Shown here in pieces: positions 1 to 64,000 of a stretch of 64,000 nucleotides of DNA. Under the pieces are notes generated by a model, which made no database searches, had not been told where the DNA came from, and worked only from the letters and a program-made list of their open reading frames with translations. Made by a program: the position numbers and the translations under genes. The DNA is from Hymenobacter nitidus (GTDB taxonomy: Bacteria; Bacteroidota; Bacteroidia; Cytophagales; Hymenobacteraceae): positions 62,001-126,000 of the forward strand of contig NZ_JAJADQ010000003.1 in assembly GCF_020447315.1 (NCBI RefSeq), given 5' to 3'. Every line of letters starts with the position of its first letter. Positions within the stretch are counted from its first letter, which is position 1.

Positions 1-83
1 GCGGCTTCGGCCGCGCCCGTGCCCTGTTCGGCGACGAGCTGCTCCCGGTGGTGAAAGAATTAAACGAAGTACTCGCCGCTTAA
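1..83 (+). CDS. hsdR: Type I restriction enzyme R subunit, C-terminal end (partial)
   Basis: Only the last 26 codons are in the window, read in the frame starting at base 3 and ending with TAA at 81-83. The peptide contains FGRARALFGDELLPVVKELN, which looks like the C-terminal helical end of HsdR proteins. It lies 17 bases upstream of hsdS on the same strand, which supports the call. The motor and nuclease domains lie outside the window, so activity cannot be judged. Confidence 0.7.
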   Translation, partial: GFGRARALFGDELLPVVKELNEVLAA

Positions 84-100
84 TCGGCTGAATCAATAGA

Positions 101-1663
101 ATGCAGGAAAATCAGGAATTGCCGAAGGGTTGGGAAGTTGTATCCCTTGAATCCATTGCTCAAATCAACCCCAGAACAGCTCATCAACTTGAGGATACTG
201 CATTAGTCAGCTTTATTCCAATGCAGTGCGTGGAAGAGGAATCAGGCAAAGTTGACACCTCGACTGAGCGTCCACTGCTAGAGGTTAAGAAAGGATATAC
301 TCAGTTTATCGACGGCGACATCATATTTGCCAAAATCACTCCCTGCATGGAGAATGGTAAGGTGGCCGTAGTTAATGACCTTACTAATGGTATCGGTTAC
401 GGCTCTACAGAGTTTCACGTAGTCCGCTTAGTAGAAGGTATTGAAGCCAAATACGTTTTCTACCGCTTGGTAAGCCAAGCGTTTCGCAACGAAGCTCAGC
501 ACAACATGACTGGCTCAGCCGGTCAGAAAAGGGTTCCAACCGACTTTCTTAAGCGGGCTAGTATTGCGCTACCGCCCCTCCCCGAGCAGCGCCGCATCGT
601 GGTGAAGCTGGAGGAGCTGTTCAGCCGCCTGGATGCGGGCGTGGCTACCCTGCGCCAGACCCAGGCCCAGCTGAAGCGCTACCGCCAATCGGTGCTGCAC
701 GCGGCCGTGACCGGCGAGCTGACCCGCGCCTGGCGCGCCACCCACCCCGAGCCCGCCGAATCGGGCGCGGCCCTGTTGGAGCGCATCCGCGCGGAGCGCC
801 GGGCCCAGTGGGAAGCCGCCCAGCTCTCCAAGCGCGGCGGTCAGCTCTCACTCGGCGACGCCTGGAAAAAGAAATACGAGGAGCCCGCCGCCCCTGATAC
901 CTCCGAGCTGCCGGAGTTGCCGCAGGGGTGGGTATGGGCATCTGTTGCTGAATTAGCGACAAACGTACAGTATGGCTCTTCAGCGAAAACCAATGAAGAT
1001 GATACTGGCATTCCTGTGTATAGGATGGGAAACATTGTCGAGGGAAAGCTTAAGACCGATAATTTTAAATACTTACCTCAGCAACACTCAGAATTTCCTG
1101 AGCTACTTCTAGAATCAGGCGACTTGTTGTTCAACAGAACAAACAGCGCAGAGCTAGTTGGAAAAAGCGCGGTTTACAAGGGTATACCTGCAAAAGCCTC
1201 CTTCGCCTCTTATTTGATTCGGGTTCAGCTTAACAAATCCGCAAACTCAGATTTGCTTGCTTATACACTTAACTCACTGTATGGCAAGAGTTGGGTTAAA
1301 TCTGTAGTAACCCAGCAAGTGGGACAGGCTAATGTTAACGGCACAAAACTTCAAGCATTTGCGGTGCCCCTTCCCCCTATCCCGGAGCAAGAGCAAATTG
1401 TCTCAGAAGTTGAACGGCTCTTCTCCGTCTTAGACTCCCTGGAACTCACTCTCGCCGCCGAGCTAATCCGCGCTGAGCGGCTGCGCCAGAGCATCCTGCA
1501 CCGCGCCTTTACTGGCCGGCTCGTGCCCCAGGATGCCGCCGATGAGCCCGCCGCCGCGTTGCTGGCCCGCCTGCAAGATGCACCCGCCGCCCAGCCCGCC
1601 GCCAAAGCCAAGCGCGGGCGTAAAGCCAAGGCCGCCGACGAGCAGCTATCCATTGATCTATAA
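101..1663 (+). CDS. hsdS: Type I restriction-modification specificity subunit
   Basis: HsdS gives a type I enzyme its DNA target by holding two target recognition domains (TRDs) that each bind half of a bipartite site. The 520-residue protein shows two TRDs (about residues 5-155 and 275-425), each followed by a conserved helical spacer starting LPPLPEQRRIV (about 162) and LPPIPEQEQIV (about 423). Each spacer ends in a similar block (RQSVLHAAVTGELT and RQSILHRAFTGRLVP). This is the full two-fold layout of the family. The C-terminus is Ala/Lys-rich and low complexity. Base composition changes sharply within the gene: the TRDs are AT-richer and the spacers are strongly GC-rich like the genome, as expected if TRDs are exchanged between strains. 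The gene sits between hsdR and hsdM. Confidence 0.95.
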   Translation: MQENQELPKGWEVVSLESIAQINPRTAHQLEDTALVSFIPMQCVEEESGKVDTSTERPLLEVKKGYTQFIDGDIIFAKITPCMENGKVAVVNDLTNGIGYGSTEFHVVRLVEGIEAKYVFYRLVSQAFRNEAQHNMTGSAGQKRVPTDFLKRASIALPPLPEQRRIVVKLEELFSRLDAGVATLRQTQAQLKRYRQSVLHAAVTGELTRAWRATHPEPAESGAALLERIRAERRAQWEAAQLSKRGGQLSLGDAWKKKYEEPAAPDTSELPELPQGWVWASVAELATNVQYGSSAKTNEDDTGIPVYRMGNIVEGKLKTDNFKYLPQQHSEFPELLLESGDLLFNRTNSAELVGKSAVYKGIPAKASFASYLIRVQLNKSANSDLLAYTLNSLYGKSWVKSVVTQQVGQANVNGTKLQAFAVPLPPIPEQEQIVSEVERLFSVLDSLELTLAAELIRAERLRQSILHRAFTGRLVPQDAADEPAAALLARLQDAPAAQPAAKAKRGRKAKAADEQLSIDL

Positions 1664-1687
1664 CCTCCACTTATTCTTTGCTCAACG

Positions 1688-2224
1688 ATGGCCACTACCA
1701 CCAAAAACAAGAAGATCAACCGGACCAACTGGTTCGACCAGCTCGACGTCGTCAACTGCGGCGCTTTTCATTCCCAGCAGGAGGCTAATGCCGTGTATGC
1801 CTGCCCGGCCAAGGGTGGGGCCTATTCGCACAAGCGCAGCCAGTATCTGGGCATGTACTGGAACAAGTCGGTGCAGCGCGTGGCCCGCATTAAGGGCGTG
1901 GTCGATGTGAACCCGCTGGCCGAAGGCACCGAGGTGGTGCGCTGGAACAACGAGGACCCCGCCCACTACTCCAACCGCCAGCTGATTGCCGACGCCCGGC
2001 AGCGCCTGCACGCCTGCTTCCCCCCTACCAACGACAACCACCGCAAGCCCCACCGCGTGTTCGTGCTCGATGAGGTGACGCCCACCAGTTTCGAGAAGGA
2101 CAGCCCCGGCGGCATGCTCAGCAGCAAGCGCTACTTCTGGGTCGGCGGCGACCAGGTGCGTGCGGCCAATGCCCCGGCCCTGGCCGAAAACCTGCGTCGC
2201 TTTAAGTGGTCGGACTGGAAATAG
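1688..2224 (+). CDS. Uncharacterised protein inside the type I RM locus
   Basis: I do not recognise this 178-residue protein. It begins 24 bases after hsdS and reads away from the R and S genes towards hsdM, so it is probably co-transcribed with them. It is soluble-looking, with no signal peptide or membrane segment, and has a basic start (ATTTKNKKINRTNWFDQLD) and a Trp-rich end (KWSDWK). It has a single cysteine pair (C24, C39) that is not arranged as a zinc knuckle. Codon use matches the GC-rich genome. Its position suggests an accessory role in restriction, for example an anti-restriction or regulatory factor, but this is inference only. Confidence 0.75.
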   Translation: MATTTKNKKINRTNWFDQLDVVNCGAFHSQQEANAVYACPAKGGAYSHKRSQYLGMYWNKSVQRVARIKGVVDVNPLAEGTEVVRWNNEDPAHYSNRQLIADARQRLHACFPPTNDNHRKPHRVFVLDEVTPTSFEKDSPGGMLSSKRYFWVGGDQVRAANAPALAENLRRFKWSDWK

Positions 2225-2248
2225 CCCAACTCCCCTGCCCCAAAACGG

Positions 2249-2446
2249 TCATGCTGAGCTTGCCGAAGCATCTCTACCGCTTCGTTGCAAACAAATAAGA
2301 ACGTCATTCCGAGCCCGCGAGGAATCTCGCGTGCAATGGTAATCTGATTACTACTGCGGGAGAGATGCTTCGACAAGCTCAGCATGACAGTAGTTAGTAG
2401 TACAACGTCAGCACGCGAGATGCTTCGCGGGGCTCAGCATGACGTT
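2249..2446. repeat. Composite palindromic repeat between the RM genes
   Basis: Arm 2249-2274 (TCATGCTGAGCTTGCCGAAG...) is the inverse complement, with one mismatch, of 2363-2388. A second pair, 2303-2333 and about 2415-2445, shares GTCATTCCGAG/GCGAGAT motifs. It belongs to the same style of hairpin repeat as those at 22625, 40855 and 58265. It ends only about 40 bases before the hsdM start. It can form a long hairpin in RNA. Confidence 0.75.
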
Positions 2447-2488
2447 CTTTTCCCCTTTCGACTTACCAGTACCAGTACCCCTCCCTTC

Positions 2489-3955
2489 ATGAACATCCAG
2501 GCTTCTCAACTCGTCCAGCGCGTCTGGAACTACGCTACCGTGCTGCGCGACGACGGCGTGGGCTACGGCGACTACGTCGAGCAAATCACCTTCCTGCTCT
2601 TCCTTAAGATGGCCGACGAGCAGGCCGGCTCCCCCAACGCCCCCGCCGTGCCCGCCGGCCAGGACTGGGCCTCGTTGCGCCACCTCGAAGGCGACGCGCT
2701 GGAGGTGCAGTACCGCCACCTGCTCACCGACTTGGGCAAGCAACCCGGCATGCTGGGCGTCATCTTCAAGAAGGCCCAGAACAAGATTCAGAACCCGGCC
2801 CGCCTGCGCCACCTCATTGCCCTCATCGATAAGGAAAACTGGTCGGGCATGTCGTTCGACGTGAAGGGTGAGATTTACGAGGGCCTGCTCCAGAAAAACG
2901 CCGAGGACGTGAAGGGCGGCGCGGGACAGTACTTCACGCCCCGCCCCCTCATTCAGGCCATGGTGGATGTAGTAGCACCCCGCCCCGGCCAGACCATCTG
3001 CGACCCCGCCTGCGGCACGGCCGGCTTCCTGCTCGTGGCCCGCGACTACCTCGTGCACCATTACGAGGGCGAAATGGACCGGGACCAGAAGCGCGCCCTG
3101 CGCCACGAGACCTTCTACGGCTTCGACATCGTGGACTCCGTGGTGCGCCTGGCGGCCATGAACCTGTATCTGCACGGCGTGGGCGGCCTCGAAAGCCCCG
3201 TCCGCAATCAGGACTCCCTGGCCTCCGACTCCGGCGAGCGGTTCGACCTCATCCTGGCCAACCCGCCCTTCGGCAAGAAGAGCAGCATCACGGTGATGAG
3301 CGAGGAAGGCCAGACCTCCCGGGACGCCCTCAGCTACGAGCGCACCGACTTCGTGGCTACCACCAGCAACAAGCAGCTCAACTTCCTCCAGCACATCTAC
3401 ACCATCCTGAAGGTGAACGGCACCGGGGCCGTCGTGCTGCCCGATAACGTGCTGTTTGAGGGCGGGGCCGGCGAAACCATCCGCCGCAAGCTGCTCAAGG
3501 ATTGCGACGTGCACACCCTGCTGCGCCTGCCCACCGGCATTTTTTACGCCCAGGGCGTGAAGGCCAACGTGCTCTTCTTTACCAAGAAAACCGGCGGCGA
3601 AACGGCCCGCACCAACCAGCTGTGGGTGTACGACCTGCGCACCAACCAGCACTTCACCCTCAAGACCAATCCCCTCAGCCGCCCCCACCTCGACGACTTC
3701 GTGCAGTGCTACGGAAAGCCCGGCGAAATCAGCAAGCGGGTAGAAACCGAGCGGTTCAAGTCCTTCACCTACGACGAGCTGCTAGCCCGCGACAAGGTGA
3801 ACCTGGACATCTTCTGGCTCAAGGACGAAACGCTGGAAGACAGCGCCTCCCTCCCCGCCCCCGACATCCTGGCCCAGGAAATTCTGGAGAACCTGCAAGC
3901 CGCCCTGGCCCAGTTCAGCAGCATCGCCGAAGAACTGGAAACAGAAGAGGTATAG
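2489..3955 (+). CDS. hsdM: Type I restriction-modification N6-adenine methyltransferase subunit
   Basis: HsdM transfers a methyl group from S-adenosylmethionine to adenine in the site chosen by HsdS. The 488-residue product has an N-terminal HsdM helical domain (residues 1-140, RVWNYATVLRDDGVGYGDYV) and a methyltransferase core with the SAM motif DPACGTAGFL (about 172) and the catalytic motif NPPFG (about 258). I chose ATG 2489, which gives MNIQASQLVQRVWNY. An in-frame ATG at 2384 would add 35 residues, but those are encoded by the palindromic repeat and match nothing in HsdM. The last codons and the stop lie in one arm of a 28-bp perfect hairpin. Confidence 0.95.
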   Translation: MNIQASQLVQRVWNYATVLRDDGVGYGDYVEQITFLLFLKMADEQAGSPNAPAVPAGQDWASLRHLEGDALEVQYRHLLTDLGKQPGMLGVIFKKAQNKIQNPARLRHLIALIDKENWSGMSFDVKGEIYEGLLQKNAEDVKGGAGQYFTPRPLIQAMVDVVAPRPGQTICDPACGTAGFLLVARDYLVHHYEGEMDRDQKRALRHETFYGFDIVDSVVRLAAMNLYLHGVGGLESPVRNQDSLASDSGERFDLILANPPFGKKSSITVMSEEGQTSRDALSYERTDFVATTSNKQLNFLQHIYTILKVNGTGAVVLPDNVLFEGGAGETIRRKLLKDCDVHTLLRLPTGIFYAQGVKANVLFFTKKTGGETARTNQLWVYDLRTNQHFTLKTNPLSRPHLDDFVQCYGKPGEISKRVETERFKSFTYDELLARDKVNLDIFWLKDETLEDSASLPAPDILAQEILENLQAALAQFSSIAEELETEEV

Positions 3956-4004
3956 AATGAAAGAGGCCGATGCTACAGCATCGGCCTCTTTCATTCTATA
4001 CCTC
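3947..4004. terminator. 28-bp perfect hairpin shared by two convergent stop codons
   Basis: Arms 3947-3974 and 3977-4004 are perfectly complementary with a two-base centre. The hsdM stop (3953-3955) is in the left arm and the stop of the minus-strand gene (3996-3998) in the right arm, so both genes end in the same GAG-GTA-TAG codons. A short T-rich stretch is present within each arm. It is probably a bidirectional terminator. Confidence 0.8.
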
Positions 4005-4187
4005 GGTCTCGACTAGCAGGGCATCAATATATCGGCCCCGTTTTGCTATAGCTTCCTCCAGTTCTTGCTCGGCCAGCGCGAGCAATTCTCGAAAGCCCTC
4101 AGGGTCGTTGGCAAATTCTTCGGCAATAAAATCCCGCCATGCTCCGGCGGCTTGTACTGCGGTTAATTCTGCTTGGGTGTTCTGCAT
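3996..4187 (-). CDS. Small acidic hypothetical protein, 63 aa
   Basis: The ORF starts at ATG 4187 and is convergent with hsdM. The product is acidic and predicted helical (FANDPEGFRELLALAEQELE), with no signal peptide. I do not recognise a family. Its stop is built into the hairpin shared with hsdM, and its upstream DNA is AT-rich, consistent with its own promoter. It may be an RM-locus accessory gene. Confidence 0.5.
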   Translation of the reverse strand: MQNTQAELTAVQAAGAWRDFIAEEFANDPEGFRELLALAEQELEEAIAKRGRYIDALLVETEV

Positions 4188-4396
4188 GATAGTAATTATG
4201 TAGTAGGTAAAATCAGGCCGGTCTTTACCAGTCCCTCAACTATTATAGGGTCTTGAAAAAGCAAAGGGTTGAAATTGTTGCCGTTATTTTTTGAGGTTCG
4301 TTTGCACCGATGCCTTTCAAAGCTGGCTTAGTTCGCCCGCTTCACCCACTGGCCGCCGCTTACTCGGGCCTAAGCTTGCTCTACCAAGCACAGCAC

Positions 4397-4491
4397 TTTG
4401 CTTCCGGATTTTAGTCTACTATGAAAACCGGAAGCAAAACGACTTTGCATTTGCTTCCGTTTATATAAGCATTCCAGAATCCGGAAGCAAA
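4397..4491. promoter_or_regulatory. Four operator half-sites upstream of the XRE regulator
   Basis: TTTGCTTCCGG occurs at 4397-4407 and as its inverse complement CCGGAAGCAAA at 4428-4438. A second pair follows at 4450-4459 (TTTGCTTCCG) and 4481-4491 (CCGGAAGCAAA). The last half-site ends 12 bases before the ATG of the XRE gene. Even pairing and position suggest autoregulation. The rest of 4188-4503 is AT-rich non-coding DNA with no gene I can support. Confidence 0.7.
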
Positions 4492-4503
4492 TAGTTTATT
4501 TTT

Positions 4504-5031
4504 ATGGCATCTCCTGTTGTTACCAGTGGCCTCTTACCCCGCCTGCGAGCTTGGTTCAACCTATCCCAGCCCATGCTCGGGCAATGCCTGGGCTTGAGCC
4601 GGGAAATGATTTCCCAGGTCGAGCGGGGCCTGCGGGGCCTGCCACTCTCCGCTACCCTACCCCAGGCTGCCCTCACGCTGGCTTACCAAACGACCACTGA
4701 CAAAGAACCCACCGCCGAGCCCCTCGACGCGGCAGCTCTGCTCAAACAGCAGCGCGCCTGTGAGTACCGGGCCGTGCAGCTGGCCTTTGAGCTGAGCCGC
4801 CTGCCCGAGCGGGCGCTGTGGGCCCGGCGGCGGCTGGCGGCCCTGCCCACCCTGCGGGCCGTACTAGCGCCGGGCAACACGCCCGCGCCGACGTGGCTAG
4901 CCGATTTTGAGGCAGGCGCCCACACCGAGCTGGCCCGTAGCGGCAGCACGGCCCAGGCGTTGCTGCGGGCCCGGCTGGTAGCTCTGGAAGCCGAAGCCGC
5001 CGAGCTGGCCCGGCTCCTGGGAGCCGCGTAA
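4504..5031 (+). CDS. XRE-family helix-turn-helix protein
   Basis: The 175-residue protein starts with a Cro/CI-type helix-turn-helix (about residues 10-48). LSQPMLGQCLGLSREMISQV matches the two-helix core, with an Arg-rich turn after it. The rest (60-175) is Ala/Leu/Arg-rich and helical, probably a dimerisation or sensing part I cannot name. The ATG at 4504 follows the four operator half-sites, so the protein probably represses its own gene. It reads away from the RM locus and is separated from it by the 63-aa gene. It could control the RM genes, but nothing in the hsd upstream DNA shown here carries the same site. Confidence 0.75.
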   Translation: MASPVVTSGLLPRLRAWFNLSQPMLGQCLGLSREMISQVERGLRGLPLSATLPQAALTLAYQTTTDKEPTAEPLDAAALLKQQRACEYRAVQLAFELSRLPERALWARRRLAALPTLRAVLAPGNTPAPTWLADFEAGAHTELARSGSTAQALLRARLVALEAEAAELARLLGAA

Positions 5032-5156
5032 CCCGCTATTTACCATTGAAATATTTTCAACGTACTACCCATAAATATATAAATATCACTATCATTGAGA
5101 TAGCGGCTTTGCGGAAGCAGGCGGCACATTAGTAACCTATTCTTTTATTACCTCTT

Positions 5157-5564
5157 ATGGCGTTTTCCGTCAACCTTCTCACCACTCCGGCCCAGTGCGA
5201 TGTGCTCCTGGCCACCAAGCAGCGCGAACGAACCGGACTGGTGAACCGGCTCAACAACCTCAACTACCAGCTCGACAACTGGGACGACGCCAGCAGCGCC
5301 GAAGCCGAGCTGGCTTCTACCCAGGCCCTGATTGCGGGCCTCACGCCGGTCGTGGCTGCCCTGGCCGACGGCGACGACAAGCGCCGCAACCAGAACATGC
5401 TCAACCGCTACGAGACGCGGGCCAACAACCTGACCGGCCGGGTAGAAAACTACGGCGTAACGGCGCTGCTCGAAAAAGAGCTGGACCGCGACGGTATCAC
5501 CTCCGACATCGTGGTGCTGGATGGCTTTATTGCCGCCGTCACGGCCCGCAAAGCCCAGCTGTAG
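5157..5564 (+). CDS. Hypothetical helical protein, 135 aa
   Basis: No family is recognised. The sequence is helical throughout, with a heptad-like N-terminal half (TKQRERTGLVNRLNNLNYQL) and no cysteine apart from C14. There is no signal peptide. It is preceded by about 100 bases of AT-rich DNA (5040-5150, many TATA-like runs) that probably holds the promoter, and is followed by a good intrinsic terminator. It is therefore probably a monocistronic expressed gene. Confidence 0.65.
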   Translation: MAFSVNLLTTPAQCDVLLATKQRERTGLVNRLNNLNYQLDNWDDASSAEAELASTQALIAGLTPVVAALADGDDKRRNQNMLNRYETRANNLTGRVENYGVTALLEKELDRDGITSDIVVLDGFIAAVTARKAQL

Positions 5565-5598
5565 CCCACCCCATTCTAGCATTATAGCCTATTGTGAC

Positions 5599-5635
5599 AA
5601 GCCTCTTCCCGAACAGGGAAGGGGCTTTATTTTTT
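5599..5635 (+). terminator. Intrinsic terminator
   Basis: The hairpin AAGCCTCTTCCC / GGGAAGGGGCTT with a 4-base loop is followed by TTATTTTTT. It lies between the convergent genes 5157-5564 and 5652-6446 and fits the plus-strand gene best. Confidence 0.8.
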
Positions 5636-5651
5636 AGCCGGGTCCCACCCC

Positions 5652-6446
5652 CTACAGCTGCTTCACGAACACCGTCCCGTTGAAGGCGTAGCGGATGCGC
5701 CGGTCCGTTACCTTGCCATCGGACCACACCACCGGAATGGCCAGCACCCGGGCCCGGGCTTCGTAGCTGATCAGGCGCACGGGCCGCTCGGGGCGGTCGA
5801 CTACCGAGAAGAAGTCGAAGCTGAAGCCCAGCGTGTTGCGCAGCCCCGACTGGGTCCGGATGAGTTTCGCGTCGGCGTTCAGCTGCCCATTCTCGATGGT
5901 GAAGGCCCGCACCTGCTGGTAGCAGTCGTGGGTGGAGTAGATGGCCTGCCCGTAGGCCAGGTAGAAAGTCTGGGCACCGCGCTGCACCGTAAAGATGTCG
6001 AAGTAGGAATGCCCCGCGTCGGGGTTGGCACCGGGCAGCGGGGTCGTCAGGCGCCGGGCCCCCACCCGCGCCCCGGCCCGGAACTGCACCACGTTGTCGA
6101 AGTAGTGCATGGTGCCGCCCGTCTGGGTGTCCCAGGAATAGATGCGCAGGCGCCCGTCGGGGGCCGTCGTGATGGTCATGCCCTCCTGCTGCAGAACGGC
6201 GAAGGCGTAGCTCAGGGTGGCGGGCTCGGTGGTGGTATAATACAGCAGGTGGCGGCGCAGCCGCTCGTTGGCCCGGGTCAGGGAGTCCTCGGGGCTGAGG
6301 CGGGCGTCGGCCCCGTCGTAGTCGGCCCAGTAGCGCAGGCGCTTCACGTCCCGCACCAGCTCCTGCTCAATGGCCTTCGGCGTGGTCTTCCCATACAGCA
6401 GCGCGGGGGCCGCCAGCAGCAGCACGATACAAAGCAAACGTCTCAT
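5652..6446 (-). CDS. Exported hypothetical protein, 264 aa
   Basis: Starting at ATG 6446, the product opens with a clear signal peptide (MRRLLCIVLLLAAPALLYG). A longer in-frame start at 6527 would bury this signal behind 27 residues, so I reject it. The mature part has alternating beta-type segments (RLRIYSWDTQTGGTMHYFDN, TFYLAYGQAIYSTHDCYQQV) and two cysteines at most. I cannot name the family. It is probably a periplasmic or surface-associated protein and stands alone between divergent and convergent neighbours. Confidence 0.7.
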   Translation of the reverse strand: MRRLLCIVLLLAAPALLYGKTTPKAIEQELVRDVKRLRYWADYDGADARLSPEDSLTRANERLRRHLLYYTTTEPATLSYAFAVLQQEGMTITTAPDGRLRIYSWDTQTGGTMHYFDNVVQFRAGARVGARRLTTPLPGANPDAGHSYFDIFTVQRGAQTFYLAYGQAIYSTHDCYQQVRAFTIENGQLNADAKLIRTQSGLRNTLGFSFDFFSVVDRPERPVRLISYEARARVLAIPVVWSDGKVTDRRIRYAFNGTVFVKQL

Positions 6447-6583
6447 CAGGGCCGTAAAAAGGGTAAAGTCAGCCCGGGCCACCCCGGGAATCCGGCCCGA
6501 AAGTCGGCAATTAGCGCCTGGATGCAAGCCCGCGCGGCGGTGCGATGGTGAGTGGACGTTCCTGGGTTATATCTGGGTCATGT

Positions 6584-6775
6584 CTGGCGCGAGTTTAGGC
6601 GCAGCCGTAACTCGTGCCAATCATTCCTGGGAGGCTGTGCCCCCCCGCCAGAACGACAACGCCACCCGGATTTTCCCAGGTGGCGCGGTTCCGGTTTGCC
6701 GCGCTGCGGCAGTGGAGGTATAACCTCCACACTATGGCTGGTCACGAGGTAGGGCTGCGCCCAAACTCGCGCCAG
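6584..6775. repeat. MITE-like imperfect inverted repeat
   Basis: Arm 6584-6619 (CTGGCGCGAGTTTAGGCGCA...) is the inverse complement of 6739-6775 with a few mismatches and one indel. Inside lies a second palindrome, GTGGAGGT-ATA-ACCTCCAC (6712-6730). The interval 6447-6929 otherwise holds no gene I can support. Confidence 0.6.
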
Positions 6776-6929
6776 TGGAATTTCACAACGCGGGCAGGCA
6801 AGGCGGAAACCGGCCCCGCGGGCAGGGGGGCCCGCCGCGAAAGTCGGCAGCCCGGGGCAGCCGGGCGGGGTCGGCGGCAGGGGGCCCGGCCTGGCTTGCG
6901 GGAGCAGCTTGCTTTCACAATCTTTGAGC

Positions 6930-8603
6930 ATGCCTATATCTACTCCCGCTTTATTACTCCGCTCGGCGCTGGCCGTAGCGTGCGTTGTGGCCACCCTGCC
7001 CGCGGCCCGGGCCCAGCAGTACGCACCGCCGTTATGGCTTAATGCCTACACCCCGGGGTTTGCGCCCGTGGCTTCCAGCTCCCTGGCTTCCGATGCTCAG
7101 GGCAATACCTACGCGGCCTTTTCCTTTACCGGCAGCATCACCATCGGCGGCACCATGCTTACCAGCCAGGGGCTGAGCGACGGCTGCCTGGTAAAGTATA
7201 CGCCCACGGGCACGGTGGCCTGGATTTTACCCTTTAGCACGGCCACTAACGAATCGGCCGCCGACGTAGCCCTGGATGCGGCCGGCAATGCCTACGTCAC
7301 CGGCAGCTTCACCAGCCCCCTGCAGGTGGGCGGCGGCAACGGGGTGCAGCTCAGCAGCAGCAGCACCGCCGCCAAAGTCTTCGTGGTGCGCGTATCGCCC
7401 CAGGGCGTGCCCGAGTGGGCCCAGCAAAGCGCGCCCGGCGCCAGCACGAGCGCCAACGGCTACTCCGTGGACGTAGATGCCCAGGGCAATGTGTACGCCT
7501 GCGGCCTGTACAGCGGCTCCGTATTCTTCGGCCCCGCGGCCGTGGGCGCTACCAGCCGCACGGGCTTCGGCGTCTTCCTGCTGCGCCTGCGCGCCGCTAC
7601 CGGCGAGGCCCAGGCCGCCGCCGCCGCCTTCGACTACCAGCCGGCCCCGCCCCCCGTTACCTACCAGCTGCCCCGGCTGGCGGTGGGGGCCGGTGGCAGC
7701 GTGTATATCGCCAACAGCTTCGCCGTTCCCCTCGAAGTGAGCGGCACCTCCTACACTACCCGCGGCAACAACGACCTGCTGGTGGTTAAATACTCGGCCC
7801 AGGGCATGGCCGAGTGGGTGCGCCAGGAAGGCGGCCCCGACGAGGACCGGGTCACGGATGCCGCGGTGGATGGCAACGACAACCTGTACCTGACCGGAAC
7901 CTTTGACGGCGTCACTACCTTTGGCACCACGGCCCTGCCCTGGGCCGGCGGCCTGGATGGCTTTCTGGCTAAGTATTCGCCTCTGGGGGCGCTGCTGTGG
8001 GTGCAGGCGCACGGGGGCCCCGGCTCCGACGGCTGGGGCAGCGTCAGCCTCGACGCGGGCGGCGCCCCGCACGTAGCGGGTCACTTCAGCACCGGCGCCC
8101 GGCTGGGCTCCAGCACGCTGACCGCCGTGGGCAGCAACGACATCGTGGTGGCTTCTTACCGCCCCGAGGGCCAGCTCGGCTGGGTGCAGCAGGCCGGGGG
8201 CACCGGCTCCGACGTGGGCTTCCACATCGGGTTCAGGCAACCCTATCTCTACGTGTTTGGCACCTTTACAGGCTCCTGCTCCTTCGGGGGCCGGCCCGTC
8301 AGCAGCACCACGACCACGACGGCCAACTTCCTGGCCCGCCTGGGTGACCCAACCCTGGCGACCCAGGCGGCCCGTCCCCGCACCCTAGGCCTGTACCCCA
8401 ACCCGGCTTTCGACCAGCTGCACCTGCCCACTCTGCCCGCTGGTACCCCGGTGCAGCTGCTCGATGCCCTGGGCCGCCTCGCCCGCGCCACCACGGTATC
8501 GGCTGCCGCCCAGGTGTCGGTGCGGGGCCTCACGCCCGGCCTCTACACCCTGCGCGCCACCACCCCCGCCGGCCCGTACCAAGCCCGCGTGGTGGTGAAG
8601 TAG
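6930..8603 (+). CDS. Exported SBBP-type beta-propeller protein with T9SS sorting domain
   Basis: The 557-residue product starts at ATG 6930 with a signal peptide (MPISTPALLLRSALAVACVV...ARAQ). The upstream in-frame start at 6909 is only a TTG. The body carries repeats of about 50 residues of the SBBP type, for example DVDAQGNVYACGLYSGSVFF and DAAVDGNDNLYLTGTFDGVT, expected to form a beta-propeller. The last 75 residues (LGLYPNPAFDQLHLP ... GLYTLRATTPAG) are a type A C-terminal sorting domain, which targets proteins to the cell surface through the type IX secretion system. The ligand is unknown. Confidence 0.85.
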   Translation: MPISTPALLLRSALAVACVVATLPAARAQQYAPPLWLNAYTPGFAPVASSSLASDAQGNTYAAFSFTGSITIGGTMLTSQGLSDGCLVKYTPTGTVAWILPFSTATNESAADVALDAAGNAYVTGSFTSPLQVGGGNGVQLSSSSTAAKVFVVRVSPQGVPEWAQQSAPGASTSANGYSVDVDAQGNVYACGLYSGSVFFGPAAVGATSRTGFGVFLLRLRAATGEAQAAAAAFDYQPAPPPVTYQLPRLAVGAGGSVYIANSFAVPLEVSGTSYTTRGNNDLLVVKYSAQGMAEWVRQEGGPDEDRVTDAAVDGNDNLYLTGTFDGVTTFGTTALPWAGGLDGFLAKYSPLGALLWVQAHGGPGSDGWGSVSLDAGGAPHVAGHFSTGARLGSSTLTAVGSNDIVVASYRPEGQLGWVQQAGGTGSDVGFHIGFRQPYLYVFGTFTGSCSFGGRPVSSTTTTTANFLARLGDPTLATQAARPRTLGLYPNPAFDQLHLPTLPAGTPVQLLDALGRLARATTVSAAAQVSVRGLTPGLYTLRATTPAGPYQARVVVK

Positions 8604-8635
8604 CGAGGTGGTGAGATGGTGAGTTGACATTCCCC

Positions 8636-8792
8636 TGTCCTTGCGAGCAGCGCGAAGCCATCCGTCCGCTGCTCGTGACAAATGCCCTTTTACCAGAAAG
8701 CCCCTTGCTACCGCAGTAGTAAGGGGCTTTTCACATTAGTAGAAGGCTCGGCACATTTCAGCGGACAGATTGCTTCGTCCCTCGCAATGACA
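8636..8792. repeat. Imperfect inverted repeat around a terminator
   Basis: Arm 8636-8670 (TGTCCTTGCGAGCAGCGCGA...) pairs with 8760-8792 with several mismatches. It is a different family from the 2249 repeat. Fragments resembling its arms recur near 18915 and 19043-19096. Confidence 0.5.
8697..8733 (+). terminator. Intrinsic terminator
   Basis: The hairpin AAAGCCCCTTGCT / AGTAAGGGGCTTTT, ending in TTTT, lies downstream of the T9SS propeller gene and inside the inverted repeat 8636-8792. Confidence 0.75.
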
Positions 8793-8805
8793 CAAGAACC
8801 TCACT

Positions 8806-9276
8806 TCACTGCGCCACCGCTTGCAGGCGGGCCAGGGGAGTACCCAGGGTGTCGGCGGCGTAGAGGGTCAGGGTGTTGTTGCTGATGTGGTAGCGCTGGG
8901 CCTGGTTGAGGGCCTGCAAAAAGGCGCCCTCGGCGGCCAGGTCGGGGCAGGTGCTGCGCGTCGTGACCAGGGGGCCCAGGCGCAGGCGGCCCCGATCGGC
9001 CACGGTGTAGGGCCCCGAGAACTGGTTGCAGCTGGCCCGCCCCTCTACCCGGGGCCGGTTGTTGCGCAGCACCAGAAACGGCCGCCGCTCGGTGCGCGGG
9101 GCCGGCTGTCCGCCCAGCTCGCGCAGCTCCCAGCGCACGTCCTGCAGCGAGGCGGCGGTGGGCTCGTCGGTGGCCACGCCCCCGGCGTTGGGACGGTCGT
9201 TCAGATCGAAGCTGCAGGCCGGGGCCACGAGCAGCACCAGCGCGGCGGCCGGACGAAGAAAGGCGGAGTTCAGCAT
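8806..9276 (-). CDS. META-domain lipoprotein (HslJ-like)
   Basis: The 156-residue protein starts with a lipoprotein signal (LVLLVAPAC, lipobox cysteine at about residue 21). Residues 45-150 resemble the META/HslJ fold: WELRELGGQP, then RVEGRASCNQFSGPYTV with the typical GxxxCNxFxG motif, then LGPLVTTRSTCPDLAAEGAF. It is therefore probably anchored in the membrane facing the periplasm. The exact role of META proteins is poorly defined; heat or antibiotic stress has been linked to some. Confidence 0.85.
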   Translation of the reverse strand: MLNSAFLRPAAALVLLVAPACSFDLNDRPNAGGVATDEPTAASLQDVRWELRELGGQPAPRTERRPFLVLRNNRPRVEGRASCNQFSGPYTVADRGRLRLGPLVTTRSTCPDLAAEGAFLQALNQAQRYHISNNTLTLYAADTLGTPLARLQAVAQ

Positions 9277-9507
9277 GGCAAAAAAGGCAACAAGAGAGCA
9301 ACAGACTGGCCTGTGAGCAGATGTACGTAGCCGGCCCCGGTTAGGTGGTGCGGCCGGCGCGCGGCCAGCAGCGGCCGGTGGGTTGGTAGTCAGCAGATTA
9401 ATCTTATTTTAATCCTTTTTCGGCAATCCAAACCCGACTGTACTTCCGTAGCTTCTCTGCCCCTGCGGGCCTGGTTCTTTCCTTCTTTCACCTCTACTTC
9501 TTCGCTG

Positions 9508-12500
9508 ATGCCACTACCCTTACTCCCGCTTCCGGCGCGTACGCTCGGCCTGCGTCCCTGGATGCGCCACGCCGCGCTGGGTGCCGCCCTGCTGCTGGCC
9601 GGCAGCCCCGTCGCCACCGCCCAGACCGTGTTCGGCCTGTCGGGCGCCGAGCTGACGTCGATTGAAATTGCCAACCCCACCGTGCGCAGCCGCAAAACGA
9701 TTACCGGCATCACGCCCGGGCAGGTGCTGGTGGGCATGGACTTCCGGCCCGCCACCGGGCAGCTGTTTGCGCTGGGCTACAACGCGGCCATTCAGCAGGT
9801 GCAGCTCTACACCCTCAACTTCGAAAGTCCGCTGGCCGTGAATGTGGCGCCGGCTACGCTAGTGGGCCCCGCCCAGACGCTGAACCTGGGCACGGCCACG
9901 GACCGCATCGGCTTCGACTTCAACCCCACCGTGGACCGCATCCGGGTGGTGAGCACCAACCGCACCAACTACCGCCTGAACCCCAACAACGGCGCGCTGG
10001 CCGCCACCGACGGGCAGTTAACTTTCGGCCCCACTGACACCAACCAGAACCAGACGCCCTTTATCGGCACGGCCGCCTACACCAACAGCTTTATCGGCAG
10101 CACCAGCACCACGCTCTACACCATCGACGAGCAACGCTCTTTGCTCACCATTCAGGATCCGCCCAACAACGGCACGCTGAACACGGTAACGCCGATTAAC
10201 TCGCCGATTCCGCTGAATACGCCCGGCGTCAGCACCGACCTGGACATCTTTACCGACCCCGTGACGCGGGTGCAGAAAGCCTACCTGAGCGTGAACGGGC
10301 CCGACCCGGAGCCCACCCGCGCCGGCCAGTTTATTACGGCCGTGTATGCCCTGAACCTGAGCAACGGCAACGTGAGCCTGGAAGGCGGCGTGGGCGGCGG
10401 CAGCCCCTTCGACCCGGCCACCAACGCCAACCCCGCCCCCGGCATCACCGACATTGCCATCCGCATCAACCGCACGGCTCCCACGCCCAGCGGCGCGCTG
10501 CTCTACGCCACCACGCCCACCGGCAACCTGATTTCCTTTAACGCCGGCCGCCCCGACTTCCTGCTCTCGTCCACGGCCATTACCGGCATTGATGCCGGCC
10601 AGACGTTAGTCGGCACCGACTTCCGGCCCAACACGGGTGAGCTGTTCGGCCTGGGCTACAACCAGAACACCGGCGAGGCGCGCCTCTACATCATCGACCG
10701 GACTACGGCCGTGGCCACGCGCGTGGGGCCGGCCCCCGTTACCCTGGACCTGGGCAGCACGGCCGCCGCGCTCAACGCCGTGGGCTTCGACTTCAATCCC
10801 ACCGTGGACCGCATCCGGGTGACGGGCCTGAACCGCACGAACTACCGCCTCAACCCCAACAACGGCGCCATTGCCGCCACCGACGGCAACCTGAACTTCG
10901 TGGGCGGGACCACCGGCACGCCCACCATCGGGGCCGTGGCCTACACCAACTCCTACGCGGGCAGCACCGGCACCACGCTCTACGACATCGACGACGTGCG
11001 CAACCAGCTCTTCATCCAGAGCAACCCCAACGCGGGCCAGCTAACGGCTTCGGGCACGGGCAACCTGCTGCCCGGCGCCAGTGCGGTGAATGACCTGGAC
11101 TTCTACTTCGACCCCGCCACCCTGACCAACCAGGGCTATGTAGTGTCGAATGCCGACAGCGGCCCGGCCACGGCCACGTTCAGCACGCTCTACAGCCTGA
11201 ATACCACCACCAGCTCGACTTCGGCCATCGGCGCTATCGGCCTGGGTATTCCCGTGCGCGACATCACCGCCTTTATTGCCCCGCTCACCCAGCCCACGCT
11301 GGCGGGCCGCCTGCTCTACGGCGTGGCCGGCGGCAACCTCGTGTCGTTCGACTCCAGCAACCCCGGCAACATTCGCTCGGCCGTGAACATCACCGGCCTG
11401 CCGATTGATGGCTCGCAGGTGCTGGTGGGCGTGGATTTCCGCCCCGCCAACGGCCTGCTCTACGCCCTGGGCTACAACACCCTGGCCCAGACCGGCCAGC
11501 TCTACACCCTCGACCTGAGCACCGGGGCCCTGAGCGCCGTGGGCAGCCTGCAGCCTATGCCCCTAGGCAGCACCGCCCAGCTGATCGGCTTCGACTTCAA
11601 CCCCGCCGCCGACCGGATCCGCATCACCTCGGGCCAGAACCGCGTGAACCTGCGCATGGACCCCGCCACCGGCGCCTTCGTTACCGACGGCCCGCTGAGC
11701 AACCCCAGCGGCACGCCCACGATTTCGAGCGTGGCCTACACCAACAACGACACCAACCCCGCCACCGGCACCACGCTCTACGCCTACGACCAGGCCCGCA
11801 ACGTGCTGCTGCGCTCCACCGATGCCAACGCCGGCACCTACGTGGACCAGGGCAGCGGCACGGGCCTCACGGCCAACCTGGCCACCGGCGTCGACTTCGA
11901 CATCTTCGCCGACCTCACCACGCCCACCTCGCCCGTGAGTACGGCCTACCTGGTGGCCGCTCCCAGCACCTCCACCACCGACAACCTGTACACCGTGGAC
12001 CTGACGGCCGGTACGGTTTCGGGCGGCACCCGCATCGGCAACGGCAGCAACCTGACCGGTCTGGCCGCCTTCCTGACGCCCACCGTGTCGGGCCTGACCT
12101 GGACCGGCGCCGTGGACACCAACTGGAGTACGGCCGGCAACTGGAGCCCCGCCCGGGTGCCCACGGCCGCCGACGACGTGACCATTCCGAACACGGCCAA
12201 CGACCCGGTGCTCACGGGGGCGCAGTTTGCCAACAACGTCACGCTGGGCAGCGGCGCGCAGTTTACCATTGCCGCCAACAGCGTCCTGTCGTTGAACGGC
12301 AACTTCACCAACAACGGGGGCACTACGGCCGCCGGCGACCGGGGCGAAGTATTCCTGACCAGCTCCTCGGCCCAGCAGATCAACGGCACCACGTCGCTCT
12401 TCAACACCCTGACCGTGAATGCGGGCAGCCTGGTGCTGAACGCGCCGACGCAGATTCAGCGGGTGCTGGTGGTGAGCGGCGCGGTGGTAACCAATGGCAA

Positions 12501-13998
12501 CCTGACCCTGCTGTCCAACGCGGGCGGCACGGCCAACATCCTGCTGGCCGGCAACGGCCCCGTACTGGGTACGGCCACCGTACAGCGCTACATCGATGGC
12601 TCGGCCAACAGCGGCGCGGGCTACCGCCACTACTCCTCGCCCGTAACGGGCAGCACCGTAAGTGACCTGGCCACGAGCGGCTTCTCGCCGGTCGTAAACC
12701 CGGACTACAACACGGCCGCCGACCCCACGCTGGTCACGCCCTTCCCCACCGTGTTCAGCTACGAGCAGAGCCGCGCCTCCTTCAGCGGCGACTACGTGAA
12801 AGACTTCGACAAGGGCTTCCAGTCGCCGGCCGCGCTGAGCGACGCGCTGGAGCCCGGCCGGGGCTATACCGTCAACATCCCGGCCTCGCAGACGGTGGAC
12901 TTCGTGGGCACGCCCAATAGCGGCACCATCACCCGCGGCGGCCTCTCGCGCGGCACCGTGCCCGGCGGCACCCCGGCCGGCCAGGACCCCACCGGCTGGC
13001 AGCTGCTGGGCAACCCCTACCCGGCCCCTATCGACTGGGATTTGGTGAACCTCTCCAACGTGGACGGCGCCGTGTACGTGTACCGCTCGTCGGGGCAGTA
13101 TGAGGGTACCTATTCGAGCTACGTGGCCGGCTCGGGCGGCGTGGGCACCAACGGCGGCACCGACGCCATTGCCCTGGGCCAGGGCTTCTTTGTGCGGGTG
13201 AGCACGCCCGGCACGTCCAACGGGCAGGTCAGCTTTACCAACGCGGCCCGCATCACCGACGGCCGCAGCCCCATCTTCCAGCGCGGCACCGCCGCCACCG
13301 ACCCGACCGTGCGCCTGGAGCTGCGCGGCACCACCGGCCCCGCCGATGAAACGCTGCTCTACTTCAACGCCGCCGCCACCCCGGGTTTCGACTCGGCCCT
13401 GGATGCCTACAAGCTGACGGCCGGCACCGCGCCCACGCTGGCCACGGAAACCAGCAACGCCGTGCGCCTGTCCATCAACGCCCTGCCGGCCCTGACCACG
13501 GCCGACGTGACCATGCCGCTGCACCTGCAAGTGGCCCAGAGCGGCACCTACACGCTGCGGGCTGCGGCCCTGCTGAACCTGCCCACCGGTACCTTCGCCT
13601 ACCTGCGCGACACCCAGACCGGCACCCTCGTGGACCTGGCCCAGCAGCCCAGCTACTCGTTTACGGCTACGGCCGGCCCCCAGGCCCCGCGCTTCGTGCT
13701 GGTGCTCACGCAGAGCAAAGTACTGTCCTCGGCGCCGTCGGCCCTGGCCCAGCTGGTGAGCATTTACCCCAACCCGGCCCAGCAGTCGGTGTTTCTGAGT
13801 CTGCCCGCCGCCCTGCGCACCCAGGCCGTAGAAGTAACGCTGGTGAACACGCTGGGGCAGACGGTACTGCGCCGGACGCTGGCTGCCGGCCGCACCACCG
13901 AGGAGCAGCTGACTCTGACCGGCGTCAGCAAAGGCGTGTACACCCTGCGCCTGACCACGGCCCAGGGCGTTGTGAACAAGCGCCTCGTGGTTGAATAA
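9508..13998 (+). CDS. Giant exported protein with three DUF4394 domains and T9SS signal
   Basis: The 1496-residue protein starts at ATG 9508 with a signal peptide ending near ATAQ (residue 39). Three tandem DUF4394 domains follow (about 40-330, 331-610, 611-870). Each has the signatures QVLVGMDFRPATGQLFALGY, IGFDFNPTVDRIRV and TNYRLNPNNGA or close variants; the third has VNLRMDPATGA. Next is a segment with WTGAVDTNWSTAGNWSP (about 870-930), typical of surface proteins in this group, then a beta-rich region. The last 80 residues (SIYPNPAQQSVFLSLP ... GVYTLRLTTAQG) are a T9SS type A sorting domain. The function of DUF4394 is unknown. The strong similarity between copies suggests internal duplication. 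Confidence 0.9.
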   Translation: MPLPLLPLPARTLGLRPWMRHAALGAALLLAGSPVATAQTVFGLSGAELTSIEIANPTVRSRKTITGITPGQVLVGMDFRPATGQLFALGYNAAIQQVQLYTLNFESPLAVNVAPATLVGPAQTLNLGTATDRIGFDFNPTVDRIRVVSTNRTNYRLNPNNGALAATDGQLTFGPTDTNQNQTPFIGTAAYTNSFIGSTSTTLYTIDEQRSLLTIQDPPNNGTLNTVTPINSPIPLNTPGVSTDLDIFTDPVTRVQKAYLSVNGPDPEPTRAGQFITAVYALNLSNGNVSLEGGVGGGSPFDPATNANPAPGITDIAIRINRTAPTPSGALLYATTPTGNLISFNAGRPDFLLSSTAITGIDAGQTLVGTDFRPNTGELFGLGYNQNTGEARLYIIDRTTAVATRVGPAPVTLDLGSTAAALNAVGFDFNPTVDRIRVTGLNRTNYRLNPNNGAIAATDGNLNFVGGTTGTPTIGAVAYTNSYAGSTGTTLYDIDDVRNQLFIQSNPNAGQLTASGTGNLLPGASAVNDLDFYFDPATLTNQGYVVSNADSGPATATFSTLYSLNTTTSSTSAIGAIGLGIPVRDITAFIAPLTQPTLAGRLLYGVAGGNLVSFDSSNPGNIRSAVNITGLPIDGSQVLVGVDFRPANGLLYALGYNTLAQTGQLYTLDLSTGALSAVGSLQPMPLGSTAQLIGFDFNPAADRIRITSGQNRVNLRMDPATGAFVTDGPLSNPSGTPTISSVAYTNNDTNPATGTTLYAYDQARNVLLRSTDANAGTYVDQGSGTGLTANLATGVDFDIFADLTTPTSPVSTAYLVAAPSTSTTDNLYTVDLTAGTVSGGTRIGNGSNLTGLAAFLTPTVSGLTWTGAVDTNWSTAGNWSPARVPTAADDVTIPNTANDPVLTGAQFANNVTLGSGAQFTIAANSVLSLNGNFTNNGGTTAAGDRGEVFLTSSSAQQINGTTSLFNTLTVNAGSLVLNAPTQIQRVLVVSGAVVTNGNLTLLSNAGGTANILLAGNGPVLGTATVQRYIDGSANSGAGYRHYSSPVTGSTVSDLATSGFSPVVNPDYNTAADPTLVTPFPTVFSYEQSRASFSGDYVKDFDKGFQSPAALSDALEPGRGYTVNIPASQTVDFVGTPNSGTITRGGLSRGTVPGGTPAGQDPTGWQLLGNPYPAPIDWDLVNLSNVDGAVYVYRSSGQYEGTYSSYVAGSGGVGTNGGTDAIALGQGFFVRVSTPGTSNGQVSFTNAARITDGRSPIFQRGTAATDPTVRLELRGTTGPADETLLYFNAAATPGFDSALDAYKLTAGTAPTLATETSNAVRLSINALPALTTADVTMPLHLQVAQSGTYTLRAAALLNLPTGTFAYLRDTQTGTLVDLAQQPSYSFTATAGPQAPRFVLVLTQSKVLSSAPSALAQLVSIYPNPAQQSVFLSLPAALRTQAVEVTLVNTLGQTVLRRTLAAGRTTEEQLTLTGVSKGVYTLRLTTAQGVVNKRLVVE

Positions 13999-14081
13999 CC
14001 CGAGGGTACTGAGAGCCCCCGGCCGCTGCCTGACTGGGGGCTACTTCCCTTTTTCTCTCATTTTGCCTTTGCCATCTTTCT

Positions 14082-14294
14082 ATGCGCCCGATCCTGTTTA
14101 CTCTTTGTTTTTCCCTCGTTGCCTTGCCACTCATTCTACTCGGCAGCCTTCAGCCCGCTCAGGCCCAGGGCCCGGGCACCGGCGGCCCCCGGCCGGGGGC
14201 TACCAACGCACCCATTGACGGGGGCGTTTCACTGCTGCTGGCCGCCGGTGCGGCTTACGGCCTCCAGCGCCTGCGCAAGGCCCGGCCGCACTAG
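14082..14294 (+). CDS. PID-CTERM-like small exported protein, 70 aa
   Basis: The product has an N-terminal signal peptide (MRPILFTLCFSLVALPLILL), a short Gly/Pro spacer and a C-terminal block: the motif PIDGGVS, a hydrophobic segment LLLAAGAAYG and a basic tail QRLRKARPH. That tripartite end is what I know as the PID-CTERM sorting signal of Bacteroidota, proposed to be handled like PEP-CTERM by an exosortase-type enzyme. The protein has almost nothing between the two signals. It follows the giant T9SS gene by 83 bases and precedes a strong terminator. Confidence 0.65.
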   Translation: MRPILFTLCFSLVALPLILLGSLQPAQAQGPGTGGPRPGATNAPIDGGVSLLLAAGAAYGLQRLRKARPH

Positions 14295-14329
14295 CCTGCT
14301 ATTTTTTCCGGCTTCACCGGGATACGCCA

Positions 14330-14364
14330 GGGGGCGCAACTGCTGAGTAGTTGCGCCCCCTTGT
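14330..14364 (+). terminator. Intrinsic terminator
   Basis: Perfect 12-bp arms GGGGGCGCAACT / AGTTGCGCCCCC with a 7-base loop, followed by TTGTGCTTT, lie 35 bases after the PID-CTERM gene. Confidence 0.8.
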
Positions 14365-14487
14365 GCTTTATAAGGCGTTATCAAACTCCCGTTCGGCCGC
14401 TCTATATCAGCCGCTTTGGTTCGAAACAAGCTCAACTTGAAGGCCCGGGTTGCGTAGAGCCGCGTATTCCCTACCAGCTCCGAAATC

Positions 14488-14910
14488 ATGGCCCACAAAA
14501 CCCTGCACGACATTGCCGAGAAGATGAAGCGGCTCGATATTGCCATGCTCACCACCGAAACCAGCCGCGGGCAGTTTGCCAGCCGCCCCATGAGCAACAA
14601 CGGCGACGTGACCTACGACGGCAACTCGTACTTCTTCACCTACGACGGCTCGCGCACGGTGCAGGATATTGAGAAGAATCCGCACGTCGGCCTCACGTTT
14701 GAAGGCCCTAAGCGGCTCTATATTTCCATCACGGGCCGGGCCACGCTCATCCGCCACAAGCCTACCATGCAACAGCACTGGGTGCCCGACGTGGAGCAGT
14801 GGTTCAAACAGGGCATCGATACGCCCGGCATTGTACTGATTCGGGTGGAAGCCAACCGCATTAAGTACTGGCAGGACGCCGACGAAGGCGAGTTGCACAT
14901 TCCCGCTTAA
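14488..14910 (+). CDS. Pyridoxamine 5'-phosphate oxidase family (general stress protein 26-like)
   Basis: The 140-residue protein fits the flavin-binding split-barrel family: IAMLTTETSRGQFASRPM near the start, YFFTYDGSRTVQDIEKNPHV in the middle and IKYWQD at the end. Relatives bind FMN or F420 and are linked to stress. The substrate is unknown. It is transcribed alone, with a terminator-like hairpin after it that it shares with the convergent acetyltransferase gene. Confidence 0.85.
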   Translation: MAHKTLHDIAEKMKRLDIAMLTTETSRGQFASRPMSNNGDVTYDGNSYFFTYDGSRTVQDIEKNPHVGLTFEGPKRLYISITGRATLIRHKPTMQQHWVPDVEQWFKQGIDTPGIVLIRVEANRIKYWQDADEGELHIPA

Positions 14911-14934
14911 TCAAGTCGCGTTAGCGCATATAGT

Positions 14935-14971
14935 CGGCGCGGCGGCCCCTTACTTGGGGCTCGTCGCGCCG
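14935..14971. terminator. GC-rich hairpin between convergent genes
   Basis: Arms CGGCGCGGCGGCCCC and GGGGCTCGTCGCGCCG have one or two mismatches and a 6-base loop. There is no strong T-run on either side, so termination is likely but not certain. Confidence 0.5.
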
Positions 14972-15011
14972 GGTTGCTTTGGAGTCTTAGCGGTTAGAAT
15001 TGAGCCGCCAG

Positions 15012-15539
15012 CTAGGCGCCCGGCGGCACGGGCCATTCCTCTCTTAGCACCGACATGACCAGCTTATCATGGTAGGCATAGTGCCGGTAGCAGGCTTTGC
15101 GCAGACGACCTTCCACCTGAAAACCCGCCCGCAGATAGGCTTTTACCCCGCCTTCGTTGGGCTCCGAAACCGTGAGCATGATGCGGTTCAGCCCCAGGTC
15201 TTGGAAGCCGCGGCTAACGACCTGCTGCGTGACGACTGTACCAATGCCCTGGCCCCAGTAGCGCTTTTCGCCCAACAGAATGAAGTACTCGCCGGAGCGG
15301 TTGACCCGCGAAATGCCGCTGAGGCCCGCGTACCCGATCAGCTCGTTGGTGGCGTTAAGGTAGATACCCAGGTTGAGGCTTTTTTCATCCCGCAGCGTAC
15401 TTTCCAGCCACTTCGCCACCTGCGCCAGGGTTGTCAGGCTCTGAAAAGCCGTCATCGAGTAGACGATGACTTCGGGGTCACTGATCCAGCGGTGAAAGGC
15501 GGGAGCTTGGTCGAGGTGCAGGGGCAGCAGCTGAATCAT
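15012..15539 (-). CDS. GNAT N-acetyltransferase (RimJ/RimL type)
   Basis: The protein of about 175 residues has the GNAT layout: a substrate part (FHRWISDPEVIVYS), the acetyl-CoA binding region (GEKRYWGQGIGTVVTQQV) and the C-terminal NRIMLTVSEPNEGGVKAYLRA motif common in RimJ/RimL-like enzymes. The substrate is unknown. I place the start at ATG 15539; ATG 15560 seven codons upstream is also possible. Confidence 0.85.
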   Translation of the reverse strand: MIQLLPLHLDQAPAFHRWISDPEVIVYSMTAFQSLTTLAQVAKWLESTLRDEKSLNLGIYLNATNELIGYAGLSGISRVNRSGEYFILLGEKRYWGQGIGTVVTQQVVSRGFQDLGLNRIMLTVSEPNEGGVKAYLRAGFQVEGRLRKACYRHYAYHDKLVMSVLREEWPVPPGA

Positions 15540-15624
15540 GGAGGACGGTACCAATTGCAAAGCCAGGCCCCGAAAAGCTCAGCGCCAAGGGAGTAGCCGG
15601 GCTTTTGCCGGGTTAGAGTCGTGC

Positions 15625-16290
15625 TTAGTCGAGGGCCTGATTCAGGAAGTACACCAAGGGCTGCAGGGCCTTAAAACCGGCGACAACCTGCTGGCTGGCT
15701 GCCGGCTGCTGCAACGCGGCATCGGGCAGCGGCCGGGAGGCGGTGAAGCTTTTGAGCTTGAGGTAGGCCAGGGCCGGATTGTCGGCGGCGTAGCCCTTGG
15801 GTGGGCGTTTCAGGCTGGGTTCCGGGCTGAGGCCGGCGAAGTGACGCTGGAACTCCGGAGCCGTAAGCAACGCGTCGAAAGCAGGCAGGTTGTAGTCGAT
15901 TTCCTGGCGCAGCGTGGCCAGAACTTTGGCGTCGGGCATGTAGAGGCCACCCGCTACAAACGAGCCGCCCGGTTCCAGATTGAGATAGTAGCCCGCCGAC
16001 GGCGCCCCTTTGCCGCCCGCGTTGAACCAGGCGCCAAAGTTGGTTTTGTAGGGCGTCTTGTCCGTGGAGAAGCGAATGTCACGGTTGAGGCGAAACACGC
16101 ATTTCTTGGGCTGCAGCTGCGAATCGGCAATGGCCGGGTCGGCGGCTTCGAGCTGGGTCAGCACGTCGGTTACCAATACCAGAAAATCGGCTTTGGCGGC
16201 TTCATAGGCGGCGCGGTTGGCATCGAGCCAGGCTTTGTTATTGTTGGCGCGAAGACCGGCGAGGAAGGCGAAGGTGGCAGCGTGCAGCAT
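15625..16290 (-). CDS. DUF2461 (TIGR02453) family protein
   Basis: The 221-residue protein begins MLHAATFAFLAGLRANNNKA and continues with VFRLNRDIRFSTDKTPYKTN and GYYLNLEPGGSFVAGGLYMP, the conserved core of the DUF2461/TIGR02453 family. The function is unknown. ATG 16290 gives the usual family start. The longer reading from 16407 would add 39 non-conserved residues and overlap the rtcB stop. It lies just downstream of rtcB on the same strand, so co-transcription is likely. Confidence 0.9.
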   Translation of the reverse strand: MLHAATFAFLAGLRANNNKAWLDANRAAYEAAKADFLVLVTDVLTQLEAADPAIADSQLQPKKCVFRLNRDIRFSTDKTPYKTNFGAWFNAGGKGAPSAGYYLNLEPGGSFVAGGLYMPDAKVLATLRQEIDYNLPAFDALLTAPEFQRHFAGLSPEPSLKRPPKGYAADNPALAYLKLKSFTASRPLPDAALQQPAASQQVVAGFKALQPLVYFLNQALD

Positions 16291-16403
16291 ACGGGGCGCG
16301 AAGTGAAAACGGGCGACGCCGGCCCAGGCCGGCGCTACGGGCGCCCAATATGGGCAAATACCCGCAACTGCCCGCCTTCCTCCTTGCCGCGGCGTCAGCA
16401 AAT

Positions 16404-17831
16404 TCACTCCCCGCCCTTGCCGCCTTTGCCGCCTGCATCCATACGCACGATTTTGGGCGTGAAGGAGCCCAGCACGTCCACCAGGTCGCGCTGGTGGGCC
16501 ATTACCTGATGAATATCCTTGTAGGCCATGGGCGCTTCATCCAGGCCGCCGCCCATCAGCTCGATGCCGTGGTCTTTCAGCTCGCGGCGCACGTCGCCTT
16601 CCTTCAGGGTTTTCATGGCCTGCCCCCGCGACATGCGCCGACCAGCCCCGTGCGAGGCCGACTGCAGCGAGTCCCGCTCGCCGCGGCCGCGCACGATAAA
16701 GCCGGGGGCCGTCATCGAGCCAGGAATGACGCCCAGCACACCCTTGCCGGCCGGCGTGGCGCCCTTGCGGTGCACAATGGCCTCGCGCCCATCGGAAAGG
16801 GTTTCGCGCCAGGCGAAGTTGTGGTGGTTTTCGACCTTGGCCATCGGCTTCTCGCCCAGGGCCCGGCTGATGCGGCGGTGAATCTGGTCGTGGCAGGCCG
16901 AGGCGTAGTCGCCAGCCAGATTCATGGCCGCCCAGTACTCCTGCCCGGCCTGGGAGTCGAGGCTGAGCCAGGCCAGGTGGCGCGCCTCGGGCGGCAAGGG
17001 GCAGGCATTCATGGCCAGCTTGGTGTAGTGCTGGGCCACGGCCGCGCCCAGACCGCGGGAGCCGGAGTGCGTGAGCAGGCCCAGGTATTTGCCCGGGGGC
17101 ACGTCCAGCTCGTTGTCGGGGTCGGTAATGTCGACCACGCCGAATTCCACGAAGTGGTTGCCCGAGCCCGAGGTACCAATCTGGTCGACGGCGGTTTGGC
17201 GCTTGCCCCGTAGCACGGCAATTTCCTTGAACTCGGGCCGCTCGAAAATGGCATCGTCCAGCTTCTTATCAAAGGCGCTGAACTTGCTGCCGAAGCGGGT
17301 GTTGGCCAGGATAATGTTGCGCAGCTCTTTGGCCCGCTGGTAGAGCTCGTGCTCGGGCAGCGGGAACACCGACAAGGCCATGCGGCAGCCGATATCCATG
17401 CCCACACCGTAGGGAATCACGGCGTTATCCACGGCCAGCACCCCCCCGATGGGCAGGCCGTAGCCCTGGTGGGCGTCGGGCATCAGAGCCCCGTCGATGG
17501 TGACGGGCAGCTGCATGGCGGTATCCATCTGCTTGCGGGCCCCGTCCTCAATAAACTCCTCACCGTAGCGCCGGTAGTCCTTGATTTCGGGGTTGAGGCC
17601 CACGCTTTTATCATGCTGGGGCACGAGCTCCTTGGCCACGTCGCGCCAGGTTTCGTCGCGCAGGAATTTGAATGGGTCGTCTTTTATCTGCTGGAGCAGG
17701 GCCAGGGCGCTGCCTTTGTCGAGTTTCTTGAACTGGCGGCCTTCGAGCACGTCGAGGGCGCGGCCAATGGCGGGGCCTTCGGGGAAACCAATCTTGCGCA
17801 GGTCGTTGCCGCGCACTGTTTGCTTGGACAT
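16404..17831 (-). CDS. rtcB: RtcB-type RNA-splicing ligase (first copy)
   Basis: RtcB joins 2',3'-cyclic phosphate or 3'-phosphate RNA ends to 5'-OH ends using GTP and Mn2+. The 475-residue protein has the metal-binding motifs (VGMDIGCRM, GSGNHFVEFG, LTHSGSRGLG, ENHHNFAW) and the histidine motif SASHGAGRRMSR, the site of guanylylation. The C-terminus ends in a Gly/Lys tail. It is closely related to the second copy at 34893-36293 but has no Y-RNA or Rsr neighbours. It is followed by a DUF2461 gene and diverges from map. Confidence 0.95.
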   Translation of the reverse strand: MSKQTVRGNDLRKIGFPEGPAIGRALDVLEGRQFKKLDKGSALALLQQIKDDPFKFLRDETWRDVAKELVPQHDKSVGLNPEIKDYRRYGEEFIEDGARKQMDTAMQLPVTIDGALMPDAHQGYGLPIGGVLAVDNAVIPYGVGMDIGCRMALSVFPLPEHELYQRAKELRNIILANTRFGSKFSAFDKKLDDAIFERPEFKEIAVLRGKRQTAVDQIGTSGSGNHFVEFGVVDITDPDNELDVPPGKYLGLLTHSGSRGLGAAVAQHYTKLAMNACPLPPEARHLAWLSLDSQAGQEYWAAMNLAGDYASACHDQIHRRISRALGEKPMAKVENHHNFAWRETLSDGREAIVHRKGATPAGKGVLGVIPGSMTAPGFIVRGRGERDSLQSASHGAGRRMSRGQAMKTLKEGDVRRELKDHGIELMGGGLDEAPMAYKDIHQVMAHQRDLVDVLGSFTPKIVRMDAGGKGGKGGE

Positions 17832-18114
17832 AGCCGGGAGAAGTGGGTGGAGCTAGGTTGTAGCGCGGATTCGGGCCGTGGGGTTATAGCTGAGCTTGGC
17901 GGGGAAGCGGTGAGAGGATGAGTTGGTGTTCTATCGGCGCAGCTTAACGCGGCCGGCACGAGAAACTCACTATCACACCATCTTACAATAAGTGCGGCAT
18001 GTGGCCTCCGAAATGGGGGCACGTGGCCTTAAGAACTTTTCGACCCGTATTTTTGCTGTACAATTCGTTCCGCGTCCCATTTGAGGGAACTGCACTACTA
18101 TTAACCCGTCGACT

Positions 18115-18879
18115 ATGTCCATCACTTCCCAAGCTGATCTGACCGGCCTGCAGCAGATCAGCGCTGCCGTGGCCACCACCCTGCAGCAGATGCGCGACTA
18201 TGCCCAGCCCGGCATGAGCACCAAGGAGCTGGACGAATACGGCGGCCGCCTGCTGACCGCGCTGGGCGCCCGCTCGGCCCCGCGCCTCACCTACGGCTTT
18301 CCGGGCTGGACCTGCATCAGCGTCAATCAAGAAGTGGCCCACGGCATCCCGGCGGCGCACAAAGTGCTGCGGGAAGGCGACCTGATCAACATCGACGTGT
18401 CGGCGGAAATGGGGGGCTACTGGGCCGATAACGGCGGCTCGTTTGTGCTCGGCGCCGACGTGCACCAGCACCAGCCCCTGGTCGATGCTTCCCGCCAGAT
18501 TCTGCGCACGGCCATCAGCCGCATCCGGGGCGGGGTGCGCATCGCCGACATCGGCGGGTTGATCGAAGACGAAGCCCGCAAAGCCGGCTTCCGCGTTATC
18601 AAGAACCTGGTCGGCCACGGCATCGGCCGCAGCCTGCACGAAGAGCCCAAGGAAATTCCCAACTACTACGACCGCCATAACCTGAAGCGCTTCAAAACCA
18701 ACTCGGTGGTGGCCGTGGAAACGTTCATCTCTACCCGCGCCAACTTTGCCCACCAGCTCGGCGACGGCTGGACGCTGGCCACCAAGGACGGCAGCTTCGT
18801 GGCCCAGCACGAGCACACGCTGGTCGTCACCGACGGCCAGCCCCTGATCCTGACCGCCGCCAACGGTATCTGGGACTAA
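18115..18879 (+). CDS. map: Methionine aminopeptidase, type I
   Basis: This metalloenzyme removes the initiator methionine from new proteins. All five metal ligands are visible: Asp in LINIDVSAE, Asp in WADNGGSF, His in LVGHGIGR, Glu in VVAVETF and Glu in VAQHEHT. The 254-residue length is normal for type I. The start MSITSQADLTGLQQISAA is typical. It is divergent from the first rtcB, with the 283-bp gap 17832-18114 holding both promoters, and ends before a terminator at 18984. Confidence 0.95.
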   Translation: MSITSQADLTGLQQISAAVATTLQQMRDYAQPGMSTKELDEYGGRLLTALGARSAPRLTYGFPGWTCISVNQEVAHGIPAAHKVLREGDLINIDVSAEMGGYWADNGGSFVLGADVHQHQPLVDASRQILRTAISRIRGGVRIADIGGLIEDEARKAGFRVIKNLVGHGIGRSLHEEPKEIPNYYDRHNLKRFKTNSVVAVETFISTRANFAHQLGDGWTLATKDGSFVAQHEHTLVVTDGQPLILTAANGIWD

Positions 18880-18983
18880 GGGCAGCGGTTGGAGCAAGAG
18901 CCCATGCGGAGTGCCTTGCGAGGAAAGATGCCCGGCCGGTGAATCAGGCGCAACCTGAAATTTCAAAATCCGCTCCACGTAAC

Positions 18984-19015
18984 AAGCCCTTTCCCACGCA
19001 AGTAGGAAAGGGCTT
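18984..19015 (+). terminator. Intrinsic terminator
   Basis: Perfect 11-bp arms AAGCCCTTTCC / GGAAAGGGCTT with a 10-base loop lie about 105 bases after map. Confidence 0.75.
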
Positions 19016-19141
19016 TCTGGTAAAAGAGTAAGTCGTACTAGGCAGCGGACGGATTAGCTACGCTGTCCTGTGGGTGCCCCGGCTGCGCCTGGCAAGGACA
19101 CCAGAACGCCAACTCACTACCTCACAATCTCACCACCTCAC

Positions 19142-19795
19142 TTACCCCTGAGGCTTGCCGCACTCGGCGCAGAAGCGTTGGCCAGGCTTGACGCTGGCCC
19201 CGCAGTCGGCGCAGAATTTCTCCTTGGTCTGGGCCGCCACATTGGGTGTGCCGCACTCGGGGCAGAACTTCTTGTTGGCGTCGAGGGTGGCCTGGCAGCT
19301 GTTGCACTGCACTACGGTCCCGGTATTCAGGAAGTCTAGGCTGCCGGTGTAGTTCTGCTCCCGAGTTTTGGTGTAGATCTGTTCTTTGGCAGCCTGGCGC
19401 TGCTGGGAGGCCAGTTCCTCGTGCTCGTCGGGGGCGCAGTCTTCGCAGAGGCCAGCCTTGTGATTCCAGCACACGTCGGGGCACACCCAGTGGCCGCAGC
19501 GGGTGCACTGCTTGAAGTACTGCTTGCCTTCCTGCACTGCTTTTTCCAGTGCCTCGTCGTGGGCCTTGCCCCCGATGGCACGCTGCACGTGGTAGGCCGC
19601 GTTGCCGGCGTCGTGGAAGTGGCCGCCAAAGAGGCTGCCGGCGGCCCGCATCAGCTCCCCGGCAATACCGATGCTGTTGGGGTGAAAGCGCGACATATGG
19701 CCGTTGCGGCATTTGTCGCAGTGAAATTTGAATTGAAAGCCTTTGTCGGTCGACAGGTCGTCGTGGTTGGCGACAAACTGAATCAGGTTGCTCAT
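19142..19795 (-). CDS. Multi zinc-ribbon protein
   Basis: The 217-residue protein has a CxxC near residue 26 (FHCDKCRNGH), a treble-cysteine block (QCTRCGHWVCPDVCWNHK...CEDC) and two C-terminal zinc ribbons (CNSCQATLDANKKFCPECG and FCADCGASVKPGQRFCAECG). There is no signal or membrane segment. The family is known only as zinc-ribbon proteins. It may bind nucleic acid or protein partners; this is inference. Confidence 0.8.
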   Translation of the reverse strand: MSNLIQFVANHDDLSTDKGFQFKFHCDKCRNGHMSRFHPNSIGIAGELMRAAGSLFGGHFHDAGNAAYHVQRAIGGKAHDEALEKAVQEGKQYFKQCTRCGHWVCPDVCWNHKAGLCEDCAPDEHEELASQQRQAAKEQIYTKTREQNYTGSLDFLNTGTVVQCNSCQATLDANKKFCPECGTPNVAAQTKEKFCADCGASVKPGQRFCAECGKPQG

Positions 19796-19883
19796 AGCTG
19801 CGGATGGTAGGATGGTTTGCGCCTTAAAAATAGCGGATATATCGGTACCAATATATGAGTTGTATCTGGCCCGTTATAAAAGC

Positions 19884-19918
19884 AAAAGCTGCTCCGGCGC
19901 CAGGCCAGAGCAGCTTTT
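19884..19918. terminator. Terminator downstream of the fructan locus
   Basis: Perfect 11-bp arms AAAAGCTGCTC / GAGCAGCTTTT lie 100 bases past the GH32 stop. With A/T runs on both sides it can work in either direction. Confidence 0.75.
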
Positions 19919-20017
19919 ACAGCAGTTGCGCCACCCACTCCCGGGCCGGGCTCCGGCTCAGGGCCCTTAGCCGGGGCAGAGGCCCCGGGAGCCGCTGCGG
20001 GGTTGGGCAAAGCCGGG

Positions 20018-21538
20018 TTATTTCACGCCGGTGGCTAGCCGGGCGTAGCTCAGCTCACTGATGGTCAGGCCAGTGGCCGATTTTACCGTCAGGGTCTTAA
20101 ACGCTTCGGAAGGAAAATATAGCTCGGTCAGGGCCGTCAGGCCGTTGTCGGCAAACACTTCCACTGAGCTGGCATCAAAGAGCAGCGTGAGGTCGGCGGC
20201 GGCAGCGGTAGCCCGGCGCGGCCCGGCGTGGCGACCGGCAAACTTGTCACTGAAGGCCACCAGGCCCGACTTGCTGCGGTCGACGTAGTATTCGTTGGCC
20301 TTTTTATCGTAGCCGATAACCAGCTCCTCGCCGCGGCTGTTGGCCAGTATCAGGGAGAAATCGGTCAGCTGCCGGGTGCTCATTTTCAGCTGAAACTTGT
20401 CGCCGAGGCCAGGCAGCTTGCTCGTCAGGTCCAGTTGGGGCTGCACCTTCAGGTTTTGCAGCTGCACGCGGCCGGCCTGCATAGCCAGCCCGATTTCCTT
20501 GACCGGCTGGGAGGTCAGAAACACGTCCGGGCCGACTTTGCGCAGGGCCAGCTCCCGGGGCGCGGTCATGGCGTTGCGCCAGGGCGAGGTGGGCACCTGG
20601 TTGGCATATTCCCAGTTGCTCATCCAGCCCTGAAAAATGCGGCGCGCCCCGGTGCCGGCGTAGGTCACGCCGGCGTAGTTGTCTTTGCCGTAGTCGACCC
20701 ACCTAGTAGCGGTGCTGGCGGGCGTGAACTTCTTGCCGTCGAACTGCCCGATGAAGTACTGCGTGGCCGAGCCGCCATTGGGTCCGCCGGGGTTGATGCT
20801 GACCAGCAGCACCCACTGCTGCTTGCCGTCCAGGGTAAGCGGAAACAGGTCGGGGCACTCCCACACGCCGCCGTGGGCCCCGAGCTGCTCGCCAAACTCA
20901 CTTTCCTTGGTCCAGGCTTTCAGGTCGGGCGAGGAGTAAAAGGTGATGCGGTCCTTGGTGGCCAGGGTCATAATCCACTTGCCGGCCACGGTGTTCCAGC
21001 TCACTTTCGGGTCGCGGAAGTCCGGAATGCCGGGGTTGGGCAGCACGGGGTTGCCCGCGTACTTGGTCCAGGTCTGGCCCTGGTCGAGGCTGTAGGCCAG
21101 GCTCTGGTACTGGTGCTTGTTGGTTTGCTTCTTTTCCTCGGGGTCGTTGTGGTGGGTGAAGATGGCCACCATGGCATTCTTGCCGAAACCCGCCGTATTG
21201 TTTTCGTCGATGACGGCGCTACCCGAGAAAATCCAGCCCAGCTTATCCGGAAACAAGGCAATGGGCTGCTCCTGCCAGTGCACCAGGTCGGAGCTGGTGG
21301 CGTGGCCCCAGTGCATCGGGCCCCACACCATAGCGTCGGGGTAGTGCTGGAAAAACAGGTGGTACACGCCCTTCGAGTACACCATGCCGTTGGGGTCGTT
21401 CATCCACATTTTAGCCGGCGAGAAGTGGTAGGCCGGGCGGTATTGGGGCGTGGCCGGCGGCACGGGGGCGGCCGTCTGGGCTTGGCTAAATTGGGCCAGA
21501 GACGCCAACGACAAGGCTAGTAGGAAGGATTTTTTCAT
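20018..21538 (-). CDS. Glycoside hydrolase family 32 (levanase/invertase type)
   Basis: GH32 enzymes release fructose from levan, inulin or sucrose. The 506-residue protein has a signal peptide (MKKSFLLALSLASLAQFSQA). It carries the WMNDPNG motif with the nucleophile Asp (residues 45-51), FRDPKV with the transition-state Asp, and WECPDLFP with the acid/base Glu. A C-terminal beta-sandwich ends near ELSYARLATG. No lipobox is seen, so it is probably periplasmic or secreted. It is the last gene of the fructan operon, after fructokinase. Exo versus endo action cannot be decided from sequence alone. Confidence 0.95.
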   Translation of the reverse strand: MKKSFLLALSLASLAQFSQAQTAAPVPPATPQYRPAYHFSPAKMWMNDPNGMVYSKGVYHLFFQHYPDAMVWGPMHWGHATSSDLVHWQEQPIALFPDKLGWIFSGSAVIDENNTAGFGKNAMVAIFTHHNDPEEKKQTNKHQYQSLAYSLDQGQTWTKYAGNPVLPNPGIPDFRDPKVSWNTVAGKWIMTLATKDRITFYSSPDLKAWTKESEFGEQLGAHGGVWECPDLFPLTLDGKQQWVLLVSINPGGPNGGSATQYFIGQFDGKKFTPASTATRWVDYGKDNYAGVTYAGTGARRIFQGWMSNWEYANQVPTSPWRNAMTAPRELALRKVGPDVFLTSQPVKEIGLAMQAGRVQLQNLKVQPQLDLTSKLPGLGDKFQLKMSTRQLTDFSLILANSRGEELVIGYDKKANEYYVDRSKSGLVAFSDKFAGRHAGPRRATAAAADLTLLFDASSVEVFADNGLTALTELYFPSEAFKTLTVKSATGLTISELSYARLATGVK

Positions 21539-21548
21539 GGGGTGGAGA

Positions 21549-21583
21549 CCTCACCCCCGGCCCCTCTCCTCAAGAGAGGGGAG
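21549..21583. repeat. REP-like palindrome
   Basis: CCTCACCCCCGG followed by CCCCTCTC-CTCAA-GAGAGGGG. It is one member of a family also present at 21698, 24141, 24249, 49285 and 49385. Confidence 0.65.
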
Positions 21584-21662
21584 CCACGGTGGCGCAGGTT
21601 TTTTGGGTTGGATGAGAAAACAGGAAAAGCAGGGCTTTTAAGTGGAGCAATACTTGAATTGC

Positions 21663-22604
21663 CTATACCGATGCGGCCGGTTGGGCACTTGCGTCAGGCT
21701 CCCCTCTCTTGAGGAGAGGGGCCGGAGATAAGGTCAGCTCGCGCACGTCGGCCTCGGTGAAGGCAGGCGTGGCCCCCAGGTGGGTGGCCACCAGCGCACC
21801 GGTAGCGCAGGCAAAGCGCAGGCACTCCCCCGGCTCCTGCCCCTGCAGCCAGCCCTTGAGCAGAGCGGCCAGAAACGAGTCGCCGCTGCCGATGGTGTCC
21901 TTGACCTCGACCCGCACGCCGGGGGCCCGGTACAGCTGGTTGCCGGTCCAGAGCAGGGCGCCGTCGGCCCCGCAGGTAACGCACACGGCCTGCAGCTGAA
22001 ACCGCTCGGCCAGCCACTGCATGGCGGCGCCCGGGTCGGTTTCGGCCCCAAACCAGCCCATGATTTCCCCGAGCTCGTGGTGGTTCATCTTCACCAGGTC
22101 GGCTTTACCGAGCAGGTACTTCACCACCTCTTTGGTGTAGTGCGGGGGGCGCATGTTCACGTCGAACACCCGGAAGCGGGCGTGGGGCAGCAGGCGGTAC
22201 AGGGTTTCGCGGGTGGTGGGGCTGCGGGCGGCCAGGCTGCCAAACACGAACATGTCGGCCTGCTCCACCAGCGCGTCGAGGCGGGTTTCGTGCTGCACGT
22301 AGTCCCAGGCCACGGGGTGCACAATCTTGTAGGTCACTTCGTTGGCATCGTCCACGTTGGCTTTCACCACGCCGGTAAGATGGGTTTTGCCCTCCTGCAC
22401 GTAGTCGGTGCCCAGGCCCTTGCTGGTGATGAAGTCGAGCAGTTCGGTGCCCAGCTCGTCGTCGCCGACGCGGCTGATAAGCGCGGCCGGCACGCCTAGC
22501 TGGTGCAGGTGCACGGCCACGTTGAAGGGCGCCCCGCCGGGCTGCTTGCCGGTGGGCAGCACGTCCCACAGAATTTCGCCGAAGCAGACAATGTTGTTAG
22601 ACAT
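21663..22604 (-). CDS. PfkB-family fructokinase
   Basis: The 313-residue protein has the N-terminal CFGEILWDVLPTGKQPGGAP motif, the middle VFDVNMRPPH and the C-terminal DTIGSGDSFLAALLKG motif, whose Asp is the catalytic base of PfkB sugar kinases. The context (GH32, SusC/D, sugar porter) indicates phosphorylation of fructose. The last residues (SPAPLLKRGEPDASAQ...) are encoded by a REP-like palindrome at 21698-21725, so the natural C-terminus appears to have been replaced or extended by a repeat insertion. Confidence 0.9.
   Translation of the reverse strand: MSNNIVCFGEILWDVLPTGKQPGGAPFNVAVHLHQLGVPAALISRVGDDELGTELLDFITSKGLGTDYVQEGKTHLTGVVKANVDDANEVTYKIVHPVAWDYVQHETRLDALVEQADMFVFGSLAARSPTTRETLYRLLPHARFRVFDVNMRPPHYTKEVVKYLLGKADLVKMNHHELGEIMGWFGAETDPGAAMQWLAERFQLQAVCVTCGADGALLWTGNQLYRAPGVRVEVKDTIGSGDSFLAALLKGWLQGQEPGECLRFACATGALVATHLGATPAFTEADVRELTLSPAPLLKRGEPDASAQPAASV
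21698..21725. repeat. REP-like palindrome inside the fructokinase 3' end
   Basis: CCCCTCTC-TTGAG-GAGAGGGG lies inside the reading frame of the fructokinase and encodes PAPLLKRGE on the minus strand. It belongs to the same family as the repeat at 21549. Confidence 0.65.
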
Positions 22605-22624
22605 GAGAACTTGGAGCTTAGAAT

Positions 22625-22748
22625 AGACCGTCGTGTCGACCAGCGGGAGACATCTCGCGGGCTAAGGTTGCCAGAGTAATCTGGTTACCATGGCCCGCGA
22701 GATGTCTCGCTGTCTGCTTGAAGCGCAGAGGGCTCGGAATGACGGTCT
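22625..22748. repeat. Composite hairpin repeat
   Basis: Inner arms 22642-22663 and 22692-22711 (AGCG-AGACATCTCGCGGGC type) are nearly perfect complements. Outer arms AGACCGTC (22625-22632) and GACGGTCT (22741-22748) are perfect. It fills the gap between the sugar porter and fructokinase genes. Motifs resemble the repeat at 2249-2446. Confidence 0.65.
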
Positions 22749-22781
22749 GTTGGTGAGGACGAAGAAGGACGTTTTATTCGC

Positions 22782-24116
22782 TTAATGGATGACCAGCGTT
22801 TTTTCGAGCTGCTCCAGGCTGGTGCCCTTGGTTTCGGGCATGAAGCGCCACACGAAGATGAGCTGCAAGACCATCATCGAGCAGAAGAACAGGAAGGTGT
22901 GGCCCCCGCCCAGCTTCTCGGCGAAATACGGGAAGGCAAAGGCAATGATGGCGGCCAGTACCCAGTGGGTGCTGGAGCCCAGGGCCTGCCCTTTGGCCCG
23001 CACCGTGTTGGGGAAGATTTCGGAGATGAACACCCAGATAACGGCTCCCTGCGAGAAGGCGAAAAAGGCAATGTAGACGAAGAGCAGCACCGGCACCAGC
23101 ATGCCGTTCAGCTCGCTGAAATCCTGGCTGTAGAAGGAGCGGGCCACCAGGCCCAGCGTGGCAATCAGGCCGAAGGAGCCGATGAGCATGAGCTTGCGGC
23201 GGCCAAACCGGTCGATGAAATTCATGGCCAGCAGCGTGAAGAGGAAGTTAACCAGCCCGATGCCGGCCGACGAGAGCAGGGCCGAGCCCTTGCCCAGGCC
23301 CGTCATTTCGAAGATGCGCGGGGCGTAGTAGATAATAGCGTTGATGCCCGAGACCTGGTTGAAGACGGCGAAAAACACGGCCAGCAGCACCGGCCCGCGG
23401 TATTGGCGGGCAAAGAGCGACTCGCCGCCGGCCGCTTCGTCGGCGGCGTTGGTAGTCAGGATGGTGGTGACTTCCGCGTCGGCCGTGGCGGGGCTGATGC
23501 GGTGCATGATGGCGCGGCCCTCCTCTACCCGGCCCTGGCCCAGCAGCCAGCGGGGGCTTTCGGGTACCCGGAACAAGAGCAGGAAAAAGGCCAGCGCGGG
23601 AAAGGCTTGCACGCCCAGCATCCAGCGCCAGTCGTTTTCGCCCACGCCGGTCAGCAGATAGTTCGAGAGGTAGGCCATCAGAATGCCGAACACGATATTG
23701 AACTGGAACATGGCCACCATGCGGCCCCGCTTGGCCGCCGGCGACACTTCCGAAATGTAGAGCGGGGCCGTTACGGAAGAAGCGCCCACGCCCAGCCCGC
23801 CCAGAAAGCGGAACACCATGAACAACACCCAGTTGGCCGTCACGGCCGCCCCCACCGCCGACACCAGGTAGAGCACCGCAATGCCAATCAGGGTTTGGCG
23901 GCGGCCCAGCTTATCGGACGGGATGCCGCCGAAAATGGCCCCGAACACGGTGCCGATGAGGGCCACGGCAATGGTGAAGCCGTGCTCCACGGCGCTCAGG
24001 TTCCAGAGCTGCTGAATGGCCTTCTCGGCCCCGGAAATAACGGCCGTATCGAAGCCGAAGAGGAAGCCTCCCAGCGCGACGACCAGGGACCAGAAAAAGA
24101 CGTTGCTGTTTTTCAT
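22782..24116 (-). CDS. MFS sugar porter (sugar:H+ symporter type)
   Basis: The 444-residue membrane protein has about twelve hydrophobic segments. Sugar-porter signatures include GFLFGFDTAVISGA in the first helix, SDKLGRRQTLIG in the 2-3 loop, RFLGGLGVGASSVTAPLYIS, RWLLGQGR after helix 6 and PETKGTSLEQLEK at the end. It probably carries fructose or sucrose across the inner membrane after SusC/D and GH32 action. It is in the fructan operon between susD and fructokinase. Confidence 0.95.
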   Translation of the reverse strand: MKNSNVFFWSLVVALGGFLFGFDTAVISGAEKAIQQLWNLSAVEHGFTIAVALIGTVFGAIFGGIPSDKLGRRQTLIGIAVLYLVSAVGAAVTANWVLFMVFRFLGGLGVGASSVTAPLYISEVSPAAKRGRMVAMFQFNIVFGILMAYLSNYLLTGVGENDWRWMLGVQAFPALAFFLLLFRVPESPRWLLGQGRVEEGRAIMHRISPATADAEVTTILTTNAADEAAGGESLFARQYRGPVLLAVFFAVFNQVSGINAIIYYAPRIFEMTGLGKGSALLSSAGIGLVNFLFTLLAMNFIDRFGRRKLMLIGSFGLIATLGLVARSFYSQDFSELNGMLVPVLLFVYIAFFAFSQGAVIWVFISEIFPNTVRAKGQALGSSTHWVLAAIIAFAFPYFAEKLGGGHTFLFFCSMMVLQLIFVWRFMPETKGTSLEQLEKTLVIH

Positions 24117-24140
24117 TGGGAATGCAATTCGTTGCCGGGC

Positions 24141-24184
24141 GCCTCACCCCTAACCCCTCTCCAAAAAAGGAGAGGGGAACCAGC
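24141..24184. repeat. REP-like palindrome
   Basis: GCCTCACCCCTAACCCCTCTCC, a loop of A residues, then GGAGAGGGGAACCAGC. It lies between the susD and porter genes. Confidence 0.65.
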
Positions 24185-24248
24185 TTCTGTTTTTAGAGCT
24201 AGCCCGGTAGGTTCGGCAATGAAAAAGGATAAGACTAAAACGCTAGGC

Positions 24249-24309
24249 TAGCTCCCCCTCCTTTTCGGAGACTCTGCGCTTCAGGCAGATGCGGCCAGGG
24301 GGTGAGGTT
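24249..24309. repeat. REP-like element, diverged and interrupted
   Basis: GCTCCCCCTCCTTTTCGGAG at the left and CAGGGGGTGAGG at the right are the two ends of the same family as the repeat at 24141, separated by about 25 unrelated bases. It faces the 24141 copy. Confidence 0.5.
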
Positions 24310-24311
24310 CG

Positions 24312-26027
24312 CTACCAGCCGCTGTTCTGCTTGTAGAAGCCTTTGCTGAAGTTGATCTGGTTGAGCGGGATGGGCAGGTACTCGTCGCGGCCCTTGGTGA
24401 AGCGGGCATCTTTCAGGTACTGGCGCTTGGGTTTTTCCTGGGTGAAGTAGCTGGTCAGGTAGTCGCCGGCTATGCCCCAGCGCACCAGGTCGAAGAAGCG
24501 CTGGCCTTCCAGGGCAAACTCCAGGCGCCGCTCGTAGCGCAGGGCCTGGCGGGCGTAGTCTTGGCTCCAGCCGGCCGCCGGATACTGCCCGATGCGGTAG
24601 TTGGAAGTGGGCCCGCCGGCGGCGTTTTTCAGGCGGGTGGTGCTGGCCGCGGCCCGCTCCCGAATACGGTTGATGAGGGGCAGCGCCTCGCCCTGCCGGC
24701 CCAGCTCAATCAGGGCCTCGGCTTTCCAGAGCAGCACGTCGGCGAAGCGGATGATGGCCCAGTTCTTCGAGGAGCTCATAAACGGCGGCGTTTTCTGGAA
24801 GCTGGGGTCCGAGGGCAGCACGCTTTCCTTCATCGACATATACACGCCGTACGTGTTCTGGTCGCGCAGCCAGGAGTTCTCAAACACGAAGGTGGGCGCG
24901 TACTTGTAGGGGTGCGACGGCACGGCCACGGTGTGGTCGAGGCGCGGGTCCACGGAGTTGGTCTGGAAGTCGGCGGGCGTGCTCAGGTCCGAGTTGTTGA
25001 AGCTGGAAAACAGTGGCAGGCCGTTGGCGTCGGTTTTGTAGGCATTCACCAGGTTCTGGCTGGGCTGGTGAAAGCCGCAGCAGCCGTAGTCCGGGTTCAT
25101 GGGGTAGTTGAGCTGGTTGCCCCGGCCGGTGCGGCCCTTGGGCGTGCCGTCGTTGCGCGAAAACTGGATGGCAAATACTGATTCCACCCCGTTGTCGCCG
25201 CTGGTCAGGAAGTTGCTGGCGTAGTCGGGGTGCAGGGAGTAGCGCTTGCTGACTTCGTCGGCCAGCGTCACCACTTCCTGCAGCTTGGCCGCGTCGATGC
25301 TGGTCACGGCGTGGTTGTCGTTCTGCACGTAGGCCTGAAACAGCAGGGTTTTGGCCAGGTAAGCCTGGGCCGCCGACTTAGTGGCCCGCCCGATTTCGGA
25401 CTGGTTGTCGGGCAGGTTGGCAACGGCAAAGCGGAAGTCGGCGGCAATTTTACCCCACAGCTGGTCGTCGGTCAGGGCCACGTTCGACACGGTGGCGTAC
25501 TGGTCGGTCGGCACCGATTCATCCAGGTAGGGCACGCGCTTAAAGAGCTCCTTGAGCAGGAAGTAGAAGTGCCCACGCAGAAAGCGCACCTCACCCTGGC
25601 GCACGGCCTTGGTGGGCATGGCCGTGGCGTCGATGGCGTTGAGGCGGCGCAGCGCGTCGTTGCAGCGCGACACGCCCACGTAGAGCAGAAACCACAGCTC
25701 GTCGGTGTTGCCCACGTCGACGCGGTTGAAGGTGAAGGTTTCGTAGAAGTGAAACGCGTCCACGTCGGCCGTGCCGTTGCCGCCCTTGTAGGCGTCGCCG
25801 GCGCGCACGTTGCCGTAGGGCCACATGCTGGTGTAGGGGGCGCGGTATACGTCGTTGCCGAGCTGGGAGTAGGCCGCAATAACCTGCTTGTCGATGTTGG
25901 CGGGCGTATTCAGCTGCTCGTCGCTCAGGGCCCCGATGGGCTCCACGTCGAGAAAATCCTTATCGGAGCAGCTCACCGAAAGCCCGAGCAGGGACAGCGC
26001 CAGAAGGCTGGTTTGGAAGAGTTTCAT
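24312..26027 (-). CDS. susD: SusD/RagB-family surface glycan-binding lipoprotein
   Basis: SusD proteins sit on the outer surface and hand glycans to the SusC channel. The 571-residue protein has a lipoprotein signal (LLGLSVSCSDKDFLDVEP, lipobox cysteine at 20). An N-terminal TPR-like region follows, with LWFLLYVGVSRCNDALRRL and VRFLRGHFYFLLKELF, and the typical C-terminal RIRERAAAS and RRLEFALEGQRFFDLVRWG. It starts 23 bases after susC. The ligand is probably a fructan, from the neighbours. Confidence 0.95.
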   Translation of the reverse strand: MKLFQTSLLALSLLGLSVSCSDKDFLDVEPIGALSDEQLNTPANIDKQVIAAYSQLGNDVYRAPYTSMWPYGNVRAGDAYKGGNGTADVDAFHFYETFTFNRVDVGNTDELWFLLYVGVSRCNDALRRLNAIDATAMPTKAVRQGEVRFLRGHFYFLLKELFKRVPYLDESVPTDQYATVSNVALTDDQLWGKIAADFRFAVANLPDNQSEIGRATKSAAQAYLAKTLLFQAYVQNDNHAVTSIDAAKLQEVVTLADEVSKRYSLHPDYASNFLTSGDNGVESVFAIQFSRNDGTPKGRTGRGNQLNYPMNPDYGCCGFHQPSQNLVNAYKTDANGLPLFSSFNNSDLSTPADFQTNSVDPRLDHTVAVPSHPYKYAPTFVFENSWLRDQNTYGVYMSMKESVLPSDPSFQKTPPFMSSSKNWAIIRFADVLLWKAEALIELGRQGEALPLINRIRERAAASTTRLKNAAGGPTSNYRIGQYPAAGWSQDYARQALRYERRLEFALEGQRFFDLVRWGIAGDYLTSYFTQEKPKRQYLKDARFTKGRDEYLPIPLNQINFSKGFYKQNSGW

Positions 26028-26050
26028 GGGAATTGAGGTCTAGCGCGGGG

Positions 26051-29000
26051 TTAGAAAGAAACGTTCAGGCCGGTGGTGAAAATGCGGGGAATCGGGTACT
26101 GGTAGTTGGTCACTTCGGGGTCGGCCCCGGTGTACTCCTTGCTCTTGATAGTGAAGAAGTTCTGACCCTGCACATACACCCGCACGCCCTGCAGCCTGAT
26201 TTTGCCGACCACCGCCGTAGGCAGCGTATAGCCCAGCTGCACGTTGCGCAGCTTCAGGTAAGAGGCGTTTTCGATGAAGTAGGTCGACGAGCGGCCTTCG
26301 TTGTTGGTATTCAGCAGCGTGGCCGCCGGAATCGTGGAGCCAGCGTTGGCGGGCGTCCAGGCGTCGAGCAGGCGGGTGCCCCAGTTCTCGTTGGAAGCCA
26401 GGGAGGCAAAGTCGGTGCGGAATTTGGCGGCGTTGTAGGCCTCTATCCCCTGCACGCCCTGCAGGAAAATCTGCAGATCGAAGCCCTTGAAACCCGCGCC
26501 CAGGTTGAGGCCGTAGCTGAAGTCGGGCACGCCCTCGGTAATCCAGGTCTGGTCGAAGTTGTCGATTTTGCCGTCGCTGTTCAGGTCCTTATAGCGGATG
26601 CGGCCGGGCGCGGCCCCCACCTGCGTGGGGCCGCCGCTCACCTCGCCGCTGTTCTGGTAGAGCCCATCGGCCACGTAGCCGTACACGGCGTTGATGGAGT
26701 GACCCAGGCGGGTGACGTCCTGGCCGTTGCCGCCGTAGGCATTCACCACTTCGGCCGGCAGCGAGGTCAGCTCGTTGCGGTAGGTCGAGAGGTTGGCGCT
26801 GATGCTGTAGCTCACGCCCACGGGCAGCTCGTTCTGGTAGTTGAGCAGAAACTCCCAGCCCCGGTTCCGGATGGACGCGCCGTTCACGAACTGGTCGCCG
26901 CCCTCGCCTACCACGGCCAGATACGGCAGGTTCACTAGAATATCCTTGCTGTCTTTAACGAAGTAGTCGACCGAGCCCGAGAGCTTATTTTCCAGCAGGC
27001 CGAAGTCGAGGCCGAGGTTGGTTTGGGTGGTCGTTTCCCACTTCAGGCCGGGGTTGGGGCGCTGAAAGCGGCGGTAGCCCGAGGGCAGGTTGGTGTCGTT
27101 GCCGTAGATGTCGTAGGCCGTGCCCCGGTCGTACTCAAAGTTGGGGTCGATGGAGCCCAGCAGTGACTGGTACAGGCCGCGGGAGGCGAAGTTGGCAATG
27201 TCCTGGTTGCCGGTCTGCCCCCAGCCGGCGCGCAGCTTCAGGTCGGATAAATACGGGGCCTTGTCGCGCACGAAGCTTTCCTCGCTCAGGCGCCAGCCCG
27301 CCGACACGGCCGGAAACACGCCGAAGCGGTTGTCCTGCCCGAAGCGCGACGACCCGTCGCGGCGCAGCGTGGCCGACAGCAGGTACCGGTCGGCAAAGGA
27401 GTAGTTGACCTTGGCGAAGGTGGACGCCAGGCGGTAGGCCGTGGCCCCGCCGCCGTTGTCCTTGTTGGCGGCACCCGCGTCGAGGTAGGCGTAGTCGGGG
27501 TCTTCGCTGGCGAAGTTGGTGCGCGAGGCGTAGCTGCTCTCGTCGTAGGCGCTGATGCGCTCGGCCCCAGCCAGCAGGTCGAGCTGGTGCTTGTCGGCCA
27601 GCAGCACGCTGTAGTTCAGCGTATTCTGCCACACCCAGTTACCCCAGAACCGCTCGTTGTTGGTCACGCGGTTGTTTTGCTCCGACAGGTAGCCGGCCTT
27701 GTAGGTTTTGTAGATCTGGCGGAAGCGGTAGATGCTGTAGTCGATGCCGAAGCTGGAGCGCAGGTGCAGGCCCTTGAGGATTTCGGCGTCGGCAAACACG
27801 TTGCCGAAAGCCCGGCCCGTATTCGAGCGGTTTTGCTGGTTGTCGGTCAGCAGGCGCACGGGGTTGTCCCGGTCGCTCATGCCGGCTACGGGTCCGCCCC
27901 AGCCTACCCCATCCACGGTGTGTACCGGCACGATGGACGGCAACTGCGTGGTCCGGTCGCGCACCAGGTTCAGGTCAAACTCGGCCCGCTCGGACTTCAC
28001 GATGGTCAGGTTTTCCCCGATTTTCAGCTTGCCTTCCAGGAAGTTGTAGTCCGAGTTCAGACGGGCCGTGAAGCGGTCCAGGCCGCTGTACTTCAGCGTG
28101 CCGTTGTTGTTGTAGTAGTTCACCGAAAACAACGCCCCACCCCGCTCCCCGCCGCTGCTCACGTCCAGGTTATAGCTCTGAATCAGGGCGTTCTGCTGGG
28201 TTTCCTTAAACCAGTCGGTATCAGCGGCCCGCATGGTTTTGTCGGCGTCGATAAACTCGGTGGTGCCCACGCCATCTAGCACGGGCTGGCCGTTGGGGCC
28301 CTGGCGGGTCTGGAAAATGTAGTAGGGCAGACTGGGCGTGCCGCCGTCGTTGGTTTTGGCCTGCCAGTACACCCGGCCGTAGTCCAGGGTGTTGAGCAGC
28401 TTGATGTTGGGCCCGGGCGTCTGGACGGTGAAGAAGGTCGAGAAGTTAACCCGGGTGGCACCCTTCTTGGCCTTTTTGGTCGTGATAATGATAACGCCGT
28501 TGCCGGCCCGGGAGCCGTAGATGCTGGCCGCCGACGCGTCCTTGAGCACCTGAATGCTCTCGATGTCGTTCTGGTTGATCTGGTTGATGCCTTCCTTGGT
28601 CGGGATGCCATCGATGACGTAGAGTGGGTCGTTGTTGCCCAGCGTGCCGATGCCGCGGATGCGCACGGTGGCCGTGCTGCCCGGCGCCCCGTCGGTCGTG
28701 ATTTGCACGCCCGGCACACGGCCCTGCAGGTTGCGGGTCACGTCGTTGGAAGCCATGTCCTTGATGTCGGCGGTCTTGATGACGGCTACGGCCCCGGTCA
28801 GGTCGGCCTTGCGCTGCACCTGATAGCCGGTCACGACCACTTCGTCGAGGGCCTTGGTGTCGGGGGCCAGCCGGATGCTCAGGTCGGTACTGGTGCCCAC
28901 GGCTACTTCCTGGGTCAGGAATCCCACCGAGGACACGACCAGCGTGGCATTGTCGGGCACGGTGAGGGTGAAGCGGCCGTCGGGGTCGGTGGAGACGCCG

Positions 29001-29212
29001 TTGGTAGTGCCCTTCACCACGACCGTCACGCCGGGCATTCCCTCGCCTTTATCGTCGGTGACGCGGCCACTGATTTTGGTATCGGCGGGCTGGGCGGCAC
29101 GGGGTGCGGCGCCGGGCTCGGCGGCGTAGGCGGGCACCGCGGCAGCCAGCGGCAGGGCCGTGAGCAGCGTCGCGGCCACGGCCCGGCGCAGGGTGAATAG
29201 TCGTTGTGTCAT
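26051..29212 (-). CDS. susC: SusC/RagA-family TonB-dependent outer membrane transporter
   Basis: The 1053-residue protein starts at ATG 29212 (MTQRLFTLRRAVAATLLTAL, signal peptide). The reading from 29332 adds 40 unlikely residues. Next come a carboxypeptidase-regulatory-like domain (KISGRVTDDKGEGMPGVTVV), a TonB-box region (LDEVVVTGYQ), a plug with VRIRGIGTLGNNDPLYVIDG and ASIYGSRAGNGVIIITTKK, and a C-terminal beta-barrel ending in FTTGLNVSF. It is the first gene of the fructan operon and probably forms the SusCD importer. Confidence 0.95.
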   Translation of the reverse strand: MTQRLFTLRRAVAATLLTALPLAAAVPAYAAEPGAAPRAAQPADTKISGRVTDDKGEGMPGVTVVVKGTTNGVSTDPDGRFTLTVPDNATLVVSSVGFLTQEVAVGTSTDLSIRLAPDTKALDEVVVTGYQVQRKADLTGAVAVIKTADIKDMASNDVTRNLQGRVPGVQITTDGAPGSTATVRIRGIGTLGNNDPLYVIDGIPTKEGINQINQNDIESIQVLKDASAASIYGSRAGNGVIIITTKKAKKGATRVNFSTFFTVQTPGPNIKLLNTLDYGRVYWQAKTNDGGTPSLPYYIFQTRQGPNGQPVLDGVGTTEFIDADKTMRAADTDWFKETQQNALIQSYNLDVSSGGERGGALFSVNYYNNNGTLKYSGLDRFTARLNSDYNFLEGKLKIGENLTIVKSERAEFDLNLVRDRTTQLPSIVPVHTVDGVGWGGPVAGMSDRDNPVRLLTDNQQNRSNTGRAFGNVFADAEILKGLHLRSSFGIDYSIYRFRQIYKTYKAGYLSEQNNRVTNNERFWGNWVWQNTLNYSVLLADKHQLDLLAGAERISAYDESSYASRTNFASEDPDYAYLDAGAANKDNGGGATAYRLASTFAKVNYSFADRYLLSATLRRDGSSRFGQDNRFGVFPAVSAGWRLSEESFVRDKAPYLSDLKLRAGWGQTGNQDIANFASRGLYQSLLGSIDPNFEYDRGTAYDIYGNDTNLPSGYRRFQRPNPGLKWETTTQTNLGLDFGLLENKLSGSVDYFVKDSKDILVNLPYLAVVGEGGDQFVNGASIRNRGWEFLLNYQNELPVGVSYSISANLSTYRNELTSLPAEVVNAYGGNGQDVTRLGHSINAVYGYVADGLYQNSGEVSGGPTQVGAAPGRIRYKDLNSDGKIDNFDQTWITEGVPDFSYGLNLGAGFKGFDLQIFLQGVQGIEAYNAAKFRTDFASLASNENWGTRLLDAWTPANAGSTIPAATLLNTNNEGRSSTYFIENASYLKLRNVQLGYTLPTAVVGKIRLQGVRVYVQGQNFFTIKSKEYTGADPEVTNYQYPIPRIFTTGLNVSF

Positions 29213-29383
29213 GGGAATTGAGGATGAGGAAGAGGCAGGTAAAAACGCGGAGCCGGTCCGGGTTCCGGGGCCCGCCGCAAACGTTTGCCGGGAGCAGACC
29301 ACCACCGGCTTGGCCACCGGGCTTCGACCCAAAGGTGGGGTGCAAACGGTTGCGGGAGCTTCCTCTATTCGTTCAAAGAATTG

Positions 29384-29508
29384 CAGAATTGATTCATTTC
29401 CGCAAAATCACACAAACACCTTATAACCAATAAATTAATGATCAATACCAAGCCTTGTCAAACGCCCGACTTTCAGAATTGATACCTGTTTTCAAGAATT
29501 GATACATG
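29384..29508. promoter_or_regulatory. Direct repeats upstream of susC, probable regulator sites
   Basis: The 392-bp interval 29213-29604 holds no gene. In its AT-rich part AGAATTGAT occurs at 29385-29393, 29475-29483 and 29495-29503. The last two copies continue to AGAATTGATAC and are 20 bp apart, about two helical turns, as expected for an AraC-type DNA-binding domain. The neighbouring hybrid two-component protein is the obvious candidate to bind them and activate susC. Confidence 0.6.
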
Positions 29509-29536
29509 CCTGAAATGCCCGTCTGGACGAAAAACT

Positions 29537-29581
29537 AAAAAGCTAGTGCCCCTCCTCAGATGAGGAGGGGCACTAGCTTTT
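29537..29581 (-). terminator. Strong intrinsic terminator of the sensor-regulator gene
   Basis: Perfect 21-bp arms (AAAAGCTAGTGCCCCTCCTC... and its complement) with a 3-base loop lie 24 bases past the regulator stop, with A/T runs on both sides. Confidence 0.85.
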
Positions 29582-29604
29582 AATCTTGTAGAGTAGCCTC
29601 TCTC

Positions 29605-32412
29605 CTACCCGGCCGTGGTGTGCAGGGCCCGGAACTCGGAGGGCGACACCTGGTAGCGGGCCTTGAAGCTGGTGGAGAAATACGAGGGCGAGGAGAAGCC
29701 CAGCTGATAGGCCACTTCGGCAATGGTCAGGTCGTCGGTGAGCAGCAGCTGCCGGGCCTTGGTCAGGCGCACGCCCTGGATGAAGTCGGTGACGCCGGTG
29801 CCGAGCACGGCCTTGACTTTGCGGTAGAGCTGCACCCGCGAGATGCCCAGACTGCGGGCCACGTCTTCCACCGAAAGGTCGGAGCGCGACACGTTGGCTT
29901 CGACAATAGCGGTGAGGTCGGCCAGGAACTTCTGGTCGACGCGCTGGGGGGCTACCGTAACGGTATCGGTGCTCAGCTCGCGGCGGAAATGCTCGCGCTG
30001 CCGGTCGCGGTTGGCCAGCAGGGTACGCAGGCTTTCGAGCAGAAACGTGGGATTAAAGGGCTTGGTCAGGTAGAGGTCGGCGCCGGCCTGCACGCCTTCC
30101 ACCTGCTGCTCGGGGGCATTGCGGGCCGTGAGCAGCACGATGGGAATGTGGCTGGTGCGCCAGTCGCCCTTGAGCTGGGCCACCACTTCCAGGCCGCTGA
30201 TTTCGGGCAGCATCACGTCGCACACAATCAGGTCGGGAATGGTTTCGGCGGCCAGGCGCAGGCCGGTGGCGCCGTCCAGCGCCGTGTCGACCTGGAAGTG
30301 GGGCTGCAGCTTCTGGGTCAGGAAGGCATTGACGTCGGGGTTGTCCTCGATGACGAGCACCAGCGCTTCGCGGGTGGCGCCGGTAGGCAGCGGGGCGTCC
30401 TCGGGGCGGCGGGGCAGCCCTTCGTCGATGGCCAGGGCCGGCACGGGCAACGGCACGGCTTCGTTCGACCGCAGCTCCTGGGGTAGCTCCAGCGGCAGCG
30501 TCACGACAAAGGTGCTGCCCTGCCCGGGCTGACTGGTGAAGGTGAGCTGGCCCAGGTGCAGGCGCGTAAGGCCCAGGGCCAAAGCCAGGCCCATACCCGA
30601 GCCCTTGGCCGTGGACTGGTTGCCCTGGTAAAACCACTCGAAGATGTGGGCCCGGTCCTGCTCACTGATGCCCCGGCCCGAGTCTTCCACACTGATGCGC
30701 ACTACGTTGTCGACGGGCACGGCCTGGATGCTGACGCTGATCTGGCCCCGCTCGGGGGTGAACTTGAGGGCGTTGGAAAGCAGGTTGAAAAAGACTTTGT
30801 CCAGAATATTGCCGTCGAACCAGAGGCGGATGACGGGCTCGGCGGGCAGGAAGCGTAGACTGATGCCGCGCTGCCGGGCGGGCTTTTCGAACACGTCCAT
30901 GATTTCGCGCACAAACGAAACCAAGTTGCCCTCGGTGGCCCGCACCGGCATCTTGCCCACGTCGATTTTGCGGAAGTCCATGAGCTGGTTGACGAGCTGC
31001 AAGAGGCGCTGGGCGTTGCGGCGCACCAGGCTCAGGTCGTGGCGGTGGGCGGCGGGCAGGTCGGGGGCACCGGTCAGCATTTCCTCCACCGGGCCCAGAA
31101 TCAGCGTGAGCGGAGTGCGCAACTCGTGCGAGAAGTTGGTAAAGAAGCGCAGCTTGGCCTCCGTTTCGACCCGGGCCCGCTCGGCGAAGTCCTGAATCTG
31201 GTTGCGCTGCTGGCGGATTTCCTCGTTCTGGCCTTCGAGCTGCTGATTGATGCGCCGGTTGACGCGGAAGGCCCGAAACGCCACCGCCCCCAGCACGGCC
31301 GCCCCAAGCAGGGCGGCGGCCAGCACGTAGAGCACCGTTTGCTGGCTGGCGTAGGTGTCGCGCTGCTGCTGCAAAAGCTGCTGCTGGCGCTGAATATCCT
31401 GCTGCTGGCTGCCCAGCTTCTCGGTTTGCAGCTTCATGGTCAGCGCGTTGGTCGAGTCGATGACCATCGTACCGAGGATGTTTTCCTTGTCGTAGGGCTG
31501 GCGGCGCAGGATTTTCAGGGCCGTGCGAATGGCTTCCTCGCCCCCGGGTGAGTAGAGCAGCGTGGCCGTGATGATGCCGTCCTGCACCAGCTGAATCCCG
31601 CCGCGCATACCGGGCAGGCCATCCACCCCCACGATTTTTACCTGATTCTGGCGGCCCAGCTGCTTACAAACCTGGTAAGCGCCCAGGGCCACCCGGTCGT
31701 TGTGAGCAAAAATCAGGTCGACTTCGGGGTGGGCTTGCAGCACGGCGGGCAGGCGCTCCAGCACCGAGGGCCGCTCCCAGTTGCTGTTCACCTGGGCCAC
31801 GAGCTGCACGCCGGGGTAAGCCTTTAGGGCCTGCACGAAGCCCCGGTGCCGGTCGAGGGCCGGCGATGAGCCGGGCGCGCCCAGCACTTCCAGCACCTGT
31901 CCGCGCTGCTTGAGCAGGGAGGCGGCGTAGTGGCCAGCGGTTTGGCCCACTTCCACGTTGTTGCCGCCCACGTAGGCCGTGTAGAGCCGGGAAGTGGTGC
32001 GGCGGTCCAGAATCACGACCGGAATGCCGCGGTTGTAGACTTCCTCCACGATGGGCGTGACGGGCTCGGCCTCGTTGGCCGACACAATCAGCAGGTCGAT
32101 GCCCTGGCGGAGCAGCTCCTTGATCTGCTGTTCCTGCAGGGCACTGTTGTACTTGGCGTCCTTGATGGTAAAGCTAACCTCGGGGTAAAAGCTCAGCTCC
32201 TTTTTCATACCCGCCAGCATAGCCTGCCGCCAGGCGTCGCCGTTGGTGCACTGCGAGAAGCCGATGCGGTACTTGGGCGGCGGGGCCGAGTGGGTGCAGC
32301 CCGTGAGCAGCGCCAGCACCAGTACTACCAGGCCCACTAATTCCTGCCCGTGCCGCGCCAGCACGGAGCGGCCGGCTTGGGTAGAGTGGCCGGAGAAGGT
32401 AAAGTTGGGCAT
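29605..32412 (-). CDS. Hybrid two-component system with periplasmic sugar-binding sensor domain
   Basis: The 935-residue one-protein sensor-regulator starts at ATG 32412. It has a first hydrophobic segment near residues 15-38, and a type I periplasmic-binding-protein domain (about 45-320, RIGFSQCTNGDAWRQAML, VVILDRRTTSRLYTAYVGGN). A second membrane segment (about 357-382), a HisKA domain with the phosphorylated His in FSHELRTP (about 427) and an ATPase domain follow. Then come a receiver domain with Asp in VCDVMLPE (about 732) and an AraC DNA-binding domain (820-935). Known relatives with this sensor type, such as Bacteroides BT1754, sense fructose. Here it lies next to a fructan locus, so control of susC is very likely. 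Confidence 0.95.
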   Translation of the reverse strand: MPNFTFSGHSTQAGRSVLARHGQELVGLVVLVLALLTGCTHSAPPPKYRIGFSQCTNGDAWRQAMLAGMKKELSFYPEVSFTIKDAKYNSALQEQQIKELLRQGIDLLIVSANEAEPVTPIVEEVYNRGIPVVILDRRTTSRLYTAYVGGNNVEVGQTAGHYAASLLKQRGQVLEVLGAPGSSPALDRHRGFVQALKAYPGVQLVAQVNSNWERPSVLERLPAVLQAHPEVDLIFAHNDRVALGAYQVCKQLGRQNQVKIVGVDGLPGMRGGIQLVQDGIITATLLYSPGGEEAIRTALKILRRQPYDKENILGTMVIDSTNALTMKLQTEKLGSQQQDIQRQQQLLQQQRDTYASQQTVLYVLAAALLGAAVLGAVAFRAFRVNRRINQQLEGQNEEIRQQRNQIQDFAERARVETEAKLRFFTNFSHELRTPLTLILGPVEEMLTGAPDLPAAHRHDLSLVRRNAQRLLQLVNQLMDFRKIDVGKMPVRATEGNLVSFVREIMDVFEKPARQRGISLRFLPAEPVIRLWFDGNILDKVFFNLLSNALKFTPERGQISVSIQAVPVDNVVRISVEDSGRGISEQDRAHIFEWFYQGNQSTAKGSGMGLALALGLTRLHLGQLTFTSQPGQGSTFVVTLPLELPQELRSNEAVPLPVPALAIDEGLPRRPEDAPLPTGATREALVLVIEDNPDVNAFLTQKLQPHFQVDTALDGATGLRLAAETIPDLIVCDVMLPEISGLEVVAQLKGDWRTSHIPIVLLTARNAPEQQVEGVQAGADLYLTKPFNPTFLLESLRTLLANRDRQREHFRRELSTDTVTVAPQRVDQKFLADLTAIVEANVSRSDLSVEDVARSLGISRVQLYRKVKAVLGTGVTDFIQGVRLTKARQLLLTDDLTIAEVAYQLGFSSPSYFSTSFKARYQVSPSEFRALHTTAG

Positions 32413-32620
32413 GGAGCAGAACTGAGCAGGCAAAGCTAAAAAGCCCGACAAGCTTTCGGCTCATCAGGCTTGCGGAAGCAGCACTAAGGTACGCAGTTCC
32501 GCTGAGCGGGTGTTTGGAAAGGCTAGCGGGGTGACGCGGGGGAGCATCCGGGGAATCAGAAGTCTTAAAATCCCGGTCGTACTACTGGGTGGAGTATTTC
32601 CCCGTCGTGCGCCCGGGGAA

Positions 32621-33241
32621 CTAGTCATGCAGGCCCTTGCCCTTCAGGATGTGCGGGGTGTGTTTGGCAACCCTCGCGGCGCGGGTTTTGGCTTGCTTGG
32701 GCGCGGCAAAGTAGAGCAGGTAGCCGCGCTGCCGGCCGGGGCTTAGGGTGTGGAAAGCGGCTTTCAGTGAAGCATTCGTATCCAGGGCAGCTTGCAGCTC
32801 CTCGGGCACGGGGAACTCCGAGGTGGGTTTGCGCGTGACTTTGCGGCCCGCCTTTTCCACCTCTACAGCCTCCCGGATATAGGCTTGCAGCACGGCTTGC
32901 CGCTGCTGAATCTGCCGGCCGTCGGTGAAGCGGATCTGGCGGGCGGCCTGCACGTTCTGGGTTTGCTGCACCAGCAGGCCGCTGGGGTCGCTCAGCAAAG
33001 CGCCGTTGAAGAAGTTGAGGGCGCAGTAGTCCTTGAAGGCGTGAATCAGCACCACGTTCTTGCGTTGGAAGGTGTAGCAGGGCACGCCCCATTTCACTTC
33101 CTCCGTGAGGCCGCAGCTGAGCACCAGGGCCCGTAACTCGCGCAGCTCGTGCTGCCAGGTAACAACGCTGCACGCCGGGGTGCCGACCAGGGCGCACCGC
33201 CCGCAGCCATCCGTGAAATAAAAGTCAACCGTCGGAGCCAT
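32621..33241 (-). CDS. YdeI/OmpD-associated family protein (DUF1801 + OmdA)
   Basis: The 206-residue protein has an N-terminal DUF1801-like part (ELRALVLSCGLTEEVKWGVP, VVLIHAFKDYCALNFFNGAL) and a C-terminal YdeI/OmdA part (PVPEELQAALDTNASLKAAF, SPGRQRGYLLYFAAPKQAKT). The family has been linked to bacteriocin protection, but the activity is not known. It starts 5 bases after the DoxX gene and is the last gene of the ArsR operon. Confidence 0.85.
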   Translation of the reverse strand: MAPTVDFYFTDGCGRCALVGTPACSVVTWQHELRELRALVLSCGLTEEVKWGVPCYTFQRKNVVLIHAFKDYCALNFFNGALLSDPSGLLVQQTQNVQAARQIRFTDGRQIQQRQAVLQAYIREAVEVEKAGRKVTRKPTSEFPVPEELQAALDTNASLKAAFHTLSPGRQRGYLLYFAAPKQAKTRAARVAKHTPHILKGKGLHD

Positions 33242-33246
33242 GGGGG

Positions 33247-33630
33247 TTACTGGTTAAGGGTCGGAATTCTGCTGTCGGCGGGGCGGGAATACCACGACAC
33301 GACCGTCAGGGCCAGGAGCAGCAGCGACGGAAATAGCGTACTAGCGGGTTTGTGGGCGGCCAGGTGGGAAACGATGGCGCCCGTCATGGAGAAGAAAAAG
33401 CCGGCGTAGGCCCACTCTTTCAGCAAGGGAAACCGGGGTGCCAGCAGGGCCACCACGCCCAGAACCTTCCAGATCCCCAGCAGCGGGGGCAGGTAGAACG
33501 GGTAGCCCAGGTTAGCCATAAAGTCCGTTTCCGCCGGGTTGTTGGCGACCTGCGCCAGCCCCGCAGACAGCATGCCCAGGGCCAGCCAGCCGGTCGCAAC
33601 CCAATAGATACGCTTGGCTTGCTTGGTCAT
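33247..33630 (-). CDS. DoxX-like family membrane protein
   Basis: The 127-residue protein has four predicted membrane segments and the sequence LGYPFYLPPLLGIWKVLGVV followed by LLAPRFPLLKEWAYAGFFF, the core of DoxX-like proteins. Function in this subgroup is unknown. It lies in a tight operon with the SRPBCC and ArsR genes, a common arrangement in this phylum. Confidence 0.9.
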   Translation of the reverse strand: MTKQAKRIYWVATGWLALGMLSAGLAQVANNPAETDFMANLGYPFYLPPLLGIWKVLGVVALLAPRFPLLKEWAYAGFFFSMTGAIVSHLAAHKPASTLFPSLLLLALTVVSWYSRPADSRIPTLNQ

Positions 33631-33636
33631 GGCGCG

Positions 33637-34104
33637 TTATTTTAAAGGGCGTACTACGTCTTCCAGGCGGTTGTGAGCCATGTTCAGGCCCTTGGCAAAG
33701 GGCAGTTGTAGTTGCTGATTTCGTTGCGCCACCGACCGGTAGACGATATGCATGCGGAGCCGGCTCGTGTCGTTGGGCAGGGCCTCAAACTCCAGGAATT
33801 CCAGCTGGGGACCAAACGGGGTGTTTTCCATTTCAAAGGTGCGGGTGATTTTCTGGTCGGGGATGAACTCGTGGATAACGCCCCCGGCCCGAAATACCAC
33901 GTTGCCCTGCGCATCGGTGGTTTCGAACTGCCAGCTGCCGTGCCGTTTGCTTTCGAGCTTCAGCACTCGGGTCCCCATCCACTGCGCAATGATTTCGGGG
34001 TCGGTGTAGGCCGTAAACAGCAAGGCCCGCGGCACGTCGAAGTCTCTGGTGATGACGAGGTCCTGTTGGCCGTCTTCCGCGTGGATTTTCGTTTTCAACT
34101 CCAT
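33637..34104 (-). CDS. SRPBCC/AHSA1-family protein
   Basis: ATG 34104 gives a 155-residue protein (MELKTKIHAEDGQQDLVITR). It has the typical LLFTAYTDPEIIAQWMG turn and C-terminal helix (LPFAKGLNMAHNRLEDVV) of START-like AHSA1 domains, which hold hydrophobic ligands in a cavity. The ATG is 3 bases after the ArsR stop, so translation is probably coupled. The longer reading from 34287 overlaps the ArsR gene and is rejected. Confidence 0.9.
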   Translation of the reverse strand: MELKTKIHAEDGQQDLVITRDFDVPRALLFTAYTDPEIIAQWMGTRVLKLESKRHGSWQFETTDAQGNVVFRAGGVIHEFIPDQKITRTFEMENTPFGPQLEFLEFEALPNDTSRLRMHIVYRSVAQRNQQLQLPFAKGLNMAHNRLEDVVRPLK

Positions 34105-34106
34105 AA

Positions 34107-34445
34107 TTACCGGGGGTCTTTTGGCGGGTTGGCCTGGCGCTCTTTCAGAATAGTTTCCAGCTTGTTGAACCGGTCGTCCCACATCTGGCGGAAGGGCTCG
34201 ATGAAGTCGGCTATTTCTTTCATCCGACTCGGGTTCAGGTGGTAGTAGATTTCCCGGCCGGTTTGCTCCTGCTTCAGCAGCTCGCACTCGGTCAGGATTT
34301 GCAGGTGCTTCGAGACGGTGGGCCGGGCCGTGTCGAAGCTGGCGGCAATGGCCCCAGCCGAGAGAGATTGGGAGGCCAGCAGCAGCAGAATAGCCCGGCG
34401 GGTGGGGTCGGCTATGGCCTGGAAAGCGTCTCGTCGTAGATTCAT
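34107..34445 (-). CDS. ArsR-family winged-helix repressor
   Basis: The 112-residue protein (from [20 protein letters not shown]) has the ArsR winged helix with [25 protein letters not shown] as recognition region and [20 protein letters not shown] as the wing. No metal-binding cysteines in the usual ELCVC form are present, so it probably senses something other than metal. It heads the four-gene operon ArsR-SRPBCC-DoxX-YdeI. ATG 34460 five codons upstream is an alternative start. Confidence 0.9.
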
Positions 34446-34599
34446 CGTGTAGCTATACAAGTATACACGTAGCCATTTGACTACGCAAATCTTTGGCAGC
34501 TTTTTTAGCTGCCCGCCCCGGCAGCTGGCACAAGGAGTTACAGACTTGCCCTAGGCTATTGCCCTTACACTCGGCCGCGGCATAGCTGAAACATAGCTT

Positions 34600-34831
34600 T
34601 ACGTGGTTAAAGCGAAGTCTTGGAAGACCGAGGCGAAGCCTTAAAAAAGCAGAACACCGTCTTGACGACTCGCGGCGAAGCCTTAGCTGACTGGAGCTTA
34701 AGCTTCGGTGACTGCGGCATAGGCTTGGACGATTGAGGCCAAGGCTTGAAGCATCGAGGCATAGCCTTGGAGCATTCGGGGTATAGGCTTTGACGATTGG
34801 GGCGAAGTCTTAGCGCATAGGGGCGTAGGCT
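34600..34831. repeat. Array of eleven degenerate 21-bp tandem repeats
   Basis: Eleven units start at 34600, 34621, 34642, 34663, 34684, 34705, 34726, 34747, 34768 (22 bp), 34790 and 34811. The rough consensus is TGGACGATTGAGGCGAAGGCT; the end AAG(T/C/G)CT or TAG(C/G)CT is the most constant. It lies between the ArsR start and the rtcB terminator, facing the latter on the plus strand. The 447-bp interval 34446-34892 holds no gene I would call; a minus-strand ORF across it only reflects the 7-codon period. Confidence 0.8.
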
Positions 34832-34840
34832 TGGCATTTG

Positions 34841-34882
34841 AAGCAAAAAAAGAGGCCCCGGATGGGGCCTCTTTTTTTGCTT
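34841..34882. terminator. Strong bidirectional terminator after the second rtcB
   Basis: Perfect 19-bp arms (AAGCAAAAAAAGAGGCCCC and complement) with loop GGAT and A7/T7 runs lie 11 bases past the rtcB stop. It can also stop plus-strand transcripts that cross the 21-bp repeat array. Confidence 0.9.
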
Positions 34883-34892
34883 AGCAATCGGC

Positions 34893-36293
34893 TTATGCAC
34901 CGTCCATGCGCACGATTTTGGGCGTGAAGGAGCCCAGCACGTCCACCAGCTCCTGCTGGCTGTGCATCACGGCATGGATGTCCTTGTAGGCCATGGGCGC
35001 CTCATCGACGCCTCCGCCCTGCAATACCACGTCGTGCGCGGCCAGGTACTGGCGCACCTGCGACTCGCTCAGTTCCTGCTTGGCGCGGGTGCGCGACATC
35101 AGCCGCCCCGCCCCGTGCGAGGCCGAGCCCAGGGACTCGGCCACGCCCCGGCCGCGCACGATAAAGCCGGGGGCCGTCATCGAGCCGGGAATAATGCCCA
35201 GCACGCCCTTGCCGGCCGGCGTGGCGCCCTTGCGGTGCACGATTACCTCGCGCCCATCAGCCATTCGCTCTTTCCAGGCGAAGTTGTGGTGGTTTTCCAC
35301 TTTGGCCAGGGGCCGCTCGCCCAGGGCTTTGCTGAGGCGCTGGTGAATGTGGTGGTGACAGGCCGAAGCGTAGTCACCGGCCAGGTTCATGGCCGCCCAG
35401 TACTCCTGGCCCAGCTCACCGTCGAGGCCCAGCCAGGCCAGGTGCTTGGCTTCGGAGGGCAGCTGGCAGTTTTCCATGGCCAGCTTGGTGTAGTGGTTGG
35501 CCACGCTGGCGCCCAGGCCGCGGGAGCCGGAGTGCGAGAGCAAGCCCACGTACTGGCCCAGCGGCAAGCCCAGGTCATTGGTCGGGTCGGTGATGTCGAC
35601 AATGCCGAACTCGACGAAGTGGTTGCCGGAACCCGAGGTGCCGATTTGCTCGGCGGCCGTGGCCTGCTTGTTACGCAGGAAAGGCACGGCGCGGAACTCG
35701 TCGCGCTCCAATACCTCGTGGCCCAGCTTCTTGCCCCGGTCGAAGCCGGTGCGGTTGCCGAAGCGGGTGTTGTCGAGCAGGAGCTTCTGCACTTCCTGCA
35801 CCCGCTGGGCCAGAAACTTGGGCGGCAGGGCAAACACCGACAGCGCCATGCGGCACCCGATGTCGACGCCCACGGCGTAGGGAATCACCGCGTTGTCGGT
35901 AGCCAATACGCCGCCAATGGGCAGGCCGTAGCCGTGGTGGGCATCAGGCATGAGGGCTCCGGCGACGGTCACGGGCAGTTTCATAGCCGTATCCATCTGG
36001 TGCAGGGCCCCGGGCTCGATGTGCTCGGCCCCGTAGAGAGCGTAGGGCTTGCGGGCCACCAACTCGATGTGGCGCGACGGGGGCGGCAACAAAGCAGCGG
36101 CCACGTGGCTCCAGTCGAGGTGGGTGGAAAAGTCGTGGGGCGCGGCCAGAATGTGCTGGAGCAGGGCCAGCTGGTCGGTGAGGGAAATTTTTTTGAGGTG
36201 CTTGCGCTGCAATTGGGCAAGAGCAAGCCCGATGGCGCGACCTTCGGGGAAGCCAAGCTGCCGAAGGTCGTTGCCGCGTAGTTGTTGGGCCAT
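34893..36293 (-). CDS. rtcB: RtcB-type RNA ligase in the Rsr/Y-RNA operon (second copy)
   Basis: The 466-residue protein has all RtcB motifs: VGVDIGCRM, GSGNHFVEFG, LSHSGSRGLG, ENHHNFAW, VHRKGATPAGKGVLG and SASHGAGRLMSR with the guanylylated His. It ligates 3'-phosphate or cyclic-phosphate ends to 5'-OH RNA ends. It lies directly downstream of the Y-RNA array, which in turn follows the macrodomain and Rsr genes on the same strand, matching the known bacterial RNA-repair operons in which rsr, Y RNAs and rtcB go together. The leader has a strong hairpin (36344-36375). The sequence just before the ATG is CCTCC, not an SD site. Confidence 0.96.
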   Translation of the reverse strand: MAQQLRGNDLRQLGFPEGRAIGLALAQLQRKHLKKISLTDQLALLQHILAAPHDFSTHLDWSHVAAALLPPPSRHIELVARKPYALYGAEHIEPGALHQMDTAMKLPVTVAGALMPDAHHGYGLPIGGVLATDNAVIPYAVGVDIGCRMALSVFALPPKFLAQRVQEVQKLLLDNTRFGNRTGFDRGKKLGHEVLERDEFRAVPFLRNKQATAAEQIGTSGSGNHFVEFGIVDITDPTNDLGLPLGQYVGLLSHSGSRGLGASVANHYTKLAMENCQLPSEAKHLAWLGLDGELGQEYWAAMNLAGDYASACHHHIHQRLSKALGERPLAKVENHHNFAWKERMADGREVIVHRKGATPAGKGVLGIIPGSMTAPGFIVRGRGVAESLGSASHGAGRLMSRTRAKQELSESQVRQYLAAHDVVLQGGGVDEAPMAYKDIHAVMHSQQELVDVLGSFTPKIVRMDGA

Positions 36294-36343
36294 AAAAAGG
36301 AGGTCCGAAGACGTGAAGTTGATTGAAGAACGGCCGTTTGCGA

Positions 36344-36375
36344 GGCGGCGGCACCCACATTTCGGTACCGCCGCC
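36344..36375 (-). promoter_or_regulatory. Leader hairpin upstream of rtcB
   Basis: On the minus strand GGCGGCGGTACC pairs with GGGTGCCGCCGCC across a 7-base loop, with further CGGCCG repeats flanking it. It sits 50 bases before the rtcB ATG and 30 bases after the U-run that follows Y unit 8. It could be a processing site, an RNA stabiliser or an attenuator. Confidence 0.5.
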
Positions 36376-36405
36376 GGCCGCGTTTAGTGACTGAAAAAAA
36401 ATTGC

Positions 36406-36507
36406 TTAGCCGAGCCGGAGCAACAGACCACCCGCGCTTGGGGTACTCGCGTAACACCCGCTGAATTGGTCGATGGAACGCGGACGTACGGCATCCGGCC
36501 CGGCTAA
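36406..36507 (-). ncRNA. Y-RNA-like unit 8, minimal type, followed by U-run
   Basis: End stem: 13 pairs, 36495-36507 with 36406-36418 (one G-U). After the stem comes UG-C-CGUAC on the 5' side and GUUG-C on the 3' side, as in the other units. The inner helix is UCCGCG/CGCGGG and the following motif is GUUCCAUCG. There is no tRNA-like T-arm or D-arm; the interior has only a GGGT/ACCC hairpin. Eight U residues (36394-36401) follow 4 bases after the stem, so the stem plus U-run can act as a terminator for the array. Confidence 0.75.
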
Positions 36508-36515
36508 ACAGAAGC

Positions 36516-36620
36516 CCAACCCGGGCCAGGGAACTAAGCGGCCAGCCTGCTATTGATGCCCGGGCACGGCGGCCCGCTACACCCCGAAGTATGGCTGGCC
36601 TACGCCACTTTCCCGGCTGG
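36516..36620 (-). ncRNA. Y-RNA-like unit 7, minimal type
   Basis: The end stem is CCGGG..AG with CU..CCCGG, with tandem A-G mismatches inside. The 5' core is UG-G-CGUAG and the 3' core GUU-C-CC, so the base pair that is C-G elsewhere is G-C here. The inner helix is GGCCAGCC/GGCUGGCC, 8 perfect pairs, then AUACUUCG. It has no T-arm or D-arm. About 105 nt. Confidence 0.7.
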
Positions 36621-36625
36621 ACTTC

Positions 36626-36765
36626 CCTCGAAGTGGGCAACAGGACGGGCGGCCCCTAAAAACTGTGCTCTACCCCTGAGCTACTGCCTTGCGGCAGGAA
36701 GGATTCGAACCTCCGACCCCAGCGCCCCTAGCGAAGTAAGGCTGCCCTACGGCACCACGTGAAGG
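36626..36765 (-). ncRNA. Y-RNA-like unit 6 with permuted tRNA-like domain
   Basis: The end stem is CCUUCACGUGG with CCACUUCGAGG (9 of 11 pairs), with core UGCCGUAG / GUUGCC, inner helix GGGCAGCC/GGCCGCCC and motif UUACUUCG. Then in order: T-arm GGAGGTTCGAATCCTTC (minus strand of 36698-36714), hairpin CTGCC-GCAA-GGCAG (36684-36697) and canonical D-arm TAGCTCAGGGGTAGAGC (36667-36683). The order T-arm, closed stem, D-arm is that of a circularly permuted tRNA. Confidence 0.85.
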
Positions 36766-36774
36766 AAAAACAAA

Positions 36775-36922
36775 CTGCTGACTCTGGGCTACAAGCGGTA
36801 GGCGTTGCTGCCGCGCTGTTGCCAGCGCAGCACCCGCCGCCGAAGCCGCGGGGTGCGGGAGTTGAACCCGTATTCCAAAGAATTACCGAAGTAGCGCCCA
36901 CCTACGGCACCTGTGGCAGCAG
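36775..36922 (-). ncRNA. Y-RNA-like unit 5, T-arm only
   Basis: The end stem is CUGCUG/CAGCAG with inner continuation, core UGCCGUAG / GUAGCC, inner helix GGUGGGCG/CGCCUACC (8 pairs) and motif CUACUUCG. The T-arm CGGGTTCAACTCCCG (36856-36870) is followed by a UUCG-capped stem and by hairpin GCGCTG-GCAA-CAGCGC (36813-36828). There is no canonical D-arm. TTTGTTTTT follows the end stem. Confidence 0.75.
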
Positions 36923-36931
36923 TAAGAAAAA

Positions 36932-37076
36932 CTCGTTGGGGCAACTAAGCGCCCAGCCCATTATCCTGCTCTAACCAGCTGAGATACCGCTATTCCGGAG
37001 AACAGCGAGAGGGATTCGAACCCCCGACCCGGGCATTAACAGTGCGAAGTAAGGCTGAGCTACGGCACCCAACGAG
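36932..37076 (-). ncRNA. Y-RNA-like unit 4 with permuted tRNA-like domain
   Basis: The end stem CUCGUUGGG/CCCAACGAG is perfect (9 pairs). Core UGCCGUAG / GUUGCC, inner helix CUCAGCC/GGGCUGGG, motif UUACUUCG. The T-arm GGGGGTTCGAATCCCTC (37009-37025) is followed by closed stem CGCTGTTC-TCCG-GAATAGCG (36988-37007) and D-arm ATCTCAGCTGGTTAGAGC (36968-36985). TTTTTC follows the end stem. A short hairpin with loop CUGUUAA lies before the T-arm. Confidence 0.85.
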
Positions 37077-37086
37077 GTACGATTCC

Positions 37087-37244
37087 GGTCTTGTTCGGGG
37101 CAACAAACGAAGCGCCCAAACAACTGGCGCGTCTACTTTTCGCCACTCGCGGCCCGGGGGCTACGAGGCGGGGCTCGAACCCGCACGCCTTGCGGCACCA
37201 GCTCCGAACGAAGGATTGCGCTCCTACGGCACCCGAAAAAGACC
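37087..37244 (-). ncRNA. Y-RNA-like unit 3, T-arm only
   Basis: The end stem GGUCUUUUUCGGG/CCCGAACAAGACC has 12 of 13 pairs. Core UGCCGUAG / GUUGCC, inner helix GGAGCGC/GCGCUUC and motif AUCCUUCG. The T-arm GCGGGTTCGAGCCCCGC (37168-37184) is followed by closed stem CTCG..CGAG (37146-37167), then a 5-bp stem TGGCG/CGCCA in the D-arm place that lacks canonical D-loop bases. Confidence 0.75.
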
Positions 37245-37256
37245 AGAAAACTATAT

Positions 37257-37397
37257 CCGCCGGGGTAATAAGTGGGAAACGTGGCCGAAGCCATTCTGCT
37301 CTACCAAGCTGAGCTATTCCGGCCAGCCGCAGCGGCCGACCAAAAGCGGGACTCGAACCCGCGACACGAAGGAACGCTTCCCGACGACACCCGGCGG
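37257..37397 (-). ncRNA. Y-RNA-like unit 2 with permuted tRNA-like domain
   Basis: The end stem is CCGCCGGG/CCCGGCGG (8 pairs). The core is UG-U-CGUCG / AUU-A-CC, so the C-G pair of other units is U-A here. Inner helix GGGAAGC/GUUUCCC, motif GUUCCUUCG. The T-arm GCGGGTTCGAGTCCCGC (37346-37362) is followed by closed stem CGGCCGC-TGCG-GCTGGCCG type (37320-37338) and canonical D-arm TAGCTCAGCTTGGTAGAGC (37298-37316). Confidence 0.85.
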
Positions 37398-37427
37398 GCT
37401 ATTTTAGGCATTAAAGTCAACCAAAGT

Positions 37428-37561
37428 CCAGGGCAACGGGCGGCGGGCGAGTGTTTTCCTGAGGCTGCCGAAGCAGCGCCAGCGGGATTCGAACCCGTAA
37501 CCGCGCGTTGCCGAACGGCCTGAAAACGAACCACGAAGTAACGCCCGGCTACGGCACCTGG
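37428..37561 (-). ncRNA. Y-RNA-like unit 1, T-arm only
   Basis: The end stem is CCAGG/CCUGG, core UGCCGUAG / GUUGCC, inner helix CGGGCG/CGCCCG and motif GUUACUUCG. The T-arm ACGGGTTCGAATCCCGC (37482-37498) is followed by hairpin GCTGC-TTCG-GCAGC (37464-37477). CTCAG follows but no full D-arm forms. It is the first unit of the array, about 107 bases after the macrodomain stop. Confidence 0.75.
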
Positions 37562-37667
37562 CCAGTGGCGGTAGCTACCAAGTTGCCGGCGGCAGGCGCG
37601 GCCCGTTTGGCCGAGCATTTAGGCCCCCGACAAGGTTGGTATTAGATGGTGAAGGAAGTCATGACAA

Positions 37668-38513
37668 TCAGACGGTTGTAAGGGTGAGAACCGCCAGCTC
37701 GACTTCAAATGCCCGGAGCACCGCTTGCGGGGGCTTGGGGTCGAAAATGGCGAAGTCGAGGCGCTGGAAGGAGGTGCGCCAGCCGGGTTCGGCCAGGGCT
37801 TCGGCAAAGAGCCGGGCTATCTGGGCCGGGTCGTTGCCGAACACCCCGCAGCCCCAGGCCCCGAGCACCAAGGCTTGGCAGCCGTGGCGGGCGGCCATGC
37901 CCAGCACCTGCCGGATGCGCCGCTGCATGGTGGGCTCCAATTCCGGCAACAGCCCCGGGGAGTTACGGCGCAGCGCCCCGGCATTCACGGCCGGCGAGGT
38001 GATGATGTCGACGCGGTAGGGCTCGGGAAGCCAGTCGCCGGCGTCGTTGCGCAGCACCGGCACGCCCGGCGAGTAGATGGCGTAGTCGCTGTAGAGGCCG
38101 TTGAGGTGGGCGTTGTGCTGGTACATTTCGGGGAACAGCAGCTGGCACGGATACAGTCCCGTGGAGCGGGCCAGGCTTTCTTCCTGGGCCTGACTGCCGC
38201 CCAGAAAGCCCCCACCGGGGTTGCGGGCCGAGGCGAAGTTGAGCACCCCGATGCGGGCAAATTCCCGGCTCAGGGCCGCGGCGGCTTCGAGCGTGGTGGC
38301 GTGGTACACGCGCACTGCGGCCGGAGCATTGCCAGAGGGTCCGGGTTCCTGCCCCACCGCTACGGCGTCCGCCGGCCGGTAGAGCAAGCTGCCTTGCGCG
38401 GCAGCGTGTTGCCAGGCCCCGATGCTGACTTCGGTGCCATTCGCGGAATAGCGGCCGGTTTCGAGGGCATCGAGGGTGAGGCGGGCCAGTTGTTGACGAT
38501 GTTCGCGGTTCAT
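37668..38513 (-). CDS. TIGR02452-type macrodomain / microbial PARG-like protein
   Basis: The 281-residue protein matches the microbial poly(ADP-ribose) glycohydrolase-like family (TIGR02452). It has an N-terminal helical part, then VLNFASARNPGGGFLGGSQA with QEESLARSTGLY, the PARG signature GGG-x6-8-QEE around residues 100-112. Near the C-terminus is ALVLGAWGCGVFGNDPAQIA, the macrodomain phosphate loop. Members bind and hydrolyse ADP-ribose bonds. Its place between rsr and the Y-RNA/rtcB genes suggests removal of ADP-ribose from RNA ends or from repair proteins; that is inference. Confidence 0.9.
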   Translation of the reverse strand: MNREHRQQLARLTLDALETGRYSANGTEVSIGAWQHAAAQGSLLYRPADAVAVGQEPGPSGNAPAAVRVYHATTLEAAAALSREFARIGVLNFASARNPGGGFLGGSQAQEESLARSTGLYPCQLLFPEMYQHNAHLNGLYSDYAIYSPGVPVLRNDAGDWLPEPYRVDIITSPAVNAGALRRNSPGLLPELEPTMQRRIRQVLGMAARHGCQALVLGAWGCGVFGNDPAQIARLFAEALAEPGWRTSFQRLDFAIFDPKPPQAVLRAFEVELAVLTLTTV

Positions 38514-38640
38514 AAAAGGGGCAGGAATATTTCGGACTTCCGGGAGGCGGGAGCAGCGGCCGGATTGCCGCCGCTCCGTACCGCTTTAGGGTCGCAGAGT
38601 TGGGTTGTGAAGCAGAAGAGCCGGCCGTATAGCCTCCCTC

Positions 38641-40161
38641 CTACAGGTCTATTTTTTCAATTTCGGTCAGGGCCGAGCCGCCGTTTTCCAGGGCTTCCAG
38701 CACGTCGAACACTTTATCCGACCAGCCGGCAATAAGCGCCACGCCGTGGCCTTCGCGCACTTCGACCGGGGCCGAGCCGTGGCCGGCCAGGTCGAAGAGG
38801 TAGAGCCGGGCCTGGGGCGCCACCGTGCGGCGGTAGTCGAGCCAGGCCTGGGCCAGGGTGCCGCCGTCGCCGGTGCTGTTCCAGAGCTGGCAGTCGGTGA
38901 ACAGCATTACCTTATCGACCACCTCGCGCCGCTGCAACAGGTCCTGGACGACCAGGTAGCCGTTGGTGCTGTAGCCTACCTCGCCTTCGCGGCGGTAGAA
39001 CTCCTGCACGTTTTGCAGCACCCGGCCCTGGGGCAAGCTGATGCGCTTCCACGAGTCGCCGAACATGCCGGTAACCACGTGGCCGCAACGGCTTTGCAGC
39101 AGCATACCCAGCACCAGGCCCACGTCGTAGAGCAGCACCTTGCTGCGCTGCGACACCGGCTGCTGCATCGAGCCCGACACGTCGCAGGCCACGACCACGC
39201 GGGTGTCGGCCGCAAAACCGCGCAGGTTAGCCGCGCTGTGCCCAATGGCCGTTTCCAGCGCCTCCAGCACCCGGGCTACGTAGCCCGACTGCACCAGCAG
39301 TACCTCGCGGTAGGCCGCCAGAAAGCGGAAGGGCAGCTGTTTGGCGCGGGCCGCCGCAAACCGGTCACTGAGCGTGGCGCACACCTGCTCTATTGCCCCC
39401 GCCGACACGTCGGCTTCGAGGATGTTGCGCAGGTTGCGCAGCAAGGCCATGTAGCCCAGCTTGCCGCTGCCAATCAGGGTTTCCCAGGCCCTGCGGAAAG
39501 CCGTGGTGCGCTCCTCGGCCGAAACAAAGGCTTGCTGGCCCAGGGCCGACAGCTCGGTTTCCCAGGTGTAGGGCGTGGGCAGAGTGCCCTGCACCAGCTG
39601 GTCGAACAGGACCTGCTGCTCGGGCGTGCGGGCCGTGGGGTGCACCAGAAACAGGGCATCCCGCAGGCGCACCTGCCCGGCCCGGTCGTACTTGGCCAGC
39701 TGGTAGCCGTCAAACCGGTTGAAGGACAAGGCCAGGCCTTTCTGCACCTGCTTGGACAAGCGGTTGAGGGTTTTCACCCCGGCCCGCTCGTTGGCCAGCG
39801 CGTAGTAAGCCAGCAGCTCGGTGATTTCGTCGGCGCGCTGCACCACCCGGGCCACCAGGCGGCTCACCAGACTGTCGCCGCGGTGCAGGCGGGCCAGCTC
39901 CACGGTGAGTACCAGCGGCACGGTGCGCAGGTAGAGCTGCTCACGGGCATACACCGCCAGGCGGGCCACAAACGCGGGGTCGTTGCGGGCTACCAGCTCA
40001 CGCAGGCGCGACAAACGCGTGTCGGCTTTTTCGTAGAACTGGTCGCTGAGGGCGGCCGTGGCTACGGCGGCGTACAGCTCCAACTGGGGCGTAAGCAAGT
40101 AAGCGGCAGCTCCCGCGTGGTTAGTGGTTTTGGGTTTACGAAAGGTAAAGTTGAAGCGCAT
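38641..40161 (-). CDS. rsr: Rsr, bacterial Ro60 orthologue (TROVE + vWA)
   Basis: The 506-residue protein is a Ro60-type RNA-binding ring. The TROVE domain (about 20-300) is made of helical repeats, for example LSRLRELVARNDPAFVARLA and SGKLGYMALLRNLRNILEAD. A vWA domain follows (about 318-500) with the metal-site motif VVACDVSGSMQQP (DxSxS near residue 327) and MLFTDCQLW. Ro proteins bind Y RNAs on the outside of the ring and misfolded RNA ends in the hole, and in Deinococcus work with PNPase. It is the first gene of the minus-strand set rsr, macrodomain, Y array, rtcB, with a 127-bp gap to the macrodomain gene. Confidence 0.95.
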   Translation of the reverse strand: MRFNFTFRKPKTTNHAGAAAYLLTPQLELYAAVATAALSDQFYEKADTRLSRLRELVARNDPAFVARLAVYAREQLYLRTVPLVLTVELARLHRGDSLVSRLVARVVQRADEITELLAYYALANERAGVKTLNRLSKQVQKGLALSFNRFDGYQLAKYDRAGQVRLRDALFLVHPTARTPEQQVLFDQLVQGTLPTPYTWETELSALGQQAFVSAEERTTAFRRAWETLIGSGKLGYMALLRNLRNILEADVSAGAIEQVCATLSDRFAAARAKQLPFRFLAAYREVLLVQSGYVARVLEALETAIGHSAANLRGFAADTRVVVACDVSGSMQQPVSQRSKVLLYDVGLVLGMLLQSRCGHVVTGMFGDSWKRISLPQGRVLQNVQEFYRREGEVGYSTNGYLVVQDLLQRREVVDKVMLFTDCQLWNSTGDGGTLAQAWLDYRRTVAPQARLYLFDLAGHGSAPVEVREGHGVALIAGWSDKVFDVLEALENGGSALTEIEKIDL

Positions 40162-40338
40162 GGCGGTGGGAAGGTAGAGCGTGAAGGAAAGCGTATAGGA
40201 GTGCGGTTTGTATTTAGTGCCAGACGATGATTCAGATGATTTCTTAATTAATTTTTACTTGAAACAGGTAGTGCATTTTAAATTAGACGCACTTCGTCCA
40301 GGCCGGAAAATCACATGAATTTTTCCAGATAAATAGAC

Positions 40339-40378
40339 ATGAAAAAAGCCCGGCTTTTCGGGGCCGGGCTTTTTTCAT
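40339..40378. terminator. Perfect 16-bp hairpin terminator
   Basis: Arms ATGAAAAAAGCCCGGC / GCCGGGCTTTTTTCAT with an 8-base loop. A/T runs on both sides allow use in either direction. It lies 178 bases upstream of rsr, so it may shield rsr from upstream minus-strand transcription or act as an attenuator. Confidence 0.75.
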
Positions 40379-40529
40379 GGATACGTCACGTAGGATTCAG
40401 CTACGTAAATTGTCCAACGAAAAATCCCGGTCACACCAGTCCCGCTCACGGCTTTGCTGCCGTTTATTCGGGACCTGGGGCATAAATAGTGCGGATGAGA
40501 GGCGCATGACCAATGGGGTGTAAAACAAA

Positions 40530-40556
40530 CAACCCGAACTGGTTAGGTTCGGGTTG
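40530..40556 (-). terminator. Hairpin with T-run after the possible 26-aa ORF
   Basis: Perfect 10-bp arms CAACCCGAAC / GTTCGGGTTG with a 7-base loop, followed on the minus strand by TTTGTTTTA. It lies 27 bases after the stop of the tiny minus-strand ORF. Confidence 0.7.
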
Positions 40557-40583
40557 CGGAAGTTTTCAGGGAAGAACTCTGAA

Positions 40584-40664
40584 CTACTCAGCTAGACCGA
40601 ACCGACTATGTGCCTCTGGGCGCATATCGACTTGTTTGAAGGAATTGTGGTAGCTGCGTAGCAT
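40584..40664 (-). CDS. Possible 26-residue peptide
   Basis: The minus strand reads ATG at 40664 to TAG at 40584: MLRSYHNSFKQVDMRPEAHS then RFGLAE. No family is recognised. Support comes only from context: AT-rich, promoter-like DNA upstream, a terminator directly downstream and no competing ORF. It may instead be part of a small non-coding RNA. Confidence 0.35.
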   Translation of the reverse strand: MLRSYHNSFKQVDMRPEAHSRFGLAE

Positions 40665-40854
40665 GGCTTGTTGATTTTGATGTGACAAAGGTGAAGGATG
40701 TTTTTTAAATACGCAACACTTGGTTCAATTATTTTGGTAAATATTTTTCAAATAAGTTACAAAACTATTGACAAAGCATTTAAATAGCGTTTTTCGCCTA
40801 TAATTTAAGCTCGCACGAATTTAACAGCTAACGTAATTAAGCTATAGCCATCTG

Positions 40855-40950
40855 TCATCCTGAGCTTGCGAAGGACCTTATGGGATATATACAACTAGCG
40901 CAACAACGATTCATGCTAGCGTGATAAGGTCCTTCGAGAAGCTCAGGACA
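40855..40950. repeat. Inverted repeat, MITE-like family 1
   Basis: Arm TCATCCTGAGCTTGCGAAGG... (40855-40880) pairs with 40925-40950 with about three mismatches. The interior (ACGATTCATGCTAGCGTGAT) resembles that of the 58265-58384 element. A single arm fragment (GTCATCCTGAGC) occurs near 42050. Confidence 0.7.
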
Positions 40951-41090
40951 ACAGACGAAAAAGGAGGAAAGAATAAAATAACGTCCGCACGCAATTGCGT
41001 GTAGTCGACTTCACTAAGCTACCTTTCACCGGGTAGCCCGCCAACTATGCGCCTCTTTACGTACTACTGGCTGCACCACTTTGCTTCTGC

Positions 41091-41993
41091 ATGCCCTGCC
41101 TTGCCACTTCCGAGCGCTACACGCTCGAGCTGCCCGCCGGCCACCGCTTCCCTATTGCCAAGTACGAGCTGATCCGGGGGCAGCTGCTCTGGCAGGGCAT
41201 TGCCCCACTCCCCGACTTCTACGACCCGGGCCTGTGCGCCGAGGAAGACGTGCTACGGGTGCATACGGGCGAGTACTGGCGCAAAGTGCGCGACCAGCAG
41301 CTCTCGGCCGCCGAGGTGCGCCGCCTGGGTTTGCCCCAGAGCGAGCGGCTGGTGCTTCGCTCCCTGAGCAGCTCGGCCGGCACGGTGCAGTCGGCGCGAA
41401 GGGCCCTGCACGATGGCGTGGCTCTGAACCTGGCTGGCGGCACCCACCATGCCTTTGCCGACCGGGGCGAGGGTTTCTGCGTGCTCAACGACATTGCCAT
41501 TGCCGCTGCCCACCTGCTGCACCACGGCCTGGCCCGGCAGGTGCTCGTGGTAGACTTGGACGTACACCAGGGCGACGGTACGGCCAGCATTTTCCGGCAC
41601 GAGCCCCGCGTATTCACCTTCAGCATGCACGCCGGGGCCAATTACCCGCTGCGCAAGGAGCAGTCGGACCTGGATGTGGCCCTGCCCCTGGGCCTCGACG
41701 ACGCGGCGTACCTGCAACAACTCACGGAAGTGCTACCCGGCCTGATAGAGCGGGTGCGGCCCGACTTCGTATTTTTTCAGGCCGGCGTGGACGTACTGGC
41801 CACCGATAAGCTCGGCAAGCTAGCCCTGACCCAGGCCGGCTGTCGGCGGCGCGACGAGCTGGTGCTGGGCCTATGCCGACAACATGGCCTGCCGGTAGCC
41901 GTGAGCATGGGCGGCGGCTACTCCGAGCGGATCAGTGACATCGTGGATGCCCACTGCAACACGTTTCGGGTAGCTTACGAGCTGTTTGGGTGA
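41091..41993 (+). CDS. Histone deacetylase superfamily protein
   Basis: The 300-residue protein has the zinc deacetylase core: LPAGHRFPIAKYELI near the start, GGTHHAFADRGEGFCVLND with the His pair, VVDLDVHQGDGTA with the zinc ligands Asp and His, FSMHAGANYP, and GVDVLATDKLGKLALT. The final part has VSMGGGYSERI. Bacterial relatives deacetylate polyamines, acetoin-related proteins or other lysine-acetyl substrates; the substrate here is unknown. It appears monocistronic. Confidence 0.92.
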   Translation: MPCLATSERYTLELPAGHRFPIAKYELIRGQLLWQGIAPLPDFYDPGLCAEEDVLRVHTGEYWRKVRDQQLSAAEVRRLGLPQSERLVLRSLSSSAGTVQSARRALHDGVALNLAGGTHHAFADRGEGFCVLNDIAIAAAHLLHHGLARQVLVVDLDVHQGDGTASIFRHEPRVFTFSMHAGANYPLRKEQSDLDVALPLGLDDAAYLQQLTEVLPGLIERVRPDFVFFQAGVDVLATDKLGKLALTQAGCRRRDELVLGLCRQHGLPVAVSMGGGYSERISDIVDAHCNTFRVAYELFG

Positions 41994-42110
41994 GGAAAAT
42001 GTTGAGTTAGTGAGTTAGTGACTTAGCGAGTTGATGATCTAATTCGTCTGTCATCCTGAGCAAATGACAACCCGTGCCCGGCCAACCGCGCGCTGCCTTA
42101 CCTTTGTCCC

Positions 42111-43106
42111 ATGAATCTGCACAACCCCGCTACCGACCTGCCCGCTGCCAACTCCCTGCCCGTCCGGGCCCCGGAGCCGGCCCCTGGCACGCCGGCCCAG
42201 CAGGCGTTTCGCCAGGCTATTCAGGACGTGGAAAACCTGCGCGAGCGGCTGCGGGAGCTGGAAACCGGCCAGGCCGAGGCGCGCCGCCGCTACTGGCAGC
42301 AGGTGGGGCCCATTGCCCAAACGGTGGTAACGGCCCGCCGGGGCCTGTTTGAGCCCCTGGAAGAAGCCTTGCTCCTGCCCTACTTCAACCGCGCCGAACA
42401 GCGGCACCTGGAAGAGCTGCTGCTGAACAACGCTAAATCGTTGCGCGACCGGTTCGGCGAAGACGTCAGCGACATTCTGCAGCGCCACGCCCCGCACGCG
42501 GGGAGCAAAGAGTCAGCAGAGACGCCCCGCCAGCAGCCTGCCGCTGACTTAGATGCCGAGCCACAGCAGCCACAGCGGCGCCAGCCGAAAGGCAAGGGGC
42601 ACAAAGCCCGGGAAGCCGCCGAAAAAGCCGCCCGCGAGGAACAGCAGAAGCTGCTGGGCAACACCAAAAATCTGTACCGGCAGCTGGCCCGCGCCAACCA
42701 CCCCGACCTGGAGCGCGACCCGGCCCTGGCTCAGGAAAAAACGGCGCGCATGCAGAAAATCACCGAAGCCTACGAGGCCAACGACCTCTACACCCTGCTC
42801 CAGCTGCTGTCGGAGCACGCGCCGGGCAGCACCGACACTGAGTCGGAAGACCTGCTGGCGCGCTACACTCAGGCTTTGCGCAAGCAGCAGGACGAGCTGA
42901 AGCAGCGCATGAATGAGCTGAAGTACGGCACCACCAGCGCCTTTGCCGCCACCGGCAAAAAGCAGGAAGCCGAGCTGCGCCAGGTGAAGCGCCACCTGCG
43001 CGCCGAGGCCGAGTACCTGCAGCGCATATTGCCCCTGCTCCAGGAGCCCGAAGACCTGCGCGACCTGCTCCGCCAGCTCTCTGCCGAAGGCCACGACTCT
43101 ATTTAA
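42111..43106 (+). CDS. J-domain protein
   Basis: The 331-residue protein has a charged helical N-terminal half, a Gln/Pro/Lys-rich linker (about 135-170) and a J-domain-like segment (about 180-235) with LYRQLARANHPDLERDP, which holds the HPD motif needed to stimulate Hsp70 ATPase. MQKITEAYEANDLYTLLQLL follows. A coiled-coil tail follows (LRKQQDELKQRMNELKYGTT). The exact Hsp70 partner is unknown. Imperfect GAGTTAGT repeats lie upstream at 42003-42037. Confidence 0.85.
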   Translation: MNLHNPATDLPAANSLPVRAPEPAPGTPAQQAFRQAIQDVENLRERLRELETGQAEARRRYWQQVGPIAQTVVTARRGLFEPLEEALLLPYFNRAEQRHLEELLLNNAKSLRDRFGEDVSDILQRHAPHAGSKESAETPRQQPAADLDAEPQQPQRRQPKGKGHKAREAAEKAAREEQQKLLGNTKNLYRQLARANHPDLERDPALAQEKTARMQKITEAYEANDLYTLLQLLSEHAPGSTDTESEDLLARYTQALRKQQDELKQRMNELKYGTTSAFAATGKKQEAELRQVKRHLRAEAEYLQRILPLLQEPEDLRDLLRQLSAEGHDSI

Positions 43107-43215
43107 TGTGAGAAATATGGGGGAATGTGCGGATGTGGGGACTGTGAGCAGTGTGTCCTTGCAAGGAAACGAACTCTGCCTTAGCACATCCGCACATCCC
43201 CCCATTTCTCACATT
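43105..43215. terminator. Long inverted repeat between convergent genes
   Basis: Arm 43105-43137 (AATGTGAGAAATATGGGGGA...) is the inverse complement of 43185-43215 with a short gap. It begins at the J-domain gene stop and ends 12 bases before the hydrolase stop. It can serve as a bidirectional terminator, though without a clean U-run. Confidence 0.55.
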
Positions 43216-43227
43216 AAACCACATTCT

Positions 43228-44100
43228 TCACATTAAAAACCCGATTATCTGCTGCAGTACGGCTGGGTCGCGCATGATGCGGTTGTGGCCCAGACCGGCG
43301 GTGGGGCGAAAGTCGAGGCCGGGCCAGCTGCGGGCTATATCTTCGGCCTCGTGGAAGGGAATGGTTTCGTCGGCGCGGTCGTGGAGCAGCAGGGCGCGGG
43401 CGGCGGGCACCTGGTGGCCCACGGCGGTCAGGCTAAAGCTTTCGGCGCGGCGCCCGTGGCGGGCTTCGGCGTAGCGCGTCATGCGGGCCGCCACCTTCGT
43501 GGGCAGGCGCACCAGTTCGGCAAAGCGTTGGAATACGGCCGGCGTGCTGCCCGGCACGCTCAGCAGTACCAGGCGCGGCAGCAGCTGGCCCTGGTTGAAA
43601 TGCACTGGCAGGCCCGCCGTGGCCGCCGCCCCAAACGAGTGCGCCACCACACCCCAGACAGGCCCGGCCTGGTCGGCCACCAACTGAATAGCCTCCCCAA
43701 ACATGGGCAGCGTGGTGCGCCGCCCCGACGAAGCACCGTGGGCGGGTCCATCAAACGCCACCACTCGGTAGCCAGCCTCCACCAGAACCTGGGCCAGCGC
43801 GCCCCAAAAGCTGGCCCGGTGCTCCCAGCCGTGCACCAGCAGCACCGTGCGCCTCCCGGCAGGGTTCCACTCGTAGGCAGTTAGGTGGCCTTTGCCAAAC
43901 GGCACGGTAAAGCGGCGCGCGTCGGCTAGGGCTGCCGCCTCCCAGGGCTTGACGGGCAGGCGGCGCGGCGTAGTGAAGAGCCGCCAGGCCGACTGAAAGG
44001 CCAGTGTGGTAGATACGGCCGCCAGCAGCCGAAACTTCAGGCGCAGCAGCTTCAGCACGGGCGGCGCGGGGGGTGGCGGGGGCGCGGTAGCAGTAGTCAT
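43228..44100 (-). CDS. Alpha/beta hydrolase
   Basis: From ATG 44100 the product is 290 residues. A Pro-rich start and a hydrophobic stretch precede the hydrolase fold: oxyanion region VLLVHGWEHRASFWG, VVAFDGPAHGASSG, nucleophile Ser in VVAHSFGAAATAG, Asp in LLLHDRADETIPF and His in TAGLGHNRIMRD. The full triad is present. The substrate is unknown. It is convergent with the J-domain gene and lies downstream of the XRE regulator on the same strand. Confidence 0.9.
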   Translation of the reverse strand: MTTATAPPPPPAPPVLKLLRLKFRLLAAVSTTLAFQSAWRLFTTPRRLPVKPWEAAALADARRFTVPFGKGHLTAYEWNPAGRRTVLLVHGWEHRASFWGALAQVLVEAGYRVVAFDGPAHGASSGRRTTLPMFGEAIQLVADQAGPVWGVVAHSFGAAATAGLPVHFNQGQLLPRLVLLSVPGSTPAVFQRFAELVRLPTKVAARMTRYAEARHGRRAESFSLTAVGHQVPAARALLLHDRADETIPFHEAEDIARSWPGLDFRPTAGLGHNRIMRDPAVLQQIIGFLM

Positions 44101-44148
44101 GGTCCGCAAATATCCGCACTATCCCCGACTCCGGCCCGCGGCCCGAGG

Positions 44149-44940
44149 TTAGTCGTCTTGCTCCTGCAGGCGGGCCAGCAGCTCTTCCACCTGCCGCTCC
44201 AGGCGGCCTACCCGGTCTTCCATCGTAGACGGGGGCCGCAAGTGAGTGGTAAACACGGCTTTTACTTCCCATATTTCCAGGGCCTGATCCAGGGAAAATT
44301 CTTCGGAGCCGTAGTCGGGGTTGTCGGCGCGCAGCTTCAGGCGGGAGTCCGAAATCCGCTCGGCCAGGCGGCGCACCAGCAGGCGGCTCTGGGTGACGAA
44401 GGCGTAGATGCGCTGCACGCGCAGGTTGGGCGCGGCCAGGTCGAGGCGGCGGCACAGCACCACATCCTGGTGGCGCAGGCCCTGCTGCTGGTGCTGCATT
44501 TCGGCCCCTACGATTTCAAAGGCCCGGGTGGCGGGCCCCAGGCTGTGCGGAAACGTGAGGGGCGGCAGGGCATCCAGAAAGGCGGAGTCGTGGTGCTGCA
44601 CGATGTATTCGAGCAGGCGGGCCGCGGGCACAAAAGGCGTGACGCCGGGTTGCTGATCGGCTTGCGCAGCTGGCTTGGCCGCGGGTGCCGGAGCCGCATC
44701 CTTCTGAAAAATATCGAAATGATAGAGCTCATTTACCGTCAGCTCTTTCGTAAGTAGCAAGTCTACCGACAAGCCAAAATGATGAGCAATCTGAATCAGC
44801 GTCTCCATCTTAGGTTCCGAGCGCCCTTCCTCGTAGGCGCCCACGCTCGGCCGGGCCAAGCCAAACAATTCGGCAAAAGCCGCCTGACTCAGCTTTTTAA
44901 CCGTCCTAATCTTGCGAATGTTCTTCCCAACGTACGACAT
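44149..44940 (-). CDS. XRE-family regulator with S24-like C-terminal domain
   Basis: The 263-residue protein starts at ATG 44940 (the reading from 44949 begins with TTG). The N-terminal XRE helix-turn-helix is MSYVGKNIRKIRTVKKLSQA then FAELFGLARPSVGAYEEGRS. The C-terminal part (about 140-240) resembles LexA/CI-like S24 domains (AFEIVGAEMQHQQQGLRHQD then VVLCRR), but I see no clear Ser-Lys self-cleavage pair. A coiled coil ends the protein. Two palindromes immediately upstream are probably its own operators. Confidence 0.85.
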   Translation of the reverse strand: MSYVGKNIRKIRTVKKLSQAAFAELFGLARPSVGAYEEGRSEPKMETLIQIAHHFGLSVDLLLTKELTVNELYHFDIFQKDAAPAPAAKPAAQADQQPGVTPFVPAARLLEYIVQHHDSAFLDALPPLTFPHSLGPATRAFEIVGAEMQHQQQGLRHQDVVLCRRLDLAAPNLRVQRIYAFVTQSRLLVRRLAERISDSRLKLRADNPDYGSEEFSLDQALEIWEVKAVFTTHLRPPSTMEDRVGRLERQVEELLARLQEQDD

Positions 44941-44959
44941 AGCAGTCAAAAAATATTTC

Positions 44960-44991
44960 GCTCAAAACTTGAGCACGTCTCAAACTTTGAG
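44960..44991. promoter_or_regulatory. Two palindromic operators
   Basis: GCTCAA-AAC-TTGAGC (44960-44974) and CTCAAA-C-TTTGAG (44979-44991) share the half-site CTCAA. Their centres are 18 bp apart. They lie 20-51 bases upstream of the XRE gene and 140 bases from the YbjN gene, so they may control both directions. Confidence 0.75.
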
Positions 44992-45130
44992 TAGACTTGC
45001 ACCGTAAAGCTACCATATTCAATGTAACCCCTCTACAATACAGCTATTTTTTTGAGCACCTGGCACCTTCTGCTTGCCTCCCTCCTGCTCCGCTTTTATT
45101 ACCTTCTGGTTTTCCCGCTTATTACTTTCC

Positions 45131-45547
45131 ATGGCCGAGAGCTACTTCATCAAAATCCAACGCTACCTGCTGGAGCTGGACTTCGACATTCAGCACCAGG
45201 ATGCCGCCTCCAACATCTTTGTGGTGAGCAAGCCCGACTTGGGCATCGAACACTTAGTGCTGGGCTGCGGTGAGCCCCTGCTGATACTGGAGCAGCACCT
45301 GCTGGATTTGCCCGGCTCCAGCGTCACGGTGTACCAGCGGCTGCTGCAGAAAAACCGCGACATCATCCACGGCGCCTTCGTGCTCGACGACTCGGGCCGC
45401 AAGGTCATCTTCCGCGACACGCTCCAGCTCGAGCAGCTCGACCGCCCCGAGCTGGAAGCCGTGTTCAACTCCCTGGCGTTGCTGCTCAGCGAATTCAGCG
45501 ACGAACTGATTGCCTTCTCTAAGACTCCTAGCCCCCAACAGCCATGA
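45131..45547 (+). CDS. YbjN-like (T3SS chaperone-fold) protein
   Basis: ATG 45131 gives 138 residues (MAESYFIKIQRYLLELDFDI). The fold signs, an N-terminal helix, then FVVSKPDLGIEHLVLGC and a long C-terminal helical part, fit the YbjN/Tir-chaperone-like family. The upstream in-frame start at 45074 adds a non-conserved Cys-rich stretch. The stop overlaps the pspA ATG by four bases (ATGA), so the two are translationally coupled. Comparable small proteins precede PspA homologues in other bacteria. Confidence 0.75.
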   Translation: MAESYFIKIQRYLLELDFDIQHQDAASNIFVVSKPDLGIEHLVLGCGEPLLILEQHLLDLPGSSVTVYQRLLQKNRDIIHGAFVLDDSGRKVIFRDTLQLEQLDRPELEAVFNSLALLLSEFSDELIAFSKTPSPQQP

Positions 45548-46260
45548 ACATTTTCAGCCGCCTCTTCAAAATTGGTCAGTCCGAAGCCCACTCTGCTGTG
45601 AATCAGCTTGAAGACCCGATCAAAATGACCGAGCAGGGCCTGCGCGACCTGCGCCAGGACCTGGACAAAAGTCTGCACGCCCTGGCTGAGGTGAAAGCCA
45701 TGGTGATTCGGGCCCGCAACGAGGGGGAAGCCTTCCGCGCCAAAGCCCTGGACTACGAGAACAAGGCCGTGCTGCTGCTGCAGCGCGCCCACAAGGGCGA
45801 CTTACCGGCCGCCGAGGCCGACCGCCTGGCCAGTGAGGCCCTGCTGAAAAAAGCCGAAAACGAAACCCAGGCCGGCCGCGCCGCCGCCGACCAGGAAAAG
45901 TTTGCCGCCTCCGCCACCCAGCTCGACCAGAACGTGCAGCAGCTCAAACAAACCATGAGCCAGTGGGAAAACGAGCTAAAAACCCTCAAGGCCCGCGTGA
46001 CGGTAAGCACCGCCACCAAAACCATCAACCAGCAGCTGGCCCAGATTGACTCTTCCGGCACGGTAGCCCTGCTGGAACGCATGAAGGAAAAAGTGGCCGC
46101 CGAGGAAGCCCTGGCGGAATCCTACGGCCAGATTGCCCAGGAAAGCCGCTCTATCGACCAGGAAATCGACCAGGCCCTGCAGCACAGCGGCGCGGGCAAA
46201 GCCGCCGCCGACTTGCAGGCGCTGAAGGAAAAACTGGGGCTGGACGCCGCCACGCAGTAA
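45544..46260 (+). CDS. pspA: PspA/IM30 family membrane-stress protein
   Basis: The 238-residue protein is almost entirely alpha-helical coiled coil, with the family start MNIFSRLFKIGQSEAHSAVN then QLEDPIKMTEQGLRDLRQDL. PspA/IM30 proteins form ESCRT-III-like rings on damaged inner membranes. The gene overlaps the YbjN gene and precedes a YqiJ-like membrane protein and a flotillin gene, which suggests a membrane-integrity operon. Confidence 0.92.
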   Translation: MNIFSRLFKIGQSEAHSAVNQLEDPIKMTEQGLRDLRQDLDKSLHALAEVKAMVIRARNEGEAFRAKALDYENKAVLLLQRAHKGDLPAAEADRLASEALLKKAENETQAGRAAADQEKFAASATQLDQNVQQLKQTMSQWENELKTLKARVTVSTATKTINQQLAQIDSSGTVALLERMKEKVAAEEALAESYGQIAQESRSIDQEIDQALQHSGAGKAAADLQALKEKLGLDAATQ

Positions 46261-46353
46261 GCCGGGCTTCGCTGCCGAAACAAAAATGGGTGGGATACGC
46301 CGGGGCCGGGTTGGCCCGCGCACCAATTTCCCTACCTTTAACCTGCCCATTGT

Positions 46354-46992
46354 ATGCCTATGACCGAACTTCTACAAGCGGCGGTTTCCCCGCCTAATCT
46401 GCTGGCCACGGGCATCCTTATTTTCGTGCTGCTCTACTGGCTCACGGTCATCATCGGGCTGCTCGATTTCAAGACGCTGGATCTGCACCTGCACGACGCC
46501 CACGATGTGCCCCACGACGCCGACTTTAGCGTCAGCTGGCTCAACAACGCCCTGGCCTTTTTCAACCTGGGCCGGGTGCCGCTGATGGTGTTTCTGAGCT
46601 TCGTGGCCCTGCCGCTGTGGGTAGGCAGCATTCTGGTTAACTACTACACGCACAACACGTCCTGGCTGCTGGGCGTCGGGTTTTGCCTGCCGCTGTTTAT
46701 TGGCAGCCTGTTGGTGGCCAAAGTGCTGACCACGCCCTTCGTGCACCTGTTTGCCACTTTCGAAAAAGATCAGGCCGGCAGCAGCAACCCCATCGGCAAA
46801 GTGTGCACGGTGCTGCTGCCCGCCTCCCAAAGCCACCTCGGCCAGGCCATGGTGCGCACCAACGGCGACACGCTGATGCTCAACGTGAAGGCCGCCTCCG
46901 CTACCGAGCTGCGCAAGGGCGACACGGCCCTGGTCATCGACTACCACGCCCCGAGCCGCTGCTACCTCATCGAGCCCTACGATGCGCGTTAA
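46354..46992 (+). CDS. YqiJ/NfeD-like membrane protein with OB-fold
   Basis: The 212-residue protein has membrane segments near 18-37, 72-92 and 103-125, then a C-terminal beta domain (IGKVCTVLLPASQSHLGQAM ... LRKGDTALVIDY) like the OB-fold of YqiJ/NfeD proteins. These work with flotillins, and a flotillin gene follows directly. The start MPMTELLQ or MTELLQ cannot be resolved. Confidence 0.85.
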   Translation: MPMTELLQAAVSPPNLLATGILIFVLLYWLTVIIGLLDFKTLDLHLHDAHDVPHDADFSVSWLNNALAFFNLGRVPLMVFLSFVALPLWVGSILVNYYTHNTSWLLGVGFCLPLFIGSLLVAKVLTTPFVHLFATFEKDQAGSSNPIGKVCTVLLPASQSHLGQAMVRTNGDTLMLNVKAASATELRKGDTALVIDYHAPSRCYLIEPYDAR

Positions 46993-47112
46993 GCCTGCGC
47001 GGCGATTCCCTCGTGGAATAGCTGTACTCTTTGCTCATTGACTTTTCGAATACTTCCTAATAGAACACCTCTTTTTGCCTCTCCTACTGATTTTACTTCT
47101 ACCCTGCTTTTT

Positions 47113-49281
47113 ATGATTGGTCAACTCTCATTCGCCGTGCTGATCACGCTCGGCCTGTTCCTGCTCGGCATCATCGCCATTGTGGTGCGCATGTACCAGA
47201 AAGCCGTGCAGGGCGAAGCCATGGTGCGCACCGGCCTGGGCGACACCAAAGTATCGTTCAGCGGCATTTTCGTGATTCCGGTGCTCCACAAGCTGGAGGT
47301 GATGGATATTACCCTTAAGAACATGGTCATTGCCCGGGCCGGCTCGGAAGGCCTGGTCTGCAAAGACAACCTGCGGGCCGATGTGAAGGTGAACTTCTTC
47401 GTGCGCGTCAACAAAACCCACGACGACGTGGTGCAGGTGGCCCAGAGCATCGGTTGCCGCCGCGCCTCCGACCCCACGGCCCTGGAAAACCTGTTCGACG
47501 CCAAATTCTCGGAAGCCCTGAAAACCGTGGGCAAGCAGTTTGACTTTATTGAGCTGTATAACTCCCGGGAGCAGTTCAAGCAGGAAATTCTGCGCATCAT
47601 CGGCACCGACCTTAATGGCTACGTCCTCGACGACTGCGCCATCGACTACCTCGAGCAAACCCCGCTCAATGCCCTGAACCAGGACAATATTCTGGACGCC
47701 GAGGGTATCAAGAAGATTGTGGCCCTGACCTCGGAGCAGAAGATCCAGGCCAACTCCATTGCCCGCGAGATGCAGAAAACCATCAAGAAGCAGGACGTGG
47801 AAGCCCAGGAAACCATCTTGCAGCTCGATAAGCAGCTTATCGAAAATCAGGAAAAGCAGAAGCGCGAAATTGCCAACATCAAGGCCCGCGAGCAGGCCGA
47901 AACCGAGAAGGTGCTGCAGGAAGAGAAGCTGAAAGGCGAGAAGGCCCGCATCACCACCGAAGAGGAAGTGGGCATTGCCGAGCAGAACCGCGACCGGCAA
48001 GTACTGGTGGCCGAGCGCAACAAGCAGCGCACCGACGCGGTGGAAACCGAGCGGGTAGCCCAGGCCAAGGCCCTGGAAGCCAACGAGCGGGAGCGGATTG
48101 TGGCCCTGGCCCAGATTGAAAAGGAAAAGGCCCTGGAAGAAGAGAAAAAGAACATTCAGACTATCATCCGGGAGCGAATCGTGGTGGAAAAAGCCACGGT
48201 GCAGGAGGAAGAGAAAATCAAGGATACTCGCGCCCAGGCCCAGGCCGACCGCGAAAAGCTGGTGGCCATTACGGCCGCCAAGCAGCAGGCCGAAGCCGCC
48301 ACGGTAGCCTTGGTGGGCAACGCCGACATGGAGCGCCAGGCCGCCGAGTTCCGCGCCAAGCAGGCGCTTATTGATGCCGAAGCCGAAAAAGCCTCGGCTG
48401 AATTCCGGGGCCAGGCCATCCGCACCCTGGCCGAAGCCGAAGCCAGCAAAGCTACGGCCGTGGGCTTGGCCGAAGCGCAGGTGATGCAGGCCAAAGCCAC
48501 CGCCCGCCAGAAAGAAGGCGAAACCCAGGCCACCGTGCTCCAGCTCACCGCCGCCGCCGAAGCCCAGGCCATTCAGGCCAAAGCCGGCGCTCAGGCCGAA
48601 GCCGACGAGAAGCTGGGCTTGGTAGCCGCCAAGGTAAACCGCGAAAAAGGCCTGGCCGACGCCTCCATCATTGAGGCCCGCGCCGACGCCGACCAGAAGA
48701 AAGGCTTGGCCGAAGCGGCCGTGTCGGAGCAGAAGTTTGCGGTGGAAGCCAAGGGCATCGAAGCCAAGGCCGACGCCATGAAAAAGCTCGACGGCGTGGG
48801 CAAAGACCACGAGGAGTTCAAGCTGCGCCTCGACAAGGACAAGTCGGTGGAGCTGGCTCAGATCAACATCCAGAAGGATATTGCCGCCTCCCAGGCCGAG
48901 GTGATTGGCGAGGCTTTGAAAGCTGCTAAAATCGACATCGTGGGCGGCGAAACGATGTTCTTCGACCAGATTATTGGCTCGATTACCAAGGGCAAGATGG
49001 TGGACCGCACCGTGCACAACAGCGAGGTGCTGGGCACCGTGAAAGACGCCTTCTTCTCGCTCGACGGCGGGGGCGACTTCAAAACCAACCTGCGCCGCTT
49101 CGTGGATCAGTTCGGGCTGAGCTCGGAGGAAATCAAGAACCTGAGCGTATCGGCCCTGCTGCTGAAGATGATGAACAAAGCCGGCGACGAGGCGACGCGC
49201 AACACCATCACGGAGCTGGCCAGCACGGCTACGGCCCTGGGCATTGGCGACAAGCCGGCCAAGATGCTGGAGCTGAAGTAG
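47113..49281 (+). CDS. Flotillin family protein (YqiK-like)
   Basis: ATG 47113 gives 722 residues: one N-terminal membrane helix (FAVLITLGLFLLGIIAIVVR), an SPFH/band-7 domain (about 45-220, MVRTGLGDTKVSFSGIFVIP) and a very long Ala/Glu/Lys coiled coil (about 230-610) of the flotillin type. A conserved end follows. Flotillins scaffold membrane microdomains. The longer reading from 47038 adds 25 residues in front of the membrane helix and is less likely. It is downstream of the YqiJ-like gene by 120 bp. Confidence 0.92.
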   Translation: MIGQLSFAVLITLGLFLLGIIAIVVRMYQKAVQGEAMVRTGLGDTKVSFSGIFVIPVLHKLEVMDITLKNMVIARAGSEGLVCKDNLRADVKVNFFVRVNKTHDDVVQVAQSIGCRRASDPTALENLFDAKFSEALKTVGKQFDFIELYNSREQFKQEILRIIGTDLNGYVLDDCAIDYLEQTPLNALNQDNILDAEGIKKIVALTSEQKIQANSIAREMQKTIKKQDVEAQETILQLDKQLIENQEKQKREIANIKAREQAETEKVLQEEKLKGEKARITTEEEVGIAEQNRDRQVLVAERNKQRTDAVETERVAQAKALEANERERIVALAQIEKEKALEEEKKNIQTIIRERIVVEKATVQEEEKIKDTRAQAQADREKLVAITAAKQQAEAATVALVGNADMERQAAEFRAKQALIDAEAEKASAEFRGQAIRTLAEAEASKATAVGLAEAQVMQAKATARQKEGETQATVLQLTAAAEAQAIQAKAGAQAEADEKLGLVAAKVNREKGLADASIIEARADADQKKGLAEAAVSEQKFAVEAKGIEAKADAMKKLDGVGKDHEEFKLRLDKDKSVELAQINIQKDIAASQAEVIGEALKAAKIDIVGGETMFFDQIIGSITKGKMVDRTVHNSEVLGTVKDAFFSLDGGGDFKTNLRRFVDQFGLSSEEIKNLSVSALLLKMMNKAGDEATRNTITELASTATALGIGDKPAKMLELK

Positions 49282-49284
49282 AGG

Positions 49285-49431
49285 CGCCTCACCCCCTAGC
49301 CCCCTCTCCGAAAAGGAGAGGGGGAACTAGCTTTAATTGTTGAGGCTAAGGCTAGTACTATTTCCTATTTACTTCTAAAACTTAAAGCTAGAGCCCCTCT
49401 CCTTTTTCGGAGAGGGGTTGGGGTGAGGCGG
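49285..49431. repeat. Pair of facing REP-like palindromes
   Basis: 49285-49331 is CCTCACCCCCTAGCCCCCTC... with its hairpin partner, ending in AACTAGC. 49385-49431 is the same element reversed (GCTAGAGCCCCTCTCC ... GGTTGGGGTGAGGC). Together they make one large inverted repeat after the flotillin gene, in the family seen at 21549-24309. Confidence 0.7.
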
Positions 49432-49467
49432 CTAAAAGCTAGCCCCGGAACTCTAGCCATCTACTTT

Positions 49468-49842
49468 ATGCAAGCACCCGATTCTAACACCTCCCCAACT
49501 ACAACCCGGCAAATAATAAGCCTCGTCCTTGGGCTGGCTGTCGGTATTGCCTTCTTCGCGGGCGTCGTCTACTTCGTTAAAGCGGATAGGGCCGAGAAGC
49601 GGGCGTTGATTCTGAAGAATCCGGGATATGCCACGGGCATCATTACCCGGATAAGAACCCACAAGGCGAAGCGGGTATCCGTGCAGTACACGGTTGGCGG
49701 AGTGAAATATTCCCTTAAAACCAGGGTACCCAGAGCCTTTTTACGCACTCACGAAAAAGGCGATACTACCGCTGTCATCTATGCTACAACAGATCCAGCC
49801 AGGGCTATTCTGAAGGCCACGTTGCGGCCTTCAACAAAATAA
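49468..49842 (+). CDS. DUF3592-like membrane protein
   Basis: ATG 49468 gives 124 residues with one membrane helix (IISLVLGLAVGIAFFAGVVY) and a small beta domain (GYATGIITRIRTHKAKRVSV, YTVGGVKYS, TTAVIYATTDPARAIL) resembling DUF3592. It is similar in layout to the gene at 55827. Function unknown. The upstream reading includes repeat sequence and is rejected. Confidence 0.65.
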   Translation: MQAPDSNTSPTTTRQIISLVLGLAVGIAFFAGVVYFVKADRAEKRALILKNPGYATGIITRIRTHKAKRVSVQYTVGGVKYSLKTRVPRAFLRTHEKGDTTAVIYATTDPARAILKATLRPSTK

Positions 49843-49886
49843 CTAGCCGTTTTTTCTCCTGGCAAGGGTTCGTGCCTTGCCCGCCT

Positions 49887-52800
49887 ATGGAAGCTCAAGC
49901 CCCCACCCAACTCGAAACCGGCACCTACGAAATCCTGCGCAACCGCCTGCAGAAAAGCAGCACCGACCTGCGCCAGCGCCTGGATACGCTGAACGCGGAG
50001 CGTAAGCAGGTGTTTGGGGCCGTGGATACCCGCCTGCTAGGCACCGGCCGCATTACCACCGAAAACAACTGCGTGCCCTGGGACATGGTGCCGGTGGGAC
50101 AGCGGTTCATCTTCGGCTACAACGTGGTGCTAGGGCTGAAAGCCGAGCCGGATCTGGCCGACGTGTTTGGGGTGTACGAGTACGCCGAGCACGACTTCCG
50201 GCCCCTGGGCCTGGAGCTGCTGCAGAATCCGCAATTTCTGGAGGAGTTCCGCAACCTGTACCGCTACTACAAGAACACCCAGTTCGTGAAGTTCGCCGTC
50301 ATTGGCGTGCACCTGTTCATGGTGTTTCGGGTGGGCAAGAGTGCCTCGGATGTGAAGACGTTTAAGTGGCTGATCCAGGGCGACACGCTCACGTACGTCG
50401 ACAACCGCTCCGACCACGAGTACACCTTTCCGCCCCAGCACGAGTTCCAGTGGAAGCGTGCCACCCGCGACATGCAGCGCGGCGGCAAGCACCCCCACAT
50501 CAGCATCGAGGACAAGGTGTTTGTGGAAACCATCAGCGGCGACCTGACCATCAAAGTTGAGGACAACACCAGCACCGGCCACGGCATTTTGAGCGAGCCA
50601 GTCGATAACAAAGACCAAACGCTGGACGACTCGGAAATCTACTTTGCCGCCATTGGCAACCTGATTCTGCTCAAGATCCGGCCCTACCAGGAGCAGACCT
50701 ATCGTTACTTCATCTTCAACCACAAGCTTAAAACCGCTCAGCGCCTCGATGCCCTGGCCGATGCCTGCGTGCTGCTGCCCGACGGGCAGGGCCTGATTTT
50801 CCCGCACGGCTTCTACCTGCAAACCGGCGACAATAAGTTGTTCGACAACGGGCTGCGGGAGATGCTGTTTGAGAAGCGGGTGGTGTCGCCGAACGGGGAG
50901 GATTTCCTGTACGTGTTCTTCAACAAGGACCACGGCACCTACCTGCTGCTGAGCTACAACCGCATTGCCCAGCGCGTCGATAACCCCATCGTGTGCCACG
51001 GCTACGCCCTGTTTACCAACGGGGAGCTGTGCTACTTCCGGGCCGACGACGAGCCCAAGAAGCACCACGCCGTGCAGATCTGGCAGACGCCCTACACGGC
51101 CCCCGATTTCCAGCTGCCCGTCACCTCCGATTCCTACCTCTACAAGCTGGGCAACAAGGAAATCGTGCGGGCCATGAGCGAGGTGCAGGAAGTGTTGACG
51201 CTGACCAGCAAGGACGACTCCTACGCCGGCCTCTACCTCGACCTGATTCGCCAGACCACTGCCCTCACCGACGCTTACCATTGGCTGCGCGAACCCGCCG
51301 CCCAGGCCCTGGCCGAGCCCCTGGGCGAAATCCGGCAGACGGCCACAGCGGCCGTGGAGGAGTTTGAAAAGGTGCAAAGCATCCGCAAGAACACCGCCCA
51401 GCAAACGGCCACCGTGTTTCAGAAAGCCGACGAGCTGACCGGCCGCATCCGCCGCTCGGCCCCCGATACCGTCACGGAGTTCGTGCAAATGTTGGGTGAG
51501 TTGCGCGGGGTGCGGGGCGAGGTAATTTCCCTCAAGGAGCTGCGCTACGTGGAGCTGCCCGCCGTGGAAAAGCACGCCGCTGACCTGGAGGCCCTGAGCA
51601 AGGAAGTGGCCTTGCAAACCGTGGACTTTCTGCTGAAGCCCAATGCCCTGGCGCCCTACTCCCAGCGCGTGCAGGCCATTGCCGACGGCGTAGAGCAGGT
51701 GCAGAAAACCATCGAAGCCGACCAGCGCGAGCAGGAAACCGCCGCTGTGGCCCAGGAGCTGGAGCTGCTGATTGAGGTGGTGAGCAACCTGCCCATCCCC
51801 GACCCGACCCAGACCACGGCCATCATCGACAACATCTCGACGGTGTACGCCCGCTTCAACCAGATTCGGGCGGCGCTGAAGCGGCGGCGGCAGGCCCTGG
51901 CTGGCACCGAGGCCCAGGCCGAGTTTACCGCCCAGCTCAAGCTGCTGGAACAGGCCCTGACCAACTACCTCGACCTCTCGGACACCCCCGCCAAGTGCGA
52001 CGAGTACCTGACCAAGCTCATGGTGCAGCTCGAAGAGCTGGAAGGCAAATTCCCCGATTTCGACCAGTTCATTGAGCAGCTCACCACCCGCCGCGAGCAG
52101 GTAGTAGAAGCCTTCGAATCCAAGAAAACGGCCCTGGTAGCCGCCCGCAACCAGCGCGCCACCGCCCTGCTGCAAAGCGCCGAGCGGCTGCTGAAGGCCG
52201 TGCAAAGCCGCCTCACCCGCCTGGAATCGGTGGCGGATATCAACGGGTACTTTGCCGCCGACGTGATGGTGGAGAAGGTGCGCCAAACGGCCCAGGAGCT
52301 GATTAACCTCGGCGACTCGGTGAAGTCGGATGATGTGCAGAGCCGACTGAAAACCCTGCGCGAGGACGCCGTGCGCCAGCTCCGCGACCGGGCCGACCTC
52401 TACGCCGACGGCGGCCAGACCCTTAAGTTTGGTCCCCACGCCTTTACGGTGAACACTCAGCCGTTGGAGCTGACCGTGGTCCTGCGCGACGGCGACCTGC
52501 ACTACCACCTCACCGGCACCAACTTTTTCCAGAAGATAACCGACCCGGCCCTGCTGGCCTCCCGGCCCGTCTGGGAGCAAACCGTGGTGTCGGAAAACCA
52601 GGACGTGTACCGGGCCGAGTTTCTGGCCTGGCGCATCCTGCAGGCCGCCCAGCACCCCGCGCCGGCCAACCCGGAAGCGGGGCACGCCGCCGTGCTGTCC
52701 GTACCCGAGCTGGGCCACCTGAGCCCCGCCGAGCTGCTAACCTACGTGCAGCAGTTTATGGCTGCGCGCTACCAGGAAGGCTACCTCAAAGGCGTGCACG

Positions 52801-54794
52801 ACCACGACGCGGCCTTGCTGCTCACGGCCCTGGTGCGCCTCACCCGCACCGCTGACCTGCTCCGCTACCCCGCCGATACCCGTGCCGCCGCGGCCCTCTA
52901 CTGGCTGCGCTTCGCCGACCCCGACCAGCGCGCCCACTGGGAGCGGCAGCTCCAGGGCATCGGCGTACTGCTCCAGGTCTTCCCCGATTCGCAGGAGTTC
53001 GACGAGCTCAAAACCGAGCTGCAAACGGCAGCAGACCATTTCGCGGAGCAAACCGGCCTCTTCACCTCTCCTCAGGTGGCGGAAACCGGCGACTACCTCT
53101 TCCAGGAGCTGACTCACACCGGCACCTTCATCATTGCCGCCGAAGCCGCCGAGCTGTACCAGCAGTTCCAGAAGCAGCTGCACGAGCGCCAGGCCACGGA
53201 GCTGTTCCAGCAGTCGGTGACGGGCCTCCAGGACCAGCCCGCCGCCCAGCTCCCCCTGATCCGGCAGTGGCTGCAGGCCTACCTGCGCCAGGCGCCGGCC
53301 GCCGCTACGCTCTCCGATTTCTGCAACGAGTGCGCCGTGCTCTTGCTCACCGGCACTTACGATTCGGCACGGGTGGTGCATACGCCCCTGCGCGAAACGC
53401 TGGCCGACTTCCAAGGCACTCACGCCCGCCTGGCCGACGACCGGACCTACCACCTCAACTTCCCCGATTTCCGCCGTCGCCTGCTGCACTACGACCGCGC
53501 CACGGTAACCCAGTACGAGGCGTTTCAGGAGGTGAAAAAGCAGCTGCTGGCCCGGGCCGCCGAGGACATGCGCCTGGAAGATTTCCGGCCCCGCGTGCTC
53601 ACGTCGTTCGTGCGCAACCGCCTCATTGACCAGGTGTATTTGCCCATTATTGGCGCCAACCTGGCCAAGCAGATCGGGACGGCGGGGGAAGGCAAGCGTA
53701 CCGACCTGATGGGTTTGCTGTTGCTTATTTCGCCGCCGGGCTACGGCAAAACCACGCTCATGGAGTACGTGGCCAACCGGCTGGGCCTCATCTTCATGAA
53801 GATCAACGGGCCGGCCATCGGGCACGCCGTGACGAGCGTGGACCCCGCCCAGGCTCCCAACGCCGGGGCCCGGCAGGAGCTGGAGAAGCTGAACCTGGCC
53901 TTCGAGATGGGCGACAACGTGATGATCTACGTCGACGACATCCAGCACTGCAACCCCGAGTTTCTGCAGAAGTTCATCTCGCTCTGCGACGCCCAGCGCA
54001 AGATTGAGGGCGTGTACCAAGGCCGCCCCCGCACCTACGACTTCCGCGGCCGCAAGGTGTGCGTGGTCATGGCCGGCAACCCTTACACCGAAAGCGGCGA
54101 CGTATTCCAGCTGCCCGACATGCTGGCCAACCGCGCCGACATCTACAACCTCGGCGACATTCTCACGGCCGGCTCCGAAGACGCCTTCCGCCTCTCCTAC
54201 CTCGAAAACGCCCTCACCAGCAACGCGGCCCTGGCCCGCCTCGCCACCCAAAGCCCCCAGGACGTGCCCGCCCTCATCCGTCTGGCCGAAACCGGGCAGC
54301 AGGACGGCCTCAGCTTCGAGGGCAACCACACGCCCGAGGAGCTCAACGAGTACGTGGCCGTACTCCAAAAGCTGCTCCGCCTGCGCGACGTGGTGGCCCG
54401 CGTGAATGCGGCCTACATTGCCAGCGCCGCCCAGGCCGACGCCTACCGCACCGAGCCGCCGTTCAAGCTGCAGGGCTCCTACCGCAACATGAACAAGCTG
54501 GCCGAAAAGGTGCGCCCCGTGATGAACGACCAGGAAATCGAGCAGCTCCTGGCCGCCCACTACGAAAGCGAGGCCCAAACCCTGACCAGCGCCACCGAAG
54601 CTAACCTGCTCAAGCTGCGCGAGCTGCTCGGCTGGCTCACCCCCGAGCAAACCGCCCGCTGGCAGCAAATCAAGCAAACCTACCTCGACAACCTGCGCAA
54701 CTCCGGCGCCGGCCAGCTCCTGCAGATGCTCGATAAACTGGAGAATATTGCCGGTGGGTTGAGCGGGATTCGGGAGGCGCTGAAGCGGGAGTAA
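49887..54794 (+). CDS. Giant coiled-coil AAA+ ATPase (DNA repair ATPase-like annotation family)
   Basis: ATG 49887 gives 1635 residues (a GTG at 49872 would add five). The N-terminal region (to about 490) is beta-rich and unlike known domains to my eye. Residues 490-860 hold long coiled coils (VEEFEKVQSIRKNTAQQTAT). The C-terminal AAA+ module has Walker A ISPPGYGKTTLM (about 1280), Walker B VMIYVDDIQH (about 1345) and a sensor-1-like VVMAGNPYTE (about 1392). Related giant proteins are sometimes labelled DNA repair ATPases, but the operon-like setting with PspA, YqiJ and flotillin suggests membrane remodelling or stress. Its last 110 bp are duplicated at 55704. Confidence 0.85.
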   Translation: MEAQAPTQLETGTYEILRNRLQKSSTDLRQRLDTLNAERKQVFGAVDTRLLGTGRITTENNCVPWDMVPVGQRFIFGYNVVLGLKAEPDLADVFGVYEYAEHDFRPLGLELLQNPQFLEEFRNLYRYYKNTQFVKFAVIGVHLFMVFRVGKSASDVKTFKWLIQGDTLTYVDNRSDHEYTFPPQHEFQWKRATRDMQRGGKHPHISIEDKVFVETISGDLTIKVEDNTSTGHGILSEPVDNKDQTLDDSEIYFAAIGNLILLKIRPYQEQTYRYFIFNHKLKTAQRLDALADACVLLPDGQGLIFPHGFYLQTGDNKLFDNGLREMLFEKRVVSPNGEDFLYVFFNKDHGTYLLLSYNRIAQRVDNPIVCHGYALFTNGELCYFRADDEPKKHHAVQIWQTPYTAPDFQLPVTSDSYLYKLGNKEIVRAMSEVQEVLTLTSKDDSYAGLYLDLIRQTTALTDAYHWLREPAAQALAEPLGEIRQTATAAVEEFEKVQSIRKNTAQQTATVFQKADELTGRIRRSAPDTVTEFVQMLGELRGVRGEVISLKELRYVELPAVEKHAADLEALSKEVALQTVDFLLKPNALAPYSQRVQAIADGVEQVQKTIEADQREQETAAVAQELELLIEVVSNLPIPDPTQTTAIIDNISTVYARFNQIRAALKRRRQALAGTEAQAEFTAQLKLLEQALTNYLDLSDTPAKCDEYLTKLMVQLEELEGKFPDFDQFIEQLTTRREQVVEAFESKKTALVAARNQRATALLQSAERLLKAVQSRLTRLESVADINGYFAADVMVEKVRQTAQELINLGDSVKSDDVQSRLKTLREDAVRQLRDRADLYADGGQTLKFGPHAFTVNTQPLELTVVLRDGDLHYHLTGTNFFQKITDPALLASRPVWEQTVVSENQDVYRAEFLAWRILQAAQHPAPANPEAGHAAVLSVPELGHLSPAELLTYVQQFMAARYQEGYLKGVHDHDAALLLTALVRLTRTADLLRYPADTRAAAALYWLRFADPDQRAHWERQLQGIGVLLQVFPDSQEFDELKTELQTAADHFAEQTGLFTSPQVAETGDYLFQELTHTGTFIIAAEAAELYQQFQKQLHERQATELFQQSVTGLQDQPAAQLPLIRQWLQAYLRQAPAAATLSDFCNECAVLLLTGTYDSARVVHTPLRETLADFQGTHARLADDRTYHLNFPDFRRRLLHYDRATVTQYEAFQEVKKQLLARAAEDMRLEDFRPRVLTSFVRNRLIDQVYLPIIGANLAKQIGTAGEGKRTDLMGLLLLISPPGYGKTTLMEYVANRLGLIFMKINGPAIGHAVTSVDPAQAPNAGARQELEKLNLAFEMGDNVMIYVDDIQHCNPEFLQKFISLCDAQRKIEGVYQGRPRTYDFRGRKVCVVMAGNPYTESGDVFQLPDMLANRADIYNLGDILTAGSEDAFRLSYLENALTSNAALARLATQSPQDVPALIRLAETGQQDGLSFEGNHTPEELNEYVAVLQKLLRLRDVVARVNAAYIASAAQADAYRTEPPFKLQGSYRNMNKLAEKVRPVMNDQEIEQLLAAHYESEAQTLTSATEANLLKLRELLGWLTPEQTARWQQIKQTYLDNLRNSGAGQLLQMLDKLENIAGGLSGIREALKRE

Positions 54795-54980
54795 TCTTCG
54801 GCATTAATTTTAAATTCCGAATATTCCTGTCGTTTGCTGTAAGTGCCTCATGTATGCCGTTAGGCAACAACCCGCATAACAAGTACCAGCACCTGAAGAA
54901 ACACCGTTAATAAACCACCATTTTAGCAAGCAGCATCCATAGCCTAATCAATTGGGAGCGACTACTTATCCTGTCAAATC

Positions 54981-55589
54981 ATGACGAGCCTGTTTACAAA
55001 AACGGTTACTATTCTCGCCCTTCAGCTTGCACTAAACAGTGCGGCAACCGCACAGAAGTGCGAAACATCCATCAAGATGCTCTACGACAAGCTGCACCTT
55101 GACTCACAAGCCAATCAGTACCAATACGAAACGGCCTTTTTCAGCTGCTTCCCAAACGATTTCGCCAGCTTTAATAATTTATTTGGGTGGGATGATAAAA
55201 AGGGTAAACCCGCCCCATTGTACCACAACAGTGAGCAATACGTCAATCTATTCTTTGCCTGCCAGCACATTCCCGTACAGCGAAAAGTTGATAAAATAGT
55301 TGCCATTTGTAAGCACGGCACCTGGGATGCTGACGCTATTAATTTTTTGCAGCAAAACACCCATAATTTCTTTCTAAAGCATCCGGCCAATTTCTTACAG
55401 GCGCTAAGACACCAAAAGCCGCAGGACGCAGAATCATTCTGGAGCTTCTACTTCGATTACGAATCTGACCATCACAGAGCCAAGGACCTGCAAGCTGTCA
55501 ATGCGCTCGTCTCAAAAGATGACATAGCTATGCGCAGAATCATAAAGCAAGCCTATCAAGCACGAGTAAAAGCCTGGACTGTTCATTAG
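54981..55589 (+). CDS. Exported hypothetical protein in an AT-richer insert
   Basis: The 202-residue protein has a signal peptide (MTSLFTKTVTILALQLALNS then AATAQ) and no family I recognise. It is Lys/Asn/Phe-rich, and its DNA is much more AT-rich than its neighbours, which suggests recent transfer. It lies inside the roughly 0.9-kb stretch flanked by two copies of the ATPase gene 3' end. Confidence 0.7.
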   Translation: MTSLFTKTVTILALQLALNSAATAQKCETSIKMLYDKLHLDSQANQYQYETAFFSCFPNDFASFNNLFGWDDKKGKPAPLYHNSEQYVNLFFACQHIPVQRKVDKIVAICKHGTWDADAINFLQQNTHNFFLKHPANFLQALRHQKPQDAESFWSFYFDYESDHHRAKDLQAVNALVSKDDIAMRRIIKQAYQARVKAWTVH

Positions 55590-55703
55590 CAGGCCCGGGC
55601 AGTACTGAGGCTTTACTTTTACACTAATCTTCCCTTTGGCAACTGCTAGGGCATTTTTATTAGCATGTATACCAAGGCCCATCATTGTTACTAGTGCCTC
55701 ATA

Positions 55704-55813
55704 CACGACAACCTCCCCACTCCGGCCCCACCCAGCTCCTGCAGATGCTCGACAAGCTGGAAAACATTGCCGGCGGGCTTGAGCGGGATTCGGGAAACGT
55801 TGAAGCGGAAGTA
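55704..55813 (+). pseudogene. Duplicated, frameshifted 3' end of the giant ATPase gene
   Basis: The stretch matches the last 110 bp of the ATPase gene (54685-54794) at about 80-85 percent identity. It includes CAGCTCCTGCAGATGCTCGA, GAGCGGGATTCGGGA and the final GAAGTAA. One extra C (GGGCTTGAG against GGGTTGAG) breaks the frame. It sits 13 bases before the DUF3592 gene. Confidence 0.85.
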
Positions 55814-55826
55814 ACTAACTTAAGCA

Positions 55827-56234
55827 ATGACTCTTTTTGATAGTGTCCTGACCTACCTGGCAACGGTTGATTCAGACCTGCTGATCTGCTTTCTGGTAGG
55901 CCTTGTTTTCATCCTGGTGGGGGAATTGATAAAGCGGCAGTACGCCCATTTCCAACAGCACGGGATTCCCGCGCAAGGAATCATCCTCGATTTTCGGGGC
56001 ACCGGTGACAACCGGCGCTGCGTGGTGCGCTTCGTTACCCAGGATTTGCGCTGGATTACCGAGGAAAGCTCCGACCTCAATTATGCTCAAGGCGAGGAAG
56101 TCCCGGTGCTGTACAATCCCAGTAATCCGAGTGACTTTATTATTGGCTCCCCCCACGAAACCAAGCCGTTCTTTCTCTTCACGGTGGTCGGGTTGCTACT
56201 GATTGCGTATGTCGTGTACATGCTTCTCAGGTAG
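55827..56234 (+). CDS. DUF3592-like membrane protein
   Basis: The 135-residue protein has a membrane helix at each end (LLICFLVGLVFILVGELI and FFLFTVVGLLLIAYVVYMLL). Between them is a beta domain (GIPAQGIILDFRGTGDNRRC, EEVPVLYNPSNPSDFIIG) of the DUF3592 type. Function unknown. It follows the ATPase remnant directly. Confidence 0.8.
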   Translation: MTLFDSVLTYLATVDSDLLICFLVGLVFILVGELIKRQYAHFQQHGIPAQGIILDFRGTGDNRRCVVRFVTQDLRWITEESSDLNYAQGEEVPVLYNPSNPSDFIIGSPHETKPFFLFTVVGLLLIAYVVYMLLR

Positions 56235-56376
56235 CTATTCAAGGCCACATTCTGCCGTTGCTCACTTAGAAAGAGCCTAGCTTGCGGGCAACGCCGGCCC
56301 TACTTTTAGCCGGCTACAGGCTTGGCATCCACACGCCCCGGCCCTACCTTGCTGCCCAGCCAAACCCTTCTTCCGC

Positions 56377-56913
56377 ATGGGCAAGCAATACCCCGCCATC
56401 AGCGCCGACATTCAGGTCTTTATCGAACGGCAGCACGTGTTCTTCGTGGGCACGGCCGCCGCCGATGGGCGCGTCAATATTTCGCCCAAGGGCCAGGATA
56501 CCCTGCGCGTGCTGGGCCCCAACCGCGTGGCCTGGCTGAACCTGACCGGCAGCGGCAACGAAACCGCCGCCCACCTGCTGGAGGTCAACCGCATTACGCT
56601 GATGTGGTGCGCCTTCGAGGGTCCGCCCAACATCCTGCGCCTCTACGGCACGGCCCGCATCTACCACCCGCGCGACGCGGAGTGGGCCGACTTGCTGCCC
56701 CTGTTCCCGGCCCTGCCCGGCGCCCGGCAGATCCTGGTGGTCGACGTGGACCTGGTGCAAACCTCCTGCGGCATGGCCGTACCCTTGCTCGATTACCGGG
56801 CCGAGCGCAACCAGCTGAACGACAACATGGACAAGCGCGGCCCCGAGCAGGTGGCGCAGTACTGGCACACCCGCAACACCCGCAGCATCGACGGCAAGCC
56901 CACCGGCATCTGA
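56377..56913 (+). CDS. Pyridoxamine 5'-phosphate oxidase family protein
   Basis: The 178-residue protein has the flavin split-barrel features HVFFVGTAAADGRVNISPKG, VAWLNLTGSGNETAAHLLEV and ITLMWCAFEGPPNILRLYG. The substrate is unknown, and the protein is not PdxH itself. It is monocistronic, with a terminator hairpin after it. Confidence 0.9.
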   Translation: MGKQYPAISADIQVFIERQHVFFVGTAAADGRVNISPKGQDTLRVLGPNRVAWLNLTGSGNETAAHLLEVNRITLMWCAFEGPPNILRLYGTARIYHPRDAEWADLLPLFPALPGARQILVVDVDLVQTSCGMAVPLLDYRAERNQLNDNMDKRGPEQVAQYWHTRNTRSIDGKPTGI

Positions 56914-56976
56914 GGTGGGTACCTGGAAGAAGCTTGCGGCATCCCTCTTTCCGCCGTCGGGTAGCTAGCCCACAAG

Positions 56977-57010
56977 AAAATGCCCCGCAACTCACGTCAC
57001 GGGGCATTTC
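56977..57010. terminator. Terminator between convergent genes
   Basis: Arms AAATGCCCCG / CGGGGCATTT lie between the PPOX gene and the SDR gene. A-rich and T-rich flanks are present on both sides. Confidence 0.7.
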
Positions 57011-57125
57011 TGCAGGGTTATTTGTCAGGCTAAGGACGGTGTAACGCGCACTTGGTAGCGCGCGTGCCCCGCGCCGATTGAATCGTTCTGCCCCGCGAAC
57101 TACACAGTTTGCGCTACTGCTACCG

Positions 57126-58136
57126 TTACGGCAGGCCTTTGCCGCCGGCGGCGCCATACACCTGGCCAGTGGCGTAGCTCGCCTGCGGATCGGCCAGCTG
57201 CACGTAGATGGAGGCCAGCTCCACGGGTTGCCCAGGCCGCATCATGGGCGTGTCGCCGCCGAATTTCACCAGCTTTTCCTGGGTGGCCCCGCCGCTTACC
57301 TGCAGGGGCGTCCAGATGGGGCCCGGCGCCACCCCGTTCACCCGGATTCCCTTCGGGGCGAGCTGCTTGGCCAGAGAGCGTACGTAGTTCGAGGTGGCCG
57401 CCTTGGTCTGGGCGTAGTCGTACAGGTCTTCGGAAGGGTCGGTGGCCTGCTCGGAGGTGGTGCCGATGATGGCCGAGCCCGGCTTGAGGTGGGGCAGGGC
57501 GGCCTTGATAATCCAGAACGGGGCGTACACGTTGGTTTTCATCGTGGCGTCGAAGTCCTCGGTGGTCACGTCCAGAATCGACTTGCGGGTTTGCTGCCGG
57601 GCCGCGTTGCTGACCACGATATCGAGCCCGCCCAGCTGGCGCACGGTTTCCTCGACCAGCTTCTTGCAGAAGGCTTCCTCGCGCAGGTCGCCGGGAATAG
57701 CCACGGCCTTCTGGCCGGCCGCCTTGATCAGGGCAATAACCTCCTTGGCATCGGCTTCCTCGGCCGGCAGGTAGTTGATGGCCACATCGGCGCCTTCGCG
57801 GGCGTAGGCAATAGCGGCGGCCCGGCCCATGCCCGAGTCGCCGCCCGTAATCAGGGCTTTGCGCCCCTTCAGGCGGCCCGAGCCCTTGTAGCTTTTCTCG
57901 CCGTGGTCGGGTTTGGGGTCCATCTGGCTGGCCAGCCCCGGCCAGGCCTGGCTCTGGCTCTTAAACGGCGGCTTGGGGTAGGCTGTGGTGGGGTCCTTTA
58001 GGGGTTCGGCCGCGGCTGTTTCGGCCATGCTGCCGCCGCCTTCCGCGCCCAGCACCGGGCCCACGGCCGCTACGGCCAGACTGGCCCCGAGCCCACTGAT
58101 TACCTGTCGGCGGCTAAGTTTATTTTCGTCTTTCAT
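57126..58136 (-). CDS. SDR-family oxidoreductase with Tat signal
   Basis: The 336-residue protein starts with a twin-arginine signal (KLSRRQVISGLGASLAVAAV). A long linker precedes a classical SDR domain: cofactor loop ALITGGDSGMGRAAAIA, NAARQ, active-site YDYAQTKAA (Tyr-x3-Lys) and VNGVAPGPIWTPLQ. The usual catalytic Ser region reads IIGTTSEQA. It is probably an NAD(P)-dependent dehydrogenase of the YghA type, exported folded. The substrate is unknown. Confidence 0.92.
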   Translation of the reverse strand: MKDENKLSRRQVISGLGASLAVAAVGPVLGAEGGGSMAETAAAEPLKDPTTAYPKPPFKSQSQAWPGLASQMDPKPDHGEKSYKGSGRLKGRKALITGGDSGMGRAAAIAYAREGADVAINYLPAEEADAKEVIALIKAAGQKAVAIPGDLREEAFCKKLVEETVRQLGGLDIVVSNAARQQTRKSILDVTTEDFDATMKTNVYAPFWIIKAALPHLKPGSAIIGTTSEQATDPSEDLYDYAQTKAATSNYVRSLAKQLAPKGIRVNGVAPGPIWTPLQVSGGATQEKLVKFGGDTPMMRPGQPVELASIYVQLADPQASYATGQVYGAAGGKGLP

Positions 58137-58264
58137 AGTGATAGAGCGTTTAGGTTGTCTTTCCCTTACGTGCGGAGCCCGCGCCGTAGTTACCCCTACT
58201 CGCCCACCACCCGCTCACCAGGCATGAACGCCGATTTCAGACCGTTTAAACCGTGTTTTCTCTG

Positions 58265-58384
58265 TCATCCTGAATCTGACGTCCACGCAGTGAAGGACCT
58301 TACCACGCCAGAACGAAAATCGTTGTTACGACTCGTGCTAACGTGACAAGGTCCTTCACTGCGTGGACGTCAGATTCAGGATGA
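58265..58384. repeat. Perfect 37-bp inverted repeat, MITE-like family 1
   Basis: Arms 58265-58301 (TCATCCTGAATCTGACGTCC...) and 58348-58384 are exact inverse complements with a 46-base interior. The arm ends TCATCCTGA and GAAGGACCTT are shared with the 40855 element. The 286-bp gap 58137-58422 holds no gene. Confidence 0.85.
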
Positions 58385-58422
58385 GACGATAAACAGGATG
58401 ACCGCCACCGCCGGGCTTACCC

Positions 58423-60204
58423 TTACTTCTGGGTGGCGGCCCAGGCGTCCATCGTTTTTTCGGCAATGGCCAGGGGCATGGCGGCGTTGGCCAGCAGCTG
58501 GTCGTGGAAGGCGCTGAGCTTGAACTTGGAACCCAGCTGCTTCTCGTACTTGCGGCGCATCTCCATGATTTTCATCTGGCCGGTTTTGTAGGCCAACGCC
58601 TGCCCGGGCCAGGCCATATACCGCTCGATTTCGGCTGTGGCGGCCTGCTCGTCGATGGCGCGGTTGTCCATCATGTACTTGATGGCCTGCTCGCGGGTCA
58701 TGTTCTTGGTGTGCATGCCCACGTCTACTACCAGCCGGATGGCGCGGTGCATTTCCCCGTTCAGGGCGCCCATGCGCTGGTAGGGGTCGGTGTAGAGGCC
58801 CAGCTCCTTGCCCAGGCTCTCGGTGTAGAGGGCCCAGCCCTCGCTAAAGGCGCTGTAGAAGGCGTAGCGGCGGAACTGGGGCAGCTTCTCGTTTTCCTGC
58901 TGCAGGGCAATCTGGTAGTGGTGGCCCGGAATGGCCTCGTGCAGAAACAGCGACTCCATGCCGCGCGTCACGTTGTACTTGGTGGCGTCGATGATGGGCA
59001 CGTAGAAGATGCCGGGGCGGGAGCCGTCGGCCAGGCCGCGGTTGTACTGGGCCGAGGCCGAGGCGGCGCGGAAGGCTTCGGTCTGGCGCACCTCGAAGCC
59101 GGTGCGGGGCACGCGGCCAAACATCTTCTTCAGGTTGGGGTCTATCTTGGCCTGAATGCCGCGGTACACGTTCAGCACTTCCTCCGGCGTTTTGAAGGGC
59201 ATGAACTTAGGGTCGGTGTTCAGGTAGGTGAAAAAGGCATTCAGGTCGCCCTTAAAGCCGGTTTCCGTCTTGATCTTCTCCATCTCCTGCCGGATGCGCT
59301 TCACTTCCGAGAGGCCGGTCTGGTAGATTTCCTCCGGCTTTTTGTCCGTAGTCGTCCAGAACTTCACGGCGTAGCGGTACATATCGGCCCCGCCGGGCAC
59401 GGCCGAAATACCGGTCGTGGGGCGGGCTTTGGGCAGGTATTCGTTCTTGAGAAAGTCGTGCAGCTTCTGGTAGGTCGGCGCCACCTGCTCCCGGATGGCC
59501 TGCTGGTAGGCAGCCGCGAGGCGCTGCTGCTCGGCGGCCGGCACGGCGGCCGGAAACTTGCTCACCGGGCCGTAGAAAATGCTCTTGCTGGGGTCCTGCG
59601 TGACGAGGGCTTGCAGCTGGGGCAGCATTTTCTCGACCAGCGGCCGGGGCATCACCACGCCGGCCCGCATGCCGCGCCGGAAGTTGCTGATGGCCGTATC
59701 GGCCCACACCGGGTAGGCCCGCACCCGGCTCAGCCAGTTGTCGTAATCCTGGGTGGTTTTGAAGGGCTGGTTGCCCGAGCCCGCACCCAGCTGGGCCAAT
59801 GAAATAGGCAGGCCGCTGAACTGGGTAAATGGCATCATCCAAGAGTTCTGCTTGAGCCCTTCCAGGCGCATCTGCATCTCGTAGAGGAAGATGTCGTAGC
59901 TCACCCGGTCGTTTTCCGACAGCTTCGTGCGGTCAAATTTTTTGGCCTGGTCGAGGTACTGCTGGAAAAACTGGCGCTGGGTCGCGCGGTACGCCACCGT
60001 GCCATCGTTGGGCAACTGGTCGTTGTAGCGGTTGTCGCCCTGCGAAGTAGCTTCCAGCGGAAACAGCTTGGCGCGCTCGTCCCAGTACTTCTCGAACATG
60101 GCGGCCAGCTGCGGCGAATCGGCGGCGGTGGGCGCAGTGGTATGGCTCGTCAGAGTGCCCAGCAGGGCGGCAGCCAGGGCCGCCGACAGAAACAAGTGTT
60201 TCAC
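58423..60204 (-). CDS. DUF885 family protein (peptidase-like)
   Basis: The 593-residue protein has a signal peptide (MKHLFLSAALAAALLGTLTS) and the DUF885 core. SLFLHEAIPGHHYQIALQQE carries a zinc-protease-like HExxx(x)H arrangement, and FSEGWALYTESLGKELG follows. LFPLEATSQGDNRYND is the usual N-terminal motif. Such proteins are thought to be metallopeptidases of the cell envelope. It is monocistronic and divergent from the amylase gene. Confidence 0.9.
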   Translation of the reverse strand: MKHLFLSAALAAALLGTLTSHTTAPTAADSPQLAAMFEKYWDERAKLFPLEATSQGDNRYNDQLPNDGTVAYRATQRQFFQQYLDQAKKFDRTKLSENDRVSYDIFLYEMQMRLEGLKQNSWMMPFTQFSGLPISLAQLGAGSGNQPFKTTQDYDNWLSRVRAYPVWADTAISNFRRGMRAGVVMPRPLVEKMLPQLQALVTQDPSKSIFYGPVSKFPAAVPAAEQQRLAAAYQQAIREQVAPTYQKLHDFLKNEYLPKARPTTGISAVPGGADMYRYAVKFWTTTDKKPEEIYQTGLSEVKRIRQEMEKIKTETGFKGDLNAFFTYLNTDPKFMPFKTPEEVLNVYRGIQAKIDPNLKKMFGRVPRTGFEVRQTEAFRAASASAQYNRGLADGSRPGIFYVPIIDATKYNVTRGMESLFLHEAIPGHHYQIALQQENEKLPQFRRYAFYSAFSEGWALYTESLGKELGLYTDPYQRMGALNGEMHRAIRLVVDVGMHTKNMTREQAIKYMMDNRAIDEQAATAEIERYMAWPGQALAYKTGQMKIMEMRRKYEKQLGSKFKLSAFHDQLLANAAMPLAIAEKTMDAWAATQK

Positions 60205-60377
60205 GGAGAGGAGTTCGGGTTGGTGGAGGCTAAATGTAACGCCATTTGGGCTTGGGGTTGCAGGGAAGCCGCCCCCGAAACTTTCTTTTCTGCGGATGAG
60301 CTGATTTCGGGGTACCTTTAGGGGGCTGACTGCGCCCGATTTGTTGCGCTGTTTTTTTCGCCTCTTCCCTCCTGCTG

Positions 60378-62936
60378 ATGAAACACTTTTTACTCCTGGC
60401 CCTGCTGCTCTCCAGCCTGGGCGCCCGGGCCGTGCCGCTCACCTTCCGCGTGGATATGCGCCAGCAGACGGTAGCGGCCAGCGGCGTGTACGTGGCGGGC
60501 AACTTCCAGGCTGCTGCCGGCTTTGCTGGCGACTGGAACCCGGCCACTACCCGCCTCACCGACGCCGACAACGACCAGATCTACGAAGTGACGGTGAACG
60601 TGCCCGCGGGCGTGTACCTCTACAAGTTCGTGAATGGCAACACCTGGCCCGGGGCCGAGCTGCCCTCGACTACCTGCGGCGTGGCCGATGGCAGCAACGT
60701 GAACCGCCAGGTAGTGGTGGGCGGCAGCGCCGTGCGCCTGCCCGCCCCGGCCTTCGGTGGGTGCAATACCCAGGTGACGTTTGCCGTAAACATGCGCGGG
60801 CAGACCGTGTCGCGCAACGGGGTGCACGTAGTTGGCAACTTCCAGCCCCTGGCCGGCTACGGCACTGAGGGTGATGCCAGCGCCCTGCCCCTCTCCGACG
60901 ACAACGGCGACGGTATCTACGAAGCTCAGATTTCGTTGCCCGGCCCCAGCCGGTTTCTGTACCGCTTCGTGAACGGCAACACCCTGGCCGGGGCCGAAGC
61001 CGTGCCCGCCGCCTGCGGCCCGGCCGATGGCGCCGGGGTGCGGAATCGGGTGTTCGAAGCTCCTGCCGCCGTAAACATGATGCCGGCCGTGTGCTTCGCC
61101 ACCTGCCAGACCTGCGCGCCGTCCCTGACCGACTACAGCACCCACTGGTGGAACGACGCGGTGTTCTACGAAATCTTCGTGCGCAGCTTCTACGACAGCA
61201 ACGGCGACGGGCAGGGCGACTTTGCCGGCCTCACCCAGAAGCTCGACTACCTCAACGACGGCAACCCGGCCACCACCACCGACCTGGGCATCACCGGCAT
61301 CTGGCTGATGCCGATGATGGAGTCGCCGAGCTACCACGGCTACGACGTGACCAACTACCAGGCCACCGAGCCCGACTACGGTACCATGGCCCAGTTCGAA
61401 GCCTTTCTGGCAGCAGCCCATGCCCGCGGCATCAAGGTTATTATCGATTTGGTACTGAACCACTCCTCCGACCAGCACCCCTGGTTTCAGCAGGCAGCCG
61501 GCAGCGCCACCAGCTCCTACCGCGACTGGTACCGGTGGTCGGCCACCAGCCCCGGTGCGGGCTGGCACCAGCGGGGCGGCAGCTACTACTACGGCTATTT
61601 CTGGAGCGGCATGCCCGATCTGAACTGGCGCAATCCGCAGATGAAGAGTGCTATGTGGGATGCCACGCGCTTCTGGCTGCAAAAAGGCGTGGACGGCTAC
61701 CGCCTCGACGCGGTGAAGTTTCTGGTGGAAAACGGCACGGTGAATGAAAACACCCCCGAGACTATGCAGGTGCTCGAAGAGTTTCACGACGTGGTGCGCC
61801 AGGCCAACCCCAACGCCTTTACCGTGGGCGAAGCCTGGTCGAATACCGCGGCCGTGGTGCCCTACGTGCTAAATCAGCGCCTCGATGCCTGCTTCGAGTT
61901 TGACCTCTCGGCCGCTATTCTCAACAGCCTGAACACGGGCAGCCCGGTGCCGCTGCGCACCCAGCTCGACGTGGTGGACCGCGCCTACCCCAAGCTGCAG
62001 TACGCCACCTTCCTGACCAACCACGACCAGAACCGGGTGATGGATATGCTCGGCGGCAACGCGCTGCGCATGAAGCAGGCCGCCACGCTCTACCTGACCA
62101 TGCCCGGCGTGCCCTTCCTCTACTACGGCGAGGAAATCGGGATGAGCGGCTCGGGCGTCGACGAGGAAAAGCGCAAGCCCATGCAGTGGACGGCCGGCCC
62201 CAACGCGGGCTTCAGCACCGGCACGCCCTGGCGCGCCCCGAGCAGCAACTACCCGCAGGTCAACGTAGCCACCCAAGCTACCAATTCCTCGTCGCTGCTC
62301 ACCCACTACAAGCTGCTGATTGGCCTGCGCAACACCCACGAGGCGCTGCGCAAAGGCTACCTGCTGCCCGTTACGCCCGCGGCTCCTTCGCCGGCTCCTT
62401 CCCTACTGGGCTACGCCCGCGTGTACGGGCAGGAAGCCATTATTGCCCTGTCGAATCTGAGCGGCAGCGCGTCGGTCAACAACCCATCGTTGTCGCTGAG
62501 CGTGTCGACCTTGCCGGCGGGCAGCTACCGCGTCCGGGAGCTGATCTTCGGCCAGACGTTTGGTGATGTGACGGTGAATGCCCAAGGTGGCATCAGCAGC
62601 TGGACGCCGGCCCCGGGCGTGCTGAACCCGAACCAGACGTTGCTGCTGCACCTGGCGCCGGCCGTGCCCACGGCTACCAGCGGCTCGCAGGCCGGCTTCG
62701 CGGCCCAGCTCTACCCCAACCCGGCCACTACCCAGGTACGCCTGGCGCTAAGCGGCCCCGCCACGGCCACGACCAGCGTGCAGGTCTACGATCTGCAGGG
62801 CCGCCTGCTGCACACGGCCTCCTTTGCCGGCCGCCAGCACACGCTGAACACCAGCGCCTGGGCCGCGGGCATGTACTTCCTGCGGATTCAATCGGGCGCG
62901 GCAGTTTCTATGCAGCGCCTGCAGGTGGCGCGCTAA
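60378..62936 (+). CDS. T9SS-secreted GH13 alpha-amylase
   Basis: The 852-residue protein has a signal peptide (MKHFLLLALLLSSLGARA). Two N-terminal starch-binding-like beta domains follow (about 20-125 and 130-245: TFRVDMRQQTVAASGVYVAG and TFAVNMRGQTVSRNGVHVVG). The GH13 barrel (about 260-650) has GYRLDAVKFL (nucleophile Asp), FTVGEAWS (acid Glu) and FLTNHDQNR (third Asp). The C-terminal 80 residues (AQLYPNPATTQVRLALSG ... GMYFLRIQSG) are a T9SS type A sorting domain. It degrades starch or glycogen-like glucans outside the cell. Confidence 0.95.
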   Translation: MKHFLLLALLLSSLGARAVPLTFRVDMRQQTVAASGVYVAGNFQAAAGFAGDWNPATTRLTDADNDQIYEVTVNVPAGVYLYKFVNGNTWPGAELPSTTCGVADGSNVNRQVVVGGSAVRLPAPAFGGCNTQVTFAVNMRGQTVSRNGVHVVGNFQPLAGYGTEGDASALPLSDDNGDGIYEAQISLPGPSRFLYRFVNGNTLAGAEAVPAACGPADGAGVRNRVFEAPAAVNMMPAVCFATCQTCAPSLTDYSTHWWNDAVFYEIFVRSFYDSNGDGQGDFAGLTQKLDYLNDGNPATTTDLGITGIWLMPMMESPSYHGYDVTNYQATEPDYGTMAQFEAFLAAAHARGIKVIIDLVLNHSSDQHPWFQQAAGSATSSYRDWYRWSATSPGAGWHQRGGSYYYGYFWSGMPDLNWRNPQMKSAMWDATRFWLQKGVDGYRLDAVKFLVENGTVNENTPETMQVLEEFHDVVRQANPNAFTVGEAWSNTAAVVPYVLNQRLDACFEFDLSAAILNSLNTGSPVPLRTQLDVVDRAYPKLQYATFLTNHDQNRVMDMLGGNALRMKQAATLYLTMPGVPFLYYGEEIGMSGSGVDEEKRKPMQWTAGPNAGFSTGTPWRAPSSNYPQVNVATQATNSSSLLTHYKLLIGLRNTHEALRKGYLLPVTPAAPSPAPSLLGYARVYGQEAIIALSNLSGSASVNNPSLSLSVSTLPAGSYRVRELIFGQTFGDVTVNAQGGISSWTPAPGVLNPNQTLLLHLAPAVPTATSGSQAGFAAQLYPNPATTQVRLALSGPATATTSVQVYDLQGRLLHTASFAGRQHTLNTSAWAAGMYFLRIQSGAAVSMQRLQVAR

Positions 62937-63214
62937 CCACGGCTGGCGGCGCGGCTCTTACTTTTCCGGGTTACTTGCCACCAGTCATGGTCGTCGCCTA
63001 GTTAGCTGGCATCAGGGAGCCCACAAAACTCAACCAACATGCCCGTGCGCTCTTTCCCGCTGATTTAACTCCGCCAGCCAGAAAGCATGCTACGCCCGTG
63101 GCTGCCGGCTTCATTCGATTTCGCCGCGTTGGCCTCAGCAGGTACGGCAAGCGCCCGATGGGATCTTCTCAACGCCACGTTGCGTTATAGGCTCGTCTGC
63201 TTTCCCGTCCGATC

Positions 63215-63670
63215 ATGACTCGTTCTACCCTGCGTGGGCTGCTCATACTCTGTAGCCTCTTTACCTTGTCTGCTGTAGTCCGCGCGCAGTCCCTTCCTGA
63301 CCAACGCTCACTGGCGGCCTTGCTCAAAGCCAGCCGCTGGCAGAAGCGGGTGCTGCTGCTTTGTGCGCCCACCGCCGACAGCCCCGCTTTGCTGCGCCAA
63401 CGGCAACTGCTGGCCGCCGACCGCGCCGGCCTGGAAGCGCGGGAGCTGCTGGTGCGCGAAATAGTGCCTGCCACCCTCTCGGCCGCCGACCGAGAGTACC
63501 TGACCCAAACGCTCCGGGTTTCCACCACCGGATTTACCGTGCTGCTGCTGGGCAAAGACGGCGGCGTCAAGCGTCGCGAAACCGAGCCCGTTGCACCTTC
63601 CTCGCTGTTTGCGACAATCGACGCCATGCCCATGCGCCAGCGGGAAATGCAGGGCAGTAAGCCGCGATAA
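63215..63670 (+). CDS. DUF4174 domain protein, exported
   Basis: The 151-residue protein has a signal peptide (MTRSTLRGLLILCSLFTLSA) and a thioredoxin-fold-like DUF4174 part (RWQKRVLLLCAPTADSPALL and STTGFTVLLLGKDGGVKRRE). No CxxC active site is present, so redox activity is unlikely. Function unknown. The 278-bp gap before it shows no feature I can support. Confidence 0.8.
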   Translation: MTRSTLRGLLILCSLFTLSAVVRAQSLPDQRSLAALLKASRWQKRVLLLCAPTADSPALLRQRQLLAADRAGLEARELLVREIVPATLSAADREYLTQTLRVSTTGFTVLLLGKDGGVKRRETEPVAPSSLFATIDAMPMRQREMQGSKPR

Positions 63671-63726
63671 AGCGCTCCGAAGTACTTAGCAGGCTTCTCG
63701 CCATCTGCGGTCCGGGACTTTCCCTG

Positions 63727-64000
63727 TTACTGCCAGCTTCCTCCCAGCGCCCGCACCAGCTGCACCAAGTAGCGCAGCTGCTCCCCCCGGTTCTGGGCCA
63801 CGAGCCGGGCCGCGTTCAGGCTGGTCTGGTTGGCATCCACGACTTCAAAGTAGGTGGTCAGGCCCGTGCGGTACCGCTCCTGAGTGAGGCGCACTGCCAG
63901 GCGGGAGGCACGCTGTGCCCGCTCCTGGGCCGAGAGCTGCTGCTGGCTGAAGCGGATATCGGCCAGCGCCGTCTCCACTTCCTGCATGGCGACCAGGGCC
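63727..64000 (-). CDS. TolC-like outer membrane efflux protein, C-terminal part (partial)
   Basis: The reading frame is open to the window edge on the minus strand and ends at 63727. The visible 91 residues (QRASRLAVRLTQERYRTGLT then TYFEVVDANQTSLNAARLVA) are the final helices of an outer membrane factor of RND or type I export systems, ending LVRALGGSWQ. The N-terminal part and any pump partners lie outside the window. Confidence 0.85.
   Translation of the reverse strand, partial: ALVAMQEVETALADIRFSQQQLSAQERAQRASRLAVRLTQERYRTGLTTYFEVVDANQTSLNAARLVAQNRGEQLRYLVQLVRALGGSWQ

What the first reader, a model, noticed from the sequence alone, without database searches (positions are those of the whole stretch)
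36406..37561. Eight-unit tandem array of Y-RNA-like RNAs between the Rsr/macrodomain genes and rtcB
Eight units of 102-158 nt are tiled on the minus strand with linkers of only 5-30 nt. All share an end stem, core UGNCGU on the 5' side and (G/A)UUNCC-like on the 3' side, an inner helix and a (U/C)UUCG-like motif. The base pair after the UG bulge is C-G in units 1, 3, 4, 5, 6 and 8, U-A in unit 2 and G-C in unit 7, and the inner helix keeps pairing in all eight despite different sequences. Known bacterial Y RNAs lie beside rsr and rtcB and mimic tRNA. To my knowledge one or a few per locus is usual; I cannot check whether arrays of eight have been described.
Basis: partly seen in the sequence, partly recalled or inferred. 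Interest (0 to 1): 0.95.

Follow-up and report, generated by a model that had tools for sequence, protein, structure and literature searches.

The report
Y-RNA array displaying tRNA anticodons
Next to genes for a Ro60-like RNA-binding protein and an RNA-repair ligase, this relative of Hymenobacter carries eight tandem Y-RNA-shaped units, and such arrays in its relatives repeatedly contain exact copies of tRNA anticodon loops, so they would likely act as decoys that keep tRNA-cutting enzymes away from real tRNAs.

Summary
Confirmed, and more interesting than reported. Eight units (36411-37565, minus strand, 92-150 nt, linkers 11-25 nt) lie between rsr/PARG-like genes and rtcB. A covariance model built mostly from relatives finds these eight and nothing else in the window. 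The unit classes keep their order in relatives with rtcB (626 of 658 class pairs). Arrays of 3-11 units are normal in Hymenobacter, 1-7 in other Bacteroidota; rsr-less relatives tested lack them. So these are bacterial Y RNAs, and a multi-unit array is this lineage's rule. The new part: many units carry a tRNA anticodon arm. At exact tRNA spacing, a 7-nt-loop hairpin precedes the variable-loop and T-arm equivalents, and base pairs 27-43 and 28-42 close across the T/acceptor/D domain. Loops match real anticodon loops (Lys, Asn, Asp, His, Gln, Pro and others), and orthologous class D units switch anticodon between species. In the window, unit 4 shows tRNA-Asn(GUU). Rfam's YrlA consensus has no such hairpin; my searches found no description in print, but the key Y-RNA papers were not readable here. 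Likely function, untested: Rsr-docked anticodon-nuclease decoys beside the ligase RtcB.

The parts
38641..40161 (-). rsr, Ro60-like protein (TROVE PF05731 plus vWA_Ro60 PF25045)
   Evidence: a 7-sequence profile with it matches Ro60 1yvp and Rsr 2nvo in the PDB
37668..38513 (-). microbial PARG-like gene (PF10021); a relative of it lies between rsr and the array in 20 of 66 family loci
37424..37565 (-). Y-RNA unit 1 (class A): end stem, inner helix, T-arm, no canonical D-arm
   Evidence: R1 48.4 bits, E 1.1e-9
37256..37398 (-). Y-RNA unit 2 (class B): T-arm, acceptor-like stem, D-arm; U-A after the bulge
   Evidence: R1 90.9 bits; Rfam YrlA 37.3 bits (below cut-off)
37091..37240 (-). Y-RNA unit 3 (class C): T-arm, another hairpin in place of the D-arm (read by eye)
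   Evidence: R1 60.9 bits
36932..37076 (-). Y-RNA unit 4 (class D): circularly permuted tRNA domain with anticodon arm
   Evidence: R1 106.1 bits
37033..37045 (-). anticodon hairpin of unit 4: GCA-CUGUUAA-UGC, loop identical to this genome's tRNA-Asn(GUU)
37031..37032 (-). CC, equivalent of tRNA 42-43, predicted to pair with 36965-36966
   Evidence: sequence; covariation in relatives
37009..37025 (-). T-arm of unit 4, preceded by variable-region equivalent GGGUC at 37026-37030
   Evidence: sequence
36988..37007 (-). sealed acceptor-like stem of unit 4
   Evidence: helix 4: 7 of 7 pairs change on both sides
36968..36984 (-). D-arm of unit 4 (its outermost pair is a U.C mismatch)
36965..36966 (-). 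GG, equivalent of tRNA 27-28
   Evidence: sequence
36779..36918 (-). Y-RNA unit 5 (class E): T-arm, long hairpin in place of the D-arm (by eye), mismatched end stem
   Evidence: R1 50.6 bits
36628..36763 (-). Y-RNA unit 6 (class F): T-arm, acceptor, D-arm; anticodon-like loop CUAGGGG with 4 of 5 arm pairs by eye
   Evidence: R1 107.5 bits, (in training set); Rfam YrlA 35.8 bits (below cut-off)
36521..36616 (-). Y-RNA unit 7 (class G): no T- or D-arm; G-C after the bulge
   Evidence: R1 35.0 bits
36411..36502 (-). Y-RNA unit 8 (class H): no T- or D-arm; many relatives carry an Asp(GUC)-type hairpin here, this one does not
   Evidence: R1 39.5 bits; R2 80.4 bits (in its training set)
34893..36293 (-). 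rtcB, RNA ligase (PF01139)

Best explanation
Eight tandem Y-RNA-like units lie between rsr and rtcB, several of their classes carry a tRNA anticodon arm, and they are predicted to be transcribed, docked on Rsr by their shared stem, and likely used as decoys that draw anticodon nucleases away from real tRNAs, with RtcB nearby that would reseal what is cut. Shown by sequence: array, class order, covarying stems, tRNA-type T- and D-arms, exact anticodon loops in class D, F and H units of relatives and in unit 4 here, and co-occurrence with rsr. Inferred: one or a few transcripts are cut in the AU-richer linkers into single RNAs; the end stem binds Rsr; the domain folds into a tRNA-like L with a sealed acceptor, so it cannot be charged; anticodon nucleases bind or cut the displayed loop. 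Different units display different anticodons, and class D orthologues switch anticodon between species, as a changing panel of decoys would.
For: Model hits: the eight units and nothing else in the window, and 8 matches in the genome (82 of 2,594 first-look candidates scored). Class order: 626 of 658 class pairs in 54 loci. Covariation in helices not used for selection: inner helix 7 of 8 pairs, acceptor-like 7 of 7. Anticodon arm: 61 of 117 T+D units have 29-31/39-41 complementary at exact tRNA spacing (permuted mean 16.8, max 30 of 1000 shuffles), 59 of these 61 also pair 27-43 and 28-42 (permuted mean 33.7, max 43), U33 in 53, R37 in 54; moving the hairpin 1-4 nt leaves 1-16 complementary, none with anticodon grammar. 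Exact own-genome loops in 62 of 396 units against 2.6 in shuffles and 2, 0 and 1 with reversed, complemented and reverse-complemented loops. Several anticodons in one array, e.g. Asn, Lys, Asp in L056. Class D switches among Lys, Asn, Asp, His, Gln. Also outside the family. Positions 15-48: G-C 107, A-U 6, other 4 of 117. rtcB follows the array in 54 of 66 loci. Hughes et al. suggest YrlA may competitively inhibit an anticodon nuclease (PMC7790460, passages).
Against: No transcript, binding or cleavage data. In the window only unit 4 has an exact loop, and 334 of 396 units in the family set have none. In units without the hairpin the 27-28/42-43 pairs are also common (42 of 56), so those two pairs fit a plain YrlA-type helix too and are not proof of an arm by themselves. 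In classes B and F hairpins with 5-nt loops are as frequent, or nearly, as with 7. Salmonella YrlA was not cut by the SOS-induced anticodon nuclease (PMC7790460, passage), though Rfam's YrlA consensus lacks the hairpin. No PrrC/RloC-type AAA_13 (PF13166) match in this genome (only that family tested). 12 of 66 loci have no rtcB in the stretch fetched. In one set of other Bacteroidota only 3 of 10 hairpins keep the 27-28/42-43 pairs. The arm is split by the Rsr stem, so a nuclease might not accept it.
Confidence: 0.45

Rival explanations
1. Adaptor set: each Y RNA docks on Rsr and recruits a different protein (PNPase, tRNA-binding or tRNA-modifying enzymes); anticodon arms are recruitment surfaces, not nuclease bait.
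For: In Deinococcus Y RNA tethers Rsr to PNPase, and YrlA is a substrate of the tRNA-modifying enzymes DusA and TruB (PMC8394870, passages). Apical domains differ between classes while stem motifs are shared.
Against: Does not by itself explain why orthologous class D units switch anticodon between species while flanks stay alike.
Confidence: 0.27
2. Relic: the units derive from permuted tRNA genes, and the anticodon loops are leftovers; the array mainly sets Rsr gating by dose.
For: T-arm, D-arm and variable region are tRNA-like in the T+D units; Y RNA is reported to sequester Rsr and inhibit it (PMC4030889, passage).
Against: Loop grammar and both split base pairs are kept with compensatory change in several genera and in phage contigs, and anticodons change to other real anticodons, which a decaying relic would not be expected to do.
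Confidence: 0.15
3. Damage sensor: cutting a displayed loop frees or alters the Rsr complex or yields cyclic-phosphate fragments that switch on RNA repair.
For: In Salmonella tRNA fragments with cyclic phosphate bind RtcR and activate the rsr-yrlBA-rtcBA operon (PMC7790460, passages).
Against: No rtcR-like gene among the 9 neighbouring proteins tested; rtcR was not sought genome-wide.
Confidence: 0.1
4. Chance or artefact: GC-rich repeats misread as RNAs.
For: Some single-sequence folds are poor.
Against: Permutation, shuffle, slide and spacing controls and co-occurrence with rsr.
Confidence: 0.01

Closest known systems
YrlA, bacterial Y RNA (Rfam RF02553)
   Same: Beside rsr (and rtcB); end stem, inner helix, then T-arm, acceptor-like and D-arm in permuted tRNA order; similar 3' motif (CUUGUCGCC there, CUUGUUGCCC in many units here). 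Model R1 recovers RF02553 members in two Rhizobium plasmids (98.4 and 95.1 Rfam bits; 53 and 50.4 R1 bits).
   Different: Window units score 37.3 bits at best against a cut-off of 69. Rfam's consensus closes the anticodon-stem position as a plain helix without a hairpin; many class D, F and H units carry a 7-nt-loop anticodon-like hairpin. Eight units here.
rsr-yrlBA-rtcBA RNA repair operon of Salmonella
   Same: Ro60-like gene, Y RNAs and rtcB together (PMC7790460, passages).
   Different: Two Y RNAs there (by the operon name) against eight here; PARG-like gene inserted; no rtcA or rtcR among the 9 neighbours tested.
Vertebrate Y RNA cluster
   Same: Several Y RNAs; four human ones, Y1, Y3, Y4, Y5 (PMC4030889, abstract and passages); that they lie in one cluster is recalled and fits a reference title seen.
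   Different: Individual RNA polymerase III genes (PMC4030889, abstract); no tRNA domain (recalled).
Phage tRNAs that resist host anticodon nucleases
   Same: tRNA-type anticodon arms set against anticodon nucleases; phage tRNA-Lys variants escape PARIS (PMC11455837, passages).
   Different: Those are working tRNAs; here the acceptor is sealed, the order permuted and the RNA predicted to dock on Rsr.

Membership tests
Bacterial Y RNA (YrlA-type) | Encoded beside a Ro60 orthologue (rsr) | tested here: met
   TROVE + vWA_Ro60; 16 of 16 intact-rsr genomes tested have 6-10 matches with best E 1.7e-21 or lower, 0 of 20 rsr-less relatives tested have a hit of 45 bits or more (82 candidates scored per genome)
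Bacterial Y RNA (YrlA-type) | Stem formed by the 5' and 3' ends with a conserved bulge/internal-loop motif | tested here: met
   (relatives in 59, 60, 106 were chosen by this stem, so one search is the fair test)
Bacterial Y RNA (YrlA-type) | tRNA-like domain: T-arm, acceptor-like stem, D-arm | tested here: met
   units 2, 4, 6 have T- and D-arm; 1, 3, 5 the T-arm without D-arm; 7, 8 neither
Bacterial Y RNA (YrlA-type) | Score at or above Rfam RF02553 gathering cut-off (69) | tested here: not met
   37.3, 35.8, 23.4 bits in the window; so filed as Y RNAs, not as RF02553 members
Bacterial Y RNA (YrlA-type) | Expressed RNA bound to Rsr | not testable with these tools
   no RNA-seq or binding data
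tRNA | Standard tRNA gene | tested here: not met
   ARAGORN: 0 tRNAs in the window
Anticodon-arm mimic | 5-bp arm, 7-nt loop, U33, R37, correct distance to variable region and T-arm | tested here: met
   61 of 117 T+D units of relatives; unit 4 of the window has all five pairs by sequence and is row 1 of A7, though its D-stem mismatch keeps it out of the 117
Anticodon-nuclease decoy | Bound or cut by an anticodon nuclease | not testable with these tools
   needs biochemistry

The most novel reading that the evidence does not exclude
Bacterial Y-RNA arrays are panels of anticodon baits: permuted, uncharged tRNA look-alikes hung on the Ro60 ring, each showing a different anticodon, renewed by anticodon switching in an arms race with anticodon nucleases of toxins, defence systems and phages, and serviced by RtcB. 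Phages with rsr carry the same devices.
Probability: 0.38. Interest if true: 0.96.

Novelty: new variant of a known kind. Interest (0 to 1): 0.88.

Why it matters
What bacterial Y RNAs do beyond a few species, and why rsr sits beside the RNA ligase RtcB, is open. Anticodon arms in Y RNAs, with named anticodons that differ by unit and by species, give a direct prediction: which nuclease each RNA should bind or be cut by. It would join Ro60 biology, tRNA damage and phage-host conflict, and it can be tested with RNAs made in vitro.

Tried and rejected
Rejected: (1) tRNA genes or a tRNA array: ARAGORN finds none in the window. Partial hits of model R1 (positions about 47-111 or 50-103) elsewhere look like junctions of tandem tRNA genes, where a T-arm is followed by the next D-arm; I counted only full-length hits. 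(2) Recent tandem duplication: units within the window are hardly more alike (mean 0.68) than shuffled pairs (0.63), while orthologues in four close relatives reach 0.73-0.91. (3) Protein coding: ORFs of 105 and 121 aa overlap the array; I did not search them for homologues, and the covarying stems argue against. (4) An intrinsic terminator for every unit: only 97 of 269 linkers in the family set hold TTTT, so I think much of the array is read through and processed, which is inference.

Led nowhere: AAA_13 (PrrC/RloC-type) search of the genome, no match. The short-type model R2 adds little. Ten paper searches listed nothing whose title or abstract start is on Y-RNA arrays or anticodon arms in bacterial Y RNAs, and the passages I read in ten papers say nothing of them; Chen 2014, Sim and Wolin 2018 and Wang 2018 are not held, so absence from print is not shown.

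Selection to be aware of: units in relatives were found with a descriptor that requires end-stem pairing, so helix 1 is partly circular. Class T+D requires T-loop and D-arm letters, so A14, G15 and G18G19 are partly selected; positions 8, 9, 26-28 and 29-48 are not. A7 holds the window unit plus 32 of 35 units listed (three, L032:4198, L052:5397 and L053:5164, I left out without a reason); that list keeps one unit per arm-and-loop type, only units with the hairpin, and drops six loop types that I judged chance hits. keep the best 80 of 588 and 580 loci. One search covered 55 of the 80 viral loci; one search used 150 of the 179 matches, and 47 and 24 of the stronger of the 144 matches. One search examined 20 of the 81 rsr-less genomes and scored 82 first-look candidates per genome.
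Full report
OBSERVATION. The window holds, on the minus strand, rsr (38641-40161; TROVE plus Ro60 vWA), a microbial PARG-like gene (37668-38513), eight RNA-like units (36411-37565) and rtcB (34893-36293). UGNCGU occurs at eight places. The eight 5' and 3' arms match each other better than in any other of the 40,320 possible pairings, and so do the inner-helix arms that I read out.

RELATIVES. rsr is found in 69 of 150 genomes of the family, fragments included. In 66 rsr loci examined (65 fetched, including a second divergent rsr of one genome, plus the window) a descriptor of the end stem finds 3 or more hits downstream of rsr, outside the PARG gene, in 65; the exception is that second rsr. 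Shuffled sequence gives means of 0.0-2.3 per region and the reverse strand 0-4 hits; the descriptor missed one of the window's own eight (unit 5). rtcB follows in 54 of the 66; the 12 others show none in the stretch fetched. Profile classes built from the eight window units recur in the 54 rtcB-linked loci with 626 of 658 class pairs in A-to-H order (shuffled 0.50, max 0.56); 29 of 54 loci are fully in order, and the main departure is class H before F in 15 of 41. Losses and duplications are common. In 11 loci without rtcB (Pontibacter- and Rufibacter-like among them) the order is not kept (21 of 57, no better than shuffled), and class names there are uncertain.

COVARIATION AND MODELS. In 23 class-D-like units, 89.7% of cells are paired and 26 of 35 pairs change on both sides; 0 of 500 shuffles reach this, and sliding the partners gives at most 47.3%. 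In 19 class H units, 92.0% and 14 of 19 pairs. The end stem was a selection criterion there; the inner helix and the acceptor-like stem were not. Model R1 (35 units, one of them from the window) finds exactly eight hits in the window at E up to 1 and eight in the 5.5 Mb genome at E up to 0.01, where 82 of 2,594 first-look candidates were scored. Classes A, C, E, G and H, not in the training set, are found in the window at E 1.4e-12 to 1.6e-6.

HOW COMMON. In 36 named Hymenobacter/Solirubrum loci R1 gives 240 hits, all full length and on the rsr strand, median 7 per locus, range 3-11. In 44 other Bacteroidota loci, some of them MAGs, 179 hits, of which 166 full length, median 4, range 1-7, two or more in 43 (tallied by hand). 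A multi-unit array is therefore ordinary in this lineage; eight is near the top of the usual range. The 16 genomes tested with intact rsr have 6-10 matches each (a few are background elsewhere in the genome), best E 1.7e-21 or lower. The 20 rsr-less relatives tested have 0-2 weak matches, none of 45 bits or more. Of four genomes with only rsr fragments, G036 keeps three decaying units beside the remnant (47.1, 39.4 and 28.8 bits), G031 one (35.3), and G060 and G087 none nearby. Array and rsr appear to live and die together.

tRNA-LIKE DOMAIN. Units 1-6 have a T-arm, units 2, 4 and 6 also a D-arm, 7 and 8 neither. Order along the chain in T+D units: end stem, inner helix, variable-like GGUC, T-arm, sealed acceptor-like stem, D-arm, inner helix, end stem. 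Among 117 family units with T- and D-arm, U8 and A9 are each kept in 116 and C48 in 108, none of which was selected for. Positions 15 and 48, a tertiary pair in tRNA (recalled), are G-C in 107, A-U in 6 and other in 4 (related sequences, so the p-value of 1.6e-8 overstates it).

ANTICODON ARMS. Just before the variable region many units have a hairpin with a 7-nt loop. In class D, 57 of 90 units have such a hairpin anchored at the CUUCG motif, against 6-17 for loops of 4-6 and 8-10 nt; classes B and F show no such clear preference (5-nt loops 26 and 25, 7-nt 26 and 28), H has 25 with 7 and 20 with 9. ARAGORN read 39 distinct tRNAs with 37 distinct anticodon loops from the window's own genome. 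Exact matches among anchored hairpins: class D 23 of 90 units (Lys 16, His 2, Asp 2, Asn 2, Gln 1), class H 15 of 38 (Asp 12, Asn 3), class F 3 of 48 (Pro 2, Leu 1), classes A, B, C, E and G none; shuffles average 0.02 or fewer per class, and reversed or complemented loop sets give 0. Counting any position, 62 of 396 units in 35 of 65 loci carry an exact loop on a hairpin (63 matches), against 2.6 (max 5) in 20 dinucleotide shuffles and 2, 0 and 1 for reversed, complemented and reverse-complemented loops; L056 shows Asn, Lys and Asp, L067 Lys, Asn, Pro and Asp, L036 Lys, Phe and Asp. Six of the 63 are a Pro(GGG)-like loop, mostly at another place, and one an Arg(CCG)-like loop far from the motif; these may be chance.

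SPLIT ARM. If the new ends of the permuted tRNA lie inside the anticodon stem, positions 27-28 after the D-arm should pair with 42-43 before the variable region. Of 117 T+D units, 61 have 29-31/39-41 complementary at exact tRNA spacing (permuted mean 16.8, max 30). All 61 pair 27-43 and 59 pair both 27-43 and 28-42 (permuted mean 33.7, max 43). U33 is kept in 53, R37 in 54, A26 in 60. Shifted by 1-4 nt either way, 1-16 units are complementary and none shows the YU...R. grammar or an exact loop. Related sequences are counted many times: among 42 distinct arm-and-loop combinations 40 keep both split pairs, 29 the grammar and 9 an exact loop. On 33 selected units the two pairs covary: C-G 21 and G-C 12 of 33; C-G 20, U-A 10, G-C 1, U-G 1, unpaired 1. 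By class, 41 of 55 D, 14 of 27 F and 6 of 35 B units have the hairpin; B may be chance. Against specificity: 42 of the 56 units without the hairpin also pair 27-28 with 42-43, as the plain helix of Rfam's YrlA would. The most economical reading for D and F is a whole tRNA, circularly permuted, with the Rsr-binding stem inserted into the 5' strand of the anticodon stem and the acceptor sealed. The window's unit 4 has all five arm pairs by sequence; a D-stem mismatch keeps it out of the 117.

BREADTH. Other Bacteroidota, named (150 best R1 matches): 20 of 117 T-loop units (permuted 7.2, max 14), 17 with grammar, 8 exact, 19 of 19 readable with the split pairs. Phage, viral and plasmid units: 17 of 46 (3.9, max 9), 10 with grammar, 2 exact, 16 of 16 readable split. 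A third set, unnamed Bacteroidota: 10 of 23 (2.0, max 6), 5 with grammar, 2 exact, but only 3 of 10 split. Among 18 hits from plasmid-borne rsr loci, most from other phyla, 7 have hairpin and split pairs: Deinococcus taeanensis, Rhodococcus (two units, Asn- and Pro-type loops), Methylosinus, Novosphingobium, R. etli and R. leguminosarum (the last without U33); Rhizobium Kim5 has the hairpin without split pairs or U33 (no permutation control). In R. etli and Kim5 one Y RNA passes Rfam's YrlA cut-off and lacks the hairpin, while its neighbour carries one.

MECHANISM. Shown: sequence anatomy, conservation, co-occurrence. From papers (passages only): Y RNA tethers Rsr to PNPase in Deinococcus and YrlA is modified by DusA and TruB (PMC8394870); in Salmonella, tRNA fragments with cyclic-phosphate ends switch on the operon, YrlA fragments were not detected, and the authors suggest it may competitively inhibit the nuclease (PMC7790460); PARIS AriB cuts tRNA-Lys, and phage tRNA-Lys with altered anticodon arms escapes (PMC11455837). 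Inferred: the anticodon-bearing units are nuclease decoys docked on Rsr, with RtcB to reseal them. Anticodon switching in class D orthologues with similar flanks is the strongest hint of an opponent. Adaptor, sensor and relic readings remain open.

LIMITS. No expression, binding or cleavage data. Only unit 4 of the window has an exact loop; unit 6 has a grammar-fitting loop with an imperfect arm. Counts are over related sequences. The primary Y-RNA papers could not be read, so arrays or anticodon arms may already have been noted there.

Noticed in passing
L163 (viral contig IMGVR_UViG_3300031111_000023), 5677-5933 and 7844-8543: A viral contig with seven full-length Y-RNA hits around rsr, one with an exact Thr(UGU) anticodon loop.
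   Followed up: partly
G036:C30:92212-93349; G031:C1:889908-890393: rsr reduced to fragments, with decaying Y-RNA units just downstream.
   Followed up: partly
L045, L055, L056, L061, L063, L065: shortly after the rsr stop: Conserved GC-rich hairpin of the type GGCCGGGCAATAAAGCGGAA-CCCCCGGCC ahead of the first unit; possible terminator, leader or processing signal.
   Followed up: no
e.g. L067, L073, L074, L081 upstream of class A: Another conserved element ahead of unit A (GGCAGCCG-GGCCGGAACGG-CCGTTCCA), perhaps a leader or a further small RNA.
   Followed up: no
L044, L055, L058, L059, L061-L064: after the last (class F) unit: U-rich tract directly behind the last end stem, as an intrinsic terminator would have; in the window a run of eight T follows unit 8.
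   Followed up: no
window 40339-40424: Sub-threshold Rfam Thr_leader hit; looks like a two-way intrinsic terminator upstream of rsr.
   Followed up: no
L257 (Hymenobacter sp. CA2-7): Largest array found: 11 full-length hits.
   Followed up: no
G146:C16 (L095): A second, divergent rsr (38% identity) with no Y-RNA descriptor hit next to it in the stretch fetched.
   Followed up: no
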